Shown one piece after another: positions 1 to 64,000 of a stretch of DNA of 64,000 nt. Origin of the DNA: Bacteroidaceae bacterium (GTDB lineage Bacteria > Bacteroidota > Bacteroidia > Bacteroidales > Bacteroidaceae); assembly GCA_024401275.1 (NCBI GenBank), contig JAKSLJ010000014.1:1-64000 (forward strand). Direction: 5' to 3'. The position numbers were made by a program, and so were the translations under genes. Positions within the stretch are counted from its first letter, which is position 1. The number at the start of each line of letters is the position of its first letter. The notes under the pieces are model-generated. The model saw only the letters and a program-made list of their open reading frames with translations, was not told where the DNA came from and ran no database searches.

Positions 1-26
1 TTGCTTTAATCTTTAAAATTGTAATC

Positions 27-809
27 ATGAAATGTTCAAGTTGTGGTGCCGAAATCAAGGAAGGCGCCGAGTTTTGCGTCGTGTGCGGGAAGCCACTTCC
101 TAAGCGTAAGAAATGTCCAAAGTGTGGAACAGAGGTTCTTGAGGGCGTTATGTTTTGCACGAATTGTGGTAACAGGTTTGAGCAAAAGCCTGAGCCTGAT
201 GTTTACTATGAGGAAGAGGAAACTTCTAATCCTTGGAAATGGGTGGCAGTTGCCCTTGTCGCCTTGTTGCTTATAGGCGGTGGCGCATATTGGTACTTCT
301 ATATGATGCCTAAAAACACCTCTTCAGATGCTTCTACAGAGACGGCTGACACGACAACACAAGTCATAAGTGATGCTGCAGATGCCAACTATGCAGAGGC
401 ACAGGAAATTGAAGAGGATTATGAAGAAGAAGGTGACGCGGATGTGGAAGAACAGGAAGAGGAATATGATTCTGATTCAGAAACTCCAAGCTTATTGGAA
501 TCAAAGCAAGCTGATGCTCCTGATCCAAGCAATGGAGAATGGTGGGCTGGCTCAATCGGTAAATATGGAATCCGTATGTACATTAATGAAGATACAAGCG
601 ATTTTTGGTATGAATATACAAAATGGGGCAATCGTCTGTATCTGACAGTTGTGGAGAATAATGGAGATCATCTTGTATTATTGGAAACAAATAAAAACGG
701 TAATGAAACTGGAAAGTTTGACGGCTATATAAATGGTAACACCTATTCTGGTACCTTCTACAACTTATACAATGGCAAGACATTCGGTTTCACATTGAAG
801 AAACAATAA
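27..809 (+). CDS. Double zinc-ribbon, single-pass membrane protein
   Basis: Uncharacterised 260-residue protein. Two CxxC...CxxC zinc ribbons are visible at Cys3/Cys6/Cys17/Cys20 and Cys30/Cys33/Cys44/Cys47. One hydrophobic helix follows at about residues 70-92, then a very acidic linker (about 110-155) and a C-terminal beta-rich domain (about 165-260, rich in W/Y/G). The ribbons precede the helix, so they are probably cytoplasmic and the C-terminal domain outside, which is an inference. The start is the first ATG and places the CxxC at once. The same architecture (ribbon, helix, long extracytoplasmic part) recurs in the genes at 59263-60408 and 61420-64000. Function unknown; family assignment beyond zinc ribbon is not possible by eye. 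Confidence 0.85.
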   Translation: MKCSSCGAEIKEGAEFCVVCGKPLPKRKKCPKCGTEVLEGVMFCTNCGNRFEQKPEPDVYYEEEETSNPWKWVAVALVALLLIGGGAYWYFYMMPKNTSSDASTETADTTTQVISDAADANYAEAQEIEEDYEEEGDADVEEQEEEYDSDSETPSLLESKQADAPDPSNGEWWAGSIGKYGIRMYINEDTSDFWYEYTKWGNRLYLTVVENNGDHLVLLETNKNGNETGKFDGYINGNTYSGTFYNLYNGKTFGFTLKKQ

Positions 810-841
810 TAGAAACTACACTAATAGAGACAGAACATAAC

Positions 842-887
842 CTGGCGCAAATCCTGACATTATTATAACTGTTGGGATTTGCGCCAG
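842..887 (+). terminator. Hairpin after the zinc-ribbon gene
   Basis: A perfect 13-bp inverted repeat (842-854 with 875-887, arms CTGGCGCAAATCC and its complement) lies 33 bp after the stop codon and is followed by a T-rich stretch. It is the likely transcription terminator of the first gene. Confidence 0.75.
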
Positions 888-940
888 ATTTGTTTAGCAC
901 TGAAACATAGACGTTTAATTGATAACAAACAACAAATCGA

Positions 941-984
941 ATTTTACTTATAAATAAAACGTGTATTTTACTTATAAATAAAAC
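941..984. repeat. 20-bp direct repeat upstream of the HTH locus
   Basis: The 20-mer attttacttataaataaaac occurs twice without mismatch at 941-960 and 965-984, separated by 4 bp. It ends just before a TAnnTTTG promoter element, where an autoregulating HTH protein would bind. The operator role is an inference. Confidence 0.7.
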
Positions 985-992
985 AGGAATAC

Positions 993-1000
993 TAACTTTG
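993..1000 (+). promoter_or_regulatory. -7 element TAACTTTG of the HTH locus
   Basis: TAACTTTG matches the Bacteroidetes -7 consensus TAnnTTTG and lies 24 bp before the ATG of the interrupted ORF at 1025. No clear -33 TTTG is present; the direct repeats occupy that position. Confidence 0.5.
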
Positions 1001-1024
1001 TACCAAAATCTAACATTACAGGAC

Positions 1025-1165
1025 ATGAAAGAAGCGGAAATAGCACTTGTAAATTAAGGTGATGGCTGCACCATCTATACGATTCAATTCCTAATGGACA
1101 CGGATTCTGAGTTTGAGAAATTCGTAAATAAGTTTAAGAATGACGCTGAATTATTTAAACTATGA
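1025..1165 (+). pseudogene. Stop-interrupted small ORF upstream of an HTH gene
   Basis: From the ATG at 1025 one frame reads ten codons, meets TAA at 1055-1057, and continues in the same frame for 35 codons to a TGA at 1163-1165. That TGA overlaps the ATG of the HTH gene (ATGA). Both halves read like one short acidic protein, so this looks like a gene broken by a nonsense mutation, and possibly shortened as well. An upstream partner with a 4-bp overlap suggests a toxin-antitoxin pair (higBA-like order) whose toxin has decayed. The family is not recognised; the toxin role is inferred from context only. Confidence 0.45.
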
Positions 1166-1518
1166 AACAGATAAATACAAATTTCAATGAATTGGTATCG
1201 TCTGTACCAAAGGATATCAAAGCGGAACTTGACTTGAGTTTTGCCATATCCAATCGTATATATCAGTTAATGACTGAACGCGGATTAACAAAGAAGCAGT
1301 TCGCAGATGAACTTGGAAAGAGACCTAGCGAGATCACAAAATGGTTAAGCGGACAGCATAATTTCACCATTCGCACTTTAGGGCAATTGTCTGTTTTCTT
1401 CGGCAAGAATTTAATAACAGTTAGTAATGGCCGAAAAGCAACTAAACCTTACATCGTAAATAACATCGAGAACAGTACAGTTCCTTTTTGTGCCGAACCA
1501 GAATTTGATAAAAACTGA
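1162..1518 (+). CDS. XRE-family HTH transcriptional regulator, antitoxin-like
   Basis: Protein of 118 residues with a lambda-repressor-type helix-turn-helix at about residues 28-85; the recognisable core is ...LTKKQFADELGKRPSEITK... followed by the typical W-L-S-G turn. A hydrophobic N-terminal stretch and a polar C-terminal tail of about 30 residues flank it. HTH proteins of this length are commonly HigA-type antitoxins. The gene starts inside the stop codon of the interrupted ORF at 1025-1165, and two 20-bp direct repeats sit at the promoter, so it may repress its own promoter. With the partner broken it would now be a stand-alone regulator. Confidence 0.8.
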   Translation: MKQINTNFNELVSSVPKDIKAELDLSFAISNRIYQLMTERGLTKKQFADELGKRPSEITKWLSGQHNFTIRTLGQLSVFFGKNLITVSNGRKATKPYIVNNIENSTVPFCAEPEFDKN

Positions 1519-1900
1519 TGGTTTAGTCATCCACTCCTCACTCGTCACATTTGGTATCTAACTCATTATGTATCAGCAACATACACGCGTGACAAGTGGC
1601 TCTCAATTCATCACAACTCGTCACGTTTCATCACAAATTCTGCTGTATGTGACGGCACTCGTCACACACTTGTCACGCTGTAGCTTACTGACTATCAGCA
1701 TATTACAAACGAATGTGACGAGTGATGAGTATTTTGAATTCGTGGACGTTCTGAAAATCTCTTAGGGGGGGGATAATATTGTTCCAAAGGAATAAAAAAA
1801 TATTCCAAAGGAATACGAGGCACAATCCTTAGGATTACGACTCGTATTCCTTTGCTTTTTATTGTGGAATCCTTGCCCTACATATAAAAAATCCCTATCC
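1519..1900. repeat. Gene-free stretch with GTGAC/GTCAC motif cluster
   Basis: No credible gene. Between about 1538 and 1730 the pentamer GTCAC or its complement GTGAC recurs at least eight times, mostly as ACTCGTCAC or GTGACGAGT, in both orientations. A run of eight G follows at about 1766, then two direct copies of ttccaaaggaata (about 1783 and 1803) leading into the hairpin at 1807-1853. This could be a multi-site protein-binding array or the scar of an element. Confidence 0.55.
1807..1860. terminator. Nested hairpin between convergent genes
   Basis: A 13-bp perfect inverted repeat (1807-1819 AAAGGAATACGAG with 1841-1853) encloses a second one (AATCC 1824-1828 with GGATT 1832-1836) and is followed by GCTTTTTATT. 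It sits between the HTH gene and the convergent STAS gene and can end transcription from the plus side, perhaps from both. Confidence 0.65.
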
Positions 1901-2209
1901 TTACTCCACGATAGTGAAGATATTTGTGAAGCCAGTCATGTCGAAGACATCCTTGATTTCTGGAGAAAGCGCCTTGATAGTGAGGGCGCCGCCAGACTTA
2001 AGGTAGTGCTTATGAAGCGAAATGAGAATGCGAAGACCGGAAGACGAGATGTAAGTGAGCTGTGAGCAATCAACGAGTACGGACTTTGCGTCGGAAGATG
2101 TTACCTTCTGAACTTCTGTTTCTACTTGTGGTGCACTTGGTGTGTCAAGACGACCAACGAGAGCGATTACGGCTTCTGAGCCATTGATTTGAATATTTGT
2201 TTCCATCAT
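1901..2209 (-). CDS. STAS-domain anti-sigma factor antagonist
   Basis: A 102-residue protein that is a single STAS domain of the SpoIIAA/RsbV type. The motif LTYISSSGLRIL places the phosphorylatable serine at Ser57, directly before the glycine; the usual Asp before the Ser pair is Ser here. In partner switching, the unphosphorylated form binds the kinase and frees its target. It is the last gene of a minus-strand group with an RsbW-like kinase and a SpoIIE-like phosphatase, though about 200 bp separates it from the kinase. Two ATGs (2209 and 2206) are equally possible starts. Confidence 0.9.
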   Translation of the reverse strand: MMETNIQINGSEAVIALVGRLDTPSAPQVETEVQKVTSSDAKSVLVDCSQLTYISSSGLRILISLHKHYLKSGGALTIKALSPEIKDVFDMTGFTNIFTIVE

Positions 2210-2300
2210 TATATTTACAGATTTACGAATTTACAATTTACAATTTTGGTTCGCACAAAGAAATTTATCTAAGATTTCTCTTTATTTGCTCGAAGATTTA

Positions 2301-2327
2301 GAGCCCCTTGATAAGGGGCGGCTATAA
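2301..2327. repeat. 27-bp dispersed hairpin repeat, copy 1
   Basis: GCCCCTT (2303-2309), loop GAT, AAGGGGC (2313-2319), followed by ggctataa. A second copy with a few changes lies at 52819-52845. It sits in the 207-bp gap between the STAS and RsbW-like genes, where little else is visible. Confidence 0.55.
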
Positions 2328-2416
2328 TGCTGAGTTACTTCGCTAAGTAAGTTTCTTTTTTTCTTATCCATTTCTTTGAGCCACATATAATCTTTGAGTC
2401 TTTCTATTACTATTTT

Positions 2417-2824
2417 TTAGATATTCTTCTTCATGGTGAGTTCGTTCTTACCATCTATGCGCTGGTAGGTAACCTCGTTCATGATTTTCTTTACGAGCAT
2501 GATGCCGAGTCCGCCTATCGGTCTGTCTTCGGCAGGAAGAGAAAGATCGGGAGCAGCGGCTGCTGTTGGATCGAAAGGCGTGCCACTGTCTGAGAGCACA
2601 AAGATTATGGTGTTGCCCTTCTTCTGCACGCTCAGGCTGTTCTGCCCCTCGACATTGTCGGGATAGGCATACTCAATAACATTGACTACAGCCTCCTCTA
2701 TGGCAAGCTGTATGCTGGTAAGGAGTGAGAAATCAAGTTCCAACTCCTCGCCAATCTCGTCGATGAAGGCGGCTATTCGGGTAACCTCCTCCATCTTGTT
2801 CTGGAAAATAATTTCCTTTTTCAT
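2417..2824 (-). CDS. RsbW-like serine kinase / anti-sigma factor (HATPase_c)
   Basis: A 135-residue GHKL ATPase of the RsbW/SpoIIAB type. The N box is seen at about Glu42-Asn48 (EEAVVNVIEYAY), the G1 box at DSGTPFDP (79-86) and the G2 box at GGLGIMLVKK (104-113). Known members phosphorylate a STAS antagonist and hold a sigma factor or another target. It starts 4 bp after the phosphatase gene stop, so the two are co-transcribed and probably translationally coupled. Bacteroidetes lack SigB, so its target is unknown; no sigma factor gene is in the window. Confidence 0.9.
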   Translation of the reverse strand: MKKEIIFQNKMEEVTRIAAFIDEIGEELELDFSLLTSIQLAIEEAVVNVIEYAYPDNVEGQNSLSVQKKGNTIIFVLSDSGTPFDPTAAAAPDLSLPAEDRPIGGLGIMLVKKIMNEVTYQRIDGKNELTMKKNI

Positions 2825-2828
2825 TGTG

Positions 2829-4364
2829 TCATTCGGGTTTATAGTGAATAGACATTATTGTTATATCGTCGCTTTGGTCAGCTCCGTTGGCATAGGTGCG
2901 AACATCGTCTGTTATCATTTCGATTATGCCTTGTGAAGAGAGTTGCAGGTTCTTCTCAACGGCTGCCACGAGTCGGTCTATGGCATAGAGCTGCTTATCT
3001 GGATTTTCCGCCTCAACAACGCCGTCGGTATAAAGCAGGAGTTTATCGCCCGGCTTCATATCGGCTTCATTCATCTGGTATGGGAAGTTCTCTATCAGTC
3101 CGACCGGCAGATTGCTTGCCATCTCTATCTCCTCCAGGCTCTCGCTATGCAGAAGGAGCATCGGGTCGTGGCCGGCATTGCAGAATCGCAGATGTCCATT
3201 GGCAAGATCGAGTTCGCCGGCTATCAAAGTAACGAACATATTACGCTCGTTGTTCGGAGCTATGGCATTGTTTATATGGTCAACGACATCGGTTGGCGTT
3301 GCTGCCGACTGCAGAACGGCGTGGAACATGCTGATGGTGATAGCCATGACGAGTGAAGCAGGAACACCTTTTCCGCTGACATCGCCAATGATGAAATAGA
3401 GTTTGCCATCGTTTATCGTGAATCCATACAAATCGCCGCCAACTTCCTTCGCTGGCTGCAGGTAGGCAAAGAGATCGACATCCTTATATTCCGGTGGCGA
3501 CGGGAAATTGTGCGGAAGCATACCCATCTGAATGTCATGGGCAATGCTAAGTTCCTTTGCCATGCTCTGACGAATAGCTGTGTTTTGAGTGAGCTCCTGC
3601 ATATAGGCTTTCAGTGAGACGCGCATGTTTTCAAGCGAATCGCCAAGCTGCTGAATCTCGTCGCCGGAAGCTGCTTTCTTCAAAGGTGTGTCGAAGTCGC
3701 CTTCGGCAATCATGGCTGCCGACTTTGCATAGCTGCGTATTGGTTGTGTGCGACGACGCACGATGTGCCAAATAAGGAAACCTACCAACACCATCGTAAC
3801 AAGAAGCATGAGGACTGTTCGCAGCAGTCCGATCATCATTTTCTCGTAAATTATATCGTATGGTTTGCTGACAGCTACGCCACACTTTATGCTAGGAATG
3901 TAGGCATAGCTGACAAGATATTTCTTGTCATTGTACACCATCACTCGCGTGCTGTCGTTTCCATCCAACATGTCGCGTCCTATCTCCTCCAGGTCTTCGC
4001 TATGGTTCTTGCGGGCATCGGTGATGTAGGTCTCGGCTATTTCTCCCTTGGCTTCGTTGACCAGATATTTGCCATCCTTGTCCAAGAGGAAGACTGAGCT
4101 CTTTGTATCATCCTTGCTGATAAGCTCTGATACCTCTTTCTTGAATTCCTTCAAACCGAGATCAACTCCCATAACGCCAAAAACCTCGGAATACAAGCTG
4201 ACCTTAGTAGCGGCACTTTCCTTCTCTTTCTCGAGGATTGAAGTTGCTGCCCTGTATATGTTGACGGAGTATATCAAGGCAAAAACTATCAACACCGTCA
4301 TGCAAAGAATGAAAGTCATCTTTGCGGCGAAGGAACGATTATATTGCTTTTTGCTTTTCTTCAT
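2829..4364 (-). CDS. Membrane sensor PP2C-type phosphatase (SpoIIE/RsbU family)
   Basis: Protein of 511 residues: transmembrane helix at about 14-36, an extracytoplasmic sensor of about 140 residues (Cache-like), second helix at about 178-201, HAMP linker at about 203-258, then a SpoIIE PP2C domain to the C terminus. Metal-binding motifs are visible in order: IIGDVSGKGVPAS, NAGHDPMLLL, LLLYTDGVVEAEN and QSDDITIM. Known members dephosphorylate a STAS antagonist on receiving a signal, so this is the input of the partner switch encoded just downstream. It starts 23 bp after the stop of the transporter gene. Confidence 0.92.
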   Translation of the reverse strand: MKKSKKQYNRSFAAKMTFILCMTVLIVFALIYSVNIYRAATSILEKEKESAATKVSLYSEVFGVMGVDLGLKEFKKEVSELISKDDTKSSVFLLDKDGKYLVNEAKGEIAETYITDARKNHSEDLEEIGRDMLDGNDSTRVMVYNDKKYLVSYAYIPSIKCGVAVSKPYDIIYEKMMIGLLRTVLMLLVTMVLVGFLIWHIVRRRTQPIRSYAKSAAMIAEGDFDTPLKKAASGDEIQQLGDSLENMRVSLKAYMQELTQNTAIRQSMAKELSIAHDIQMGMLPHNFPSPPEYKDVDLFAYLQPAKEVGGDLYGFTINDGKLYFIIGDVSGKGVPASLVMAITISMFHAVLQSAATPTDVVDHINNAIAPNNERNMFVTLIAGELDLANGHLRFCNAGHDPMLLLHSESLEEIEMASNLPVGLIENFPYQMNEADMKPGDKLLLYTDGVVEAENPDKQLYAIDRLVAAVEKNLQLSSQGIIEMITDDVRTYANGADQSDDITIMSIHYKPE

Positions 4365-4387
4365 TGTATTTAAGGGTATTTACTGGG

Positions 4388-7327
4388 TCATTGCTCTTTT
4401 CTCCAAGGGAAGTTTGTGTAAAGTAGAAGCGCTACAATAGCAGCCATGATCATCATAACCGAGAGGTTAAACCAGATTGTAGGAACCTCGCCATAGCCTA
4501 TCATCTTGCGACTGCTGTAGAACGGAGCGCGACCGAAATGGTCTGTCGGAGCAAGATAGATGGTGCCGGCGTATGGCACGAGGCAGTCGCCTTCCTGCTT
4601 TACAAGCTCGTCAGCATTTGTGTTGGCAAGCGTGTTCTGCAGATTCTTGTTGCAATGATTCGTCTGAAGGTCCATCAGATATTGGCTTCCCTTCTCGTTG
4701 ATAATCTGCATCTTCAGGTAGTCAACCTCTCGCGTATGAATGAGACTTCTCTTGTACAAAGACTTGTCTGACTCAGCAATCCACTTCTCCAGATTCTGGT
4801 AAACCTCGTGTGAAAAGCCTTTTTCCGTAAGTTTGTCCAGGTCAGTGAACACGCTGAGGTCCCACTTCTCTGTCAGTCGCTTTATCTCATGTCTTAGCAT
4901 TGGCAGGTCCTGAATGTAATCTTTCTCGTTGGCAAGCTTCGAGATGTCAGCAGCAAGTGCTTTCTTCTTCATGGTGGAGAGAAATCCCATGCGGTCAAGC
5001 TGATACTCATACTGCGCAGCCTCTTCCTCAAAGAAGTTCTTCGTGTAGTCGTTTTCCGTAAACGCCGTTACCGCAAGAGCCTCATAGGCCCAGCGCGAAG
5101 GTATCAGGTCGCCCACAAGTGGCACATTACGCGTCTTGCTGTGCTGGTTGATGTCGTCAAACGAAACAACGAGTCCGCAAAGCAGAATCTGCGGAATAAG
5201 CAGCAGCGGAATAGTGATGTAGATAGCCACTACGGAGTTCAGCGACTGAGAGAGTAGCAAGCCTGTCAATCCGGCGAGGAAGGCTGTTACAAACATGATG
5301 AGCCACCACTCCATCCATAGGTCGGAAAGGCCGAGAAGATTGTTTCCGACAAGTATGAAAAGACCAGTCTGAATAACAGAAACCATTGCCGTCTGCACAA
5401 TCTTCGACGAAATATAAGCGCCATGAGAAAGCTGCAAGAAGCGCTCTCGCTTCAGCAAAGCCCTGTCCTTGAAAATCTCCTCTGCGCAGATGCTCATGCC
5501 CATGAAGGTGGCTACGATTATAGCCATGAAGAAGTAGGACAGCAGGTTCTTGTTGTCAAAAACGGTGTAGCCTTTATCTCCGGCATAGCGTGTCAGGAAA
5601 GCTACTATCAGTGCCAGTGCTGGAGCTTCAAGCAATGCTATGGTTATAAACTGACGGTCGGTGAGCTTAGCCTTGATGTTTCGCTTCAAGTAGATGAAGA
5701 ACTGCTCCAGATAGCCAGGGTGCTTCTGCTCGGTTTTCGGCAAAGCAATTTCCTTTGGTTCTTCCTTAAACTCCTTTCTTTCAGCCACCTTGGCAAGATA
5801 CTTCTCGTGCCACTCTTCCGGCTGTATTCTTCGCGCGGAAGTCTGTCTGCCGGAACTGTCAAGACGGTTCTCGTCTATGATGTTCAGCATTATCTCCGGA
5901 TTGATGTTTCCGCACTCCTGACACATTGAAGAGTCGGCATCGGCGTAGTTAGCCTCCTGCTTGAAATAGACTGGCGCAAGTATCGGATTTCCGTCGAAAA
6001 TTGGATAGCCGCCCTTGTCAAGAAGCCAAAGGCGGTCGAAGAGTTTATAGATGTCAGACGATGGCTGATGGATGTTTACGATGACCAACTTTCCGCGATA
6101 AGTCTGCTCCTTCAGCAGGTGGACAACTTTTTCCGAGTCGGAAGAAGAAAGTCCGCTGGTAGGCTCATCAAGGAAAAGGATGGCTGGTTCGCGGATAAGC
6201 TCAAGCGCAATGTTGAGTCGCTTGCGCTGACCACCACTGATGGTCTTGTTCAGCGGCGAACCTACCTTAAGGTCTTTTATATACGAAAGGCCGAGGTCGT
6301 CGAGTGTCTTGTTTACTCTCTCGTCAATCTGCTCATCTGTGAGGTCAGCAAAGCAGAACTTTGTTGTATAGAACAGATTCTGATAGACCGTAAGCTCTGC
6401 GATGAGCAAGTCGTCCTGTGGCACGAAGCCGATGTATTTTCTAAGCTGTTCAAGATTGTCATAAAGAGACAAACCATTGATAGTCAGCGTGCCGCTATCT
6501 GGTTGCAGCGTACCGTTGAGAATGCTCAGCAGTGTTGACTTTCCCACTCCACTGCCGCCCATAATGGCAACAAACTCACCTGAGCGCAGGGCAAATGTAA
6601 AGTTGTGAAGACCGTTATCGCTGTTCGGGAATCGGAAATTCACGTTGCGTCCTTCAATGGCAATAGCCTGATAGCGGTCATCCTCACCAAGAAGGCGAGA
6701 CACAAATCTATAGTAAATAGGCTTTGACTTTGCCGACTTGATGATGCCGTTTTCCGGCCAAGTCATGAAAAGTCCCTTTACGAACGGCATTTCGTTCATC
6801 TTCACAGACTCGTCGCCGTCGTATGCCACTACCACCTTGTTGAAGTCTTTCAGGCGCAAAACCCTAAGGCTTCCGCTGAGATCCTTGAACGTAGCAATAC
6901 CAACATTGTCGCTTTTCTGCGATGTGATGAAGTTGTAAGCCTCGTCCATCACGTCGTCGCCAATGCAGAATTCCTTGCCGAGAATGGTAATCATCTTCCT
7001 CTCATTGCTGTCGATAGTACCGTTTATGAAGGCAAACTCCATAAAACGCAGCATGAGCATCAGCTGATCTTCAGCGCCTATTCGTCCTTTCAACTGCGAA
7101 ACGATTTTGGCAACAGTCTCGTCAAGGTCTGGCACCGTCAGGTCATAAACGTCAGTCAGATTGTCGTAGATGCCAATATAGTTCTCGTAATTGTGGATAC
7201 CGAAGAAACTCTGAAGATAGTTTATCACCACTTCACGGGCATGCTCCTTGTCCTTTTCATCCGAATCTGACGCCGAGACAAAAAGTGCAAAGAGGTTTAT
7301 CAGCGAGGCTAGCGTGTGGTCGTTCAT
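4388..7327 (-). CDS. ABCG-like transporter, ATPase-permease fusion with TerB-like N-terminus
   Basis: Protein of 979 residues. About residues 1-140 form a helical, acidic domain resembling TerB (...FINGTIDSNERKMIT... then hydrophobic spacing). The nucleotide-binding domain follows with Walker A GGSGVGKST (257-265), signature SGGQRKR (364-370) and Walker B ILFLDE (383-388). An ABC-2 type membrane part covers about 570-770, with a large soluble loop and a last helix near 955-972. The order ATPase then permease is that of the ABCG/white family. Substrate unknown. It lies directly upstream of the phosphatase-kinase-STAS genes, so it may be a target or a signal source of that switch. Confidence 0.88.
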   Translation of the reverse strand: MNDHTLASLINLFALFVSASDSDEKDKEHAREVVINYLQSFFGIHNYENYIGIYDNLTDVYDLTVPDLDETVAKIVSQLKGRIGAEDQLMLMLRFMEFAFINGTIDSNERKMITILGKEFCIGDDVMDEAYNFITSQKSDNVGIATFKDLSGSLRVLRLKDFNKVVVAYDGDESVKMNEMPFVKGLFMTWPENGIIKSAKSKPIYYRFVSRLLGEDDRYQAIAIEGRNVNFRFPNSDNGLHNFTFALRSGEFVAIMGGSGVGKSTLLSILNGTLQPDSGTLTINGLSLYDNLEQLRKYIGFVPQDDLLIAELTVYQNLFYTTKFCFADLTDEQIDERVNKTLDDLGLSYIKDLKVGSPLNKTISGGQRKRLNIALELIREPAILFLDEPTSGLSSSDSEKVVHLLKEQTYRGKLVIVNIHQPSSDIYKLFDRLWLLDKGGYPIFDGNPILAPVYFKQEANYADADSSMCQECGNINPEIMLNIIDENRLDSSGRQTSARRIQPEEWHEKYLAKVAERKEFKEEPKEIALPKTEQKHPGYLEQFFIYLKRNIKAKLTDRQFITIALLEAPALALIVAFLTRYAGDKGYTVFDNKNLLSYFFMAIIVATFMGMSICAEEIFKDRALLKRERFLQLSHGAYISSKIVQTAMVSVIQTGLFILVGNNLLGLSDLWMEWWLIMFVTAFLAGLTGLLLSQSLNSVVAIYITIPLLLIPQILLCGLVVSFDDINQHSKTRNVPLVGDLIPSRWAYEALAVTAFTENDYTKNFFEEEAAQYEYQLDRMGFLSTMKKKALAADISKLANEKDYIQDLPMLRHEIKRLTEKWDLSVFTDLDKLTEKGFSHEVYQNLEKWIAESDKSLYKRSLIHTREVDYLKMQIINEKGSQYLMDLQTNHCNKNLQNTLANTNADELVKQEGDCLVPYAGTIYLAPTDHFGRAPFYSSRKMIGYGEVPTIWFNLSVMMIMAAIVALLLYTNFPWRKEQ

Positions 7328-7342
7328 GTCATTTCAAATAAC

Positions 7343-7415
7343 AAAAGTGAAAAACGAAAAGTGAAAAATACTCCTAAAGCGTAGCACTTTTCATTTTTCA
7401 TTTTTCACTTTTCAG
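7343..7415. terminator. Imperfect inverted repeat between lipoprotein and transporter genes
   Basis: Runs of gaaaagtgaaaaat on one side and atttttcacttttc on the other form a long AT-rich imperfect stem in the 116-bp gap. It may end transcription of the lipoprotein gene at 7444-8265 or attenuate read-through into the transporter. Confidence 0.45.
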
Positions 7416-7443
7416 TTCAAGTCAAGCTTGCTATATCTTTTAT

Positions 7444-8265
7444 TTAATAAGCAGCAATCTTACCTCTGTGCTCCTTACAGAAAGTGATGAAGTTTCCGAG
7501 AGCCTCGTCAGCAGTAGCTTCGTCAGCCTTCACAACAGCGTCAATCTTTTCTGCAAGCTCAGCCATCTCTTCAAGTGACTTGTAGTAAGGCTTGAGAAGG
7601 TTGTAGAGTTCAACGATGTTAGCAAGCATATCCTTGCGACCGAGAATGTCCTTGAAGATTTCCTGCTGGTCATATTCGCCTACCATCTCAGCAACACCAA
7701 TCTTGTTGAGTGTGCTCTCGATAACAGCGTAAGTGAAGTTAATGAGCATCTCATCGGCAGTGTTATTCTCAAGAGCCTCTTCTACAGACTGAGCTGTGAG
7801 AGAGTCTGTCATGCTGATCATTTCCTCCTTAGAGAGAGAGTCAACAGCTGCAACGTCATATTTCTTGTTAGTCTCAGCAACGAGCTTTGCAATAACTGCA
7901 GCACGTTCCTTTGCATTGTTAGCGTCCTTAACAAAGACGAAATCGTTAGTTTCCTTGTCAGCGAGATAGATACCGAGGAGCTGGTTCTTCTCGTAGTTAG
8001 TCTGAGCCTTGTCAGCCATGTCGAGTGCGAGGAAGAACTTCACTGGCATAGTCTTAACGCCGTCCTTAGTTACAACAACCTCGTTGAGCATGTTCATACG
8101 CTCAGCGTGTACGCTCTTGAAGAGTTCCTTTGCCTTCTCCTTTACAGAGTCAGTAAGTTCAGTGGCAGCCTGCTCAGTTTCCTGTGCTTTCTTCTGGTCT
8201 GTGCATGCAGTGAATGTTGCACCCAAACCGAGTACGAACAATGCTGCGATAAGATGTTTTTTCAT
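7444..8265 (-). CDS. Helical lipoprotein of unknown function
   Basis: A 273-residue protein with a lipoprotein signal peptide; the lipobox ends FTAC, Cys at about residue 21. The mature part is almost entirely alpha-helical and acidic, with E/K/A-rich stretches, and has no recognised motif. It is encoded upstream of, and in line with, the TerB-ABC transporter and the partner-switching genes, so it could be an envelope component of the same system. Proximity is the only evidence for that. Confidence 0.8.
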   Translation of the reverse strand: MKKHLIAALFVLGLGATFTACTDQKKAQETEQAATELTDSVKEKAKELFKSVHAERMNMLNEVVVTKDGVKTMPVKFFLALDMADKAQTNYEKNQLLGIYLADKETNDFVFVKDANNAKERAAVIAKLVAETNKKYDVAAVDSLSKEEMISMTDSLTAQSVEEALENNTADEMLINFTYAVIESTLNKIGVAEMVGEYDQQEIFKDILGRKDMLANIVELYNLLKPYYKSLEEMAELAEKIDAVVKADEATADEALGNFITFCKEHRGKIAAY

Positions 8266-8309
8266 ATTTTAATTAGTGTTTTAGTTATCATTGGTCAGTT
8301 TTTCCACTG

Positions 8310-8317
8310 CAAAATTA
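8310..8317 (-). promoter_or_regulatory. -7 element of the lipoprotein gene
   Basis: Read on the minus strand, TAATTTTG matches TAnnTTTG about 45 bp before the ATG at 8265. No convincing -33 TTTG was found. It may drive the whole 8265-1901 block. Confidence 0.45.
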
Positions 8318-8460
8318 CACATTTATCCCGAATATTCAAGCGAATACTGGAATGTATTTGCGCATCTTTCGCTTTTTTGATTTTCGTCAACACTTTTATT
8401 CCACCTTTATGTCCACCTATCATATCAGATATGCCGTATGATTATGGTTTCAAAGCAGCT

Positions 8461-11274
8461 TTATTTTGTAACGATTATTTCTTGTAATGTGACGCTTGGA
8501 TCAAGTAGATAGACGCGGACTTTCTTTGCTCCAGCCTTCACAGGAACGAAGCGGCGGGCATAGCCTCGCAGAACATTCCAACGCCATTCTGAAGTGTAGT
8601 CGCCTTCGTGGATAGAGAACACCTCTGGCTTCGCGCCGTCAACGCTTACGGCAAAACGAACGTAGCGACCTTCGTAGATGCGGAGTGTTGGCAGAGTGCG
8701 AATCTCAAGAAGATTGTCATCCGCAATTTCCGGCAAGGCGTATTCAAGCCATGGCGCGCTGTCGTTTGCTTCGAATGAAGGTGTCTGGAAAGGCTGTGCA
8801 GTAACACCATCGCTGTAGCCAAGCATTGGGATTACGGTAAGCTTTGCGCCTTCTACATCATGCTTGTTTGTGAAGTTCTTTGCCGCAATGCGATGAATGT
8901 AGCGCGATTCGTAGTTTTTTGGTTGGATGCCAGCGAAAAGAGCGCTTATCTGAGTGCCTAGAATAATCTCGCTAAGCTGGAGTTTGTTGGTGCCTTTAAC
9001 GACAGGAATCTCACCTACGCACGACCATATCGGACCGATTGTGTCAGTGTGCCAAACATTACCGTGAGGCAAAGCAGATGCGCGGAAAGACTTGCCGTTA
9101 ATGGTAACTGTGGCAAACTCATTGTTCTCAGGTTCAAAGTTATTGTTGTTTATGCGAGTGCGAGCCTTAACCCACAAAGGCATGTTGCCATCTTTCTCTG
9201 ATTCAAAAGTGAATTCCGTCTTGGGAGTCGGCACATTGTTGGCAGTCTCGTTGAGGATCCATTTCTCCGCAGGCATGGCATTTGCCTTCTCCAACAAAGC
9301 TTCGTCAGCCACCTGCATAACCGGTTTCTTTCCATCAAGATACCAGTTAGGGTGCCAGTTGAAGAAATTGTTCCACTTGCCTCCAAGAAGTCGCTCGTTG
9401 TAATACTTTGTCATCCCATCCACAACTGCCATGGAAGTTATTGCTGCGCCTGCCGTCTTAAGCGCTTCTTGATCACGCTTGCTTGCCTGAACCATACTTC
9501 TGCGTGACTGCAACACATAAAGGTTCATAGCCGTAGCACCTCCAATAGGATAGTAGAAAAGTTCGTGAAAAGCAGCTTTCTGCGACTCTGGTACTTCCTT
9601 TTCAAGTTGCAGCGTCTTAGCAAGGATTTCTTTCCATGCCTTCAGTCGCTCGTCAACTTCCTCGTCAGTATATTCAAGCCAACGAGTGTGGAATTCCTTG
9701 CCGTAAGCCATGAGACGGTAGTAGCGGTTTTGCACCTCAGCAAGTTGCTTGCACCAATCGTCAGAAACATCGTTTCCGAATGTCTTGCGAATCCAATATT
9801 CAGTGAAGCGATGAGCTTCGGTAGGCTTCCAACTATTAACATCCCACGCAAGTTCCATGGCAAGTGAAAGCTCTTTCTCAGCAGGCTTGATGTCGCCAAC
9901 ATTAAACACCCAGATATTGCGTGCGCCATATTCGTGAGACTTCGTAAGTTCTGCACTTATGAGTGCCGGTGAGAGTGGACTAAGCCAGAACCAGCTGTCA
10001 GGATCGCCGTGGTAAGAGAGGTGGTAGTAAATGCCAGCACCGCCCTTTCGTTTCATCTCCTGAGGGTTGCAGAGATTGCGCATGAAACCCTGCTTATCGT
10101 CCGACCACAGAAGCGTAACATCGTCTGGCACTTGAAGTCCGCCATGGTAAGCGTCAAGCACTTCCTCGTATGTACAAAGCACCTGTGGAATTTCCGTAAT
10201 GTCCTTGTCTATGTTTCGGGCAAGCATCTCACGCTGGTCGTTTATGGCACGCTGCATGATGGCGATGCGCTCCTCGTTAGTGCTTGCACCTTCCATCGGA
10301 TAATCGTGAATGCCACGAAGACCGATCGTGTAAGTGTTCTCGTACTTTCCGTTTGTCTTCACGCGCTCCTCCCAGTAGTTGAGCATTGTCTCGCGATTTG
10401 TGAGGTAGTTGAAGTCGCCGTAGATGCCAAGCTTCTTCCATTCGTCCTCATTGTTGCGAAGCATCTGCTCACAGTGTGAAGTGCCCATTACGATGGCGTA
10501 ATCATCTGCAAGTCGAGCATTCTCCGGGTCAGCATTGAACGCCTGAGTGCCAGGGTGCATGGCAGGCCAGAGGTAGTTGCCCTTCAAGCGAAGGAGGAGT
10601 TCAAAAACCTTTTGGTATGTCTTTGGACCGACAACGCCATGCTCCTTGTCGAAAGTCTCTTCAGCCCATCTTGCCCAACCTCCGAAACGCTCGTCATTGA
10701 TGAAGAAACCGCGGAACTTTACCGATGGTTCTCCCTGTACGAAGGTCTTAGCATCAAGCAGAATCTCATTCTTGTGCTGAGGAGCGACATCTGCCCAGAA
10801 ATACCAGGGCGACACACCAATCTTTTCGCAGAGGGAAGTCACACCAAAGGCTGTTCCGCGACGGTCACTACCGGCAATAACGAAAGCTCGCTTTATCTTT
10901 GGAGTCGGCTTTTCCAATGTCGTACAAACAAAAGATTCCCACTTGCCCTTGATGGCTGACACATCAATCTTTCCTTTTGCGACAAGCTCGTCTATTATTG
11001 CGCTCTTGCCCAAAGTTCCGACAAGAACTACGGCATCGCCACTGACTTTCTTCAAACTCTCTGTCTGCTTCACAACGACCTGTTTGCCTCCCACGCGCAT
11101 CACATCGTCAGCAAGCATCTGCGCTGTGATTATCGCAACTCGGTGGTCGTTGTCATCCACCCATATTGTTGCAGTCTTGCCATCAACTGATAACGGAAAT
11201 TGTTTCGCTGGCTGTGCCAATGCTATTGATGCTGTCAATAACATCAATAAGTTTACGAATAATCTTTTAATCAT
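8461..11274 (-). CDS. GH115 xylan alpha-1,2-glucuronidase
   Basis: A 937-residue exported enzyme with a signal peptide ending IALAQ at about residue 20. The sequence is typical of glycoside hydrolase family 115, including GFFINDERFGGWARWAEE, the KGNYLWPAMHPG stretch and SHCEQMLRN. GH115 enzymes remove (4-O-methyl-)glucuronic acid side chains from xylan, including from internal residues. The length fits the family with its extra C-terminal beta domain. It is monocistronic and divergent from the plug protein gene at 11497. With the GH43 and esterase at 33-36 kb it points to glucuronoarabinoxylan use; no SusC/SusD pair accompanies it. Confidence 0.92.
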   Translation of the reverse strand: MIKRLFVNLLMLLTASIALAQPAKQFPLSVDGKTATIWVDDNDHRVAIITAQMLADDVMRVGGKQVVVKQTESLKKVSGDAVVLVGTLGKSAIIDELVAKGKIDVSAIKGKWESFVCTTLEKPTPKIKRAFVIAGSDRRGTAFGVTSLCEKIGVSPWYFWADVAPQHKNEILLDAKTFVQGEPSVKFRGFFINDERFGGWARWAEETFDKEHGVVGPKTYQKVFELLLRLKGNYLWPAMHPGTQAFNADPENARLADDYAIVMGTSHCEQMLRNNEDEWKKLGIYGDFNYLTNRETMLNYWEERVKTNGKYENTYTIGLRGIHDYPMEGASTNEERIAIMQRAINDQREMLARNIDKDITEIPQVLCTYEEVLDAYHGGLQVPDDVTLLWSDDKQGFMRNLCNPQEMKRKGGAGIYYHLSYHGDPDSWFWLSPLSPALISAELTKSHEYGARNIWVFNVGDIKPAEKELSLAMELAWDVNSWKPTEAHRFTEYWIRKTFGNDVSDDWCKQLAEVQNRYYRLMAYGKEFHTRWLEYTDEEVDERLKAWKEILAKTLQLEKEVPESQKAAFHELFYYPIGGATAMNLYVLQSRRSMVQASKRDQEALKTAGAAITSMAVVDGMTKYYNERLLGGKWNNFFNWHPNWYLDGKKPVMQVADEALLEKANAMPAEKWILNETANNVPTPKTEFTFESEKDGNMPLWVKARTRINNNNFEPENNEFATVTINGKSFRASALPHGNVWHTDTIGPIWSCVGEIPVVKGTNKLQLSEIILGTQISALFAGIQPKNYESRYIHRIAAKNFTNKHDVEGAKLTVIPMLGYSDGVTAQPFQTPSFEANDSAPWLEYALPEIADDNLLEIRTLPTLRIYEGRYVRFAVSVDGAKPEVFSIHEGDYTSEWRWNVLRGYARRFVPVKAGAKKVRVYLLDPSVTLQEIIVTK

Positions 11275-11333
11275 TAATTAGTAGGTTAGTTAGAATAAAG
11301 CGTTTCAACTGACATTTATGTCATAATAATGTG

Positions 11334-11341
11334 CAAAAATA
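11334..11341 (-). promoter_or_regulatory. -7 element of the GH115 gene
   Basis: On the minus strand TATTTTTG matches TAnnTTTG, about 60 bp before the GH115 ATG. A -33 element is not clear. Confidence 0.4.
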
Positions 11342-11496
11342 CAACTTTTTTCGTTTTCCACGAAAAAAAATACAAAAAAGCATTATCCCCAAAATAATTG
11401 TTTGCCATTTATGATGAAAATATAATGCAACTATATACTAATGACCAGACTTTTGCGTTTTATAATAAAGAAAAAGACACCCCAAACTGTACGACC

Positions 11497-12180
11497 ATGA
11501 AGAAGCTACTTACCTTTATCTGTCTGCTAGCAACTGCCTTGATGTGCAATGCGCAAGAGAATGTTCCGTTCAATGGAATCGTGAAAGACATTTTAGGACG
11601 TCCGATGAAGAATGTCCGCATTTATGTGGACAATCCACACCTTTGCGCCATGAGCGACAAGCAAGGACGTTTCGGGCTTACCAATGTGAAGCCGGATGAC
11701 GTTCTGCACATCAAGGTAAAGAAGAGAGTGTATGAGGTTCCGGTAGAAGGAAAGAAAAGCCTCGTCATCATAATTGCTGACGAGGACAATATAAAGGAAG
11801 TTTCTGAAAGCCAAGAACTTGTAGATATTGGCTACGGTTTCGTAAAACGACGCGAGCACATTCTCCCGAGCAACACCATCTCCGGCGAAGAATTAGTCAG
11901 AACAGGCCAAAGCAATCTGCTGAATGCTCTGGCTGGTAAGGTTGCTGGACTGAACGTAAATCCGAACAATAGTCCGGGAGGCGAAGCTTCCGTAACCATG
12001 CGTGGTATCAGCAGCTTGAACCTCTCAAACACGCCGCTCTTCATTGTCGATGGTATGGAACAAAGTTCGCTATCGTACATCAGTCCATACGATGTTGACT
12101 ACGTGGAGATTATGAAAGACGCATCAATCTACGGTTCGCGCGGAGCCAACGGTGCTATCATCGTCCACACGAAAAGGTAA
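11497..12180 (+). CDS. Stand-alone carboxypeptidase-regulatory-like plus TonB plug protein
   Basis: The ATG at 11497 gives a 227-residue protein with a clean signal peptide (ends CNAQ); an upstream in-frame start would add 33 residues before it and is less likely. A CarboxypepD_reg-like beta domain (about 22-100) is followed by a SusC-type plug (about 115-227) with the family motifs TMRGISSLN, PLFIVDG and IYGSRGANGAI. The protein then stops, where a SusC receptor would continue into a 700-residue beta-barrel. It is either a truncated receptor or a genuine plug-only protein; the stop is clean and 4 bp from the convergent gene. No barrel remnant is visible downstream. Confidence 0.8.
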   Translation: MKKLLTFICLLATALMCNAQENVPFNGIVKDILGRPMKNVRIYVDNPHLCAMSDKQGRFGLTNVKPDDVLHIKVKKRVYEVPVEGKKSLVIIIADEDNIKEVSESQELVDIGYGFVKRREHILPSNTISGEELVRTGQSNLLNALAGKVAGLNVNPNNSPGGEASVTMRGISSLNLSNTPLFIVDGMEQSSLSYISPYDVDYVEIMKDASIYGSRGANGAIIVHTKR

Positions 12181-12184
12181 GTTT

Positions 12185-13354
12185 TTATTTCTTGTAAGTG
12201 CTGATGAGTTCGTGCTCACGCTCCGTGAAGTCGGATGTGCTTGTTGCCTTGTAAGATGGATCTGGCATGTACCACCAAAGGCTGTTGAAGTGCTTCTTAA
12301 GACCAGCATCCTTAAAGACGTAGCCGCGACTTGCGTAAGGGAGATTGCGGATAAGACGACGCTGCTGGGCGTTGTAGTTCTCCTGGTTCATCCAAAGCCA
12401 GTAGATGCCGCAAGAGCGGTCGTAATAGGATGTAGGAGAAGTGGCTTTTTCATCATAGAAGTTCGCATAGAAGCCGTCGGCAGAACGAATCTCGAGTTCT
12501 TTCTTAGGAGAGTAGTTTGTAAGGTGCCATTCGAGAGTTGCGTTGCGCATTGAAATCTCCTTGTAGAAGTGAGTTACTGGTGAGTCTTCATAATCGTACT
12601 TCTTGCTCTTGTCGCGGAATTTCGCTACGCCAGAGACAATCTTTGGATTCTGCTTCTGGACAAACTCTGTCTCAAGGAAGAAATGTTTTGCTGTGTTAGG
12701 AGCAGTAATGCGGAGAGTAAAGTCGCGGATAGAGCCGCCTGCCCAACGTGCCGCAGGAGAAAGCTTGTAGGTGAGGTAGTAGTTTTCCATCACGCCAGCA
12801 CCGTTCTGGTAGTTGTAAGTGTGGCGGATATGATTCTCACCTGGCTTAAAAGTTGCGTTGAAGGAATACACGAACGCATATCCCCAACTTTCTGCCTCGT
12901 AGTTCTCCTCATTGCCCTTCTTCACCAATCTGCGGAAGTCCTGATAAACATACTCTTTAACATTGATAGGCTTACGGTCAATGACATTCTCGTTCTCGTC
13001 AAGAAGTACCACAGAAGTTTTTGGAGTAATGCGAGAACCGTTCATCATGACTGTGAAGTCATAGATTTCAGGATGACCATTATCGGTTATATCCATAACA
13101 CCAGGATAGCCTGGGTCAGCCTCGAAGCCCATGAGGATGGTTTTCTCTTTGCTGCTGCGGTTGATAAAGGTGTAGTCAACATCAATATAAGTCTTGCCTT
13201 CGTCGGTAAGACGGATGGTAAGCACTTCCTTGTCAACAGCGATGTCTGTAGAAACGAAAGGAATAAGCATGTTGCCATAGGTAGCATAACCACTATCGTT
13301 TGCAGAGACTGTGGCTGCTACGAGTGCGAGGAGTGAAACAAAAAGCTTTTTCAT
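12185..13354 (-). CDS. Exported DUF4424-like protein with C-terminal YARHG domain
   Basis: A 389-residue protein with signal peptide (ends VSAN). The N-terminal 300 residues resemble DUF4424, beginning NDSGYATYGNMLIPF and continuing with alternating beta strands. The C-terminal 60 residues fit the YARHG domain: LPYASRGYVFKDAGLKKHF, then WWYMPDPSYK. YARHG is a small extracellular domain often paired with peptidases or other envelope modules; its role is unknown. It is the last gene of the minus-strand exported-protein series, 6 bp after the preceding lipoprotein gene. Confidence 0.75.
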   Translation of the reverse strand: MKKLFVSLLALVAATVSANDSGYATYGNMLIPFVSTDIAVDKEVLTIRLTDEGKTYIDVDYTFINRSSKEKTILMGFEADPGYPGVMDITDNGHPEIYDFTVMMNGSRITPKTSVVLLDENENVIDRKPINVKEYVYQDFRRLVKKGNEENYEAESWGYAFVYSFNATFKPGENHIRHTYNYQNGAGVMENYYLTYKLSPAARWAGGSIRDFTLRITAPNTAKHFFLETEFVQKQNPKIVSGVAKFRDKSKKYDYEDSPVTHFYKEISMRNATLEWHLTNYSPKKELEIRSADGFYANFYDEKATSPTSYYDRSCGIYWLWMNQENYNAQQRRLIRNLPYASRGYVFKDAGLKKHFNSLWWYMPDPSYKATSTSDFTEREHELISTYKK

Positions 13355-13360
13355 ATTATT

Positions 13361-14176
13361 CTACTGATTTATTTTTTTCATTGGTATATAACTGTGATCT
13401 TCCCATGTAGCACCTTCGATGTTGTCTTGGATTAGTGGCGTCATGTCATTGCCGGAGAGACTGATAGAGATTTCTTCAGCCTCAGGCTTTACATAGACAT
13501 CAACACAAGTAACCACTGGCTTTGGAGTGTCAACAAGTTGATTCTTCAGTTGACCGTGGAAAGATGCCAAGGCGTCGTTATAAGCTTCCAGGTCGCCTGC
13601 AACAGAAAGCCAAGTACCTTCACCATTGCTGAGTTGGATGCTGACGCTGACAACAGAATCTTTCTCTGTGAACATGACATTGAGGTCGTTGTCCTTAATC
13701 TTGCCTTGCCAAGTACTGCCGCAATATTGCTTTGAGTAGTTCTTGCGCAGAAGATTAATGATGACATTGTTAATCTCACTTAAACCTCTGTCGGAAGGAC
13801 CAGCATTACTGCCGCTTGAAGAGAAAGATTCCTTTCCAAAGTATGCGCTATAGTACCAACTGTCACCGTCGAGGACTTCAAATGCCGGAGTGTATTTATT
13901 CTTGTAATTGTAGATCTTATGCTTGCGATAAATAGCTTCAATCTGCTTCATCACATCCCCACCAACGATAATGGTGTCACCTTGCTCGTTATGGGCAAAA
14001 CCTATCTGACAACTACCGTCCTCAAGGAGCTTCGCAGAATACTCATTATGATTGTATGCAGGGCTGGAACTATAGCTGTACGAATAACTCGTCATGCTAT
14101 TGACAGGTGCCTTCTTGGCAGTTGCACAAGAGAACAGGGAGAGAAGCGTAAAAATCATTAAGATGAAATGTTTCAT
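13361..14176 (-). CDS. Putative lipoprotein, unknown family
   Basis: A 271-residue protein with a signal peptide and lipobox (LFSC, Cys at about residue 17), then a Ser/Tyr-rich linker. The rest is mixed alpha/beta with no known motif; the C-terminal part has a TonB-energy-transducer-like flavour only in being beta-rich. It is 6 bp upstream of the DUF4424/YARHG gene, so the two are probably one translational unit. Confidence 0.75.
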   Translation of the reverse strand: MKHFILMIFTLLSLFSCATAKKAPVNSMTSYSYSYSSSPAYNHNEYSAKLLEDGSCQIGFAHNEQGDTIIVGGDVMKQIEAIYRKHKIYNYKNKYTPAFEVLDGDSWYYSAYFGKESFSSSGSNAGPSDRGLSEINNVIINLLRKNYSKQYCGSTWQGKIKDNDLNVMFTEKDSVVSVSIQLSNGEGTWLSVAGDLEAYNDALASFHGQLKNQLVDTPKPVVTCVDVYVKPEAEEISISLSGNDMTPLIQDNIEGATWEDHSYIPMKKINQ

Positions 14177-14237
14177 TGGGATTTACCGATTTACGAATTA
14201 ACAACTTATCATGATCATTGTTTCATTCTTGCTTTTG

Positions 14238-14348
14238 CTACAGCCTACGGGTATGAATGCCGTCTTTTTCTATGCTGTAGTTGTTTGGCCTTTCCTGAAA
14301 TTCCTTTTTCTTTTGGGCCAATTTCTTTTTGAATTCTTCAAGTGTCAT
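14238..14348 (-). CDS. Candidate 36-residue small protein
   Basis: A short ORF begins 12 nt after the stop codon of the gene at 14361-15497, on the same strand, and reads MTLEEFKKKLAQKKK... to a TAG at 14238. The composition (amphipathic Lys/Glu helix, then RPNNYSIEKDGIHTRRL) looks protein-like rather than random, and it fills a gap that is otherwise empty within an operon-like series. There is no clear Shine-Dalgarno, which is normal in Bacteroidetes. It could also be the 3' remnant of a longer gene. Confidence 0.4.
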   Translation of the reverse strand: MTLEEFKKKLAQKKKEFQERPNNYSIEKDGIHTRRL

Positions 14349-14360
14349 AATAAGGGGGCT

Positions 14361-15497
14361 TTACATCATCTCGATGCCGAGAGTGAGCATTTCAACTTTT
14401 TTACCCGCCTTTGTCTTGTGTGGCACTGTCATTGATCCCACAGAAGTAACCTTACCTTTGGCGAGACGAGGAAATACAACCTCCGATTCCGCGAGGTGGC
14501 AACTTACATACATGGAAGTTTCTGCTGGCACTTTCACATACATCATTACCTGACGGTCTGGGTAACCGATGAAGTAGTTGTTGAGAGCGTCGGTTGACAT
14601 TGAGAGATATGACTGGGTCTTGCATACAACAGGACCTGACTTCATTTCCTTTTCAACAGCAGCCTTAAGTTCTTTGACATCATTGCCTTGAAGTCCAAGG
14701 TAAGGACAAGCACCACCGAGGCCTACAATGCGAACGAGGTTTATAGGAATAGGAAGTGATGAGTTGTTGCATGCAGCATCCATGATAAGGATAGTGGCGA
14801 AAGACGCAGGGGTCATTGAGAGAGGCTCGTTGCCTACAGGCTTGCCGTCAACCATGCGATCGACATTGCCGTAGTTTGTGCCCTTGATATCCTTGATGGA
14901 AGTGATGACCTTCTTGTTGCACGCATTCTTTCCTCCGCCGGAATAGTCGCCGAGACAACCGTTTATTCGCTTATAGTTACGCGCAGCGATATAGCCGTGA
15001 TCAACGCTATACATCTCAATTTCATTCAGACACTGCTCGTAAGCATCATCGCCAGGGAGTTCCATGAAATGATTGCAGAACGCCTGCTGTATGATGTTGA
15101 GGTTGACAGCCTGATTTGTTACGCTGACATTCTTTAGCATACGTCGCACAACAGCCTCCCACTCTGCCTTTGCATTGGCATCAGCTTTTGTATGGTCGGC
15201 AAAGGTGTTGATGAGGTTCTTGTATTCTGGGAAATTCTCTTCAAACTCCTTCTCAGGATGTTCCTTTGAGAAGAAGCAATAACAGCGATAGAAATAGAAG
15301 TCGTAGAGTGGGTTGCCGAGGTCAGTCATGCAGCCAATGATGCTGTCGTTGTCAAAGAACAATTCTGCGGCAGCCTTAATGGACTGGTCTGTATTCTCTC
15401 GTACAAGTCGCTTTATTTCTGCGTCTTTATTCTGGGCAAAGCCAGAGAGGCAGAGAACAACGAGAGATAGAAGTAAAAGGGAGAAACGCTTTTTCAT
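14361..15497 (-). CDS. Exported protein of unknown function
   Basis: A 378-residue protein with a signal peptide ending SGFAQ. The mature protein has an alpha-helical first half with several cysteines (for example GCMTDLGNP, QQAFCNHFM, YEQCLNEIEM) and a mixed second half containing DYSGGGKNAC. No enzyme motif was recognised. It is one of a run of minus-strand exported proteins (19687 to 12185) that share near-identical signal peptides but not mature sequences. Confidence 0.75.
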   Translation of the reverse strand: MKKRFSLLLLSLVVLCLSGFAQNKDAEIKRLVRENTDQSIKAAAELFFDNDSIIGCMTDLGNPLYDFYFYRCYCFFSKEHPEKEFEENFPEYKNLINTFADHTKADANAKAEWEAVVRRMLKNVSVTNQAVNLNIIQQAFCNHFMELPGDDAYEQCLNEIEMYSVDHGYIAARNYKRINGCLGDYSGGGKNACNKKVITSIKDIKGTNYGNVDRMVDGKPVGNEPLSMTPASFATILIMDAACNNSSLPIPINLVRIVGLGGACPYLGLQGNDVKELKAAVEKEMKSGPVVCKTQSYLSMSTDALNNYFIGYPDRQVMMYVKVPAETSMYVSCHLAESEVVFPRLAKGKVTSVGSMTVPHKTKAGKKVEMLTLGIEMM

Positions 15498-15588
15498 TTT
15501 ATGATTTTTGATTTATGATGTATGATTTAGGTTTTTTCGAATTATTGATGTTCCGATGTTTCTATTATTCGATATCTCGGTGTTTCGA

Positions 15589-16125
15589 CTAGCAACAATT
15601 AGTGAGAGGGTTTGAGCAGAGCCATTCAGACTGGATCCAACCTTCATGCTTTCCATCGGCAGTCTTGACCTTTACCCATGTACCGCCAGAAGCAACGCCA
15701 ACAGGGCGAACGATGGTTTCTTCCTTTATGGTATAGACTACCTTGCTCTTGTGGTTTGCAGTTGCATAGAGATGTACATGCTGTCCGCCATAGTTGCGTG
15801 TGCCAATGCCTACGCAAGAGTAGTGGATATAGCCGCCTATTGCCTTTTTACAAAGTTTCTCACCTTCAGGTGATTCGGTAGCGTCACCGCAATACTTTAT
15901 CTTCCACCAACCGTTCTTGTAATCTACAAGACTGAAACATGGCTCATATTCGCCCTTGTTGTTAAGCTTGACTTTAACAGCACCTTTCGGAGCAACACGA
16001 ATATTTGTAAAGTTTCCTACTGGATCAAATAAGTAGGCTTCCACTACATCTCCATCGTTCGCTGCGCTTGCCTTTACTACTGGAAGAAGTGTGAGGATGA
16101 GGAGAGAGAATAAGATCTTTTTCAT
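15589..16125 (-). CDS. Exported protein with two bacterial SH3-like domains
   Basis: A 178-residue protein with a signal peptide. The mature part holds two SH3_3-like repeats. The first has FTNIRVAPKGAVKV...GWWKIKY; the second has HVHLYATANHKSKVVYTI...GTWVKVKTADGKHEGWIQSEWL. Bacterial SH3 domains typically bind peptidoglycan or protein partners. Cysteines, including a C-terminal Cys pair, suggest disulphides. It lies 14 bp before the start region of the neighbour at 16140 and belongs to the same series. Confidence 0.78.
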   Translation of the reverse strand: MKKILFSLLILTLLPVVKASAANDGDVVEAYLFDPVGNFTNIRVAPKGAVKVKLNNKGEYEPCFSLVDYKNGWWKIKYCGDATESPEGEKLCKKAIGGYIHYSCVGIGTRNYGGQHVHLYATANHKSKVVYTIKEETIVRPVGVASGGTWVKVKTADGKHEGWIQSEWLCSNPLTNCC

Positions 16126-16139
16126 AGTGTGAGGATGTT

Positions 16140-16712
16140 TTAATGTTCAAAATAAGGTGGTAGATTGTTGAATACTTCCCTGTAGCCCATCAGGAAACGC
16201 TTAATGAACATCCATTGGTCGTCCACTGACGTCTTGTAGTTCTTTCCGTCAATGATTTCAAGGAAAGGTTCTGCCTTAATGCCATTGTAATAGTCACGAC
16301 GCTCATGGTTTTTGCCAGTCTCAGGATCGATAGTCTTTGCGAAATAGAACATCAAATCTCCGTTCTCTGTATTAAAGAGATACTCGTAAACACTTGGCGT
16401 TTCAGCCCAACGTTCTTTCACTCGCATGAAGTAAAGCTGGCGTTCCTGTTCGCCTTCAAACTGCTCACTGTCCTTTGTGTCGAAGAAATACTCGACTGTG
16501 AACTCACTTGGTCCACTGCCAGGGAAATTCTGGTTAATGACGATGACCGCCTTGTTGTTCAAGTTAGCATCTTGCTGACCAGTCTCGATTTTCTTCAATG
16601 CCTCGGCGTAAGACTTGCGGATTTGCTTCACCCACGCGTCATTACTCTTCTGCGCCATGGCTGAAGAAGAGAAGGCAAGGGAAAGGAAGAGAGAAAAGAG
16701 AATCTTTTTCAT
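16140..16712 (-). CDS. Exported protein of unknown function
   Basis: A 190-residue protein with a signal peptide ending SSAMAQ. The mature part starts with a helical segment and continues with beta strands (FTVEYFF..., ERQLYFMRVKERW, YEYLFNTENGDLMFYFAK). No known family recognised. Codon use and signal peptide (MKKILFSLFLS) match its neighbours, with which it is probably co-transcribed. Confidence 0.75.
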   Translation of the reverse strand: MKKILFSLFLSLAFSSSAMAQKSNDAWVKQIRKSYAEALKKIETGQQDANLNNKAVIVINQNFPGSGPSEFTVEYFFDTKDSEQFEGEQERQLYFMRVKERWAETPSVYEYLFNTENGDLMFYFAKTIDPETGKNHERRDYYNGIKAEPFLEIIDGKNYKTSVDDQWMFIKRFLMGYREVFNNLPPYFEH

Positions 16713-16817
16713 AACACAGATTATTTATTTGTACACATGAAAAGTGCAATAATTATCAAAGGAAGTTTTTATAATATTATTGTCATTTATTCCATAAACT
16801 AACCAAAGTAGTATACT

Positions 16818-17621
16818 TTATCGAAGACTCATCTCAAAAACGCGCTTGCCATCATCGCCGTCAAATGCAAAGTTCTTGTCTAAGTTGAAGTAATAGCGAC
16901 GACTGTAAGGCTTCTTGCTGATAGACTTGAAGATTTGCTCACGCACCTGTGGAGTACACTTAGTGACATTAACAGAATAATCGTCAATAGCAACATCATT
17001 GCCATAGCGGAGTTTTTTGTAGATTCCTTCTTTCAGTATCTTTGCTCCTTTGATATCTGGATCGAAAACGACTTCAAGGTCATCAGCATCTCCGAAAATA
17101 TTCATGTGGTCATTATCAATCTTGCCGTAGAGCATCCATGTAACTCCATCGTTACCGTCCTGAACGAGCACTGTCTGAGGTACGTTCTTGTCGTTTACAA
17201 AATGTTCATAATTCTTCAAGACCGTGTTTACATTTTTCGTATTGAGCTTGATAGGCTTTACCAAATTGAGAAACTTACTGCTCATCCATCCTTCTATATA
17301 GCACACATTTTGTGGAGAAACGAGGTGGGTTGAGCCGTAGTCAGGATAGAAACGCACCTTGTACCAGTCGGTTTGCTTTGCCATGACTTGCAAAACGTAA
17401 CCTTTAGGCAAGTATAGCGGTATGTACTCGCCACTAGCCTTTGCCGCCCAACGATAGAAGGTTTCTATGCCTCTGTCATTGTGCATGAGTATCTGGGCAG
17501 ACTTAGATGCGCCTTTTCGGAAATTCACCTTCTCGTCAGTGATGACAGCGAACTCAGGTGTCTGTGCACTTGCAAAAATGCTGCAGAGCATCATGAGTGA
17601 AAGAAACAGAATCTTTTTCAT
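16818..17621 (-). CDS. Exported SH3-like protein
   Basis: A 267-residue protein with signal peptide. The first half has an SH3_3-like pattern: VNFRKGASKSAQILMHN, then TDWYKVRFYPDYG and a final EGWMSSKFL, the usual strand-ending signature. The second half is unrelated and unrecognised. It follows 12 bp after the gene at 17634 and fits the envelope-protein series; its domain pattern is close to the protein at 15589. Confidence 0.75.
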   Translation of the reverse strand: MKKILFLSLMMLCSIFASAQTPEFAVITDEKVNFRKGASKSAQILMHNDRGIETFYRWAAKASGEYIPLYLPKGYVLQVMAKQTDWYKVRFYPDYGSTHLVSPQNVCYIEGWMSSKFLNLVKPIKLNTKNVNTVLKNYEHFVNDKNVPQTVLVQDGNDGVTWMLYGKIDNDHMNIFGDADDLEVVFDPDIKGAKILKEGIYKKLRYGNDVAIDDYSVNVTKCTPQVREQIFKSISKKPYSRRYYFNLDKNFAFDGDDGKRVFEMSLR

Positions 17622-17633
17622 AATTGGGTTATT

Positions 17634-18215
17634 TTATTCTAACATATACGGTTGCCAGTCAAGCTCGTCCCAAGTTACGGCACCATTCTTTTTCTTTATG
17701 CGGGAACGAACCTTGTTTACCTTTGTTTCGTCGTAGCCTTCGTTGTATGACTCTACGATACTTGCCTCCATGTCATCGCCTTCGCCTTCATAACGAAATT
17801 CCTTCGTGATGCAGATGTTGTTGATGATGCGGCTTTTCTTTATCTCTATAAGATATTCAATGGCAACACCGGTGCCAGCAGAACCTTCGGAAACAACGAA
17901 ACGTGGCCAGATGGTAACGCCCATATTCCAGAAACCTAGATCTTCAAATCTCAAGATATTGCCAGAATACCAAACCATTGCCTTGTTGTCGTCCTTGTCC
18001 TTTACAAACAATTCCGGCGTTCCGTCCTGGTCAACATCATACAATGCGCACTGAGTGCTGTCGCCACCTTCAGGGAATGCCTCGTGAAAGCGGTGAAGGA
18101 TCTTTACCTTGTCGTCAAAGAATCTCTCTTGTGTTGGCAGCATAGTGTCCTGGGCATGAGCAGAGATACATACGGCGCAAGCGAAGAGTAATAGTGAAAT
18201 CTTTTTCATACGCAT
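17634..18215 (-). CDS. Exported protein of unknown function
   Basis: A 193-residue protein with a signal peptide (ISAHAQ). The stretch CALYDVDQDGTPELFVKDKD resembles the DxDxDG calcium-binding loop of VCBS/FG-GAP-type and dockerin-like repeats, so one metal-binding loop is likely. Start codons at 18215 and 18209 are both possible (two residues apart). It is 35 bp downstream of the 5'-nucleotidase gene on the same strand. Confidence 0.72.
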   Translation of the reverse strand: MRMKKISLLLFACAVCISAHAQDTMLPTQERFFDDKVKILHRFHEAFPEGGDSTQCALYDVDQDGTPELFVKDKDDNKAMVWYSGNILRFEDLGFWNMGVTIWPRFVVSEGSAGTGVAIEYLIEIKKSRIINNICITKEFRYEGEGDDMEASIVESYNEGYDETKVNKVRSRIKKKNGAVTWDELDWQPYMLE

Positions 18216-18250
18216 CAGTCCTATAAGTAGGATTTATTGATTATTCATGT

Positions 18251-19687
18251 TTATCGGTGAGTGCCGCCCACTATTGTCACGCGGTGAGCGCCGGTGTAAT
18301 CTACCGTTTTTTCTTTTTCAAGATATTCAATGAGAGCATCGGCTGTCGTCTTATAGGTATTGAAGAACGGTTTGCTTGAAACGGCCTTGTTGGTAGAATA
18401 AACATAACTGTTGAGAGCCAGCTTGTATGTCTTGTTCATATTGAACTTCTTGCCGTCAGCAGTGAGCATCTTCTTTACCTTGTATTCGCCGTTTTTGCCA
18501 TCAGCAACGATAGTGTACTGGAAACCAGACACATAGCAAGGGCCGTACTCATCGGTGATAGGAAGTTCCTCAAGGAGAGCCTTGAGCTCGTTGCCAGTGA
18601 TTTCAATGGTGTAAAGCTCGTTGCCGAATGGATCGAGGCGATAGATGTCATTGACGATAATGTTGCCGGCTTCCTTTTCTTCGTAGCGAACACCGCCAGC
18701 GTTCGATACGGAAATGTCGGCTCCAGCGATGATGCGGTTAGCGTCAGCCATCATGCAGCCAAGTTCTTCCTTTTTGGTGAAAGGCTTTGTAGCTTGGGCA
18801 ACAACGCGGTTGAGCAATGGATTGTCTGAGAACTTGTCGAGCATAGCCTGAACCTTTGCGTCAAAGTTCTTTGTGGCACGGATATCTATGAGCTTGTTCT
18901 TCTTCTCCACAACCTTGCCGCCACGCACCTTGATGTCAATCTCATTGAAGTATTTCACGTCGCGCTTTGCCTGGCAAATCATCACGCCATTGCGCATCAT
19001 GCCCGGCACGAGGTCGTGAGAGTGGCCACAAATCATGAGGTCAATCTCAGGATGGTTGTCGGCGATGAGAGTGTCATTCTCAAGTCCCATGTGGTTGAGC
19101 GAGATGTAAACGTCACACTGGTCGCGAAGCCACTTGTACTTGTCGAGTGCCTTCAGCGGATCAGAGAAGCGAATGCCCTCAACCTTGCTTGGGTGACAGT
19201 CAGGAATACCCATGTTGTTTATCTGCACAATACCGATAACACCGATGCGAACGCCCTGATGCTCAAAGAGTTTGAACGGCTGAACGTGCATCTTTACAGA
19301 GTCGGCAGGGTGCATGTTTGCCACAACGTAAGTGCATTGGCTCTTGTTTATTGTATTAACAAAAGACTCCACGCTGTGGTCGCACTCGTGGTTACCCATT
19401 GAAGAAACATTGAAGCCCACGGCATTCATCATCTCTATCATAGGGAGATTTGGCTCTGAATAGGAATCGTTCACGGGATTTCCTGTACGGTTGTCGCCAG
19501 CAGACATCACGAGAACTTCCTTGTCTGGATTAGCTTTACGGATACTATCTACGAGATAAGCGAACTTCGGGAAGTTCTGGACTGCGGCATGAAGGTCATT
19601 GATGCCGATAATCTTAAGGTCTGCGTCCTGGGCAAACGCTGATGCGCTGAATGCCAAGGCAAGAATAAATCCAAATAAATGTTTCAT
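18251..19687 (-). CDS. Exported 5'-nucleotidase / 2',3'-cyclic phosphodiesterase (UshA-like)
   Basis: A 478-residue protein with a signal peptide ending ASAFAQ. The calcineurin-like metallophosphatase domain shows IIGINDLHAAV, MSAGDNRTGNP, SSMGNHECDHS, SLNHMGLEND and ICGHSHDL, which give the two-metal centre. The C-terminal 5'-nucleotidase domain follows with VSNAGGVRYEE and YRLDPFGNELYTIEITG. Such enzymes release phosphate and nucleosides from periplasmic nucleotides. It is the first gene of the minus-strand series down to 12185. Confidence 0.9.
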   Translation of the reverse strand: MKHLFGFILALAFSASAFAQDADLKIIGINDLHAAVQNFPKFAYLVDSIRKANPDKEVLVMSAGDNRTGNPVNDSYSEPNLPMIEMMNAVGFNVSSMGNHECDHSVESFVNTINKSQCTYVVANMHPADSVKMHVQPFKLFEHQGVRIGVIGIVQINNMGIPDCHPSKVEGIRFSDPLKALDKYKWLRDQCDVYISLNHMGLENDTLIADNHPEIDLMICGHSHDLVPGMMRNGVMICQAKRDVKYFNEIDIKVRGGKVVEKKNKLIDIRATKNFDAKVQAMLDKFSDNPLLNRVVAQATKPFTKKEELGCMMADANRIIAGADISVSNAGGVRYEEKEAGNIIVNDIYRLDPFGNELYTIEITGNELKALLEELPITDEYGPCYVSGFQYTIVADGKNGEYKVKKMLTADGKKFNMNKTYKLALNSYVYSTNKAVSSKPFFNTYKTTADALIEYLEKEKTVDYTGAHRVTIVGGTHR

Positions 19688-19725
19688 AGTCTATTATAGT
19701 CTTTTTGATTTGATTTATTTTTTGT

Positions 19726-19797
19726 CACGCAGATTTTGCGGATTTTGCAGATTTATTTTGGGCAACAGAAATCAGCATTATCTGCTTGATCTGCGTG
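19726..19797. repeat. Inverted repeat CACGCAGAT/ATCTGCGTG
   Basis: A 9-bp perfect inverted repeat (19726-19734 and 19789-19797) with further internal gcagatt/atctgc similarity fills the gap between the TPM gene and the 5'-nucleotidase gene. It looks like a dispersed palindromic repeat and could end transcription of the TPM operon. Confidence 0.55.
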
Positions 19798-19805
19798 GGA
19801 ATACT

Positions 19806-21272
19806 TTACCAACTCATGCTTGCGCCACCACCGCCGGAGCTTCCGCCGCCGAAAGAACCGCTGCCTGAGCTGCCGCTGTCATATCTGTCATTGTCATCGG
19901 AGCTACTTCTGAACCAGCCGCTTCCTTCGCTGCTATGTTCCTTCTTTGGAATAGAGGTTTGTGTCCTTTCCTCATGTCCGCAATGTTCGCATCTGAAAAC
20001 GGTTTCTTTCTCGCCACATTCATAGTAAGTAGGCTCAAGGACAACCTTAGTTTCCGCTTTATGAAACTGATGGGCACCGCATTTCTTGCACTTCTTGTAA
20101 TAATCGAAGAGTGCTCCCCTGTATTGCTCCACGTTGACGTCATCACATTCTTCGCAGTACCATACGTCGTATTCTATAGCACCATTCTTTTCTTCAAGTT
20201 GCTCATTCTTCTTTAGGTACTTGTCTTCTTCCTTCTCGCTGAGCAGTCTTAGAGGTTTTCCGCATATAGGACAATGACGTGTTTGTCTGCGTTTCTTCCT
20301 TATTATCAGTCTTATAGGAATATAGACAATGAATACCAAAGGGAACAGCAGATACACAAACCAAGCAGAATCGCTTGCCTCTACCAAGGCTTTTGTCTCT
20401 GCGTGGAGTTTGTCGTTTTCAGTCTTTGCAGCATGAACAGCCCCGCTGTTTTTTGCTTTCTTGTAATCATCCACATGCATTTTCGCCATGTAGAGAGAGA
20501 ACAATGAGTGTAAGATGACAACAATCCATAGGATTATCTTTCCTATTGTCCGAAGAATCCCGTAGCCTTCCTCTATATCTTGGCGGTCTTGTTCTGCTTT
20601 TCGTTCAGCTTCCGCCTTCTTATCTGCCTCTATTTGTGCGAACCTTGACACCCCTACATTCCTTGAACCCAGCATAAGTGCCATCGCCTTTACGCCTTCA
20701 AGAATGCCTTCCGGATACCTATCCTCGAGGAACAGTGGCTTGATAGCATCGCGCTCGATGCGGCTGCAAAGGGCATCGGTGAAGACTCCTTCCATGCCGT
20801 AGCCCGTTTCTATGCGGAGGAAGTGTGGGTTCATTGTCATGAACATCAGCACACCATTGTCTTTGTCCTTGTCGCCTATGCCCCAGTAGTTGAATAGGTC
20901 GTTGGTAAATTCGTTGCCGTTGGCGTTGTCAACCTGATTGACAGCTACCACAAAGATGTCGGCAGAGTCTCTCACGCTTGAGAGAATGCGGTTTATGCTG
21001 TCGCAATAAGCAGCACCGATGATGCTGTCAGGGTCACTGACATGTATTGAGTTGCTTCTGAGTCGAGTGTTTGGTATGGACTTTACTGTCCATGGCTTGC
21101 TCTTCTCATGTTTTTCCACAGCCAAGGTCTTGGTGGAGTCTGCCACGAAAGCTGTTTTTTCTGGCTGTTCTTTTGCATCACCATCATCCAATAGGACGAA
21201 AGTTAAGAGAATTGCAAACAATACGAAGATGCCGATGGCGACTATGCAACAGAATTTAAGTATGAACTTCAT
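19806..21272 (-). CDS. TPM-domain membrane protein with zinc ribbons, copy 2
   Basis: Starting at the ATG at 21272 gives 488 residues; a TTG further upstream would add seven residues and overlap the preceding stop. N-terminal helix, TPM (YgcG-like) domain with NTRLRSNSIHVSDPDSI, YWGIGDKDKDNGVLMF and RIETGYGMEG, then two further helices, CxxC pairs forming zinc ribbons (CPICGKPL, CEECDD, CKKCG, CEHCGHE), and a Gly/Ser tail ending GGGASMSW. TPM proteins sit in the membrane and are often linked to LemA. It is a tandem paralogue of the next gene upstream, 14 bp away. Confidence 0.88.
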   Translation of the reverse strand: MKFILKFCCIVAIGIFVLFAILLTFVLLDDGDAKEQPEKTAFVADSTKTLAVEKHEKSKPWTVKSIPNTRLRSNSIHVSDPDSIIGAAYCDSINRILSSVRDSADIFVVAVNQVDNANGNEFTNDLFNYWGIGDKDKDNGVLMFMTMNPHFLRIETGYGMEGVFTDALCSRIERDAIKPLFLEDRYPEGILEGVKAMALMLGSRNVGVSRFAQIEADKKAEAERKAEQDRQDIEEGYGILRTIGKIILWIVVILHSLFSLYMAKMHVDDYKKAKNSGAVHAAKTENDKLHAETKALVEASDSAWFVYLLFPLVFIVYIPIRLIIRKKRRQTRHCPICGKPLRLLSEKEEDKYLKKNEQLEEKNGAIEYDVWYCEECDDVNVEQYRGALFDYYKKCKKCGAHQFHKAETKVVLEPTYYECGEKETVFRCEHCGHEERTQTSIPKKEHSSEGSGWFRSSSDDNDRYDSGSSGSGSFGGGSSGGGGASMSW

Positions 21273-21286
21273 ATAATTAGAGTTTC

Positions 21287-22882
21287 TTACCAACTTGAAC
21301 TTGCACCACCACCGCCGGAACGACCGCCGCCGAACGATCCGCTTGAACTTCTTGAACTACTTGAACTGCTACTGTAGCTAGATCTGCTAGAGCTTCCTGA
21401 ACTACTGTAGCTAGATCTGCTGCTTGAGTATCTTTTCAATTGTGGAATACTGTATGTCTTGTTGAATTTCTTTCCGCAGTTGAGGCACTCGAAGGTGGTC
21501 TTTTCCTCGCCATCCTTGTAGATTGTCGGTTTAAGAACCTCCACGGTGATGACTATCTTGGCGAGCTTTGCGTGGCAGTGTGGGCAGGATGTATAGTAAT
21601 TTGCAGAGTCTGCTTCGTAGTCTTCTATGAGTGTGGCTTCGCAATCGTCGCAAACCCACACGTCGTAGTTCTTGGACTTGTATCTTTCCTCATTCTGTTG
21701 AGCTTCAGATAGATATGCATCCTCCTCTGCCTCGCTGAGCAGTCGCATAGGTTTTCCGCAATGCGGACAGATTCTTGGTCTCCTAACCAATTTTCTTGAT
21801 TGGAACTTCACGATGAGGTAAGATATCAAGGCGAGAGGAACGATCAGGTATATCCACCATTCGCTCTCAGGATATTTCTTGTAGATTCGGCTTTGTTGAT
21901 AGAGTCTTTCGTTTATCACGCTTGATGGCTGGGATGAATCTACTCTGGAATGCCTTGAAGCCTTATTCCATCCCTGCAACTCGTCTCTTATTACAATGAG
22001 ATTGATGATAAGGCCTACTATGCCAAGTATCCAAAGCATAATTCTTATCCCTTCCTCTTGTTCCTCCTTTTCCTTCAGCTCTCGCAGTTCACGCTGGTGC
22101 GCTTCTTCTTTTTCTATTGCGTCCATGCTTGCGAACAATGCTGCTTTCATGCCGGTAGAGTCGGGCGAAACAACTGATGCCAAAGCCTTCACGCCTTCAA
22201 GAGTACCTTCCGGGTATCTGTCTTGCTGGAAGAGAGGCGTCACCTTGTGACGAAGTATGCGCTTGCATGTCACGTCGGGCAGTATGCCTTCCATGCCATA
22301 GCCAGTCTCTATGCGGATGAAGTGTGGTTTCATTGTCATGAACACCAGTACGCCGTTGTCCTTATCCTTGTCGCCTATGCCCCAGTAGTTGAAGAGTTCG
22401 TTGGCAAACTCATCGCCGTTAGGATTGTCAACTCGGTCAACGGCAACGACAAAGATGTCGGAACTGTCGCGAACACTTGCCAGAATTATATTGATGCTGT
22501 CAGAGTATTCCTTTCCGAGTATGCTGTCCGGGTCGCTCACATGGATATTGTTTCCATTGAGACGAGTGTTCGGGATGGACTTTATCGTATAAGGCTCGCC
22601 TGGCGTGTGAGGCACCACAACCACCTTCTTCGCGGAGTCTGCCTTCGTTGAAGCATGGAGACCAGCAACCTTGTCCGATGCCGATGATGAGGAATCTGCG
22701 GCAAGCGTATTCGCATTCTCTACCGAATCAACAGCGGCAATGGTATCCTGCTTCGGCTCATCAACGCTGATTATATTCACGTCGAATATAACCTCAATGA
22801 AAGCGATGATGACCGCAGCAGCAAAGAGTGCGACGATCGGTCCGCAGCCACAGCCGCATCCCCATTTAAGTGCTTTGTTCAT
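21287..22882 (-). CDS. TPM-domain membrane protein with zinc ribbons, copy 1
   Basis: A 531-residue paralogue of its downstream neighbour. A Cys/Gly-rich start (WGCGCGCGP) precedes the first helix (about 14-35). The TPM domain has the same motifs (NTRLNGNNIHVSDPDSI, YWGIGDKDKDNGVLVF, RIETGYGMEG). Then come two helices with a basic linker, four CxxC pairs (CPHCGKP, CDDCEA, CPHCHA, CLNCGK) and a Ser-rich tail ending GGGASSSW. It follows the LemA gene by 12 bp. The tail is the type found in many TPM and DUF2207 proteins, function unknown. Confidence 0.88.
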   Translation of the reverse strand: MNKALKWGCGCGCGPIVALFAAAVIIAFIEVIFDVNIISVDEPKQDTIAAVDSVENANTLAADSSSSASDKVAGLHASTKADSAKKVVVVPHTPGEPYTIKSIPNTRLNGNNIHVSDPDSILGKEYSDSINIILASVRDSSDIFVVAVDRVDNPNGDEFANELFNYWGIGDKDKDNGVLVFMTMKPHFIRIETGYGMEGILPDVTCKRILRHKVTPLFQQDRYPEGTLEGVKALASVVSPDSTGMKAALFASMDAIEKEEAHQRELRELKEKEEQEEGIRIMLWILGIVGLIINLIVIRDELQGWNKASRHSRVDSSQPSSVINERLYQQSRIYKKYPESEWWIYLIVPLALISYLIVKFQSRKLVRRPRICPHCGKPMRLLSEAEEDAYLSEAQQNEERYKSKNYDVWVCDDCEATLIEDYEADSANYYTSCPHCHAKLAKIVITVEVLKPTIYKDGEEKTTFECLNCGKKFNKTYSIPQLKRYSSSRSSYSSSGSSSRSSYSSSSSSSRSSSGSFGGGRSGGGGASSSW

Positions 22883-22894
22883 TCTACTGCAGGT

Positions 22895-23485
22895 TTACAA
22901 ATCGATTTCTGGCATGTTCGCACTGCTTTCCGCTTCCTCAAAGTATGGACGCTTATCAAATCCGAAGAGCGATGCTATGATGTTTGTAGGAATTCTGCGG
23001 ATGGCAGTGTTGTAATCCTGTGTGGCATCAATGAAGTTCTTGCGTGCCACTGATATGCGGTTCTCCGTACCTTCAAGCTGAGCCTGGAGGTCAAGGTAGT
23101 TTTGGTTCGATTTCAAATCAGGGTACGACTCAGAGATGGCCATGAGCTTACCCAAAGCCTGAGAGAGTTCTCCCTGTGCCTGTTGGAACTTCTTTAGGTC
23201 CTCTGCTGTCATATTTGTAGGGTCAAGCTTGATGGCAGTGGCAGCGCTGCGAGCTTCTATGACGGCTGTCAATGTAGCTCTTTCTTGTTCTGCATAGCTC
23301 TTTGCCACCTTGACGAGTGCTGGCACGAGATCTGCGCGACGCTTGTACTGATTTTGTACCTGCGACCATGTTCCTTCAACTTTCTCTTCCTTTGTTACGA
23401 GGCCATTGTATGTGCTGAAAAAGACGATTCCTACAATGGCTAATACACCTACAAGGACAATTGTTTTGATGTTGTTCTTAATCAT
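22895..23485 (-). CDS. LemA family protein
   Basis: A 196-residue protein with an N-terminal helix (about 7-27) and the all-helical LemA domain; the recognisable parts are TWSQVQNQYKRRADLVPALVK, ENRISVARKNFIDATQDYN and the end FGFDKRPYFEEAES. Members are membrane-anchored, with the helical domain outside. It leads an operon with two TPM proteins, a common pairing. A strong hairpin (23504-23528) lies between it and the TMEM43 gene, and could uncouple the two. A second LemA is encoded at 30444. Confidence 0.93.
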   Translation of the reverse strand: MIKNNIKTIVLVGVLAIVGIVFFSTYNGLVTKEEKVEGTWSQVQNQYKRRADLVPALVKVAKSYAEQERATLTAVIEARSAATAIKLDPTNMTAEDLKKFQQAQGELSQALGKLMAISESYPDLKSNQNYLDLQAQLEGTENRISVARKNFIDATQDYNTAIRRIPTNIIASLFGFDKRPYFEEAESSANMPEIDL

Positions 23486-23503
23486 CTTATTATATATATG
23501 TAT

Positions 23504-23528
23504 GGGCGGACCTGTATATGGTCCGCCC
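23504..23528. terminator. Hairpin GGGCGGACC/GGTCCGCCC
   Basis: A perfect 9-bp GC-rich stem with a 7-nt loop lies just upstream of the LemA gene, and so downstream of TMEM43 on the minus strand. The T-run follows on the plus side (TTTG), so on the minus side it is at best a pause or attenuator. Confidence 0.5.
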
Positions 23529-23565
23529 TTTGTTATGGTTTGGGATTGATATACAATTTGGCATT

Positions 23566-23674
23566 TTATGGAGGCTTGCTTATGGAGGTGTCCTGCCCTC
23601 AGGACACCAAGCGCGATGAAGTGTAATATTACTTTAGCGGCAGTTGGTGCGGTGAGGGCACCGCACCTCCATAA
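23566..23674. repeat. Palindromic intergenic repeat with two hairpins, copy 1
   Basis: A unit of about 109 bp bounded by TTATGGAGG and ACCTCCATAA. Inside are two perfect 9-bp hairpins with 4-nt loops: GGTGTCCTG/CAGGACACC (23587-23608) and GGTGCGGTG/CACCGCACC (23646-23667). A related unit, including the flanking acaatttggc, is at 28161-28260. There is no transposase in either; it has the look of a REP/MITE-type element. Confidence 0.75.
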
Positions 23675-23701
23675 TGGCCTATGTCAAATCGTATATTGTT
23701 T

Positions 23702-24976
23702 TTACTGCGCTGGAGCAGGTTCTACAGCAGGCTTTGCAGCCTTAGCCTTCTTGCCGGACATTACACCGTAAGCGATGAGACCAACAACGATTGCAAGGAT
23801 GATGCAGCCAATGACTGGACGATACCAAATCCAAGCGAGAGCGATGATGATGAGCGACCAAGCGATGCCGAGAATACCAGCAACGAGACCAACGCCCATT
23901 TCAACGATGTCAGCAAGGAATGGAAGAACCTTGAAGAGCATGTAGAGGATACCGAAGATAGACTTGAATGCACCGATGATGAGGAGAACGCCGATGATAC
24001 GAAGAACCCAAGTGAGGAGAGAGTTGTTGTCATGTTCTGTCTGGAACATCTCTTCCATAGAGTGAGAACCTACTGAGAGTACAGAGAGAGTTTTGCCGTT
24101 CTTTGCAACGAACTTAGCGAAAGTCTCGCCCTGAGTCTTTGCGATAACAGAAGCAGCCTTAGGAGCAGTTACATACTTGAAAGTGATGCGCATATCGCCG
24201 ACTTCAGGAGAACCAGAGTTACGACCGATATAGAGTACATTGCCCTGCTGGTGAATCATGTTAGTCTCTGCAAGATTTGCAGGAGCAGCTGCTGTAGTGT
24301 CGTTAACTTCCTGAGCAGCAACTCCGTTTGAGAGCACTGAGCTTCCGCCGGCACGCTTACTGAGGTCGATAACCTGATCAGCTGGAAGATTGATGTCAAG
24401 ATCCTTGAAGCCACTGATCTGGCTGATGAGGAAACCTGGGAGGTCATAACCACCGAACTTAACGTTCTCTGCTATTTCGCTTTCGTCATCAATACCAGTG
24501 ATCTTCACTGTGTTAGTATGACCTGCCTCCTTGAAGCTTGCAGAGCTTTCTGGAGAGCTAACCCACTTCTGCTCGTAAGTGTAAGTAGTGATGATTTCTT
24601 CGCCACCGCCTACCTTGTCTCTGTGCTCTTCGTGCTTGTTCTCAACCCACTGGTAGTATTCAACATCACGGCTGAGCTTTACGCAGACAGCACCAACCTT
24701 GAACATAGGGTCTGAGAGAGAGTCCTTTGTAGATGTAGGAGCGATAGCATGGATGAGTTGTCCTTCGTATTCAGGATCAACCTTTGTTACATCTTCTACA
24801 TGTACGCAAGCGCCCTGAGCTTCCTCGAGCATCTTTTCTGTTTTAACAAAGTTACCTTCATTCCACCAAAGAAGGATGGTACCGATAATGAGCATGACAA
24901 AACCTGTGCCGATGCCCTTGAATGAATTGCCAAGGCGTGAGCCGTAGCTAACAGTTCTTGTTTCTGTGTAAGCCAT
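23702..24976 (-). CDS. TMEM43 (LUMA) family membrane protein
   Basis: A 424-residue protein with the TMEM43 layout. One N-terminal helix (about 22-40, GFVMLIIGTILLWWNEGNF) is followed by a large soluble domain of about 280 residues, then four hydrophobic helices in about residues 325-410 and a short Ala/Lys/Pro tail. The N-terminal helix followed by WWNEGN is characteristic of the family. TMEM43 in animals is a nuclear-envelope/ER membrane protein; bacterial roles are unknown. It lies upstream of LemA-TPM-TPM on the same strand, which suggests a shared envelope function. Confidence 0.88.
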   Translation of the reverse strand: MAYTETRTVSYGSRLGNSFKGIGTGFVMLIIGTILLWWNEGNFVKTEKMLEEAQGACVHVEDVTKVDPEYEGQLIHAIAPTSTKDSLSDPMFKVGAVCVKLSRDVEYYQWVENKHEEHRDKVGGGEEIITTYTYEQKWVSSPESSASFKEAGHTNTVKITGIDDESEIAENVKFGGYDLPGFLISQISGFKDLDINLPADQVIDLSKRAGGSSVLSNGVAAQEVNDTTAAAPANLAETNMIHQQGNVLYIGRNSGSPEVGDMRITFKYVTAPKAASVIAKTQGETFAKFVAKNGKTLSVLSVGSHSMEEMFQTEHDNNSLLTWVLRIIGVLLIIGAFKSIFGILYMLFKVLPFLADIVEMGVGLVAGILGIAWSLIIIALAWIWYRPVIGCIILAIVVGLIAYGVMSGKKAKAAKPAVEPAPAQ

Positions 24977-25057
24977 AATTTTGTTTTTAGGATTTATTGA
25001 TTATTTTTATTTAAATGTTTTTTTCAGAGAATTTCTGTTTTTCATGTTTTCAGGGTG

Positions 25058-25065
25058 CAAATATA
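25058..25065 (-). promoter_or_regulatory. -7 element of the TMEM43 gene
   Basis: On the minus strand TATATTTG matches TAnnTTTG about 80 bp before the TMEM43 ATG, within AT-rich DNA. A -33 TTTG is not clear. Confidence 0.45.
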
Positions 25066-25202
25066 TAAAAAAATAATAATAATATCATAACCAATCTGTT
25101 ATTTTTTATGCATACTTCAAAAAAAATCGAGAAAATATAGCATTTTCTCATCATTTAGGCGTTTTCCATAACAAATTGACACGAAATCAAAATAAAAAAC
25201 CG

Positions 25203-25210
25203 TACCTTTG
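25203..25210 (+). promoter_or_regulatory. -7 element TACCTTTG of the nitroreductase-tex operon
   Basis: TACCTTTG is a strong Bacteroidetes -7 match, with TTGAC about 22 bp upstream in the -33 region. It lies 30 bp before the ATG at 25241 and rules out translation starting at the TTG inside it. Confidence 0.65.
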
Positions 25211-25240
25211 CACGGCAAATATTACACATTAAAATATATT

Positions 25241-25978
25241 ATGGAAACTATAAAAAAACACAGAAGCATAAGAAAATACTGCAAAAAGGACATATCCACA
25301 GAACTTCTCAACGAGATTCTTGCAGCTGCAGAGCAAACCCAAACAATGGGCAATCTGCAGTTATACAGCGTAGTTGTTACTCGCTCCCAAGAGATGAAAG
25401 AAAAACTTGCGCCGGCTCATTTCTGCCAGCCTATGGTTACAAATGCACCTGTAGTTCTGACCATCTGCGCAGATTTCCGCCGCACAACTCGTTGGGCAGA
25501 AGAACGCAAGGCAAATCCAGGTTATGACAATTTCCTTTCCTTCATCAATGCAGCTACAGACGCTCTGCTCTATACGCAGAATGTCTGCAATATTGCGGAA
25601 GAGAAAGGACTCGGCTACTGTTTCCTCGGCACTACAGTATATCAGCCACAGTCAATCATCGACACATTGAAACTTCCAAAACTCGTTTTCCCTGTTGCAA
25701 CCATCACTCTCGGATGGCCAGATGAGCAGCCAGCTCTTACTGACAGACTCCCATTGACTGCAATTGTACACGAAGAGACCTACTGCGACTATTCTGCAGC
25801 AGACATTGACAGTCATTATTCCTACAAGGAATCTCTTGAGGAAAACAAGCAATTCTGCGAGATAAACAACAAGGAGACTCTCGCCCAGATATTCACCGAC
25901 ATCCGTTACACAAAGAAAGACAACGAAGCAATGTCTGCCGGAATGCTTGAAGCATTGAAGCAACAAGGTTTTATGTAA
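25241..25978 (+). CDS. Nitroreductase family (NADPH/FMN) protein
   Basis: A 245-residue protein from ATG 25241; an in-frame TTG 33 bp upstream falls in the promoter and is rejected. Hallmarks are HRSIRKY near the N terminus, ILAAAEQTQTMGNLQ and the late EEKGLGYCFLGTTVYQPQSI, then VATITLGWPDEQP. This is the NfsA/FRP-like branch of flavin oxidoreductases. Substrate unknown. The stop is 8 bp before tex, so the two form an operon. Confidence 0.9.
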   Translation: METIKKHRSIRKYCKKDISTELLNEILAAAEQTQTMGNLQLYSVVVTRSQEMKEKLAPAHFCQPMVTNAPVVLTICADFRRTTRWAEERKANPGYDNFLSFINAATDALLYTQNVCNIAEEKGLGYCFLGTTVYQPQSIIDTLKLPKLVFPVATITLGWPDEQPALTDRLPLTAIVHEETYCDYSAADIDSHYSYKESLEENKQFCEINNKETLAQIFTDIRYTKKDNEAMSAGMLEALKQQGFM

Positions 25979-25986
25979 TAAAACAC

Positions 25987-28128
25987 ATGATAACAAAGAT
26001 AATTTCCACTCGCCTAAACATTTCCGAACGCCAAGTAGAGGCAACTTTGAAACTGCTTGACGAAGGTGCAACCATTCCTTTTATTGCGCGTTACCGAAAG
26101 GAGATGACAGGTTCGCTTGACGAGGTTGCCATCAGCAATATTGCACAACAAGCGGACAAACTGAAAGAACTGCAGAAACGCAAGGAAACGATTCTCAAGA
26201 CGATTGAAGAACAGGAAAAATTGACGCCTGAGTTGAAGAAGCGAATTGAAAACTGCTATGACGCGACCGAACTGGAAGACATCTATCTGCCATTCAAGCC
26301 TAAGCGTCGTACCAAAGCTCAGGTTGCACGAGAGAACGGACTGGAACCGCTTGCCATGCTTATTCTTCAGGAACGAATCGGCAGCGAGTCTGAACTTGAG
26401 CGCAATGCAGACAAATTCGTAAAAGGAAATGTGAAATCCGTAGAAGATGCTCTTCAAGGTGCTCGTGACATCATTGCTGAGAATATTTCTGAAGATGAGA
26501 AATGTCGCAATGCTGTGCGCCGCGAGTTCAACTATACTGCCACAATCACATCAAAAGTGGTAAAGGGAAAAGAGGCTGAAGGCGACAAATTCAAGGACTA
26601 CTTCAACTTTTCCGAGCCTCTTAAGCGCTGTTCATCCCATCGTATGCTTGCCATGCGACGTGGAGAAAGAGAAGGTTTCCTGAAAGTCACCATAAGTCCC
26701 GATGATGAACTTGCAGAAGACAAGTTGCTCAGACTTCGCGTAAGACGCTCAGGTGCAGCAAGCGACCAGATAGAAAAAGCCTGCCTTGATGCCTATAAAC
26801 GACTCATAAAGCCATCAATAGAGAATGAATACGCTGCTCTAAGCAAGGAAAAGGCCGACGAAGAGGCTATCGCAGTTTTTGCAAATGGTCTGCGCCAACT
26901 CCTACTTGCATCTCCACTCGGACAGAAACGAGTAATGGGCATAGACCCTGGTTTCCGTACAGGCTGTAAGGTTGTATGCCTTGATTCTCACGGCATGCTC
27001 CTTCATCACGATGTGATATTCCCACACCCACCGATGAGCAAAACAGCTGAAGCTACTGAAAAAATCAAGAAACTTGCAAAGAAATATGCTATAGAGGCAA
27101 TCTCCATTGGCAATGGAACAGCCGGTAGAGAAACTGAGACATTCATTCGAAGTCTTAATCTGAGGAACGAGAATGCTCGTAATTCCGATGCAGAGGTAGA
27201 GATTTACTCTGTAAACGAAGACGGCGCTTCAGTCTATAGCGCATCAAAGATTGCACGAGAGGAATTTCCGAATGAGGATGTTACGGTACGCGGAGCTGTA
27301 AGCATAGCTCGACGCCTGATGGATCCACTTGCAGAACTGGTTAAGATAGACAGCAAGAGCATCGGCGTAGGTCAGTATCAGCACGATGTTGACCAAACCG
27401 CTCTCAAGCAACAACTTGACCAAACGGTTGTGTCTTGCGTGAATCTTGTCGGTGTAGATGTGAATACAGCATCAAAACATCTCTTAACATACATCTCTGG
27501 TCTTGGTCCTACGCTTGCGCAGAACATCATAGACTATCGCACAGAAAACGGCGGTTTCAAGAGCAGAAAGGAACTGATGAAGGTGAAGCGAATGGGAGAA
27601 AAGGCTTTTGAGCAATGCGCAGGTTTCCTTCGTGTGTCAGGAGGAAAGAATCCGCTTGACAATTCTTCCGTACACCCTGAAAGCTATCATGTTGTGGAGC
27701 GTATGGCAAAAGACCTCAACACCACTGTTTCTACGCTGTTGAAAGATGCCAGTTTGCGTTCAAAGATAGACATTGACAGATATAAAGATGTTGGTCAGGA
27801 GACACTGAAAGACATTCTGAAAGAACTTGACAAACCGGGCCGCGACCCTCGTGAACCATTAAAGAAATTCTCGTTTGATCCTCGTGTCCACACTCCAGAA
27901 GACCTTATGGTAGGAATGAAGTTGCCAGGAATTGTCAGCAATGTAACCAACTTCGGAGCATTCGTTGATATTGGAGTTCACGAGAAAGGTCTTGTACATG
28001 TTTCGCAACTTGCAAACCATTATGTCAAGGATCCACTAACTGTTGTTCATGTGGGACAAACCGTAGAAGTTACAGTCACCGCTGTTGATCTCCAGCGTAA
28101 CAGAATTTCGCTCAGCATGAAAGACTAA
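25987..28128 (+). CDS. tex: Tex-family RNA-binding protein with S1 domain
   Basis: A 713-residue protein covering the whole Tex/YhgF family. The N-terminal helical part begins ...FISTRLNISERQVEA-like with IPFIARYRKEMTGSLDE; the YqgF-like RNase H fold has VMGIDPGFRTGCKV; helix-hairpin-helix repeats follow (YISGLGPTLAQNIIDYR); the C-terminal S1 domain has MKLPGIVSNVTNFGAFVDIG. Tex acts on transcription and RNA in the cytoplasm and is nearly universal. Length is normal for Bacteroidetes. Confidence 0.95.
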   Translation: MITKIISTRLNISERQVEATLKLLDEGATIPFIARYRKEMTGSLDEVAISNIAQQADKLKELQKRKETILKTIEEQEKLTPELKKRIENCYDATELEDIYLPFKPKRRTKAQVARENGLEPLAMLILQERIGSESELERNADKFVKGNVKSVEDALQGARDIIAENISEDEKCRNAVRREFNYTATITSKVVKGKEAEGDKFKDYFNFSEPLKRCSSHRMLAMRRGEREGFLKVTISPDDELAEDKLLRLRVRRSGAASDQIEKACLDAYKRLIKPSIENEYAALSKEKADEEAIAVFANGLRQLLLASPLGQKRVMGIDPGFRTGCKVVCLDSHGMLLHHDVIFPHPPMSKTAEATEKIKKLAKKYAIEAISIGNGTAGRETETFIRSLNLRNENARNSDAEVEIYSVNEDGASVYSASKIAREEFPNEDVTVRGAVSIARRLMDPLAELVKIDSKSIGVGQYQHDVDQTALKQQLDQTVVSCVNLVGVDVNTASKHLLTYISGLGPTLAQNIIDYRTENGGFKSRKELMKVKRMGEKAFEQCAGFLRVSGGKNPLDNSSVHPESYHVVERMAKDLNTTVSTLLKDASLRSKIDIDRYKDVGQETLKDILKELDKPGRDPREPLKKFSFDPRVHTPEDLMVGMKLPGIVSNVTNFGAFVDIGVHEKGLVHVSQLANHYVKDPLTVVHVGQTVEVTVTAVDLQRNRISLSMKD

Positions 28129-28160
28129 AACAGGAAACTTTATATTTACAATTTGGCTTT

Positions 28161-28260
28161 TTATGGAGGTATCTTTATGTTGGTGCGCTGCCCTTCGGCG
28201 CACCAACTGCCTCTAAATCATATCCCCCCATGGTGTGGTGAGGGCACCACATCTCCATAA
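28161..28260. repeat. Palindromic intergenic repeat with two hairpins, copy 2
   Basis: About 100 bp bounded by TTATGGAGGT and ATCTCCATAA, preceded by acaatttggc as in the copy at 23566. Hairpins: TTGGTGCGC/GCGCACCAA (28180-28206) and GGTGTGGTG/CACCACATC (28232-28253, one wobble). The stems differ in sequence from copy 1 but pair, so base-pairing is conserved by compensation. It fills the start of the 506-bp gap after tex. Confidence 0.72.
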
Positions 28261-28346
28261 GGCAAAGCGATATTCTGAAGTTTTAAGGGGATTAGAATAT
28301 GTATCGCCAAGCGAGGCAAAATGTTTCTCCCTGCGGGATGATCAAT

Positions 28347-28404
28347 TTTCTTATAAGAAACTCAGGATTTTCTTACTAGAAAAAATATTTTTTCTTATAA
28401 GAAA
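28347..28404. repeat. Three TTTCTTATAAGAAA-type palindromes
   Basis: TTTCTTATAAGAAA occurs at 28347-28360 and 28391-28404, with the variant TTTCTTACTAGAAA between them (28369-28382). The pair 28369-28404 recurs in inverse orientation at 58803-58836. The rest of the gap (28261-28346, 28405-28605) holds no gene; it includes GGTCGC...GCGACC at 28472-28490. Confidence 0.65.
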
Positions 28405-28605
28405 ATGGGACGTCCGACGGGGCAATACTATCAGGAACACCAAAGAAGATGTATTCTATCTTCCAAGGAAGGTCGCAGCCTCAGCGACCAACAAATTCAT
28501 ATACTTTCGGCAGAAGTCTGTCTGTCAGTCAGTCAAAAAGTGTGACATACATCACTCCGCATAAGATTAATCTTTCAAATAATCTTTTATAAACAAGTTT
28601 TTTTT

Positions 28606-28613
28606 TATTTTTG
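28606..28613 (+). promoter_or_regulatory. -7 element TATTTTTG of the DUF2207-LemA operon
   Basis: TATTTTTG matches TAnnTTTG and lies 21 bp before the ATG of the DUF2207 gene, giving a very short leader. The -33 position has no TTTG. Confidence 0.5.
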
Positions 28614-28634
28614 CAGTAATATTTTCCTACAAAT

Positions 28635-30383
28635 ATGAAGACAAAACACTTTTTATATCTCTTTTTGACCTTGCTTCTTTGCTTTGGCACAACAGCCAGA
28701 GCGCAAGACATAGATGACAGCTACGAAATTGACAGCATAGACGCAAACAACTATGTTGAGAGAAGAGAGCGCATTATAAGTTTTCATTCTGACATTCTGC
28801 TTGGGGCGAACAACATGGTGGAGGTTACGGAGCATATCAAAGTATATGCTATGGGTGACATTTTCAAGCATGGAATCTTCAGGTACATCCCAGACACCCG
28901 CACCGACCAATACGGACACAGAAAGAGACTAAATATATACTTGCGGGAAGTAAAATGCAACGGACTGGACGCCGACTGGCATCAGGACGACGAGTCGAGC
29001 GACTTCAAGATCTACATCGGAGACGCTAACACATACTTGCAGGAAGGAGAATACGAATATCTTATCCGTTACTCTGCTCCTGGACACATCGGAGTTTTTG
29101 ATGACCACGATGAGATCTACTGGAACGTGAATGGCTTCGACTGGTCTGTTCCATTTGATTCACTCTCCACGACTGTCACCATACCTGGCGGTACGAAGTT
29201 TACTGAACACATAGCCTACACGGGTGAAAGCGGTGCTAAGGGAGAAGATTATTTCTCAAAGCAAACAAGCGATAACACCGTCACTTTCTACGCCTCAAGA
29301 CCATTCATCAGCGGAGAGAACATGACTATTGCGGTCAGCTTCACAAAAGGTTCGCAGAAGGCTCTCACATGGTGGGAAATTTGGGGAGATGATGTTATTC
29401 TATGGTCTCTTTTCGCCATCTTCACACTCTTCTGTCTCATCACTTGGATTTGCGAAGGAATTGACCCTAAGAAACCGACTGTCATTCCACAATACACCGT
29501 ACCAAAAGGTCTTTCACCGGCTTTGGCAGGACGCATCATGGACGCCACAGACACAAAGCAGTTGATGGCAACAATTCTCTCCATGGTGGTAAACGGCGGT
29601 GCAACGATTAATCGCGTTTCCGAAAAGATTTTCCGCTTGGATAAAGGTCAAAATGACAAGCTTGACAGTTTCGCGGAAGTCGCTTTTGACAAACTTTTCG
29701 TCAAAAATGCCTCGGAACATATTTCCACAAAGGACAATGAGGATGAATTTGCCGATGCGCGTACCGCAGTCAAGGACAAGACCGAAGCAGAATATGGCAA
29801 TGGAAAGATCTACGAATACAACTCAGGCTACGTTCTAATAGCAGCGCTAATTTTCATCGGCTCCGGCATTACTGCCTTCTGTCTTGAACCAACGGACGAC
29901 ACTTTCTGGTACAGTGGCATTGGAGCCATTTTGGTTGCTATATGGCACTTCTCCGTAATTGGCAAATACACCATTGGCGGAATAAAAACTTTGTCTGAGG
30001 TTGAAGGACTTAAGATGTACATAAAGACTGCCGAAGAGCTTCGCATGAAAGAAATGACTCCTGAGCATTTCGAGGAACTCCTTCCTTATGCAATGGCTTT
30101 CGGACTGGAAAACAAATGGTGTAAGCAGTTTGAAAAAATACTTGCTGCCTGCAACTATAAGCCAGACTGGTATGACTCTGCCGATACGAACTACGGCGTA
30201 TCAACACTCTTGTACAATGGCGGCATGAACTCCATGATGGACAACTTTACCAAACAGACAAAGAGTTCCATCCAGTCTTATGACACCGCTCATTCCGAAA
30301 GCGGCGGCTCATGGAGCAGCGGCGGCGGTGGAGGCGGCTTCTCCGGCGGCGGAGGCGGCGGAGGAGGCGGCGGCGGTTGGTAA
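28635..30383 (+). CDS. DUF2207 domain membrane protein
   Basis: A 582-residue protein: signal peptide (TTARAQ), an extracytoplasmic DUF2207 beta domain of about 220 residues (SFHSDILLGANNMVEVTEHIKVY, GIFRYIPDTR, IYWNVNGFDWSVPF), a helix at about 260-280, a cytoplasmic part, two helices near 395-440, a helical segment, and a tail of almost pure glycine ending GGGGGGW. The tail mirrors those of the TPM proteins. DUF2207 genes are commonly next to lemA, as here (60 bp). Function unknown. Confidence 0.9.
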   Translation: MKTKHFLYLFLTLLLCFGTTARAQDIDDSYEIDSIDANNYVERRERIISFHSDILLGANNMVEVTEHIKVYAMGDIFKHGIFRYIPDTRTDQYGHRKRLNIYLREVKCNGLDADWHQDDESSDFKIYIGDANTYLQEGEYEYLIRYSAPGHIGVFDDHDEIYWNVNGFDWSVPFDSLSTTVTIPGGTKFTEHIAYTGESGAKGEDYFSKQTSDNTVTFYASRPFISGENMTIAVSFTKGSQKALTWWEIWGDDVILWSLFAIFTLFCLITWICEGIDPKKPTVIPQYTVPKGLSPALAGRIMDATDTKQLMATILSMVVNGGATINRVSEKIFRLDKGQNDKLDSFAEVAFDKLFVKNASEHISTKDNEDEFADARTAVKDKTEAEYGNGKIYEYNSGYVLIAALIFIGSGITAFCLEPTDDTFWYSGIGAILVAIWHFSVIGKYTIGGIKTLSEVEGLKMYIKTAEELRMKEMTPEHFEELLPYAMAFGLENKWCKQFEKILAACNYKPDWYDSADTNYGVSTLLYNGGMNSMMDNFTKQTKSSIQSYDTAHSESGGSWSSGGGGGGFSGGGGGGGGGGGW

Positions 30384-30443
30384 ACCCTGCCGATTTTGCC
30401 CACCAACTATATAAACAAAGAACATAACAAAACATAAAAAACA

Positions 30444-32102
30444 ATGTACATAATCATCGCATTATTAGTCGTACTCGCAATAGCTGTTATCATTATATAT
30501 AACGGCCTTGTAAACTTGCGCAACCTGACAAAAGAAGCATGGAGCAATATTGATGTTTTCCTCACAAAGCGCCATGACCTCATTCCGCAGCTTGTAAACA
30601 CAGTAAAAGGCTACGCTCAGCACGAACAGGCTCTTTTCGAGAAAATCACAGCACTTCGTACAAGTGCGATTGACACTCAGAATTTAGGAGAACAACTTGC
30701 CATAGAGGACAAGATAACAAAGACTCTCGGCGAAATAAAGGTTGCCATAGAAAAGTACCCTGAACTCAAGGCAAACGAGAACTACCTGGCTCTACAGCGA
30801 CAGCTTGTTGAGATGGAAACGGAAATTGAACGCTCACGACGTTACTTCAACGGATGTGTCCGCAACATGAACAATGCTGTTGAAACTTTCCCGAAGAACA
30901 TCATCGCCAATATGTTTGGATTCAAGAAATCTAAGTTCTTTGTTGTAGAATCCGAATTGGTAAGAAAGGCTCCTTCTGCAGCAATAGCTACTACCCTACT
31001 CTTTGCTACTGCTCTCACACTCTCATCATGCGGTTCTGGCAGCATAGTTTCTGCAACAAAGAGTGCGGCAAAGTACTATGCTGACCGTAGTGAAAAGAAC
31101 GCCCTGGATTTCAGCAAGAAGTTTGCCAAGGCAGAAGCAGACATTCGCAAACTTGACGGCGAGGCACAGATTAATCCGGACAAATATATCAAGCTCAACG
31201 AGAAGGCTGCTGAGATTGATGCATTCAGCAAAGCACTCAATTTGCTTTCTGGCGGGAAGGGATATATAGAAATCGGTGGCCAGCAGTTCCAACTTCAAGA
31301 TTATTCTGAACTTGTCAACCGCGCCCAAAAAGGAGCTATTCTCGCTTATGAGAACCGTGGTGACAAGATTATGAATCAAGAGACGGCCTCTGCATACCAA
31401 TATGAAGAGGCAATGAAAGATTATGAGAAAGCTGGCGACACCTACAAAGCACAACAGGCAAAGCAGTCGCTGATTAACAGACTCCTCTCTGACGGTGAAC
31501 GTGGTTTCCGCAATAATCTCTCATCATACGATTACGAAAGTGCATTAAAGAGCTATATCAAGGCAGCCGATTATGGTTCACGAGAAGGCGAGCAGGGATA
31601 CTATGAGCTTCTTGACGCCATCGGTATGACTCTCATCGTAAACATCGACAACATTAACAATAACACACTTCGAAGACTTCAGGACGCTGTTCCTATGTAT
31701 GTAGAGGTAGTCGTTGATCCTAATATGCGCCGTGCGTTCTCGGCTATGCGAGGCGATCTCGTCATCGTGCTTGAGGAAAAGAGCAATAACGGTTCTTACC
31801 GTGACAACGACAACCACCACCAAGGCTCAGTCCTTGAGATGCAGCTTATTGATCTGCGCACAAGTCGAAACGGTACTGTCATCGCTTCTTGGCCAGTTGA
31901 AGTCAAGTATCCTGCTGATCGCAGCAAGTATCGTAGCGCAGAGATTGATGCTTTTGCTTCTGCCATCTCAAGCCGTGTTTACGACATCAACCGCGCCATC
32001 AAGGATAAGGTTAGAGTAATGCCTCGCAATTCATCAAACTACAGATCATACAACTCCAACACATGGAGAACAGGCAGCAGCTCTGGCACTTGGAGATACT
32101 AA
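30444..32102 (+). CDS. LemA-lipoprotein fusion protein
   Basis: A 552-residue protein. Residues 1-175 are a complete LemA protein: helix at 1-19, EAWSNIDVFLTKRHDLIPQLV, IERSRRYFNGCVR, and the usual ending FGFKKSKFFVVESELVRKAPS. Where LemA would stop, the frame runs on into a hydrophobic stretch (179-193) with a lipobox-like LSSC (Cys196), then about 350 residues of helical-repeat sequence (resembling tetratricopeptide spacing) and a Ser/Asn/Arg-rich end. So a lipoprotein gene seems joined to lemA. A TTG at codon 172 (30957) could start a separate lipoprotein. It follows the DUF2207 gene. Confidence 0.82.
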   Translation: MYIIIALLVVLAIAVIIIYNGLVNLRNLTKEAWSNIDVFLTKRHDLIPQLVNTVKGYAQHEQALFEKITALRTSAIDTQNLGEQLAIEDKITKTLGEIKVAIEKYPELKANENYLALQRQLVEMETEIERSRRYFNGCVRNMNNAVETFPKNIIANMFGFKKSKFFVVESELVRKAPSAAIATTLLFATALTLSSCGSGSIVSATKSAAKYYADRSEKNALDFSKKFAKAEADIRKLDGEAQINPDKYIKLNEKAAEIDAFSKALNLLSGGKGYIEIGGQQFQLQDYSELVNRAQKGAILAYENRGDKIMNQETASAYQYEEAMKDYEKAGDTYKAQQAKQSLINRLLSDGERGFRNNLSSYDYESALKSYIKAADYGSREGEQGYYELLDAIGMTLIVNIDNINNNTLRRLQDAVPMYVEVVVDPNMRRAFSAMRGDLVIVLEEKSNNGSYRDNDNHHQGSVLEMQLIDLRTSRNGTVIASWPVEVKYPADRSKYRSAEIDAFASAISSRVYDINRAIKDKVRVMPRNSSNYRSYNSNTWRTGSSSGTWRY

Positions 32103-32134
32103 GGTAATTGATAATGGGAAATTGAACATTGATA

Positions 32135-33172
32135 ATGGAAAATATGAAAGAAAACAAAATAAAAGTCGGCATTCTCGGTGCCGCAGGCTATACTGGCGGT
32201 GAGCTCATTCGCTTGCTCATCAATCACCCACAAGCAGATATTGTCTTTGCCAACTCTGAATCCAATGCCGGAAATAATGTTTACGATGTACACGAAGGAC
32301 TCATCGGCGAAACCGACTTGAAGTTCTCAAGCGAAATGCCTTTTGACAAGGTTGATGTGGTATTCTTCTGCTTCGGCCATGGCAAAAGTGAGCAGTTCCT
32401 CAAGGAGCACACAATTCCAGAAAACGTAAAGATTATCGATCTCGCACAGGATTTCCGCATCAAAGGCGACCACGACTATGTCTATGGCCTTCCAGAGATT
32501 CATCGCGAAGAAACTGCAAAGTGTATGCACCTTGCTAATCCTGGCTGCTTTGCAACTTGTATCCAACTCGGTCTCCTGCCACTCGCTAAGGCAGGCATGC
32601 TCTTCAACGACATCTCTGTAAACGCTATAACTGGTTCTACTGGTGCTGGTCAGAAGCCAGGTGCAACAACCCATTTCTCATGGCGTAACAATAACTTCTC
32701 GGTATATAAGCTCTTTACTCACCAGCATCTGCACGAAATAACACAGACGCTCAACGAGCTTCGTCCTGAAGACACTCCTGCTGTCATTGACACACTCAAC
32801 GACGGCTACGACAAGGAAGGCATCACGGTAGATTTCATCCCATATCGCGGCGATTTCCCACGCGGAATCTTCTGTACTGAGGTCATCACTCTCGACAAGA
32901 CCGCTGACAAAGACGCTATTGTTGCGCTCTATAAGGACTTCTACAAGGATGCTGCATTCACTCATTATTCAGACAAAGCGCCTGATATGAAGCAGATTGT
33001 CAACACCAACAAGGCTATTGTCCATGTTGAGACATTCGGTCGCAAAATCGTAGTAACTTCCATGATTGACAACCTTCTGAAGGGTGCTGTCGGTCAAGCT
33101 GTACAGAACATGAACATCATGTTCGGCATTGACGAGCGTGCAGGTCTCAACCTCAAGGCAAGTGCTTTCTAA
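32135..33172 (+). CDS. argC: N-acetyl-gamma-glutamyl-phosphate reductase
   Basis: ArgC converts N-acetylglutamyl phosphate to the semialdehyde in arginine synthesis, using NADPH, in the cytoplasm. The Rossmann motif GILGAAGYTGGELIRLL is at the N terminus, and the catalytic cysteine is in NPGCFATCIQLG. The start is ATG 32135 or 32144; either leaves the full domain. The 345-residue length is normal. No other arg gene is nearby; the next genes are carbohydrate-active enzymes. Confidence 0.95.
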   Translation: MENMKENKIKVGILGAAGYTGGELIRLLINHPQADIVFANSESNAGNNVYDVHEGLIGETDLKFSSEMPFDKVDVVFFCFGHGKSEQFLKEHTIPENVKIIDLAQDFRIKGDHDYVYGLPEIHREETAKCMHLANPGCFATCIQLGLLPLAKAGMLFNDISVNAITGSTGAGQKPGATTHFSWRNNNFSVYKLFTHQHLHEITQTLNELRPEDTPAVIDTLNDGYDKEGITVDFIPYRGDFPRGIFCTEVITLDKTADKDAIVALYKDFYKDAAFTHYSDKAPDMKQIVNTNKAIVHVETFGRKIVVTSMIDNLLKGAVGQAVQNMNIMFGIDERAGLNLKASAF

Positions 33173-33202
33173 GATTATCATCACCTTATTGATACAATCA
33201 CA

Positions 33203-34390
33203 ATGAAAAAACTCTTTCTTTTAATCTTTACCACAATGTGCATTTCTGCCAATGCACAGCAATCAAACATCAACCTTAGTCACAATCCGCAAAAAGATAC
33301 GGAGGGACTCGTTCCTTTCAGCGCCTCGCTAAACTCTCCACAGGTGAACGATGATCATACCGTAATCTTCCGCATCAAGGCTCCACAGGCAAACGAGGTT
33401 AAACTCTCTGGTGCAATGCTCACTGTCATGCACGAGAAGAGCCCACTTCCTTTCACAAAGGGTGACGATTGCATCTGGTCTTTGAAGATCGGTCCTCTAC
33501 CAGTTGACATGTACCAGTACAACATCATCATCGATGGCGTGAGCATGGCTGACCCGAACAACACTTACGCAGCATTCACCGCAATGCCTCCTTACAGCGA
33601 GCTTATAATCCACGGCGATGGTCCTCAGTGGTACGACGCAAAGCCTGTTCCTCATGGTTCTATTACTCGTCATATTTATACAAGTTCCGTTACTGGTGGT
33701 GAACGCGATATGTATGTTTATACCCCACCGACATACAATCCAAAGAAAAAGTATCCTGTACTTTATCTAATGGGCGGTAGTGGCGAACTTCCTTCTAACT
33801 GGATGTACGACGGTCGCGTAAACTTCATCATGGACAATCTCTTGGCTGAAGGCAAGGCAACAGAAATGATTATTGCTATCATCAACAACCAAGTTGTACA
33901 TAGAAACCATCCAAAACATGCCGACCTTACTTTCGACATCATGGCACGCGAACTGCGCGATGTTGTTGTACCATTTGTTGACAGCCATTACAGCACAATA
34001 GCTAATGCTCATGGACGTGCTATTTCTGGTCTTTCCATGGGTGGTCGTCATACTATGTTCAGTGGCATGGAACGCTGTCTTGACCTTTTCGCCAACTTCG
34101 GTGTTCTTAGCGCTGGAGATGCAGAGCCGGAAAAGACTATCCCAACATTCCTTAATACAAAGGACCTTGACAAGAAAGTGGATTATCTTTTCGTAGGACA
34201 AGGCACAGAAGAGCAATCCGGATTCTTTAATGTTCGCGTTAAGGGACTTGTTGACGCTCTCAATGCTCACGGCATCAAGCACGAATATTATGCAGGAGGT
34301 CACGGCGGACACGATTGGTCAACATGGCGTCATCTTCTCTACTACCGTTTCCTTCCAAACTTGTTCAAATCAACAAAACCTTTAAAATAA
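33203..34390 (+). CDS. Exported CE1-like esterase with N-terminal E-set/CBM48 domain
   Basis: A 395-residue protein with a signal peptide (ISANAQ). About residues 35-130 form a CBM48/E-set-like beta domain (VIFRIKAPQANEVKLSG, YQYNIIIDGVSMADPNN). The esterase domain follows, with YTPPTYNPKKKYPVLYLMGG, nucleophile serine in GLSMGG, and a catalytic histidine in GGHGGHDWSTWR. This arrangement is that of feruloyl/acetyl xylan esterases of family CE1. It is followed 4 bp later by the GH43 gene, so the two probably act together on decorated xylan. Confidence 0.88.
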   Translation: MKKLFLLIFTTMCISANAQQSNINLSHNPQKDTEGLVPFSASLNSPQVNDDHTVIFRIKAPQANEVKLSGAMLTVMHEKSPLPFTKGDDCIWSLKIGPLPVDMYQYNIIIDGVSMADPNNTYAAFTAMPPYSELIIHGDGPQWYDAKPVPHGSITRHIYTSSVTGGERDMYVYTPPTYNPKKKYPVLYLMGGSGELPSNWMYDGRVNFIMDNLLAEGKATEMIIAIINNQVVHRNHPKHADLTFDIMARELRDVVVPFVDSHYSTIANAHGRAISGLSMGGRHTMFSGMERCLDLFANFGVLSAGDAEPEKTIPTFLNTKDLDKKVDYLFVGQGTEEQSGFFNVRVKGLVDALNAHGIKHEYYAGGHGGHDWSTWRHLLYYRFLPNLFKSTKPLK

Positions 34391-34394
34391 AAAA

Positions 34395-36470
34395 ATGAAA
34401 AAGTATCTCCTAACCTTATTCTCTGCCGCAGCAACTCTTTTTGCTCAGGCACAGAACCCTTACCTTCCTCTTTGGGAACACCTTCCTGATGGTGAGCCAC
34501 GCGTATTCGAAGATCCAGACAACCCTGGCAAGCTTCGTGCTTACATCATTGGTTCTCATGACCTTAAGAACACAGACTATTGTGGTCCAGACATCCGCAT
34601 GTGGTCAGCTCCAGTAGAAGACCTCAGCCAGTGGCGTGACGAAGGATCGCTCTTCAAGCACTATGTTGACGGACAATGGGACACAATGTTCGCTCCTGAC
34701 CTTGTGGAGGTTAAGGATAAGACAACAGGCAAGAAAACCTACTACCTTTATCCTCACTCTCGTGGTAATCGCCGCGTGCCTACTGTTGCAAAGGGCGATC
34801 GTCCAAATGGTCCTTTCACAGCAATCAATCTCACAGAGGGTGGCCGCCAGTGTCTCCCTGGTTCAATGATTGACTTCGACCCTTCCGTATTCATTGAGAA
34901 TATCACGAACAAGAAGGACAAGGATTACGACAAGGGCTTCCGCGCTTATGTATTCTACGGTTTCCAGCACTCTACTGCTGCTGAGCTCGACCAGAACACT
35001 ATGTACAGCGTTCGTCCTGGCACAGACATCCACGACTACTTCATCCCTGCTTCTTCTCGCTACGGTGAGGTTCGCGACCCTAAGGGCACTGAATATCCTG
35101 CTCTCTACAAAGGTCAGAACCCAGGCGAGTTCAACTTCTTCGAGGCTTCTTCCATCCGTCAGGTTGGCAACAAGTATGTGATGGTGTTCTCTGGTTACTC
35201 TGGTCCTGACTACGGTCTTGGCTCTACAAACTCTGCTCTTCGCTATGCTTACGGCGACTCTCCACTCGGTCCTTGGCGTTCAGGTGGTGTGCTCGTTGAC
35301 TCTCGTGGCGTTGTGCTCAATGAGGACGGCTCTAAGCTTACTACCACAAACTTCGCCCACAACACTCACGGTTCTCTTCAGGAGATCAACGGTCAGTGGT
35401 ATGTGTTCTACCATCGTCCTCCACGCGGCTTCGGCAACGCTCGCCAGTCAATGGTTGCTCCTGTGAAGATTGTATGGGACAAGAAGAAGGTTGCCGACGG
35501 CGGTAAGGTTACAATCGTTGGCTACGACCCATATGCAAAGGATAATGTTTGGACAGCTAAGGCTTCAAACGGCGACCACTACACAGGTGCTGAGGTAACT
35601 TCAGAAGGTTTCCAAATCTTCGGTCTCGATCCATACAAGTATTACTCTGCCGGTCTTGCTTGCTACATCAACGACAACAACGCTATGCAGGACAACTGGG
35701 ATGTATGGAACAATTCCATGGATCTCGCTGGCCTAAAGAACGGCGCTATCGTTGGTTTCAAGTACTTCGGTTTCGGCGGTCTTGCCCAGGACACTAAGGG
35801 TTGCAAGGCATTTGAAGGCGCAAAGAAGGGCGATGGCACAAAGATCAACATCGATGTTACTCCAAGCGCACAGGCTTGCAAGATTCATGTCATGCTCGAC
35901 GGTCCTTACGCAAACTCTACTTGGAATGGCAAGGAGATTGCCGTTATTGATGTTCCTGCAGCAGAGGTTCCTGGTGGTCGTCAGAACCCTTGGGCACGCG
36001 CTCAGGCAAAGCCAATCGTTGTTTCAGCTGACGTTCCTGCCGTAGAAGGCCTTGCTGGCAAGCACGCAATCTATCTCGTTGTTGAAGGTCCTGAAATCAA
36101 GGAGCCAGAGCAGCCTCGTTTCGGTGGTCGCAACCAAGGTCCACAGCGTCCACGCGGACTCGTTGACATTCACGGACTCGGCTTCTCAAAGAACGGCACA
36201 AAGTGTGAGCGTCCTGTAGTTCCTACAGTGAACATCCTCGTTGATGGTCAGCCACTCGTTATGCCTACAGCTCCTATTTTCTCAACAAACCAGAATGGTT
36301 ACACAATGGTCAACCACTATCAGGTTTACGGCAAGCTCAATGACAACTCTGTAATCACTGTGAAGGCTAACGGCGGCGATGTCAAGGCTACTGTAGGCAA
36401 GATCTCAGATGGTCGTGCAAAAGTCACTTGCTCATTCAACGGTGTTGAGAAGGTTTTCCTCATCAATTAA
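34395..36470 (+). CDS. GH43 family glycoside hydrolase with C-terminal beta modules
   Basis: A 691-residue exported enzyme (signal ends LFAQAQ). The five-bladed beta-propeller of family GH43 is seen from NPYLPLWEHLPDGEPRVFED onward, with the acidic residues in FEDPD, MFAPDLVEV and NFFEASSIRQ. The C-terminal half holds beta-rich domains of carbohydrate-binding type (about 400-690). Known activities of family 43 are arabinofuranosidase and xylosidase. Codon use is strongly biased (ctc, gct, cgt), which suggests high expression. It is in an operon with the upstream esterase. Confidence 0.9.
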   Translation: MKKYLLTLFSAAATLFAQAQNPYLPLWEHLPDGEPRVFEDPDNPGKLRAYIIGSHDLKNTDYCGPDIRMWSAPVEDLSQWRDEGSLFKHYVDGQWDTMFAPDLVEVKDKTTGKKTYYLYPHSRGNRRVPTVAKGDRPNGPFTAINLTEGGRQCLPGSMIDFDPSVFIENITNKKDKDYDKGFRAYVFYGFQHSTAAELDQNTMYSVRPGTDIHDYFIPASSRYGEVRDPKGTEYPALYKGQNPGEFNFFEASSIRQVGNKYVMVFSGYSGPDYGLGSTNSALRYAYGDSPLGPWRSGGVLVDSRGVVLNEDGSKLTTTNFAHNTHGSLQEINGQWYVFYHRPPRGFGNARQSMVAPVKIVWDKKKVADGGKVTIVGYDPYAKDNVWTAKASNGDHYTGAEVTSEGFQIFGLDPYKYYSAGLACYINDNNAMQDNWDVWNNSMDLAGLKNGAIVGFKYFGFGGLAQDTKGCKAFEGAKKGDGTKINIDVTPSAQACKIHVMLDGPYANSTWNGKEIAVIDVPAAEVPGGRQNPWARAQAKPIVVSADVPAVEGLAGKHAIYLVVEGPEIKEPEQPRFGGRNQGPQRPRGLVDIHGLGFSKNGTKCERPVVPTVNILVDGQPLVMPTAPIFSTNQNGYTMVNHYQVYGKLNDNSVITVKANGGDVKATVGKISDGRAKVTCSFNGVEKVFLIN

Positions 36471-36608
36471 TAATGCTGAAAAGAACATCGTTATTAAACA
36501 ATATACTAAAACAGAACACACTGTGTGCGATAACAGATTTTCTTGAAAAAATTGTGTACGAGCACACAGAAAAAGTTTAGGCTTTTGGGTGAAAAAGATA
36601 GGAAAAAG

Positions 36609-36640
36609 TTTGCAAATATTAAAAGAACTCCCTACCTTTG
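36609..36640 (+). promoter_or_regulatory. Strong promoter of the candidate sRNA
   Basis: TTTG (36609-36612), 20 nt, then TACCTTTG (36633-36640): an exact match to the Bacteroidetes sigma-70-type consensus. No ORF of substance follows; a terminator lies about 75 nt on. Confidence 0.75.
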
Positions 36641-36646
36641 CACCAG

Positions 36647-36742
36647 TGAAAGACGAAGTTGTGAAACAAGTCTTATCACATTAGATAAAGTCTAGTTTAG
36701 TTTTTGTGTTGGTAGAGAGCGGCAGAAGTCGCTCTCTTTTTT
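36647..36742 (+). ncRNA. Candidate small RNA with own promoter and terminator
   Basis: A consensus promoter (36609-36640) is followed by about 96 nt with no convincing ORF, ending in a perfect 8-bp hairpin AGAGAGCG/CGCTCTCT (36714-36737) and six T. A second, separate promoter for the aldo/keto reductase begins after it at 36793, so this unit is independent. Its family is not recognised by eye. The rest of the 438-bp gap (36471-36608) shows nothing clear. Confidence 0.65.
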
Positions 36743-36792
36743 GTATCCATACAGATAAGTTTTCGCTATTTTCAAATTTTTCACTCCATATA

Positions 36793-36824
36793 TTTGCAGA
36801 AAAGAAAAGATAATCGTAATTTTG
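36793..36824 (+). promoter_or_regulatory. Promoter of the aldo/keto reductase operon
   Basis: TTTG (36793-36796), 20 nt, TAATTTTG (36817-36824). The leader to the ATG at 36909 is about 78 nt and contains a short tandem repeat of tatataatactgaaat. Confidence 0.75.
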
Positions 36825-36908
36825 CAGAACAATAACGGCGAGTTAACCTCGAAAAACTTTACACATTAATATATATAATACTGAAATATAATATATAATA
36901 CTGAAATT

Positions 36909-37844
36909 ATGCAATATCATGAAATAGGAAAAACTGGCATGAAAGTGGCAAACCTTGCTTTCGGTGCCTCTTCTCTCGGTGGAGTATTCCACGATATCAA
37001 GGAAAAGGAAGCTATTGAGGCGGTATTCACTGCTGTTGACGGTGGATTAAACTTCATTGATGTTTCGCCATACTATGGTCACTACAAGGCAGAGACTGTT
37101 CTTGGTAAGGCATTGAAAGATATTGACCGCTCTCGCTATTATCTCTCAACAAAGGTTGGGCGCTACGGAGAAAATGGCGTAAACACTTGGGATTATTCTG
37201 CCAAGCGTGCAAAGGAAAGCGTTTACGAGAGCATGGAACGTCTCAACATTGATTACATTGACCTTATCAATGTTCACGATGTAGAGTTCTGTTCTGACCT
37301 CAGCATCATCGCAAACGAAACACTCCCTGCTTTGCATGAACTGAAGGCAGAAGGCGTCGTAAAGCATGTCGGCATCACAGACCTTCAGCCAGAAAATCTC
37401 AAATGGGTAATTGAGCACACGCCAAAGGGTACGGTAGAAAGCGTGCTTTGCTTCTGCCACTATTGTTTGAACGACGATATGCTCCTCGATTATCTTGACT
37501 TTTTCGAGAAGAACGAAATCGGTGTCATCAACGCTTCACCTCTTTCCATGGGCTTGCTCTCACAGCGTGGTGCGCCATCTTGGCATCCTGCTCCTGAAGC
37601 TCTCAAGCAGCGTTGCTCAGAAGCAGCAAAACTTTGCGCAGAACGTGGCACAGAAATAGAAAAGCTCGCCATGCAGTACAGCGTTAGCAATCCTCGCATT
37701 GCTACTACCCTCTTCTCATCTGCAAATCCAAAGAATGTTCTTAAAAACATCGACTTCGTGAACTCTGAATACGACGAAGAATTGGCAAAAGAAGTGCAGG
37801 CATTCATCGGCGATCAGATGCGCGTTCGCTGGGCTAACTCATAA
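36909..37844 (+). CDS. Aldo/keto reductase (aldose dehydrogenase-like)
   Basis: A 311-residue TIM-barrel oxidoreductase using NAD(P)H. The catalytic Asp-Tyr-Lys-His set is visible: DVSPYYGHY (Asp and Tyr), LSTKVGRYG (Lys) and LINVHDVEF (His). The overall sequence is closest to the L-galactose/D-threo-aldose 1-dehydrogenase group. The gene is 9 bp upstream of an amidohydrolase; a sugar dehydrogenase followed by a lactonase is a known pairing, so a sugar-acid pathway is plausible but not proven. Confidence 0.88.
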   Translation: MQYHEIGKTGMKVANLAFGASSLGGVFHDIKEKEAIEAVFTAVDGGLNFIDVSPYYGHYKAETVLGKALKDIDRSRYYLSTKVGRYGENGVNTWDYSAKRAKESVYESMERLNIDYIDLINVHDVEFCSDLSIIANETLPALHELKAEGVVKHVGITDLQPENLKWVIEHTPKGTVESVLCFCHYCLNDDMLLDYLDFFEKNEIGVINASPLSMGLLSQRGAPSWHPAPEALKQRCSEAAKLCAERGTEIEKLAMQYSVSNPRIATTLFSSANPKNVLKNIDFVNSEYDEELAKEVQAFIGDQMRVRWANS

Positions 37845-37853
37845 GTTCAAGCT

Positions 37854-38807
37854 ATGGAAAATCCAATCATTATCGATGCCCACTCTCACCTTTGGTTGAG
37901 GCAAGACACAGAGTGGAATGGCAAGAGAATCTCTCCGCTTCCAAACGGTCGCAGTATGTTTCTTGGCGAAGAAGTGCAGATGTGTCCGCCATTCATGATT
38001 GACGGAAAGAATACGGCAGAAGTTTTCCTTTCAAATATGAACTACGCACAGGTGGCAGGAGCTGTCGTTACGCAAGAGTTCATCGATGGAATCCAGAACG
38101 ACTATTACAAGACCGTAAACCAAAAATACGGCGACCGTTTGAAATGTCTCTACATGCTCGACTACATGAACGGCGAGTTCACTTTGCCCGTTTCTTCACA
38201 TGGAGATTCTTCCCTCCCCCTTGTGGGGGAGACGGAGGGGGGCTGGGAAGGCGTTGTCATTCCCGGACATCGCATCTACAAGGACGGAAAGCGAATGCCA
38301 ATAAACGGCGATGACTTCATGAAGATGTTCAAGGAGATGGAAAAGCGCAATCTCATCCTCTCCTTATGCCTTGAAGACAACGAGCAGACTGCCGAGTTCC
38401 GCGAAGTTATCGAGGAATGCCCAAATTTGAAAGTTGCAATCGGACATTTCGGTATGCCTACCGAACAGACTTGGTACGAGCAAGTTAAGCTTTGCCAGAA
38501 CAAGAACGTAATGCTTGAATCCGGCGGAATAACATGGCTTTACAATCCAGAATTCTATCCTTACCCTACCGCAATGAAGAAGATACGAGAAGCTGCTGAT
38601 ATGGTGGGCATAGAAAAACTCATGTGGGGCTCAGACTACCCTCGTACCATTACTGCCATCACATATAAGATGTCGTACGACTTCGTCCTTAAGAGCGACT
38701 TGCTCAACGACGAGGAGAAACGCCTTTTACTTGGCGAAAATGCAGTAAGGGTCTTCGGCTTCAAAAATCTTACCGTTCCGAAGCGCGTAAAGAACATGTC
38801 GGAGTAA
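37854..38807 (+). CDS. Amidohydrolase-family metal-dependent hydrolase (lactonase-like)
   Basis: A 317-residue TIM-barrel protein of the amidohydrolase_2 type: metal-binding IIDAHSHLW, later VAIGHFGMP and the C-terminal aspartate in LMWGSDYPR. Members include fuconolactonase-type lactonases, which would fit the sugar dehydrogenase encoded 9 bp upstream. Residues about 117-130 (SSLPLVGETEGGWEG) are encoded by an intergenic-type palindromic repeat inserted in frame (38205-38245), so that loop is probably not native to the family. Confidence 0.85.
   Translation: MENPIIIDAHSHLWLRQDTEWNGKRISPLPNGRSMFLGEEVQMCPPFMIDGKNTAEVFLSNMNYAQVAGAVVTQEFIDGIQNDYYKTVNQKYGDRLKCLYMLDYMNGEFTLPVSSHGDSSLPLVGETEGGWEGVVIPGHRIYKDGKRMPINGDDFMKMFKEMEKRNLILSLCLEDNEQTAEFREVIEECPNLKVAIGHFGMPTEQTWYEQVKLCQNKNVMLESGGITWLYNPEFYPYPTAMKKIREAADMVGIEKLMWGSDYPRTITAITYKMSYDFVLKSDLLNDEEKRLLLGENAVRVFGFKNLTVPKRVKNMSE
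38205..38245. repeat. GC-rich palindromic repeat inside a coding gene
   Basis: CTCCCCC/GGGGGAG (38214-38231, loop TTGT) with a following run of six G forms a short hairpin unlike the surrounding coding sequence. It reads in frame without a stop. The unit resembles repeats usually found between genes in Bacteroidetes. Confidence 0.6.
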
Positions 38808-38864
38808 AAATCACAAAAATCTGCAACCTAAAGTTTACAAACAATATTAAAGAAATTAAAATGT

Positions 38865-38927
38865 CATGATATTTGCGCACTTTTGTCCTATATCATGATG
38901 ATATTTGATTTATTTTATTTAATTTTG
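38865..38927 (+). promoter_or_regulatory. Inverted repeat and -7 element upstream of malate dehydrogenase
   Basis: CATGATAT (38865-38872) and ATATCATG (38890-38897) form an 8-bp inverted repeat spaced 17 bp. TAATTTTG (38920-38927) fits the -7 consensus 34 bp before the ATG at 38962. The inverted repeat occupies and precedes the -33 region, so a regulator binding there is possible. Confidence 0.5.
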
Positions 38928-38961
38928 CGATGTAAAAACAAAACTAAAAAACTATTATAAT

Positions 38962-39960
38962 ATGGCATTTTTAACAGAAGACAAACTCGTTATCGTTGGC
39001 GCTGGTGGCGCTATCGGCTCTACAATGGTTCAGACAGCTCTCACAATGAAGCTCACTCCAAACCTCTGTCTCTATGATGTTTACGCTCCAGGTATGGAGG
39101 GTGTTATGGAAGAGATGTTCCACTGTGGTTACGACGGCGTGAACCTCACAGCTACAACTGACGTTGCAGAAGCTTTCAAGGACGCAAAATACATCATCTC
39201 TTCTGGTGGTGCTCCTCGTAAGGCTGGTATGACTCGTGAAGACCTCCTCGCTGGCAACTGTGCTATCGCTAAGGAACTTGGTGAAAACATCAAGAAGTAC
39301 TGTCCAGACCTCAAGCACCTCACAGTAATCTTCAACCCAGCTGACCTCACTGGTCTCGTTGCTCTCCTCTACTCTGGCCTCAAGCCATCACAGGTAACAA
39401 CTCTCGCTGCTCTCGACTCAACTCGTCTCCAGTCTGCTATCGCTAAGCAGTTCGGCGTAAAGCAGTACGAGGTAACAGGTTGCAAGACTTACGGTGGTCA
39501 CGGCGAGCAGATGGCAGTATTCGGCTCTGCTGTTAAGGTTGCAGGTACTCCTCTCACAGAACTTATCGGCACTGACAAGTGCTCTGCTGAGGATTGGGAG
39601 CAGATTAAGCTCGATACAACTCAGGGTGGTGCAAAGATTATCCAGCTCCGCGGTCGTTCTTCATGGCAGTCTCCAGCTTACTGCTCTGTAGAGATGATTC
39701 GCTCAGTTATGGGTGGTGAGTCTTTCCGTTGGCCTGCAGGTACTTATGTAAAGAACGAGAAGTACCAGAACATCATGATGGCTATGGAGACAACTCTCGA
39801 CACTAACGGCTGTACTTACACTATGCCTGTTGGTACTGAGGAAGAGCTCGCTAAGCTTGACGCTTCTTACGAGCACCTCTGCAAGATGCGCGACGAGCTC
39901 GTTACTCTCAACATCGTTCCTCCAGTAGCAGAGTGGGCAAGCATCAACCCTAACCTCTAA
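38962..39960 (+). CDS. mdh: Malate dehydrogenase
   Basis: A 332-residue NAD-dependent dehydrogenase of the lactate/malate family, cytoplasmic. The Rossmann motif VGAGGAIGSTM opens the protein; the active-site histidine is in TYGGHGEQMAVFG, and ISSGGAPRKAGMTREDLL is the mobile-loop region with substrate arginines. It interconverts malate and oxaloacetate, which in Prevotella feeds the reductive branch to succinate. Codon bias is extreme, in keeping with high expression. It is monocistronic, with its own promoter and terminator. Confidence 0.93.
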   Translation: MAFLTEDKLVIVGAGGAIGSTMVQTALTMKLTPNLCLYDVYAPGMEGVMEEMFHCGYDGVNLTATTDVAEAFKDAKYIISSGGAPRKAGMTREDLLAGNCAIAKELGENIKKYCPDLKHLTVIFNPADLTGLVALLYSGLKPSQVTTLAALDSTRLQSAIAKQFGVKQYEVTGCKTYGGHGEQMAVFGSAVKVAGTPLTELIGTDKCSAEDWEQIKLDTTQGGAKIIQLRGRSSWQSPAYCSVEMIRSVMGGESFRWPAGTYVKNEKYQNIMMAMETTLDTNGCTYTMPVGTEEELAKLDASYEHLCKMRDELVTLNIVPPVAEWASINPNL

Positions 39961-39990
39961 TCGACTTTTCTTGAAATACAGAAAACATAT

Positions 39991-40020
39991 AACCCTTGCA
40001 GATCGCTCTGCAAGGGTTTT
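39991..40020 (+). terminator. Terminator of malate dehydrogenase
   Basis: A perfect 12-bp stem AACCCTTGCAGA/TCTGCAAGGGTT (39991-40002 and 40007-40018) with a 4-nt loop, followed by TTTTCTTATTTTGT. Confidence 0.9.
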
Positions 40021-40055
40021 CTTATTTTGTCAACAATAGCAGTGGGACTTTTGCT

Positions 40056-40080
40056 TGTAGGGCGAACATTTGTGAGCCGC
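40056..40080. repeat. Partial copy of the TGTAGGGCGA repeat
   Basis: TGTAGGGCGAACATTTG followed by tgagccgc matches the left end of the palindromic element at 56996-57101. Only one side is recognisable here. Confidence 0.45.
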
Positions 40081-40088
40081 ACCATTTC

Positions 40089-41192
40089 TTACGGCAAAAT
40101 AACACGAAGAATCTTTCCGTCTCTCCCCTCCTCCACGAGAACTTGGCGCTTTTGTGGCGGTGTCAGTTTCTTCTCGTTGATATAATCAGAAACGAGTTTT
40201 GTTCCTGTCAAACCTTTCGGACGAAAACGATCGCCTGCCTTCGGACGACGAACAAGATTTCCTTCTGCTGTTTGATAAGGTTCAAAGTCATCAACTTTCT
40301 TTTCAGAAACATATAGTTTTCCGCGACAAACATCCGCCACAAAGCCCTTTGCCTCAAACACTTTAGCCTCAGGACTTTCCATTGCACGCAGTATATTCTG
40401 TATCTGAGTTCCGTTGAACCCTTTTGGCGCAAGAAGATAATGCAGGAATCCTTCTGAGAAATTCACATCCTCAAATTCTCCATTCTCAAACTTACTTAAC
40501 TGCTCTGCATAATAGTTTTCTTCAATATACAGCGTTTCTTCCATACGCTGAGCCATACGCACAATATTATCCACAGCCTTCGGGTTTATTTCCTTCAGCA
40601 GCGGAACTATGTGATGACGAATCTTATTGCGGGTAGCCTCGTCTTCCAGATTTGTACTATCAGTTACATACCCCTCACCCCATTCTGCAAGTTCCGCCTC
40701 AATCTCAGCTCTTGAGACGCCCAAAAGCGGACGAATGATATAGCCGTTCTGCGCTCGCATTCCGCAAAGTCCACGAGCTCCAGTACCTCTAATAAGGTTA
40801 TGCAAAACAGTTTCCACCTGATCGTCCTTATGATGTGCCACAGCGATGTAATCTGCGCCCAAATCCGTCCTCAGTTTTTCAAAATAGTCATAGCGTAACT
40901 CCCTCGCGGCCAGCTCTATACTAATTTTTCTATCTGCAGCATATTTCTTTGTATCAAAATGAGCAACATGTAGTTTTACGCCCTTCCTTTCGCATAGTTC
41001 ACGGCAGAATTGTTCGTCTCTATCCGACTCATCTCCACGCAAGTGAAAGTTACAATGAACAGCCTCAATCCTATCTTTGCCGCAACTTTGCAGTAGCGAC
41101 AGCAGCAAGTAAACACTATCGGCACCGCCGGACAGAGCTACAAGCAAAAAGCCCTCCTTTGCGGGGAGGGTCTTTATGAGGTTATTCAACAT
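40089..41192 (-). CDS. tilS: tRNA(Ile)-lysidine synthetase
   Basis: A 367-residue protein, on the short side for the family. The ATP-binding PP-loop motif SGGADSVYLLLSLL lies at residues 20-33, and further family motifs are HLRGDESDRDEQFC, AVAHHKDDQVETVL and NLIRGTGARGL. TilS converts the wobble C34 of tRNA-Ile(CAU) to lysidine in the cytoplasm and is essential. Its 5' end overlaps the 3' end of the methyltransferase gene by 11 bp on the same strand, so the two are translationally coupled. Confidence 0.93.
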   Translation of the reverse strand: MLNNLIKTLPAKEGFLLVALSGGADSVYLLLSLLQSCGKDRIEAVHCNFHLRGDESDRDEQFCRELCERKGVKLHVAHFDTKKYAADRKISIELAARELRYDYFEKLRTDLGADYIAVAHHKDDQVETVLHNLIRGTGARGLCGMRAQNGYIIRPLLGVSRAEIEAELAEWGEGYVTDSTNLEDEATRNKIRHHIVPLLKEINPKAVDNIVRMAQRMEETLYIEENYYAEQLSKFENGEFEDVNFSEGFLHYLLAPKGFNGTQIQNILRAMESPEAKVFEAKGFVADVCRGKLYVSEKKVDDFEPYQTAEGNLVRRPKAGDRFRPKGLTGTKLVSDYINEKKLTPPQKRQVLVEEGRDGKILRVILP

Positions 41193-42360
41193 ATAGAACT
41201 ATGCCTTTCAGATATTCACCTTCCGGATGATAGATATTGATTGGATGGTCGGCAGGTTGATGAAGCTGATGGAGAATGCGCACTTTTCTGCCAGACTGAG
41301 CACAAGCTGTAAACACTGCATTCCTGAAATGCTCCTTTGTTACAACCTGCGAACAGCTGAATGTAAACAAAATACCGCCAGACTTAATCTGCTGGAGAGC
41401 CTTCAGATTCAAGCGAGTATAACCTTTTAAGGCATTATGCAGAGCACCACGATGCTTTGCAAAAGCAGGCGGATCAAGCACAATTAAATCATATACATTC
41501 TCGTTCTTGTCCAAATACTTGAACGCATCCTCACAGAAAGCCTGATGGCGAGTGTCGCTTTGGAAGTTCAATTCTACATTCTTGTTCGTGAGCGAGATAG
41601 CCTTCTCCGAACTATCAACAGAATGCACAAGCTCCGCTCCACCGCGCATCGCATAGAAAGAGAAACCGCCTGTGTAGCAGAACATATTCAGCACCTTCTT
41701 GCCTTTAGCGTAATGCTCTACGAGAGAGCGGTTATCACGCTGATCCACAAAAAAGCCTGTCTTCTGTCCACGCAACCAGTCAACATGGAACAACAAGCCG
41801 TTTTCCGTTGCTATATCATCTGGTGTAGAGCCTACGATAAAACCGTTTTCCTGTCCAAGATCGGCTTTGTATGGCAGAGTAGTCTCTGATTTATAGTAGA
41901 TATTCTCAATTCTCTCGCCCATGACCTTCATGAGAGCATCGGCAATGTCAAAGCGACAGACGTGCATACCCACACTGTGAGCCTGCATGACAGCAGTCTT
42001 GCCGTAGCAGTCAATAACAAGTCCCGGCAGGAAATCACCTTCACCGTGAATGAGGCGATATGTATTGTTGGTAGGCGAATCAGCCATTCCTGACACAATT
42101 CTCACCTGAAGAGCGGTCTCCAAATGCTGCTCCCAGAATGCAGGTGTTATCTCCTTGTCCTTGAAACTCAGCACACGAACGGCGATAGAACCAATCTGAT
42201 AATGACCAATTGCGATAAACTCGCCGTTGCTCTTTATTACATGCACAAAGTCTCCTTCCTCTATGCCATCATCCATCTTTGCGATAGCACCAGAGAACAC
42301 CCACGGATGAAATCGGCCGAGCGATTCTTCCTTGCCTTTTTTAAGATATATTTTCTTCAT
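41182..42360 (-). CDS. rlmI: RlmI-like 23S rRNA cytosine-C5 methyltransferase
   Basis: A 392-residue SAM-dependent methyltransferase with an N-terminal PUA domain (LKKGKEESLGRFHPWVFSGAI). Motif I is NMFCYTGGFSFYAMRGGA; the substrate-binding DLIVLDPPAFAKHR and the cysteine in FTFSCSQVV fit an m5C enzyme. Length and layout match RlmI, which modifies C1962 of 23S rRNA in E. coli. It is upstream of and overlaps tilS. The target base in this organism is by analogy. Confidence 0.88.
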   Translation of the reverse strand: MKKIYLKKGKEESLGRFHPWVFSGAIAKMDDGIEEGDFVHVIKSNGEFIAIGHYQIGSIAVRVLSFKDKEITPAFWEQHLETALQVRIVSGMADSPTNNTYRLIHGEGDFLPGLVIDCYGKTAVMQAHSVGMHVCRFDIADALMKVMGERIENIYYKSETTLPYKADLGQENGFIVGSTPDDIATENGLLFHVDWLRGQKTGFFVDQRDNRSLVEHYAKGKKVLNMFCYTGGFSFYAMRGGAELVHSVDSSEKAISLTNKNVELNFQSDTRHQAFCEDAFKYLDKNENVYDLIVLDPPAFAKHRGALHNALKGYTRLNLKALQQIKSGGILFTFSCSQVVTKEHFRNAVFTACAQSGRKVRILHQLHQPADHPINIYHPEGEYLKGIVLYVE

Positions 42361-42492
42361 TATTTGCTGTTTATGTCCACAAAATTAGTAAACTTTTACG
42401 AAAAATTGTTTTATTAAAGATGATTTATGCACAAAATAGGGATTTTCTAGAAAATAATTAGGAAAAACCTACTTAAATACAATATTTTTATT

Positions 42493-42500
42493 TACCTTTG
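42493..42500 (+). promoter_or_regulatory. -7 element TACCTTTG of gyrA
   Basis: A strong TAnnTTTG match 142 bp before the gyrA ATG, so the transcript has a long leader of about 135 nt. No -33 TTTG at the usual distance. Confidence 0.6.
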
Positions 42501-42506
42501 TACCCA

Positions 42507-42641
42507 TAAAAATGGCTTAAACGGGCTAAAAACCGCCAAAAACGCGATTTCGGTTCAAAACAGCCACCCACTAATTTGCGACTATTTCCATCGGTTCCGA
42601 TGGGTAATCACCAAAAACAAAACTAAAAACTACAACCATAA
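42507..42641 (+). other. Long untranslated leader of gyrA
   Basis: Between the likely start of transcription and the gyrA ATG are about 135 nt without an ORF. They contain ggcttaaa/gggctaaa repeats, and a hairpin CCATCG/CGATGG (42588-42593 with 42598-42603). Leader-based control or supercoiling response is possible; nothing more can be seen. Confidence 0.4.
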
Positions 42642-45191
42642 ATGGAACAAACTCAAGACAACGACAGAATAATGAAAGTCAATATTGCGGAGGAAATGAA
42701 GTCCTCTTATATTGACTACTCTATGTCGGTTATCGTAGCCCGCGCACTTCCAGATGTGCGTGACGGTTTCAAGCCGGTGCATCGTCGTATCCTTTACGGT
42801 ATGCTCGGCATCGGAAACACCTCCGACTCTCCATACAAGAAGTGTGCGCGTGTCGTAGGTGAAGTACTCGGTAAGTATCACCCACACGGCGACAGCTCAG
42901 TTTATGGCGCACTCGTTCGTATGGGACAGGATTGGAATATGCGTTACACCCTCGTTGACGGACAGGGTAACTTCGGTTCGGTTGATGGCGACTCTCCAGC
43001 GGCTATGCGTTACACTGAGTGCCGACTCTCCAAGATGGGTGAGCACATCATGGACGACATCAAGAAGGACACTGTTGACATGTCGCTCAACTTCGACGAC
43101 ACGCTCTACGAGCCAACCGTGATGCCAACAAAGATTCCTAATCTCCTCGTAAACGGTGGTAACGGTATCGCAGTAGGTATGGCAACAAACATGCCAACTC
43201 ACAACCTCAACGAAGTCATCGACGGCTGCTGCGCTTACATCGACAATCCAGACATCGATACTGACGGTCTCATGCAGTACATCAAGGCTCCAGACTTCCC
43301 TACAGGCGGTTATATTTACGGTCTTCAGGGCGTCAAGGATGCTTACGAGACTGGTCGCGGACGAATCATCATGCGTGCAAAGGCTGAGATTGAGTCTGAC
43401 GATCAGCACGATAAGATTGTCGTTACGGAGATTCCTTACGGCGTAAACAAGGCACAGCTTATCGAGAACATCGCAGAACTCGTAAAGGAAGGCAAGCTTG
43501 ACGGCATTTCAAATGCAAACGACGAGTCTGGTCGTCAGGGTATGCGTATCGTTGTTGATGTAAAGCGCGACGCTAACGCTAACGTCATCCTCAACAAGCT
43601 CTTTAAGATGACTGCCCTCCAGAGCAGCTTTTCTGTAAACAATATCGCTCTCGTAAACGGTCGTCCACAGCTTCTTACTCTCAAGGAGTGCGTTCATTAC
43701 TTCGTAGAGCACCGTCGCGACGTAACTATCCGCCGCACAAAGTACGATCTCAAGAAAGCTGAAGAGCGTGCTCACATCCTCGAAGGTTTGCTCATCGCAG
43801 TAAACAACATCGACGAGGTTGTCCGCATCATCCGCGCCTCAAAGAGTCCTTCTGATGCTCAGCGTGGTCTTGAGAATCGCTTCAACATCGACGAGATTCA
43901 GTCTAAGGCTATCGTAGAGATGCGTCTCGGACAGCTCACAGGCCTTCGTGTTGACGAGCTCAAGGCAGAATATGCAGAGCTCCAGCGCCTCATAGAATAC
44001 TACAACAACATCCTCACTGACCCAGAGCTTTGCAAGAAGGTCATGAAGGAAGAACTTCAGGAAGTTAAGGAGAAGTATGGTGACGAACGCCGCACTGAGA
44101 TTAAGTTCACAAGCGAGGAGTTCAACCCAGAAGACTTCTATCCAAATGATCCTATCGCCGTGACTATCAGCAACCTCGGCTACATCAAGCGAATGAACCA
44201 GACAGAGTTCAAGGCACAGCACCGTGGCGGTGTTGGTGTAAAGGCAGCAAGCACTCGCGATGCCGACTTCACTCGCTACATCGTACCTGCAATGACTCAC
44301 GACTGGATGCTCTTCTTCACAGCCAAAGGTCGCGTATTCTGGACACGCTGCTACGAGATTCCAGAAGGCAACAAGCAGGCTAAGGGACGCGCTCTGCAGA
44401 ACTTCCTCAACATTGATTCTGACGACAGCGTAAAGGCATTCCTCACTGTCAAGGACATCAAGGACCCAGAGTTCATCAATAGTCACTACATCTTCTTCGC
44501 TACTCGCAACGCCATCGTTAAGCGCGTATCGCTTGAGCAGTTCTCACGTCCTCGTGCAGCAGGTATCATTGCTCTTGACTTCAAGGAGGACAACGACGAA
44601 CTCATTGGCGTAGCACTCACTGACGGTCAGAGCCAAATCATGCTGGCAAGCTATCATGGCAAGGCTGTCCGCTTTGACGAGAACGAAGTTCGTCCAATGG
44701 GTCGTGGTGCTGCCGGTGTTCGTGGTATGACTCTCGACAAAGGTGGTGAAGACCGCATCGTAAGTATGGTTGTAACAAACAATCCTGACGAAGAGTCGGT
44801 AATGGTAATCTCTGAAAACGGCTTCGGAAAGCGCTCCGTAATCTCTGACTATCGCCAGACAAGTCGTGGCGCTAAGGGTGTTCGCACTATCAACATCACA
44901 GACAAGACCGGCAACCTCGTAGGCTTCCGCAAGGTAACCGACGACAAGGACCTCATAATCATCAACAAGAGCGGCGTTTCCATCCGCTTCAAGATTGCAG
45001 ATTTTGAGGACAAGGGCCGCAACACTCAGGGCGTTAAGCTTGTAGAACTCAAGAAGCGCAACGACGTTATCGCTGACATCTGCGTAGTCGATACTGCCGA
45101 AGAAGAGGAAGAACTCCCAACCGCAGTTGAAGGCGAAGCGCCAGTAACAGAAGGCGAAGCGCCAGCTCCAGAGGCTCCAGCCGCTAAATAA
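42642..45191 (+). CDS. gyrA: DNA gyrase subunit A
   Basis: An 849-residue type II topoisomerase subunit. The winged-helix domain has ARALPDVRDGFKPVHRRILYGM and the catalytic tyrosine Tyr124 in AAMRYTECRLS; a coiled-coil domain and the C-terminal beta-pinwheel follow, with a degenerate GyrA box QHRGGVG. The acidic Ala/Pro/Glu tail is typical of Bacteroidetes. At the quinolone-determining positions Ser85 (E. coli Ser83) is kept and E. coli Asp87 is Gly89. Codon bias is high. A palindromic repeat follows the stop. Confidence 0.97.
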   Translation: MEQTQDNDRIMKVNIAEEMKSSYIDYSMSVIVARALPDVRDGFKPVHRRILYGMLGIGNTSDSPYKKCARVVGEVLGKYHPHGDSSVYGALVRMGQDWNMRYTLVDGQGNFGSVDGDSPAAMRYTECRLSKMGEHIMDDIKKDTVDMSLNFDDTLYEPTVMPTKIPNLLVNGGNGIAVGMATNMPTHNLNEVIDGCCAYIDNPDIDTDGLMQYIKAPDFPTGGYIYGLQGVKDAYETGRGRIIMRAKAEIESDDQHDKIVVTEIPYGVNKAQLIENIAELVKEGKLDGISNANDESGRQGMRIVVDVKRDANANVILNKLFKMTALQSSFSVNNIALVNGRPQLLTLKECVHYFVEHRRDVTIRRTKYDLKKAEERAHILEGLLIAVNNIDEVVRIIRASKSPSDAQRGLENRFNIDEIQSKAIVEMRLGQLTGLRVDELKAEYAELQRLIEYYNNILTDPELCKKVMKEELQEVKEKYGDERRTEIKFTSEEFNPEDFYPNDPIAVTISNLGYIKRMNQTEFKAQHRGGVGVKAASTRDADFTRYIVPAMTHDWMLFFTAKGRVFWTRCYEIPEGNKQAKGRALQNFLNIDSDDSVKAFLTVKDIKDPEFINSHYIFFATRNAIVKRVSLEQFSRPRAAGIIALDFKEDNDELIGVALTDGQSQIMLASYHGKAVRFDENEVRPMGRGAAGVRGMTLDKGGEDRIVSMVVTNNPDEESVMVISENGFGKRSVISDYRQTSRGAKGVRTINITDKTGNLVGFRKVTDDKDLIIINKSGVSIRFKIADFEDKGRNTQGVKLVELKKRNDVIADICVVDTAEEEEELPTAVEGEAPVTEGEAPAPEAPAAK

Positions 45192-45194
45192 GCC

Positions 45195-45263
45195 ATAGTT
45201 CCCAGCGGTCCTCCGCTGGGCTCTCCAAGCGACTATCCCCAGCGGTTATCCGCTGGGAACTAT
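45195..45263. repeat. Palindromic element after gyrA
   Basis: ATAGTTCCCAGCGG (45195-45208) and its perfect complement (45250-45263) bound a unit that holds two hairpins, CCCAGCGG/CCGCTGGG at 45201-45220 and again at 45238-45257. Any arm can pair with any other, so alternate folds exist. It may double as the gyrA terminator. Confidence 0.75.
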
Positions 45264-45304
45264 ACCCCAAAAAACAAAAACAAAAAACATAAACCTTAAA
45301 AATT

Positions 45305-46531
45305 ATGAAAAAGCTAACTATCATTGCTCTCACTGCATTATTCGCAGTTAGCGCATCTGCTCAGGATGTCTTCAAGCAGGTCAAGAAAATGAAGACTACA
45401 GAAGAAGTAGAACAGGCAATCAAGGCTAATCTCTCTACAATGTCTGATCAGGAGAAGGCTGAGTGCTACAACAAGCTCGCCGTTATGTACAATAAGATGG
45501 TGAACGACCATGTCACCAAGAACCAGGAGAACACGATCATGCAGAAGCCACTGATCCCTGAAGACGAGAACTTCTACAACGCAGCTTATAAGGCTCTTGA
45601 GGCAGGTATCGAGTGCTACAAGTACGACCAGCTTCCAAATCTCAAGGGCAAGGTAGCTCCTAAGTTCAAGGAAATCGGTAAGGACCTCTTCCAGAACCGC
45701 GGTCATGTCCTCAACGGCGGTGTATTCTTCAGCGAGAAGAACGACATTCCTGCAACTATCAAATACTTCGAGGCATTCATCGGCACAAGAGACAGCGAAA
45801 TCTTCAACGTTGTTCCTGCTGAGCAGAAGGCTCCATTAGACCAGAACCTCGCTCAGATTGCTTATTTCACAGCTTACTACGGTATGCAGCAGGATATGGG
45901 CTTGGACTTCGTAAACAAGTATGCTGACATCGCTATCGCTTCTAAGGACGAGAAGTATGCTAAGGACGCTCAGACGCTCAAAAACAGCTACGCAGCAAAG
46001 GGCCTCAAGACTCATGAGGACTCTGTAGCATACGCTGACAAACTCGAGGCTATGTACAACGAGGATCCTACTAACGTACAGAACTTCCAGACTCTCGCTA
46101 TGATCCGTCTCGGTCTCAACGAAGCAGAGAAGTTCTATGATGTTTGCCAGAAGCGTATCGACGCTATGCCAGACGACCACATCGCTTACTACTTCCGTGG
46201 CCAGATCCGTTGCCTCATCCACGACTATCAGAACGCTCTTCCTGACCTCGAGAAGGCAGACCAGCTCAAGCCAAACGACGCTGGTATCAACGCATTCATC
46301 GGCCAGTGCTGGATGGGACGCGCTGAAGAAGCTGAGAACCGTGCTGCAGGTAAGTCAGGCATCATCCCTGTCACTGCTAAGTCTCAGATCAAGCCAGTAT
46401 GGACAAAGGCTCTTGACTACCTCAACAAGGCAAAGCAACTCGACACTGACGGTTCTAACGAACGCAACTACAAGTCTAAGATCTCTCAGGTAGAGTATCA
46501 CCTTGAGAACGACTACAAGAACGTTCAGTAA
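45305..46531 (+). CDS. Exported TPR protein
   Basis: A 408-residue protein with a signal peptide (VSASAQ). The mature protein is all-helical with tetratricopeptide-type repeats, most clearly in residues about 255-345 (NVQNFQTLAMIRLGLNEAEKFY, IAYYFRGQIRCLIHDYQNAL, GINAFIGQCWMGRAEEA). TPR proteins mediate protein-protein contacts, here in the periplasm. It lies after gyrA, a neighbourhood I would expect in Bacteroidetes. Strong codon bias suggests an abundant protein. Function unknown. Confidence 0.87.
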   Translation: MKKLTIIALTALFAVSASAQDVFKQVKKMKTTEEVEQAIKANLSTMSDQEKAECYNKLAVMYNKMVNDHVTKNQENTIMQKPLIPEDENFYNAAYKALEAGIECYKYDQLPNLKGKVAPKFKEIGKDLFQNRGHVLNGGVFFSEKNDIPATIKYFEAFIGTRDSEIFNVVPAEQKAPLDQNLAQIAYFTAYYGMQQDMGLDFVNKYADIAIASKDEKYAKDAQTLKNSYAAKGLKTHEDSVAYADKLEAMYNEDPTNVQNFQTLAMIRLGLNEAEKFYDVCQKRIDAMPDDHIAYYFRGQIRCLIHDYQNALPDLEKADQLKPNDAGINAFIGQCWMGRAEEAENRAAGKSGIIPVTAKSQIKPVWTKALDYLNKAKQLDTDGSNERNYKSKISQVEYHLENDYKNVQ

Positions 46532-46561
46532 AACAGAATCTTACTAAAAACATACTCACAA

Positions 46562-46592
46562 AGGCGCAACTTCATCATGAGGTTGCGCTTTT
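46562..46592 (+). terminator. Terminator of the TPR protein gene
   Basis: GCGCAAC (46564-46570) pairs with GTTGCGC (46582-46588); the inner CTTC/GAGG extends the stem, and TTTT follows. Confidence 0.8.
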
Positions 46593-46689
46593 GCGTTTCA
46601 AGGGGGGAAGAACCATTCCTTGCAACCGTTTGCAATACACAAGCATGCTATCTGTATCTATTTGATTTCCTACATTTTATAATTATATA

Positions 46690-46697
46690 TAACTTTG
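46690..46697 (+). promoter_or_regulatory. -7 element TAACTTTG of the amylase gene
   Basis: TAACTTTG lies 38 bp before the ATG at 46736. A TTTG at 46661-46664 is 25 nt upstream, longer than the usual spacing. Confidence 0.55.
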
Positions 46698-46735
46698 CAG
46701 CCATAAAACTAATCTCGTTACCAAACAAACTACTT

Positions 46736-48718
46736 ATGAAGAAAACGCTCTACATACTACTTTTAACCCTCGTTGCCACACTCGGAGCAAAGGCACAGGG
46801 ATGGCCTATGAAATACGAAGGCGTGATGCTGCAAGGATTCTACTGGGACAGCTACTCGCAAACGCAATGGACAAACCTCCAGTCGCAAGCCGACGAGCTG
46901 AGCGAGTTCTTCAAGCTAGTCTGGATTCCGCAGAGTGCCAACTGCGGCGGTCAGTCCATGGGCTACGACGACCTCTACTGGTTTTCAAACTACAATTCAA
47001 GCTTCGGCAACGAGAATGAGCTCCGCTCCATGATTTCCACTTTCAAGCAGAAAGGCATCGGAACTATCGCTGATGTTGTCATAAACCATCGCAAGAACGT
47101 GAGCAACTGGGTTGACTTCCCTGCCGAGACATACAAGGGCACTACCTACCAGTTGCAGTCAACAGACATCTGCGCTGACGATGATGGCGGAGAGACCAAG
47201 AAATGGGCTACGCAGAACGGCTACCAGCTTTCGCAAAACAAGGACGACGGCGAAGGTTGGGGCGGAATGCGCGACCTTGACCACAACAGCCAGAATGTGC
47301 AGAAGAATGTACTGGCATATCTTGATTTCCTTCTCAATGACCTCGGCTACACTGGCGTTCGCTACGACATGACAAAAGGCTATGCCGGAAAATGGACTGG
47401 ACTTTACAATTCTACGGCAAAGCCAACCTACTCTGTCGGCGAGTATTGGGACGGCAACGCTACCGCCTTGAAGTCATGGCTTGAATCCACAAAGGTTGGC
47501 GATCAGATACAGTCAGCAGCCTTTGACTTCCCTACACGCTATATTGCACGCGATGTATTCAACGGCAACGCATGGAGCAAGATTGCAAACAGCGGACTTG
47601 CCAAGATGAACGGCATGGGCAGATACGCCATAACATTCTGCGAGAACCACGACACTGAATATCGTTCTGCTCAGGCTCCACAAGATCCTATCACGAAGAA
47701 CATCGCTGCTGCAAACGCTTACATCCTCCTTATCAACGGCACACCATGCGTCTTCCTCAAGCATTGGATTGACTACAAGGACGAGATTAAGCAGCTCATC
47801 TACGCACGCCAGGTGGCTGGCATTACAAACGACGGCAGCCGCTACATCGCTGCCGCAACAAACAGCAACTACTCTGCCATCCGTACGACTGACAACAACC
47901 ACTGCGACGTGATAACAGCCTTTGGTTCAGGCTATTCCGCTCCAGCCGGTTTCACACAGATTATATCAGGTACAAACTATCAGGTTTATATGAGCAACAC
48001 TGCCGAGCAGCCTTGGATTTCCATTCCGTCGGGCGAACACGAAGGCACGCTCTATCCTACCCTTTCAGCCATCTCTGCCGATGCCAGCGCAAAGCTCGTC
48101 TATACCACAGACGGCACTACGCCTACAACAAGCAGCAAGCAGGTTGCCAGTGGCACGAAGGTCACGCTCTCAGCTCCATGCACGCTAAAGGTAGGTTTGC
48201 TTTCAGGAGGTACGGTTAAGAGCATTCAAACTCGCCAATATACTGCCAAGCAGACCTTCGACGGTTATGACATCAATGTCTATGTGAATGTTGATAAAGT
48301 TGGCTGGAGCAGGGTAAACTTCTGGACATGGGGCGGCGACGGCAGCCATTCGCCAAAGAACACAGCTTGGCCGGGAGATGCCGTTACGCAGAAGACCACC
48401 ATCAACGGCAAGACATGGTATTACCAGACTTACAGAATATCCTCAGCTTCCGACTGCGTAAACTTCGTTTGGAGTACAGCATCTGGTTCTCCTCAGACGG
48501 TAGATGTTTCAAACATCAAGCAGACATCCTACTTTGAGATTTCCACTGAGAAGGAAGGCGCAAAGTTCAAGGTTACGGATGTTACAGAGACAACCAGCAT
48601 TCCTACAATTCAGAATGATAAATATAGGATTCAGGATGCTTACAATCTCTCAGGTCAGCGCGTCGAAAAGGATTATCGTGGAATAATCATCAAGAACGGA
48701 AAAAAGATATTAAAGTAA
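46736..48718 (+). CDS. GH13 alpha-amylase with starch-binding modules
   Basis: ATG 46736 gives 660 residues with a proper signal peptide (LGAKAQ); an earlier in-frame start precedes the promoter. The GH13 barrel has YEGVMLQGFYWDSY, the nucleophile Asp in VRYDMTKGY, the acid/base Glu in SVGEYWDG and the third acid in ENHDTE. After about residue 440 come a CHB_HEX_C-like domain (KLVYTTDGTTPTTS) and a CBM26-like starch-binding module (VNFWTWGGDGSHSPKNTAWPG). The C-terminal end (YNLSGQRVEKDYRGI...KNGKKILK) is a Prevotella-type sorting-like tail. It hydrolyses starch outside the cell or at its surface. Confidence 0.93.
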   Translation: MKKTLYILLLTLVATLGAKAQGWPMKYEGVMLQGFYWDSYSQTQWTNLQSQADELSEFFKLVWIPQSANCGGQSMGYDDLYWFSNYNSSFGNENELRSMISTFKQKGIGTIADVVINHRKNVSNWVDFPAETYKGTTYQLQSTDICADDDGGETKKWATQNGYQLSQNKDDGEGWGGMRDLDHNSQNVQKNVLAYLDFLLNDLGYTGVRYDMTKGYAGKWTGLYNSTAKPTYSVGEYWDGNATALKSWLESTKVGDQIQSAAFDFPTRYIARDVFNGNAWSKIANSGLAKMNGMGRYAITFCENHDTEYRSAQAPQDPITKNIAAANAYILLINGTPCVFLKHWIDYKDEIKQLIYARQVAGITNDGSRYIAAATNSNYSAIRTTDNNHCDVITAFGSGYSAPAGFTQIISGTNYQVYMSNTAEQPWISIPSGEHEGTLYPTLSAISADASAKLVYTTDGTTPTTSSKQVASGTKVTLSAPCTLKVGLLSGGTVKSIQTRQYTAKQTFDGYDINVYVNVDKVGWSRVNFWTWGGDGSHSPKNTAWPGDAVTQKTTINGKTWYYQTYRISSASDCVNFVWSTASGSPQTVDVSNIKQTSYFEISTEKEGAKFKVTDVTETTSIPTIQNDKYRIQDAYNLSGQRVEKDYRGIIIKNGKKILK

Positions 48719-48781
48719 AAGAATACACAAAAGAAAAAGATGTTTCAGGTTAACATGCGGTAAAAAGATTGTCGCACAAAC

Positions 48782-48820
48782 AGAGTCGGAAAGCCCTAAA
48801 AAGCATTCCGACTCTTCGTT
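48782..48820 (+). terminator. Terminator of the amylase gene
   Basis: A perfect 10-bp stem AGAGTCGGAA/TTCCGACTCT (48782-48791, 48806-48815) followed by TCGTTTTT. Confidence 0.9.
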
Positions 48821-48932
48821 TTTCGCCTTCTTTTTTACTTTTTTTTACAAAAATTCCGCCTTTTCTTTGTCAATAGAAAAAATATTGGTATATTTGACGA
48901 CGAAAAGTGACATGGGACGGTTCTGTGTCACC

Positions 48933-49048
48933 GATAGAACACGCTGATTAATAGCACATTATCTCTTAACTGTGTAAACTGGTGTGTATTCTTTTTTTCA
49001 ATTTTATTCTTTTGTTTGTAAAATGTTTTCTAACTTTGCAGCCAAATG
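48933..49048 (+). repeat. Duplicated promoter cassette, copy A
   Basis: A block of about 108 bp that runs from gatagaac to the -7 element TAACTTTG (49031-49038), and on to the ATG at 49046, is repeated at 50737-50852. The ATG is at the same offset (113) in both. The rest of the gap 48821-48932 has GGGACGGTTCTGTGTCACC at 48914, resembling the GGGGAC repeats at 51831 and 52430. Confidence 0.85.
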
Positions 49049-50089
49049 AAAGCTCTTCATACATATAATACAAGCAAAGCCAACTTCACCTTCTGCTACT
49101 ACGACAAGGATCATCTCGGCAACGTTCGTCAGGTGACGGAGTTGGACGGCAGCCGTGGCGGCAATGTGATACAGAGGAACAACTACTATCCTTTCGGCGC
49201 GGAGTTCTGCGATAATACAGCAAAAAGCTCTGTGCAATCACGCAAGTACAATGGCAAGGAGTTTGACCGTATGCACGGTCTTAACACCTACGACTACGGA
49301 GCTCGCCAGTATAACCCAGTTACAGCAAGGTGGGATAGGGTTGATCCGCTGGCACATGAATATTATAGCATCAGTCCGTATGTGTATTGTATGAATAATC
49401 CTGTGAGGTTTGTGGATCCGGATGGTCGCAGAATAAAAGGTCAAACCAGAAATGACGCGGAACAAGTCGTTGAGGATTTAAGAGCTATATTTTCTGCTGA
49501 AGAGTTTAATAATTTCAGGAATCTCATAGTGCAATCAGGAAAAAAGCAAAGAGGAAAAACATTGGCAAAAATTAGTGATGATGCTTTCAAAGCTGCATTT
49601 GACAACGTGAAACTTTCTAAAGATCAGCAGGTATTGGCTAATATGGTTTTTAACACTATTAATTCTGATGATGTACACACAATTGAATATGCAGAAACTG
49701 GCGGTATAGTTTCTGAAGATGCTAAAAATGCTTTTAACCCCGTACCTGCGTTAAATAGCACAATTGAAACATATGGTGGTTTGCCAACTTTTTTAATAGA
49801 AAATGCAGGAGGTGGCGGACTCACAATGAAGACCTCTAATGGAACACACACTGTAGTTGTAAACTCATCATCACTACATCCAGTCGGTAGAGCTGTTACA
49901 ACAGGACATGAATTGTTTGGTCATGGTCGGTCTTTAGCATTAGGCAGGTTTAACTCACAACATGTTGATGCAATACAAACAGAAAACTTAATCCGTCGTG
50001 TAATGGGAATCACATCAATTAATGATGGGAGCAACCACGCAAACAGAGAATACATTTCTAATCCAACTTCATTACCAGAACACAGATGA
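49046..50089 (+). CDS. Short Rhs-core protein with metallopeptidase-like C-terminal toxin domain
   Basis: A 347-residue protein. Residues about 16-128 are the Rhs repeat-associated core: YYDKDHLGNVRQV, NYYPFGAEF, RKYNGKEFDRMHGLNTYDYGARQY, DRVDPLAHEYYSISPY and the ending NNPVRFVDPDGR. The following 220 residues are the variable tip and hold TTGHELFGHGRS (HExxxH) with a downstream ENLIRR, the pattern of zinc metallopeptidase toxins. The large N-terminal Rhs shell and a signal peptide are absent, yet a promoter and ATG of its own are present. It is a displaced or captured toxin tip; its stop overlaps the next gene (ATGA). Confidence 0.82.
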   Translation: MKALHTYNTSKANFTFCYYDKDHLGNVRQVTELDGSRGGNVIQRNNYYPFGAEFCDNTAKSSVQSRKYNGKEFDRMHGLNTYDYGARQYNPVTARWDRVDPLAHEYYSISPYVYCMNNPVRFVDPDGRRIKGQTRNDAEQVVEDLRAIFSAEEFNNFRNLIVQSGKKQRGKTLAKISDDAFKAAFDNVKLSKDQQVLANMVFNTINSDDVHTIEYAETGGIVSEDAKNAFNPVPALNSTIETYGGLPTFLIENAGGGGLTMKTSNGTHTVVVNSSSLHPVGRAVTTGHELFGHGRSLALGRFNSQHVDAIQTENLIRRVMGITSINDGSNHANREYISNPTSLPEHR

Positions 50090-50676
50090 AATACATATTA
50101 GCACTTATTGCCATGAATATTGCATTGATAAAAATAAATGCATCAACAATAGATTCCACTTTAGTAAAACAATACCAAAGAGGTCATGACGTTGTTAATG
50201 AAATAATTGAACAGGAAGGGTTAAAGGACAGCGTTGCAAACAACCCTTTTTGTGGTTTATTTTTTGAAAATTTGTGGGCAATTACAGTAAAAAAAGAGAA
50301 GTCATATACGCTATACTACGGAAATCAACTTGGTGGTAGGCAAATGGTACAGAAAGAAATAGCTGTATCCGATACTATTATGACTAATTTATTTTCGCTG
50401 GATCAAGATAAAATCGAAACATGCATCTATAAACCAACGAATTTCTATACTCCTGTCTATTGGTATCTACTCCTTACTGACTCTATGCATAACATAAAAT
50501 TTGAATGGGACGCATATTCCATGTGTAAGGATAAATATCATAGTTATATTCAACATGTTAACGATGACTTTTTTGTTTATTTATTTAACATTGTTTATAA
50601 AGACAAAAAGGACTCGTTGTTGGGAGGGGGCGCAGCCTCAGCAACCATGCCGCACAAGCGGCAAGAACAACGATGA
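50086..50676 (+). CDS. Putative immunity protein of the Rhs metallopeptidase toxin
   Basis: A 196-residue protein with an N-terminal signal-like segment (MKYILALIAMNIALIKINAS), so probably periplasmic. It starts 4 bp before the toxin stop. The mature part is unrecognised, with many aromatic and Lys residues. The final 17 or so residues (GGGAASATMPHKRQEQR) are encoded by a palindromic repeat (50632-50718), so the original C-terminus may have been replaced. The immunity role is inferred from position, overlap and low GC shared with the toxin tip. Confidence 0.6.
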   Translation: MKYILALIAMNIALIKINASTIDSTLVKQYQRGHDVVNEIIEQEGLKDSVANNPFCGLFFENLWAITVKKEKSYTLYYGNQLGGRQMVQKEIAVSDTIMTNLFSLDQDKIETCIYKPTNFYTPVYWYLLLTDSMHNIKFEWDAYSMCKDKYHSYIQHVNDDFFVYLFNIVYKDKKDSLLGGGAASATMPHKRQEQR

Positions 50677-50718
50677 TCTTTGCATGATATCCGCTTGCGG
50701 ATAGGTCGCTGGGGCTGC
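50632..50718. repeat. Inverted-repeat element at the end of the immunity gene
   Basis: GCAGCCTCAGCAACC (50632-50646) is complementary, with two differences, to GGTCGCTGGGGCTGC (50704-50718). Related pieces are at 28472-28490 and about 58917. Its left arm is inside the coding end of the gene at 50086. Confidence 0.6.
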
Positions 50719-50736
50719 TACTGAAGTGATTCTCTT

Positions 50737-50852
50737 GATAGAACACACTGATTAATCGCACATTATCTCTTAACTGTGTAAACTGGTGTATATTCTTTTT
50801 TTCATTTTTCTTCTTTTGTTTGTAAAATGTTTTCTAACTTTGCACCCGAATG
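50737..50852 (+). repeat. Duplicated promoter cassette, copy B
   Basis: Near-identical to 48933-49048, with TAACTTTG at 50835-50842 and an ATG at 50850. Here the ATG opens only an 18-codon frame ending at TGA, about 40 bp before the next gene. It seems the promoter and start of a second Rhs-tip gene whose body has been lost. Confidence 0.85.
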
Positions 50853-50939
50853 ATTACATTCCAACAACATAGAAAGCGACGGGTCACTTCATACCTGTCC
50901 GTATGATCCCTCAAATTAGAACAATAAATATTAATACAT

Positions 50940-51776
50940 ATGTGGACTTATATAGATAGTTTTTCATATAGAAATATCATTCATTTTTTTATTATTGTTT
51001 TGGTTGTACTAGTGAGCATTGGATGTGATAAGCATAATCAATATTATTCTGACGAGTTGACTATACAACTGGAGTCGCTGTTTGAACACAATTCCAACGA
51101 TTCGATATATCATGTTTTCCAGAATAATTTTGGAAATGAGGAATACTTCACTCTGACTAGTGGCTCTTTCTATAATAAACCATTTGTAGATGCGTACTGT
51201 TTTATTAATGGAAATCTTGTTACTTTTTGTTCTTGGACAGGTAAAGCTGACAAGACTATTGTGAATATTGATGATATGATACCATTTAGGGATACAATAA
51301 GTGGCTACTGTGAACAGGGTAGCTATAATATGATTGAAGAAAAAGAACGAGAAAATATTATAATGAAAAAGAAAGAAGATGGTGGGTTTGAAATTGTCAA
51401 CCACTATGACCAATCTGCAATTGTAATTGATTCTCTTCAAAAAACAATAAAAAATCCTGTTATTTGTAAAAAATTGTATGCATACATGAAAAATGTTCTT
51501 GCCAACGTATATTACATATATTGTTACAAGAAAGACGAGAATAATTATTTGCAATTTGGAGCATCTGCCTTTTATGATCCCAAACAAACTATCGGATACT
51601 TCTTTTGCAATGGCATTTTGGTGGTTGTTTATTCAAACAACAACGATGTTGGATTTGACGAATTGAGTTTCTTGAACATGCGGGAAGTTAAGAAATATAG
51701 ATGTAGAATTGCTTATTATAAAGAATCCTCTCAATTCGTCATTCCTGTTGAAGATGAGGAAGAATTTGAGTTTTAA
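50940..51776 (+). CDS. Lipoprotein, orphan immunity-like
   Basis: A 278-residue protein. A basic/aromatic start and hydrophobic helix end in a lipobox (SIGC, Cys at about residue 30), so it is probably a lipoprotein. The mature part is AT-rich coded, full of Asn, Lys and Tyr, with no known family. It lies behind promoter copy B and before a GGGGAC repeat. Low GC, location after an Rhs toxin pair and absence of a cognate toxin suggest an orphan immunity gene, by context only. Confidence 0.65.
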   Translation: MWTYIDSFSYRNIIHFFIIVLVVLVSIGCDKHNQYYSDELTIQLESLFEHNSNDSIYHVFQNNFGNEEYFTLTSGSFYNKPFVDAYCFINGNLVTFCSWTGKADKTIVNIDDMIPFRDTISGYCEQGSYNMIEEKERENIIMKKKEDGGFEIVNHYDQSAIVIDSLQKTIKNPVICKKLYAYMKNVLANVYYIYCYKKDENNYLQFGASAFYDPKQTIGYFFCNGILVVVYSNNNDVGFDELSFLNMREVKKYRCRIAYYKESSQFVIPVEDEEEFEF

Positions 51777-51830
51777 AATATAGGATACATAACGAGAAAC
51801 TATGGAACGTTTTCTCGGTACATATTCGTA

Positions 51831-51873
51831 GGGGACAGGTCGCTGTACCAACAGGTTCTACCCCATAATCCAA
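51831..51873. repeat. GGGGACAGG repeat, copy 1
   Basis: A 43-bp unit (ggggacaggtcgctgtacca... to ...ataatccaa) that recurs at 52430-52471 with one missing base. Each copy follows one orphan gene and precedes the next. Confidence 0.8.
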
Positions 51874-51962
51874 TGTGAAGGAGAACCGTCCCTTGTCACC
51901 ATACCTGCAACCCTGTTCAATAATTTACGTATCAACTACCCAAAGTACAAGTATATAAAAAG

Positions 51963-52391
51963 ATGAAAACAATCATCAAGAATTTCTTGCTAGGAAATAT
52001 GCTTTGCCTTGCAGCTCTAATATTGCTTAACCAATACCGCTTGTTTATAGATGAACGCAATGATTTTTTGGATGAATATGCATTTATAGGCATCTTTACA
52101 TTATTTGCAGGAGTGGTTCTCTCTACTAAAGATCAAAAATTAAAGAAGATGACACTATCATTATACATTATACTATGTGTGTGGATTGTAACCGTCTGTT
52201 TCCTGTTGGAAGGAACTATGCATTATAGGATTGTAGGTGTATTATTTATACCTTTATGGGGCATAATTAATATCTGGAGTTCTATCAAATACATGAAAAT
52301 GTCTGCGATGGAGAAATGCAAAACATCATATATATTTAGAGGATTGTTACTTTTTATAATGAGTGCCTTCTTTTATACACTATTAAAATAG
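51963..52391 (+). CDS. Small multi-pass membrane protein, orphan immunity-like
   Basis: A 142-residue protein with four hydrophobic helices, at about residues 8-24, 40-56, 66-84 and 120-138 with another weak one near 88-105. No family recognised. It is flanked on both sides by the GGGGAC repeat (51831 and 52430) and shares the low GC of the cassette region. Multi-pass proteins of this size are frequent immunity proteins against membrane-acting toxins, but no toxin is next to it. Confidence 0.65.
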   Translation: MKTIIKNFLLGNMLCLAALILLNQYRLFIDERNDFLDEYAFIGIFTLFAGVVLSTKDQKLKKMTLSLYIILCVWIVTVCFLLEGTMHYRIVGVLFIPLWGIINIWSSIKYMKMSAMEKCKTSYIFRGLLLFIMSAFFYTLLK

Positions 52392-52429
52392 AAAGCAAAA
52401 CAATATTGGCGACGAGACGCGGGAGGACA

Positions 52430-52471
52430 GGGGACAGTCGCTGTACCAACAGGTTCTACCCCATAATCCAA
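52430..52471. repeat. GGGGACAG repeat, copy 2
   Basis: Matches 51831-51873 over 42 bp with a one-base indel. The following 52472-52740 stretch holds no credible gene; ggataggttccgtgaccct at 52596 resembles ggacagattccatgaccct at 54040. Confidence 0.8.
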
Positions 52472-52744
52472 CATGAACAAAATGACAACTTTAACACATA
52501 GGAGCATCGTCCGTGATGGCGTTTTCGGCAAGGCATACCAAACTGCAGTGCCAAACATTACCGTTGCCACTGGCTGCACGAGGGAGCTGGATCACAGGGA
52601 TAGGTTCCGTGACCCTCTGTCCAAATCTCCTCAGCACCGAGAAGACAATATCGGCAATATGAAAACGAATGGCATGTTCTGCGAGAAATAATCACAGAAA
52701 TGTGTGGTTTTAAAGTACTGAAAAATCAACTATTATAGAGAACA

Positions 52745-52797
52745 ACTAACAAAATAGTTAGTAACCATTTGGTTAGTAATTTTTTTTATTACCTTTG
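52745..52797 (+). promoter_or_regulatory. Promoter with TetR-like operator upstream of the AAA ATPase
   Basis: The palindrome AACCATTTGGTT (52763-52774) contains the -33 TTTG (52768-52771); TACCTTTG (52790-52797) follows 18 nt later. GTTAGT occurs at 52757 and 52772, with ACTAAC at 52745. Palindromes over a -33 element are typical of TetR-type repression; no such regulator is in the window. Confidence 0.65.
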
Positions 52798-52818
52798 CAC
52801 CGAAAAAATGAACATTTT

Positions 52819-52845
52819 GAGCCTCTTAATAAGGAGCGGCTATAA
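52819..52845. repeat. 27-bp dispersed hairpin repeat, copy 2
   Basis: gagcctcttaataaggagcg followed by gctataa matches 2301-2327 with three differences. It lies in the untranslated leader of the AAA ATPase gene. Confidence 0.55.
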
Positions 52846-52871
52846 ATCTGGGGGAAAAATAAACGACATTT

Positions 52872-54014
52872 ATGGTATTTGAAGACAATAGACCTTTTGT
52901 GTTTGGAGTAAAGGTGGAAGGCGACAACTTCACTGATAGAACTGAGGACACGAAAACTTTGCTCGCAAACTTCAACTATGGCGTGAATACGGTGCTTATA
53001 TTTCCTCGACGAATGGGCAAAACCTCGTTGGTTGATAAGGTGTGTGGACTTGTTGATACGGACAAGATAAAGGTTGTACGCATTGATGCTTTTGGGCTGA
53101 GATGTGAAACGGATTTTGTAAACGCTTTTGCTACAGCCGTTGTAAAGGCTACGTCATCACGTTGGGAGGAGTGGATGGAGAATGCCAAGATATTCCTTAG
53201 TCGCTTTGTTCCAAAAATCAGTTTTGGTCAAGATCCTTTAAACGACTTCTCTGTTTCGTTGGAATATAACCCGTCAAACAACACGACAGAGGAAGTGCTG
53301 CAGCTGCCCGAACTCATTGCGCAGAGTAAAGGCATCAGGATTGTAGTGTGTATAGACGAATTCCAGCAGATTGGTGAATTTTCTGATTCACTGATTTTTC
53401 AGAAAAAGCTGCGTAGTGTATGGCAGCACCATAGTCACGTAACATATTGCATGTATGGCAGCAAGAAACACATGATGGAGCGTATCTTCCTGAATAAAAG
53501 CTATCCGTTCTATCGGTTTGGCGACATAATGTATCTGCAGAAGATTAGCGAGAGGGACTGGGTGAAGTATATCATGGAGAGATTTTCTGTTACGGGAAAA
53601 TCCATATCGGAGGAATTGGCGCAAAGAATCTGCAGATTGACAGAGTGCTATTCGTCATACGTACAGCAGTTGGCTTGGTTTGTATGGCTAAAATGTGACG
53701 GAGAGGCTACGGAGTGCGACCTTACTTTCGGAAAGAACCGACTTCTTGATTCACAAGAGGCGCTTTTTATCCAGCAGACAGAAAGCCTTTCTGATTACCA
53801 GATGAACTATCTCCACGCCATAGCAGACGGAATCCATACAGGTTTCTCGTTGAAAAGCACATTGTCAAAGTACCGTCTTGGTACATCTGCCAACATAGTG
53901 AAACTGAAAAAAGCACTACTTGAGAAAGACTTGATAGAGGTGACAGCACCCAAAACTGTTGATATGGCAGACCCTATCCTGAAACTATGGTTGAAAGAAA
54001 GGATCTGGAAGTAA
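52872..54014 (+). CDS. AAA-family ATPase with C-terminal winged helix
   Basis: A 380-residue cytoplasmic protein of the archaeal-type/STAND-like ATPase group. The P-loop is FPRRMGKTSLVD (about 43-54), Walker B is VVCIDEFQQI. A winged-helix-like domain ends the protein (YLHAIADGIHTGF...TSANIVKLKKALLEKDLIEV). Members are widespread in Bacteroidetes, usually as solitary genes of unknown role. It has a strong promoter with an operator-like palindrome and sits at the edge of the Rhs cassette region. Confidence 0.87.
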   Translation: MVFEDNRPFVFGVKVEGDNFTDRTEDTKTLLANFNYGVNTVLIFPRRMGKTSLVDKVCGLVDTDKIKVVRIDAFGLRCETDFVNAFATAVVKATSSRWEEWMENAKIFLSRFVPKISFGQDPLNDFSVSLEYNPSNNTTEEVLQLPELIAQSKGIRIVVCIDEFQQIGEFSDSLIFQKKLRSVWQHHSHVTYCMYGSKKHMMERIFLNKSYPFYRFGDIMYLQKISERDWVKYIMERFSVTGKSISEELAQRICRLTECYSSYVQQLAWFVWLKCDGEATECDLTFGKNRLLDSQEALFIQQTESLSDYQMNYLHAIADGIHTGFSLKSTLSKYRLGTSANIVKLKKALLEKDLIEVTAPKTVDMADPILKLWLKERIWK

Positions 54015-54070
54015 AACTATTCTAAAATCCGAGGGTTCACACGGACAGATTCCATGACCCTATTGAAGAT

Positions 54071-54748
54071 ATGAAAGAAATACTTGACTTCCTGCGTGAC
54101 TTGCAGGCAAACAACAACCGCGAATGGTTCAACGAGAACAAAAATCGCTACAAGAAAGTGCAGGCTCAGTGGAATGAGTTCTGCCTCGAACTGATTCGCG
54201 AAATAGGATCGTACGACGAGGACATTGCGAAACTTACGCTCAGCCAATGCACCTACCGCATCTATCGCGACACGCGCTTCAGCCACGACAAGTCTCCTTA
54301 CAAAACCCACTTCGGAGTGTTCCTCGCACCTGGCGGCAAGAAGTCTATGCATGCCGGTTACTACTTCCACATAGGCACTGGCGATGCGGGCGGTTATCCT
54401 CACGCTCACATGCTGGCAGCGGGCAATTACTGCTACGACAGTCGCACGGTGAAGTTCCTACGTGAAGATATCAGCTTGGGATGGGAGGAGTTTCGCGACG
54501 ATGTGCTCGGCGCTGCCGATCCACGATTTGAGATGAGTGAGGAGGACGCTCTGAAAAGAGTGCCGAAAGGCTTTGATGCCGATGCTCCATACGCCGACTG
54601 GATGCGCCAGAAAGCTTTCTGCATAGCCTTCAATGTAGGCAATGACTTTCTCCTCCAACCAAACCTCGCAAAACGTGTTGCCGACATATTCCGAACATCA
54701 AAGCCATTCATCGACTATGTAAACCGTGCAGTCGATTTTGAAGAATAA
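54071..54748 (+). CDS. DUF2461 (TIGR02453) family protein
   Basis: A 225-residue cytoplasmic protein that matches the family throughout: ILDFLRDLQANNNREWFNENK, YRIYRDTRFSHDKSPYKTHFG, GYYFHIGTGDAGGYPHAHML-like central part and a helical C-terminus. Function is unknown. It is 56 bp after the ATPase and on the same strand, with an Rhs-repeat-like stretch (about 54038-54061) between them. Higher GC than the preceding cassettes. Confidence 0.9.
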   Translation: MKEILDFLRDLQANNNREWFNENKNRYKKVQAQWNEFCLELIREIGSYDEDIAKLTLSQCTYRIYRDTRFSHDKSPYKTHFGVFLAPGGKKSMHAGYYFHIGTGDAGGYPHAHMLAAGNYCYDSRTVKFLREDISLGWEEFRDDVLGAADPRFEMSEEDALKRVPKGFDADAPYADWMRQKAFCIAFNVGNDFLLQPNLAKRVADIFRTSKPFIDYVNRAVDFEE

Positions 54749-54785
54749 ACATACAAAAACTGCAAATTAAGGAAAATTTATATTT

Positions 54786-54822
54786 TGAAAATCCTTAATG
54801 ACAATTGACAATCGTGACAATG
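54786..54822. repeat. 37-bp dispersed repeat, copy 1
   Basis: The 37 bp from tgaaaatccttaatgac to gtgacaatg are repeated exactly, in inverse orientation, at 59153-59189, and with a change over the right 28 bp at about 56945-56973. It contains tandem TGACAAT. Confidence 0.75.
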
Positions 54823-54863
54823 CGGGACACATTCTAACAATGTTTCTTAGTTTTCACATACAA

Positions 54864-56126
54864 ATGAAAAAAACATTAACAGCCATACTATTCCTGATAG
54901 TCGCAACCGCTAATGCTCTTGCGATTGATTATGAGATTGTTGAGACGAAATCATCCTTCTTCTATAAGTCCTATGTCGTGAAGTACGAGTCTGTGTCGGC
55001 AGACATGACAGGAACGGACATCGTGTCGGGTGTCATCACCATCCCTTCAAGCGGGAATGCTAACTGCGTAATACTCGACAACCATCACACTATCACCGCC
55101 AACGCCGAGGCACCGAGCGTACAAGGGTCTTCTGCTGCCGGCATGCTGTTTAGTCTTGCATACGTAGTCGCTGCTACTGATTATATAGGATATGGTAAGA
55201 CTACGGACAAGGTGCACCCTTACTTGTGTCAGCGACAAAACGCATTGAACTCCATCGACATCGCAAAGATTGCATGGGATATAGTGAAGAAAGAAAAGAT
55301 AAAACTCAAACACGAGAATCTCTTGAATGTGGGCTACTCACAGGGCGGTGGCGTGGCAATGGCTGTACATCGCGAAATGGAGAACAATAGCGAACTGGCA
55401 AAGGAACTGCACTTCTCGGGTTCATGGTGCGGCGACGGTCCTTACGACATCAAGGCTTGCGTGGTGGATTATCTCAACCATCCCAACGAGGTTTCGTTTC
55501 CAGCCGTATTGCCTATGATTATAAATGGTTTTCTGAGTGGTGCCCCTGCAGAACTGAAAGGCGACCTTACATTTGCAGACTTCATCACCGACGACATGCT
55601 AGACGCAGGACTGGAAACATGGTTGTCAGAAAAGAAGATGGACACGGGCGACATCAACAGGAAGATGCGTGAGGTGGTAGGTGGCAGAAGCCTCACCCTT
55701 GCCGACATCTTCAAACCAGAAATGACATCCGTGGACGGGGCGCTGGCAAAGAAGTACATGGAATTTGCAGAGGCAGACTGTATCTGCACAGGATGGCAAC
55801 CTACCTACCCTATTAAGCTCATACACCTCAAATGCGACGAGGTGGTGCCTGTCTTCAACACATACAACGCCATTGACGGACTACATCTTACCGAAGACCA
55901 ATACCTTCTGGATGACACAAAATCAACGCATGCCGACTACGGAATGACTTTCTACCTGAAGCTCATAACCGAACTCGACAATTTCAACTATGACATGTCC
56001 AACACAATCGTCACCACCCATGCAGAGCGCAACACCAAGCGTCCTGCCAAGCGAATGGAACGTGGCAGGATTCTTATAGAGCGTAACGGTAAAAGATACA
56101 ACTTGTCGGGAGGACGCATTCAGTAA
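54864..56126 (+). CDS. Exported alpha/beta-hydrolase
   Basis: ATG 54864 begins a signal peptide (MKKTLTAILFLIVATANALA); an in-frame ATG at 54798 lies in the dispersed repeat and would bury it, so it is rejected. The 420-residue product has the nucleophile elbow GYSQGGG and a preceding AATDYIGYGKT, as in secretory lipases and dienelactone-hydrolase-like esterases. A catalytic His is likely in DDTKSTHADYG and an Asp in HLKCDEVVPV. The C-terminus ends with a basic tail. Substrate unknown. Confidence 0.82.
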   Translation: MKKTLTAILFLIVATANALAIDYEIVETKSSFFYKSYVVKYESVSADMTGTDIVSGVITIPSSGNANCVILDNHHTITANAEAPSVQGSSAAGMLFSLAYVVAATDYIGYGKTTDKVHPYLCQRQNALNSIDIAKIAWDIVKKEKIKLKHENLLNVGYSQGGGVAMAVHREMENNSELAKELHFSGSWCGDGPYDIKACVVDYLNHPNEVSFPAVLPMIINGFLSGAPAELKGDLTFADFITDDMLDAGLETWLSEKKMDTGDINRKMREVVGGRSLTLADIFKPEMTSVDGALAKKYMEFAEADCICTGWQPTYPIKLIHLKCDEVVPVFNTYNAIDGLHLTEDQYLLDDTKSTHADYGMTFYLKLITELDNFNYDMSNTIVTTHAERNTKRPAKRMERGRILIERNGKRYNLSGGRIQ

Positions 56127-56176
56127 AGGAAAGTTTTCCTTTCCAAAAACAATCAGCAAAAAAAGCGGAGAAAAGT

Positions 56177-56207
56177 TTTGCTATATCAAATATTATTTAT
56201 ACTTTTG
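56177..56207 (+). promoter_or_regulatory. Promoter of the exported protein at 56247
   Basis: TTTG (56177-56180), 19 nt, TACTTTTG (56200-56207), 40 bp before the ATG. An almost ideal Bacteroidetes promoter. Confidence 0.75.
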
Positions 56208-56246
56208 CAGTTGTAAAAAGCAATAACCAGAAACATTCTACACATC

Positions 56247-56864
56247 ATGAAACGAAAACTAATGACCCTTCTGCTGACATTCTTCACACTTGCAATGTCC
56301 GCACAGAATGAATCCATTCCCGTTAAATACAAGGGTACCGCTCCAAACATTGGCGACTTCCTCGTCGCATTGCTCAACGATAGTGATGAAGACGGTGATG
56401 CATGCGAAAGCAGTTTCGGCGAATGCCACGGAGGTATCGAAGATGCATGGAACCGCTACAAGCAGGGCAAGGCACAGAAAAAGAACATAACCTTTGTCGT
56501 TGACCTGAAGAACGGTTATATCCTCTACGAAGACAAGTTCGGAAACAGCAAGATGAGAATAGAAATCTGCTATTGGAACGAGTCAGACAACAAGCACAAG
56601 ATCGTTGCAACCAGCATGGCTTATTACACCAATGGCAAGTACGATCCAGGACAGTATGACGGCATTTCCTTCCTCCGCTACAGCAACTCTACGAAAAAGC
56701 TGACTTACGATTCCGACTTCCGTTCAAAGTTCCCATACGGTGGCGAAAACTACGAGATTGCCTATACTCTGCCACGCACAGGCAAGGACATCATCGCAAC
56801 CTCATGGTACAAGAACGGCACGAAGAAGCAGAAGACCATCAAGTGGAAAGGAAACGGCTTCTAA
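56247..56864 (+). CDS. Exported protein of unknown function
   Basis: A 205-residue protein with a signal peptide (LAMSAQ). The mature part has two cysteines close together (ACESSFGECHGG), an amphipathic helix with WNRYKQGK, and then beta strands (ITFVVDLKNGYILYED, MRIEICYWNESDNKHKIVAT). No known family. Single gene with its own promoter and a terminator hairpin (GCACG 56890-56894 with CGTGC 56908-56912, then TTTTT). Confidence 0.8.
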   Translation: MKRKLMTLLLTFFTLAMSAQNESIPVKYKGTAPNIGDFLVALLNDSDEDGDACESSFGECHGGIEDAWNRYKQGKAQKKNITFVVDLKNGYILYEDKFGNSKMRIEICYWNESDNKHKIVATSMAYYTNGKYDPGQYDGISFLRYSNSTKKLTYDSDFRSKFPYGGENYEIAYTLPRTGKDIIATSWYKNGTKKQKTIKWKGNGF

Positions 56865-56889
56865 TCCACACGCACAAATACAAACAAAG

Positions 56890-56918
56890 GCACGACTCTC
56901 ACTGAGCCGTGCTTTTTC
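56890..56918 (+). terminator. Terminator of the exported protein at 56247
   Basis: GCACG/CGTGC with an inner CTC/GAG pair, followed by TTTTTCTT. Confidence 0.7.
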
Positions 56919-56995
56919 TTATACCTACATGTATAATTGTTTTTCTTAATGACTATTGACAATCGTGACAATGATGACAACATGAGGAATTAGGT

Positions 56996-57101
56996 TGTAG
57001 GGCGAGGATTTGACTTTCCGCTTCGCGCCGCCGACCACGGTTCCGAGCCGCTGACCGCAAGAATCCTCGCACCAAAACGGCTCAGAAATCTTCGCCCTAC
57101 A
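56996..57101. repeat. Palindromic element TGTAGGGCGA/TCGCCCTACA
   Basis: Outer arms at 56996-57005 and 57092-57101, inner arms GCGAGGATT (57002-57010) and AATCCTCGC (57062-57070), with CG-rich DNA between. Partial copies are at 40056 and about 58960-58984. Its right end covers the stop codon of the minus-strand ORF at 57097. Confidence 0.7.
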
Positions 57102-57528
57102 TTTTACCCAATCTTCTGATAATGGCAGTCGCGTCCATCTGGGTGATGAGCTTCTGCGATTTCCAGTTCTTCAGCATCTGGTGGACACTGTTGCGAGAGC
57201 AGCCGTTGCCCTTTGCGCCCATTGCTTGCTCGAAGGAGAACTTGTCCGGGAGGCGGTTGTAGATGATGTCGTTGCCGCCTTTTCTCGCACGATTCTTGCC
57301 GATGCTGACGGTTGTTGCCGATGCCAGCTCAAGCTTATCACGTAAGTAGATCATGTCATTGTCGATGAGCGATTCCGCAAGCAGTTCGTATGCTTGGAGC
57401 ATGGCTGGAGACTGCATCTCGGAAGCTATTTCCGCTGTTAGCCAAGGTTGCTCCCTAAGCATCTTCTCAGCGCCTGTAAGTCCATGGTCTTCAATGAGTT
57501 TCTCGGCACGGAGCAGAGAATCAGACAT
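57097..57528 (-). pseudogene. Remnant of a mobile-element-type DNA-binding gene
   Basis: The open frame gives 143 residues with a C-terminal helix-turn-helix-like segment (FSFEQAMGAKGNGCSRNSV, then HQMLKNWKSQKLI). Upstream (57529 to about 57610) two more short protein-like segments in other frames, one reading DDRVMARARLRDHGTAMRM and one NEFEIRPLTQG, would continue it N-terminally. This suggests a longer gene broken by frameshifts. The style recalls the C-termini of VirE/DUF3987-like primase-helicase proteins of Bacteroidetes elements, but that is not certain. It could still be translated from 57528. Confidence 0.45.
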
Positions 57529-57728
57529 GCTGTCATTCGCATTGCAGTGCCGTGGTCGCGGAGTCGGGCACGAGCCATCACGCGGTCGTCATCCTTGAGT
57601 CAAGGGGCGGATCTCAAACTCATTGTTTTTTACCTTACATTTTGTGCTATTTTGCTATGAAAGAGGTAATTTTAAGTAGTAGAGTCACATTTTTCTTACT
57701 TTTCTGCCTTGAAATCAATAAAAATCAT

Positions 57729-57736
57729 TACTTTTG
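57729..57736 (+). promoter_or_regulatory. -7 element TACTTTTG of the gene at 57763
   Basis: TACTTTTG fits TAnnTTTG, 27 bp before the ATG. No clear -33. Confidence 0.55.
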
Positions 57737-57762
57737 CATGCAAAACAAATGTATTTATAACT

Positions 57763-58650
57763 ATGAGAACACTATTCCTTTTGGCTCTCCTCGCTTTTTC
57801 TGCTGTGTCTGATGCCCAGAATCTTAAGTTTTACTATAGTAAACTAACCCAATCGACACTCGTCACCTCCAAGACTAACTCTTCCTATATTCGCAAGACG
57901 CCAAATGCGAAGGCGCCTTACCTGATGTATGGTTGTAGAGACGAAACAGACGACTGCGGCTTCATGTGGAGCAACAAAGTTGACCGCATGTACAATCCAG
58001 AGCCATATATGGTGACCTCCAGTACGGTAGCGCTTGTTGTGCCTGACAGCAAGGCCAAGGATTTCTATCGCATTTGTGTGGGCACAAATTCAGATAACTT
58101 CTTCGAGGCTTATCTTTCTAAGGTGGCCACAAAGCCTGTAAACGCAATGCCGATAACTCGCAAGGAACTGAGAAATGAGTACTTCGGCTATTGGATCTTC
58201 CCTGAAGGAAGTGGACTTCAGGATGTGATCGTCGCTCTTGACAGCGACGAACTCTATGGCGTGAGCAACCTGATGCTTGGCACAATCCAGAACGGACTTC
58301 TGGTCTTTGCCCATAGCATACCGGGATATTTCCTGTATGATGAGAGTGTGAATAAGCTGACAATCAAGGAGAATGTATATGGAAACCAGACGGTTTTCTT
58401 GTATGGCCCTAAGCATTGTCGGCCTCTGTCGGAAACAAGCGATTATAAAGTGCTTAACCTTGGCAAGTTGACTTCGGCTGAGAAGAAGCAGTTACTCCTC
58501 AAGCTTCAGGCTGATAAGAAGCCTAACGCAACCATCGTGCGCGCTAAGTATGCAGGTCCAAATGAGTCTCCAGCAATTCGTGACATCTATTGGGGCAACG
58601 GCGTTAACGGCAACTTTACTGCTGTGTCCGTGATGGATTTGCATCTGTAG
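57763..58650 (+). CDS. Exported protein of unknown function
   Basis: The ATG at 57763 gives 295 residues with a normal signal peptide (SAVSDAQ); an earlier in-frame ATG precedes the -7 element. The N-terminal 60 residues have an SH3-like look (SSYIRKTPNAKAPYLMYG). The remainder is mixed with no motif recognised, ending in WGNGVNGNFTAVSV. It resembles the SH3-type exported proteins at 15589 and 16818 in style. Single gene. Confidence 0.77.
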   Translation: MRTLFLLALLAFSAVSDAQNLKFYYSKLTQSTLVTSKTNSSYIRKTPNAKAPYLMYGCRDETDDCGFMWSNKVDRMYNPEPYMVTSSTVALVVPDSKAKDFYRICVGTNSDNFFEAYLSKVATKPVNAMPITRKELRNEYFGYWIFPEGSGLQDVIVALDSDELYGVSNLMLGTIQNGLLVFAHSIPGYFLYDESVNKLTIKENVYGNQTVFLYGPKHCRPLSETSDYKVLNLGKLTSAEKKQLLLKLQADKKPNATIVRAKYAGPNESPAIRDIYWGNGVNGNFTAVSVMDLHL

Positions 58651-59213
58651 AATATAGGACAGGGGACAGACAGATTACTGTACCGACCAAAGATCATAGG
58701 GGCTATAATCCGTGATCCTCTCGCGATTGTTCCATACCTTCCGTCACAGAGCCGCAAAATTCGTCTGTTTTAATATAGGAAAAGCTAAGGATTTTAATGT
58801 AATCTCTTATAAGAAATCATTTTTTCTAGTAAGAAACTGTTACCTAAAGCAAAGGATAAGCTAATCTTTCTCCATAGTTTTGGAACTGTAGTGGTATGTG
58901 ATATCCGCGGGCGGATTGGTCGCTGGGTCTGCACCCCTCCTATACAGAATTCACGCAAACGGCTCAGTAAACTTCGCCCCACAAAATGGGGGAGATGTCT
59001 TGCCAGTGTAACATAAAGTGCAACTTAGTGCAACATAATCTGGGACATGTTGCACTGGATAATGCATTGGTTCTCAGTCATGTAGAAAGAACCAGTGCTA
59101 CAGTGCAACATATTTTGCGACAAATCGGTTCGCATTTCCATTTCGTTGTCATCATTGTCACGATTGTCAATTGTCATTAAGGATTTTCAGGAATTGGTTG
59201 GGACAATAAAAAA
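58651..59213. repeat. Gene-free stretch packed with repeats
   Basis: No credible gene. It holds a GGGGACAG repeat (58670), inverse copies of the palindromes of 28369-28404 at 58803-58836, a GGTCGCTGG piece at about 58917, an end of the TGTAGGGCGA element (about 58960-58984), three AGTGCAAC units with a perfect 10-bp hairpin (59027-59056), TGGTTCT/AGAACCA (59068-59094), and the 37-bp repeat at 59153-59189. Confidence 0.7.
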
Positions 59214-59246
59214 TCCTACTCAAAGGTTCATTGCCAAAGAGTAGGA
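59214..59246 (-). terminator. Terminator of the zinc-ribbon gene at 59263
   Basis: TCCTACTC/GAGTAGGA (59214-59221, 59239-59246), 8-bp stem. On the minus strand it is followed by TTTTTTATTG. Confidence 0.75.
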
Positions 59247-59262
59247 CTTATGGAGAAAAGAA

Positions 59263-60408
59263 TTATGGTCTAACCATTGCCATGGAAGCAGGTATTCCGT
59301 CTTGAGCGCTGAATGTTCCGATGGCGTATTGCTTGCCATCTTGCTCCCAGAAAGCAGTGATGGTGAAGGAACCGACACCACTGGCATTGAGCTTTCCTGC
59401 CGCCCATCGTCCGGAGAATGCATCTGGCGCTTCGTCCGATTCGTTCAAGGTCTCGTTGTCGGAGAAGAAATGAGTGGAATAGCGCTTCAGGTAAAACTTC
59501 GGTCTTTCGTTTGTACCTTCAATGGTAATCGTGCCGAGAGTGTGGGCTTTGCAGTCGTATTTGTTTGAAGGATCGAGGAAGAGGAATGCTTTCCACGAGC
59601 CGGAGATTTCGGAAATGTCAGAAAGTAGCTTTACGCCCGCAGGTCTGCCACGCTTCATTGCTCCATTGATGTACCAACCTTGGAAATCAGCGAGTGTAGG
59701 CCTTGCCCTTGTGCTGAGTGACGCAGCTGATGTAGCTGTTGGAGCAACGGCTTCTGCTATATTCTCATCGACAGCCTCAGCATCTTCTGCAACTTCAGCC
59801 TCTTCTGCCTCGTCCGATACATCCTCGCCAACAGCTGTCATGTCGATTTGGCTGTCATCATCCTTCTGGGTTTCTTCATTCTCGTGGTTAATGACTTCCA
59901 TGGTATTTGCCATTTCGTCTTTGATGTTTCTCGAAGCAACGAAGAGGAAGATGGCTCCACCAATGAGAGCTAACACAAGAGCGATTATTGGAAGGAGAAT
60001 CATGAATGTGATAAGTTTCTTGTGTTTCGGCTTCGAAATATCAACAGTCGAAGAAACAGAAGGCTTTGGCTGCTCTTGAACTACTGGTTGCAGAACGACT
60101 GGTTTTGGAACTACTGGTTCTTCAACTACTGGTTCTTCAACTACTGGCTCTTGAACGACTGGCTCTTGAACTACTGGCTCTTGAACTACTGGCTCTTGAA
60201 CTACTGGCTCTTGAACGACTGGCTCTTGAACTACTGGCTCTTGAGCTACTGGCTCTTGAACTACTGGCTCTTGAGCTACTGGCTCTTGAACTACTGGTTC
60301 TTCAACTTTGTTTTCCACTGATTCTGGTTTAGCCATTGGCTTTCCACAATTCTTGCAGAAAAGCGCTTCGTCGCGGTTTTTTGTACCGCAATATATACAA
60401 TATGCCAT
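59263..60408 (-). CDS. Zinc-ribbon membrane protein with pentapeptide repeat linker
   Basis: A 381-residue protein. One zinc ribbon (CIYCG at 4-8, CKNCGK near 18-23) is followed by 16 tandem five-residue units of the form VQEPV (about 36-115), a helix at about 134-158, an acidic Glu/Asp/Ala linker, and a C-terminal beta-rich domain (about 245-381, DFQGWYINGAMKRG to the end). The repeat unit is 15 bp and nearly identical between copies, so the number may vary by slippage. Layout matches the proteins at 27 and 61420. Function unknown. Confidence 0.85.
   Translation of the reverse strand: MAYCIYCGTKNRDEALFCKNCGKPMAKPESVENKVEEPVVQEPVAQEPVVQEPVAQEPVVQEPVVQEPVVQEPVVQEPVVQEPVVQEPVVEEPVVEEPVVPKPVVLQPVVQEQPKPSVSSTVDISKPKHKKLITFMILLPIIALVLALIGGAIFLFVASRNIKDEMANTMEVINHENEETQKDDDSQIDMTAVGEDVSDEAEEAEVAEDAEAVDENIAEAVAPTATSAASLSTRARPTLADFQGWYINGAMKRGRPAGVKLLSDISEISGSWKAFLFLDPSNKYDCKAHTLGTITIEGTNERPKFYLKRYSTHFFSDNETLNESDEAPDAFSGRWAAGKLNASGVGSFTITAFWEQDGKQYAIGTFSAQDGIPASMAMVRP
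60074..60310. repeat. 15-bp coding tandem repeat
   Basis: About 16 units of ggctcttgaactact and close variants (gagctact, gaacgact, ggttcttcaactact) code for the VQEPV repeats of the gene on the minus strand. Confidence 0.88.
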
Positions 60409-60458
60409 AATAATCTATTTTGAATATATTGGAATCTTTTGGAACTAGCGGTAACTTC

Positions 60459-61382
60459 CTAATACTGAATGACATGAGCATCAACGAGACTCCAGAATCT
60501 ATCTGGGTTATTGATAATGAGCGTGCAAGTGCCGTCGCCATTCTTCTGGATAGTATAACTGTCTTCAGGAGCCTGTGTGCGAAGTTTAGCAGAAGAGTCA
60601 GGAATGCGAATAGTAGTTGTCTGATAGATGTTTATCTTCTTGAAATTGCTGAGACTAGCATTGCTCATGTTCAGCTTTGACTTCTTGAAGAGATTGCCAC
60701 CGTCAAGAATGTTCTTTTCCTTCAGTTCCTGCTTTGTAGCAACAATGTAATAGCCCGTGCTGAGCTTAGCCTTTGTCTCGTTGAGTTCGCTTTCCTTGCG
60801 CTGGTTTTCCTCAGTGAGATTGTTCACGTCGCGAGTGAGGTTTTCGTTGCGCTGCTTCAGTTTACTGATGTCTATCTGGTTGTTTGCAATCTCTGCCTGC
60901 AGACGCTTTATCTCGGCATCCTTGGCGTCGATCTGAGCCTTCATGTTTGCAATCATCTTGCTCATTCTAGCAACGGTAGCCTTGTTCTGCCTTGCCACCT
61001 CATCCAACTGTTCGTCCTTATCAAGATTCTCGCCAGCCAGTCTTTCCAGTTCCGCTTCGAGTTTCTCTATGCGGTTGCGCTGGTTCTGGAGCATCTTGTT
61101 GTATGCCTCGAGGTTAGCCTCCATCTTCTTGCGATTGCCGAGAACGCCCTGTTCCTTGCTTGCTCCAACCATGAAGTTGCCATCAGCAAGTATGACGCTG
61201 TCCATGGAAGTGTTCATGATGCTGATAAACTCGTTTGTACTGTTCAGCATACTCTCGTTCATGTCGAGAATAGTGGTGAGCGAGTCAACTTGATCCTGTA
61301 GGCTAGCTACGTTCTTGTCACATGAAGTGAAGAAACACGCTGCAACGATTGCAACTGATAATAAAGATTTTAATGCTTTCAT
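60459..61382 (-). CDS. Coiled-coil lipoprotein
   Basis: A 307-residue protein with a lipobox (FTSC, Cys at about residue 20). A coiled coil of roughly 190 residues follows (heptads of L/I with E/K/N, for example LQDQVDSLTTILDMNESML and IEKLEAELERLAG), then a C-terminal globular domain of about 100 residues (GYYIVATKQELKEKNILDGG, ...YTIQKNGDGTCTLIINN). This long coiled coil with a Tyr-Val-Ala domain is common in exported Bacteroidetes proteins of unknown function. It lies between two zinc-ribbon membrane protein genes on the same strand. Confidence 0.87.
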   Translation of the reverse strand: MKALKSLLSVAIVAACFFTSCDKNVASLQDQVDSLTTILDMNESMLNSTNEFISIMNTSMDSVILADGNFMVGASKEQGVLGNRKKMEANLEAYNKMLQNQRNRIEKLEAELERLAGENLDKDEQLDEVARQNKATVARMSKMIANMKAQIDAKDAEIKRLQAEIANNQIDISKLKQRNENLTRDVNNLTEENQRKESELNETKAKLSTGYYIVATKQELKEKNILDGGNLFKKSKLNMSNASLSNFKKINIYQTTTIRIPDSSAKLRTQAPEDSYTIQKNGDGTCTLIINNPDRFWSLVDAHVIQY

Positions 61383-61419
61383 ATTTTGTATGTTTTTTTG
61401 TTATTTGATATTTTGAGCT

Positions 61420-64000
61420 TTACTTTATCCTTGTCATGGTGACTTTTGAGCCTGATCTAAGATCACGTGTTGAGATTTTGTTCGGGCCTAACTTGGTCAC
61501 GACAAACACTTCGCCAGAGCTGTATTTGAGATTGAATCCGTCGAAGGTATACCTGCCACTTGAGTTCTGTCCCTTAATGGTGACACCACCAGGAATCCTT
61601 ATCGGAGCTACCGTACCGCTCCATGTGCCGTTGCTGTTGAAGGTCAATGTGGCCTCAACTTTCAGTCCCAATCCGACAGGCATCTTTATGCCGTTTGCCG
61701 TAGTGAGATTAGAAGTTTTCCATGTGCCGACAAGGAATTTGTCGTCCATGCCGCTTGCATTCTCGCGCTCCTGCTGATGCTTGTCCTTTGGTTCCTTTGC
61801 GGCATCTTCTTTTTCAACTTTATTCTTGGCGTCGGCTTTCTTCTTCGCTTCGGCTTCGGCTTTTTTCTTAGCTCCTGCTTCAGCCTTTTTCTTGGCGTCA
61901 GCTCGTTTCTTCGCATCAGCTTTAGCCTTGGCTTCGGCATCAGCTTTCTTCTTGGCTTCAGCTTCTTTTTCGGCTTTCTGCTTAGCCAAGTAATCTTTCC
62001 ATCTTTTATCTTGCGCCTCCAGTTCGGCTTTTTTTGCAGCTTGTTTCGCAGCGTCGGCGTCCTTCTTTTCTTGTCGTATGGACTCCAATTCTTCTCTTAT
62101 GGAAATGCCATCAGCCCTGGTACTCAAGATGTTGTCCTCCATCTTTGCCAGATCCTCGCCTCTCTTGTCAAGGCTACCGGTTAAGGCATTATCAAGTTTG
62201 CCACTGATGCTATTTCTCTTTTCGTCATACAGATCAACCGCCTTGTTGTATGCTCTAGTCATACTGTCATCTCTTCTCTCAAAAGTAGATAAGGCATCAT
62301 TGCTATATTCGCCTTTAATATCCTCCACGTCGGAAGTGAGGCTTACAGTTGAGGTTTCTCCCAGTTTAGGCATCTTGATTTCTTCAGTAGCCTTGGAGCC
62401 ATCTGCATCATAAATGGATACAACGAGTTTTCCCTGGTCTTGGTCGTATATCTTGATGATGAAGTTGCCGTCTTTGTCCTTCTCTGTTGTAGAGTAAAGC
62501 TCGTGCGTAGTTTCGTTATATACTACAGCCATAACGGCAGACGACTCTTCGTCATTGTCCTTAAGCTTTATGATGGATGGGACTTTCTTGCTGTCCCAGT
62601 CAATCGTAGGTCTATCAGTTTCGCCAACGAAGAACTCCTTGGCGGCATCGTAGCCCACTTTGATACCATCAATGATGTCGCTTGCACCAAACACATCCAC
62701 CTTTACGCCTTTGCCTTTCAATTCCATGCCTTCTACGGCTGCATCATACGCTCTGCGGAGAATGATTTCGGCCTTGTTTTCATAGTGATCGGCAATACCA
62801 CTTGTGTTGTCTCCAATGTTATAATTGTCGGTTGCCAAATCAAGACCCGTGCCCATTGCCGATTGGTAATCTGCGGCTAATTCCGGCGAAGGAGCGGATG
62901 CACCAGCCATAAGTGCAAGCCATGTCTTGTTGAAATCCTTGGCAAGATTGCCTCCTGCCTCACCAATCATTTTTGCAGTCTTAACGAATTCCTGATTGCT
63001 TTCAATGCCCAAATCTTCCGCAACCTTCTGGAAATTGGTCGTAGATGAGTGGTCGGGATTAACGGCAAAGTTGACATATTGCATGTACTGCAGCATGGCG
63101 TATGAATCCTTGTCGTACTTACCGTTCTCAAGATTCTTCCACCAGGTCTTATAGTCGCTCACGCCGTCCTTGTAATTTGAAGGAAGGTCATTGAACAGCT
63201 CGCGAAGGTCTTCACCAGACAGCTGCTGCGCCACGGTCATGAGTTTTCTTCTCGTGTCCTTTGCAGCTTTCTTAGGAGCCTTTTGAAAGTCGTAACCGCT
63301 CTTGAAAGGAGGTAGTGTTACTCCAGCGTATGCAGGTGTGGCAATAAGATCGGAAAACTTGAAAGAAGGCACTGCTGCCACCTTCTCGTCTTTGTTGTAT
63401 TCTGCGAATTTCTTAAGGTATGTATTGCCGTTCTCATCCACATCCATCTTTGAAGTGAACACGCCGTGCTCCATCAGTCGGTCGATGGAAGCCTGATAAA
63501 ACTCGCCTTCACGATCCAACTGCAATCCGATGCTTGCCATCATCTTCCAGTAGTAATCCTTGTTCTCGTTGAAGTACTCCTCCGTGTTCTCGCCGAATTT
63601 TGCCGTGAAGCCGTTCGTGAGATAGTCAACATACAGCAGAGTAACGTCACGGCTAAGGTTTGAAGCACGTTCGAACATCTTAAGGTCAAAGCGATAAAGG
63701 TCTGATTTCAGGTAGCTTGCATACTCTATCAACTCTTCCTGCTCGTCGTCCTTGTGCATATACTTGTAAACGCCAAAGATTCCAGCGCCAATGACCGCAA
63801 CAGCAGCCACAGCGACGGCAACGAGAATGCCTACTTTAGATTTCTTCTTCGGCTTTGCTTCTGGCGTAACATTCGAGCTTAACTTAACCTGAGGTTCCGA
63901 CTTCGGAGGGGTTGGCAATTGTGCAGTGTCAGAATCTGCCACCTTTGCTCCGCATTTAGCACAAAACAAAGCGCGATCATCCAACTTTGCGCCACAGTTA
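61420..64000 (-). CDS. Large zinc-ribbon membrane protein (5' end outside window)
   Basis: The frame is open to the window edge. The visible N-terminal part includes NCGAKLDDRALFCAKCGAK, so the first half of the zinc ribbon lies beyond position 64000. A Pro/Lys linker and a helix (VGILVAVAVAAVAVIGAGIF) follow, then about 550 residues of helical and beta extracytoplasmic sequence, a TolA-like Lys/Ala/Glu helix (about 640-740 from the first visible residue), and a C-terminal beta domain (FLVGTWKTSNLTTANG to the end) of lipocalin-like style. At least 860 residues. Function unknown. It is the upstream member of the 64000-59263 group. Confidence 0.82.
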   Translation of the reverse strand, partial: NCGAKLDDRALFCAKCGAKVADSDTAQLPTPPKSEPQVKLSSNVTPEAKPKKKSKVGILVAVAVAAVAVIGAGIFGVYKYMHKDDEQEELIEYASYLKSDLYRFDLKMFERASNLSRDVTLLYVDYLTNGFTAKFGENTEEYFNENKDYYWKMMASIGLQLDREGEFYQASIDRLMEHGVFTSKMDVDENGNTYLKKFAEYNKDEKVAAVPSFKFSDLIATPAYAGVTLPPFKSGYDFQKAPKKAAKDTRRKLMTVAQQLSGEDLRELFNDLPSNYKDGVSDYKTWWKNLENGKYDKDSYAMLQYMQYVNFAVNPDHSSTTNFQKVAEDLGIESNQEFVKTAKMIGEAGGNLAKDFNKTWLALMAGASAPSPELAADYQSAMGTGLDLATDNYNIGDNTSGIADHYENKAEIILRRAYDAAVEGMELKGKGVKVDVFGASDIIDGIKVGYDAAKEFFVGETDRPTIDWDSKKVPSIIKLKDNDEESSAVMAVVYNETTHELYSTTEKDKDGNFIIKIYDQDQGKLVVSIYDADGSKATEEIKMPKLGETSTVSLTSDVEDIKGEYSNDALSTFERRDDSMTRAYNKAVDLYDEKRNSISGKLDNALTGSLDKRGEDLAKMEDNILSTRADGISIREELESIRQEKKDADAAKQAAKKAELEAQDKRWKDYLAKQKAEKEAEAKKKADAEAKAKADAKKRADAKKKAEAGAKKKAEAEAKKKADAKNKVEKEDAAKEPKDKHQQERENASGMDDKFLVGTWKTSNLTTANGIKMPVGLGLKVEATLTFNSNGTWSGTVAPIRIPGGVTIKGQNSSGRYTFDGFNLKYSSGEVFVVTKLGPNKISTRDLRSGSKVTMTRIK

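Follow-up and report, generated by a model that had tools for sequence, protein, structure and literature searches.

Detached Rhs and CDI tips are commonly regarded as a silent reserve. Whether such a tip can carry its own promoter and start codon is the question raised by the locus analysed here, in which a promoter-like sequence ending at an ATG occurs twice around a short Rhs gene. The window, that is the whole 64,000-nt stretch of DNA analysed, corresponds to positions 1-64000 of contig C6, in a genome of 3.2 Mb and 71 contigs. A preliminary description of the locus had proposed that each cassette carried its own promoter and start, and that the second copy of the promoter is what remains of another, displaced toxin tip.

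The repeated block and its promoter-like features

A repeat search of the window identified two direct, gapless copies of a 117-nt block with 94% identity (110/117) and a spacing of 1804 nt, confirming the duplication and extending it slightly beyond the 108 bp first given. The aligned region starts at GATAGAACAC and ends with the ATG plus one base. As originally noted, both copies retain TAACTTTG and an ATG at an offset of 113 nt from the block start (49046 in copy A and 50850 in copy B), only 7 nt past the -7 box. Full copies of the block occur in the genome at these two sites only, which rules out a chance repeat; the next-best match in the same genome covers 47 bp at 89% identity (C4:67115). 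The elements concerned are as follows.

48866 to 48896, forward strand: promoter-like TTTG-N19-TATATTTG upstream of copy A (pattern match), from which the Rhs gene could alternatively be transcribed with a leader of about 145 nt
48933 to 49049, forward strand: copy A, promoter-like, ending at the ATG (117-nt direct repeat, 94%)
49031 to 49038, forward strand: -7 box TAACTTTG of copy A, predicted transcript start at about 49043
50737 to 50853, forward strand: copy B of the block (117-nt direct repeat, 94%)
50835 to 50842, forward strand: -7 box TAACTTTG of copy B, predicted transcript start at about 50847, leader to the gene at 50940 about 93 nt

Both transcript starts were predicted from the reported position of the -7 box, -12 to -5 relative to the start (PMC9723704, as excerpted). 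The -7 element of the Bacteroidetes housekeeping promoter, TAnnTTTG, is present in both copies as TAACTTTG. The block is not matched by TTTGN{18,21}TANNTTTG, which includes a TTTG at about -33, and the nearest TTTG sits 16 nt from the -7 box, compared with the usual distance of about 19; in another member of the phylum no -33 motif was identified, according to the available text of PMC7366714. The predicted leaders differ between copies, at about 3 nt to the Rhs ATG behind copy A and about 93 nt to the 50940 gene behind copy B. Leaders shorter than 10 nt account for only about 3.7% in Bacteroides thetaiotaomicron (PMC7366714, same text). The block is presumably transcribed, and the ATG of copy A is presumably used as a start.

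The short leader of copy A directs attention to the promoter-like sequence at 48866-48896, a better promoter match than the block, from which the Rhs gene could be driven with the block lying incidentally within its leader. This sequence matches TTTG-N19-TATATTTG exactly and would provide a leader of normal length (about 145 nt, against about 3 nt from the block). However, the TTTGN{18,21}TANNTTTG pattern, which matched the window five times, is expected 1.26 times per window by chance, as estimated from shuffling, and copy B has no such match before it. While the copy A gene may be driven by the upstream promoter, or by both, we consider it improbable that the block has no part in its expression.

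A search of 397 other same-genus genomes for sequences related to the block gave four partial matches with E of 1e-6 or lower, in three genomes (G096 twice, G292 and G157), and together with the C4 site these make five matches outside the window, all of them partial. No Rhs or immunity match was found in the 3-kb loci around any of the five. On C4, the gene behind the block-like stretch encodes 131 aa and starts farther on than the ATG position of the block, so that an ATG immediately behind the -7 box is not conserved as a start; the block relatives stand before non-Rhs genes with starts further down, and the ATG is not kept as a gene start. The idea that the block is an Rhs-specific element was therefore rejected. 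That description had also named wide occurrence of the block away from Rhs genes as the observation that would count against it; the matches do lie away from Rhs, but they are partial and not widespread. With Rhs absent from all five other loci, the block appears to be an ordinary promoter type of the lineage.

An operator-like sequence, GTGTGTATTYTTTT, was considered as the mark of a regulon and dismissed: in the whole genome it occurs just twice, in copy A and at C4:67126, and copy B is one base off. In G096 the block-like promoter occurs twice (L026 and L029) with about 60 nt of common sequence behind it, before unrelated genes. The same genome has the closest amylase relative found (68%). 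A search for an empty site was uninformative, none of the window's genes being present behind the amylase of G096 or those of three other relatives.

Two copies with different flanks, and the two block-like sequences of G096, could also be explained by a small mobile or repeated (MITE-like) element that was inserted twice and acts as a promoter by happenstance. We regard this as very improbable, since 3.2 Mb hold only two full copies, no inverted repeat was found within the block (minimum search length 25), and no shared flanking duplication was seen in the alignment of the copies.

The units behind the two copies

The genes and repeats surrounding the two copies are listed here in order of position.

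48907 to 48931, forward strand: REP-like imperfect palindrome adjoining copy A, forming an inverted pair with 51875-51899
49046 to 50089, forward strand: gene for a stand-alone Rhs protein of 347 aa, with core and HExxGH tip and without the long Rhs N-terminus (TIGR03696, G183 relative, alignment)
50086 to 50676, forward strand: immunity-like gene, 196 aa, starting inside the Rhs stop codon; a 25% relative lies directly behind a related tip in G183
50627 to 50721, forward strand: REP/MITE-like stretch before copy B, overlapping the 3′ end of the immunity-like gene
50940 to 51776, forward strand: orphan immunity gene candidate, encoding a 278-aa lipoprotein
51875 to 51899, reverse strand: REP-like sequence, inverted relative to 48907-48931, one of 15 related sites
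51963 to 52391, forward strand: 142-aa membrane-protein-like ORF between two direct repeats, possibly a further orphan immunity gene (unproven)
52533 to 52589, forward strand: remnant of an Rhs pre-core region inside the ORF at 52473-52691, matching Rhs proteins of other genomes

The 347-aa protein encoded behind copy A contains an Rhs core at residues 47-127 (profile TIGR03696, E 7e-18). Homology to longer Rhs proteins begins approximately at its start codon, which identifies the gene as a stand-alone cassette, and the long YD-repeat shell and delivery part of a full Rhs protein are absent. A relative in G183 is 56% identical over residues 41-347 and is directly followed by a relative of the 196-aa protein (25%, E 5e-11). 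This shared gene order fits a toxin-immunity pair, and a variable tip followed by its own immunity gene is the arrangement of an orphan-type module, to which the pair would seem to belong. G183 was the only one of 298 other same-genus genomes with a relative of the 196-aa gene. The tip, which is presumably toxic, was considered as a possible zinc metallopeptidase of the HExxH type with a third ligand. It gave no match to Pfam or PDB by sequence; HExxGH is present in 6/6 aligned tip rows, but these rows had been chosen by that pattern, and a pattern search of genome contigs for tip relatives yielded 27 matches of which none was confirmed. By eye, both versions of the 196-aa protein (window and G183) have an apparent N-terminal signal sequence; none was evident in the stand-alone Rhs protein. 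The last residues of the 196-aa protein look foreign and are overlapped by the REP/MITE-like stretch, which has one relative in the genome (73%, C36:24403-24501).

A stand-alone Rhs core/tip gene thus follows copy A directly, but its start is poorly placed and the upstream promoter match could drive it. The term "displaced" is doubtful, as the 71-kb contig has no Rhs-core match other than the one behind copy A and no parental full-length rhs was found 5′ of the cassette. Rhs-core matches in this genome number three, on C6 (the window), C1 and C4, and the sole frame of more than 1,000 aa is on C4.

Behind copy B, the ATG leads into a frame of 18 codons only, as had been observed; an intact gene for a 278-aa protein with a lipobox-like start (by eye), beginning 90 nt past this ATG, had been overlooked. 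Relatives of the 278-aa protein are present in 6 of the 298 other genomes and lie directly behind an Rhs tip in three of these six. The relative in G124 directly follows an Rhs core/tip gene with which its ORF overlaps by 14 nt, that in G120 follows such a gene at a distance of 3 nt, and that in G223 overlaps by 4 nt with a 112-aa tip piece aligning to the G124 Rhs protein over 111 aa at 50% identity (E 4e-37). The only Rhs sequences near the relative in G046 are fragments, and no Rhs was found in the stretches fetched around the relatives in G210 and G204. No tip remnant could be recognised between copy B and 50940. Since the relatives directly follow Rhs tips in half of the genomes that have them, the 278-aa gene is best read as an immunity gene minus its toxin, with copy B being the promoter that a former cassette has left, in support of the original view of copy B as the leftover of another cassette.

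Further decay is visible downstream. In alignments of 18-19 aa, the Rhs remnant at 52533-52589 reaches 89% identity with Rhs proteins from other genomes (best E about 3e-6), which shows that the array once contained more cassettes. A 41-nt direct repeat (95%; 51839-51879 and 52437-52477) brackets the 142-aa ORF, for which no relatives were found in 298 other genomes. REP-like sequences flank the array in inverted orientation. Sites of this GTGACA-GGGACGGTTCT type number 15 in the genome at up to two mismatches, with none for the reversed control pattern; a second inverted pair lies at C4:77563-77648, just behind the full-length Rhs gene and the gene following it, and 4 of the 15 sites are at two of the three Rhs loci.

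Stand-alone Rhs cassettes in the genus

The frequency of promoter-like sequences before other Rhs cassettes was surveyed among the 103 of 299 genomes (own included) with Rhs-core matches. The 84 better-scoring matches, from 39 genomes, were taken as 59 stretches, a sample that favours Rhs genes close to the query. Together with the window these held 91 core matches, of which 70 had a closed 5′ end and 68 at least 150 nt before the start of Rhs homology; removal of near-identical upstream sequences left 66 cassettes, including that of the window. A TAnnTTTG box was present within 150 nt upstream of the Rhs homology start in 20 of the 66 and absent from the other 46, compared with a mean of 6.5 in shuffled sequences (sd 2.4, highest 15 in 300 shuffles), 7 on the opposite strand and 2 inside the core. 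The enrichment was concentrated in strongly truncated cassettes (14/35; shuffle mean 3.5, highest 10; opposite strand 3) and not in the remainder (6/31; opposite strand 4). The 20 include the window, L079 and L085, as well as one doubtful case (L110 in G061), whose box corresponds, in a longer copy, to apparent Rhs coding sequence, and independent cases number fewer than 20.

A pair of cassettes in each of two genomes, G269 (L079 and L085) and G218 (L095 and L101), has the start and the core in common, together with about 80 nt of preceding non-Rhs DNA that contains a -7 box. Similarity is lost at the core end and in the flanks, and the tips differ. The promoter-like sequences of these pairs are unrelated to the block of the window. 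Because the promoter fusion is common to both members, the divergence of each pair came after the fusion, and the dN/dS values of the shared coding parts, 0.12 in G269 (20.0 synonymous and 11.0 non-synonymous changes) and 0.17 in G218 (22.8 and 17.2), fit with proteins that were translated after it. In G269 the cassettes are about as similar to a full-length Rhs gene (88%) as to each other (90%), so that gene conversion from full-length genes could mimic purifying selection; the G218 pair is 89% identical to each other versus 70-77% to two other cores of that genome. One of the G269 cassettes (L085), on contig C54, precedes rather than follows a full-length Rhs gene (L086), at a distance of about 4 kb.

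Two other candidates were set aside. In the 13.7-kb array of G061 (L110), TAAATTTG appears to be part of the Rhs coding sequence of the longer copy, excluding it as a second example of a repeated promoter; the array has six copies of a 188-nt Rhs-core stretch with many small lipoprotein or membrane ORFs between them. Shared upstream DNA in G250 was not counted because one of the three cassettes has residual Rhs homology there; the upstream sequences of the other two read like Rhs coding sequence by eye.

These data bear on the view that the block is an ordinary promoter serving the immunity genes only, with the Rhs frame not appreciably translated, its ATG accidental, and transcription reaching the 50086 gene. 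The nearly leaderless Rhs start is consistent with this, as are the block relatives that precede non-Rhs genes with starts further down and the position of copy B before an immunity gene; in Escherichia coli EC93, moreover, there is transcription of the orphan region and its immunity protein is produced, while no orphan toxin was detected (PMC3150448, as excerpted). The Rhs frame of copy A, however, has stayed open for 347 codons and overlaps the immunity start, and the low dN/dS values of the shared-promoter cassettes in other genomes also argue against it. We judge this explanation unlikely.

The proposal that each cassette carried its own promoter and start gains from the stand-alone cassettes with a promoter-like segment and a start in other genomes, twice as pairs, but not in the form in which the block itself would be an Rhs element. 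In a broader version, the form in which Rhs tips are disseminated and maintained across the genus would be a complete unit with a promoter and start codon of its own, a truncated core, a tip and an immunity gene; promoter and core would act as a homology handle for new tips, the protein would be made and under purifying selection, and tip loss would leave a promoter-driven orphan immunity gene. We put this forward tentatively, as a possibility with the odds against it.

Proposed origin and relation to known systems

We favour, with modest confidence, an explanation in which Rhs toxin-immunity cassettes once formed an array here that has since decayed; two of them would have carried the same ordinary lineage promoter block, and the second would have been reduced to promoter and orphan immunity gene. 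A promoter block of this type would have become joined to an Rhs fragment; most likely, a cassette consisting of promoter, start, core, tip and immunity gene was acquired next to one that had the same promoter, and the older of the two lost its toxin part. Cassette 1 would be intact, with block A, start codon, truncated core, tip and overlapping immunity gene, while loss of core and tip from cassette 2 would have placed block B directly before the orphan immunity gene, with a leader of about 93 nt. What both units retain is the promoter-like block and an immunity gene. Given that both immunity proteins seem to be exported, whereas a signal sequence is not apparent in the Rhs protein, both units may have been kept mainly to make (exported) immunity proteins. 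This suggests that detached toxin units can keep a switch of their own that is able to serve the antidote after toxin loss. If so, the same promoter would turn a cassette into standing immunity once the toxin is lost, which would be an uncomplicated way for an orphan immunity gene to arise from a toxin cassette; and if many detached tips carry a fused promoter and start, they would be expressed genes.

That orphan tips can be transcribed on their own, as the preliminary description had concluded for this locus, is already known from Salmonella Typhimurium, where a promoter located within conserved rhs sequence drives transcription of both the main and the orphan tips (PMC7043789). What appears to be new is the fusion of non-Rhs promoters to truncated Rhs cores, with duplicated units in three genomes, and an orphan immunity gene candidate left under such a promoter. 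A title-level literature search (Rhs orphans with their own promoter; Rhs in Prevotella) gave no report of promoter-fused Rhs cassettes in the phylum.

The following comparisons refer to the available excerpts of the cited reports. The cassettes resemble the Salmonella rhs orphans in having a promoter-bearing orphan tip with an immunity gene behind it; the Salmonella promoter, which precedes main and orphan tips, lies inside the rhs coding sequence with CTG as the start, whereas here a non-Rhs block is joined to a truncated core and an ATG, and the toxin is gone behind one copy of the block (PMC7043789). Like orphan cdiA-CT/cdiI modules, they are detached tips followed by immunity genes and kept in arrays; such CDI modules are generally without translation start signals, although the immunity gene can be expressed, and the EC93 module is co-transcribed from upstream, whereas each unit here has a promoter-like block and an ATG (PMC3150448). 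Stand-alone toxin-immunity cassettes near Rhs-type toxins are likewise known from polymorphic toxin cassettes and polyimmunity loci, for which the excerpt describes no promoter for each cassette (PMC3482391). Finally, as in the recombinase-associated rAID arrays of Bacteroidales, an orphan immunity gene appears to be kept without its toxin, but here it lies in a decayed Rhs array behind what is probably a cassette promoter (PMC12247911).
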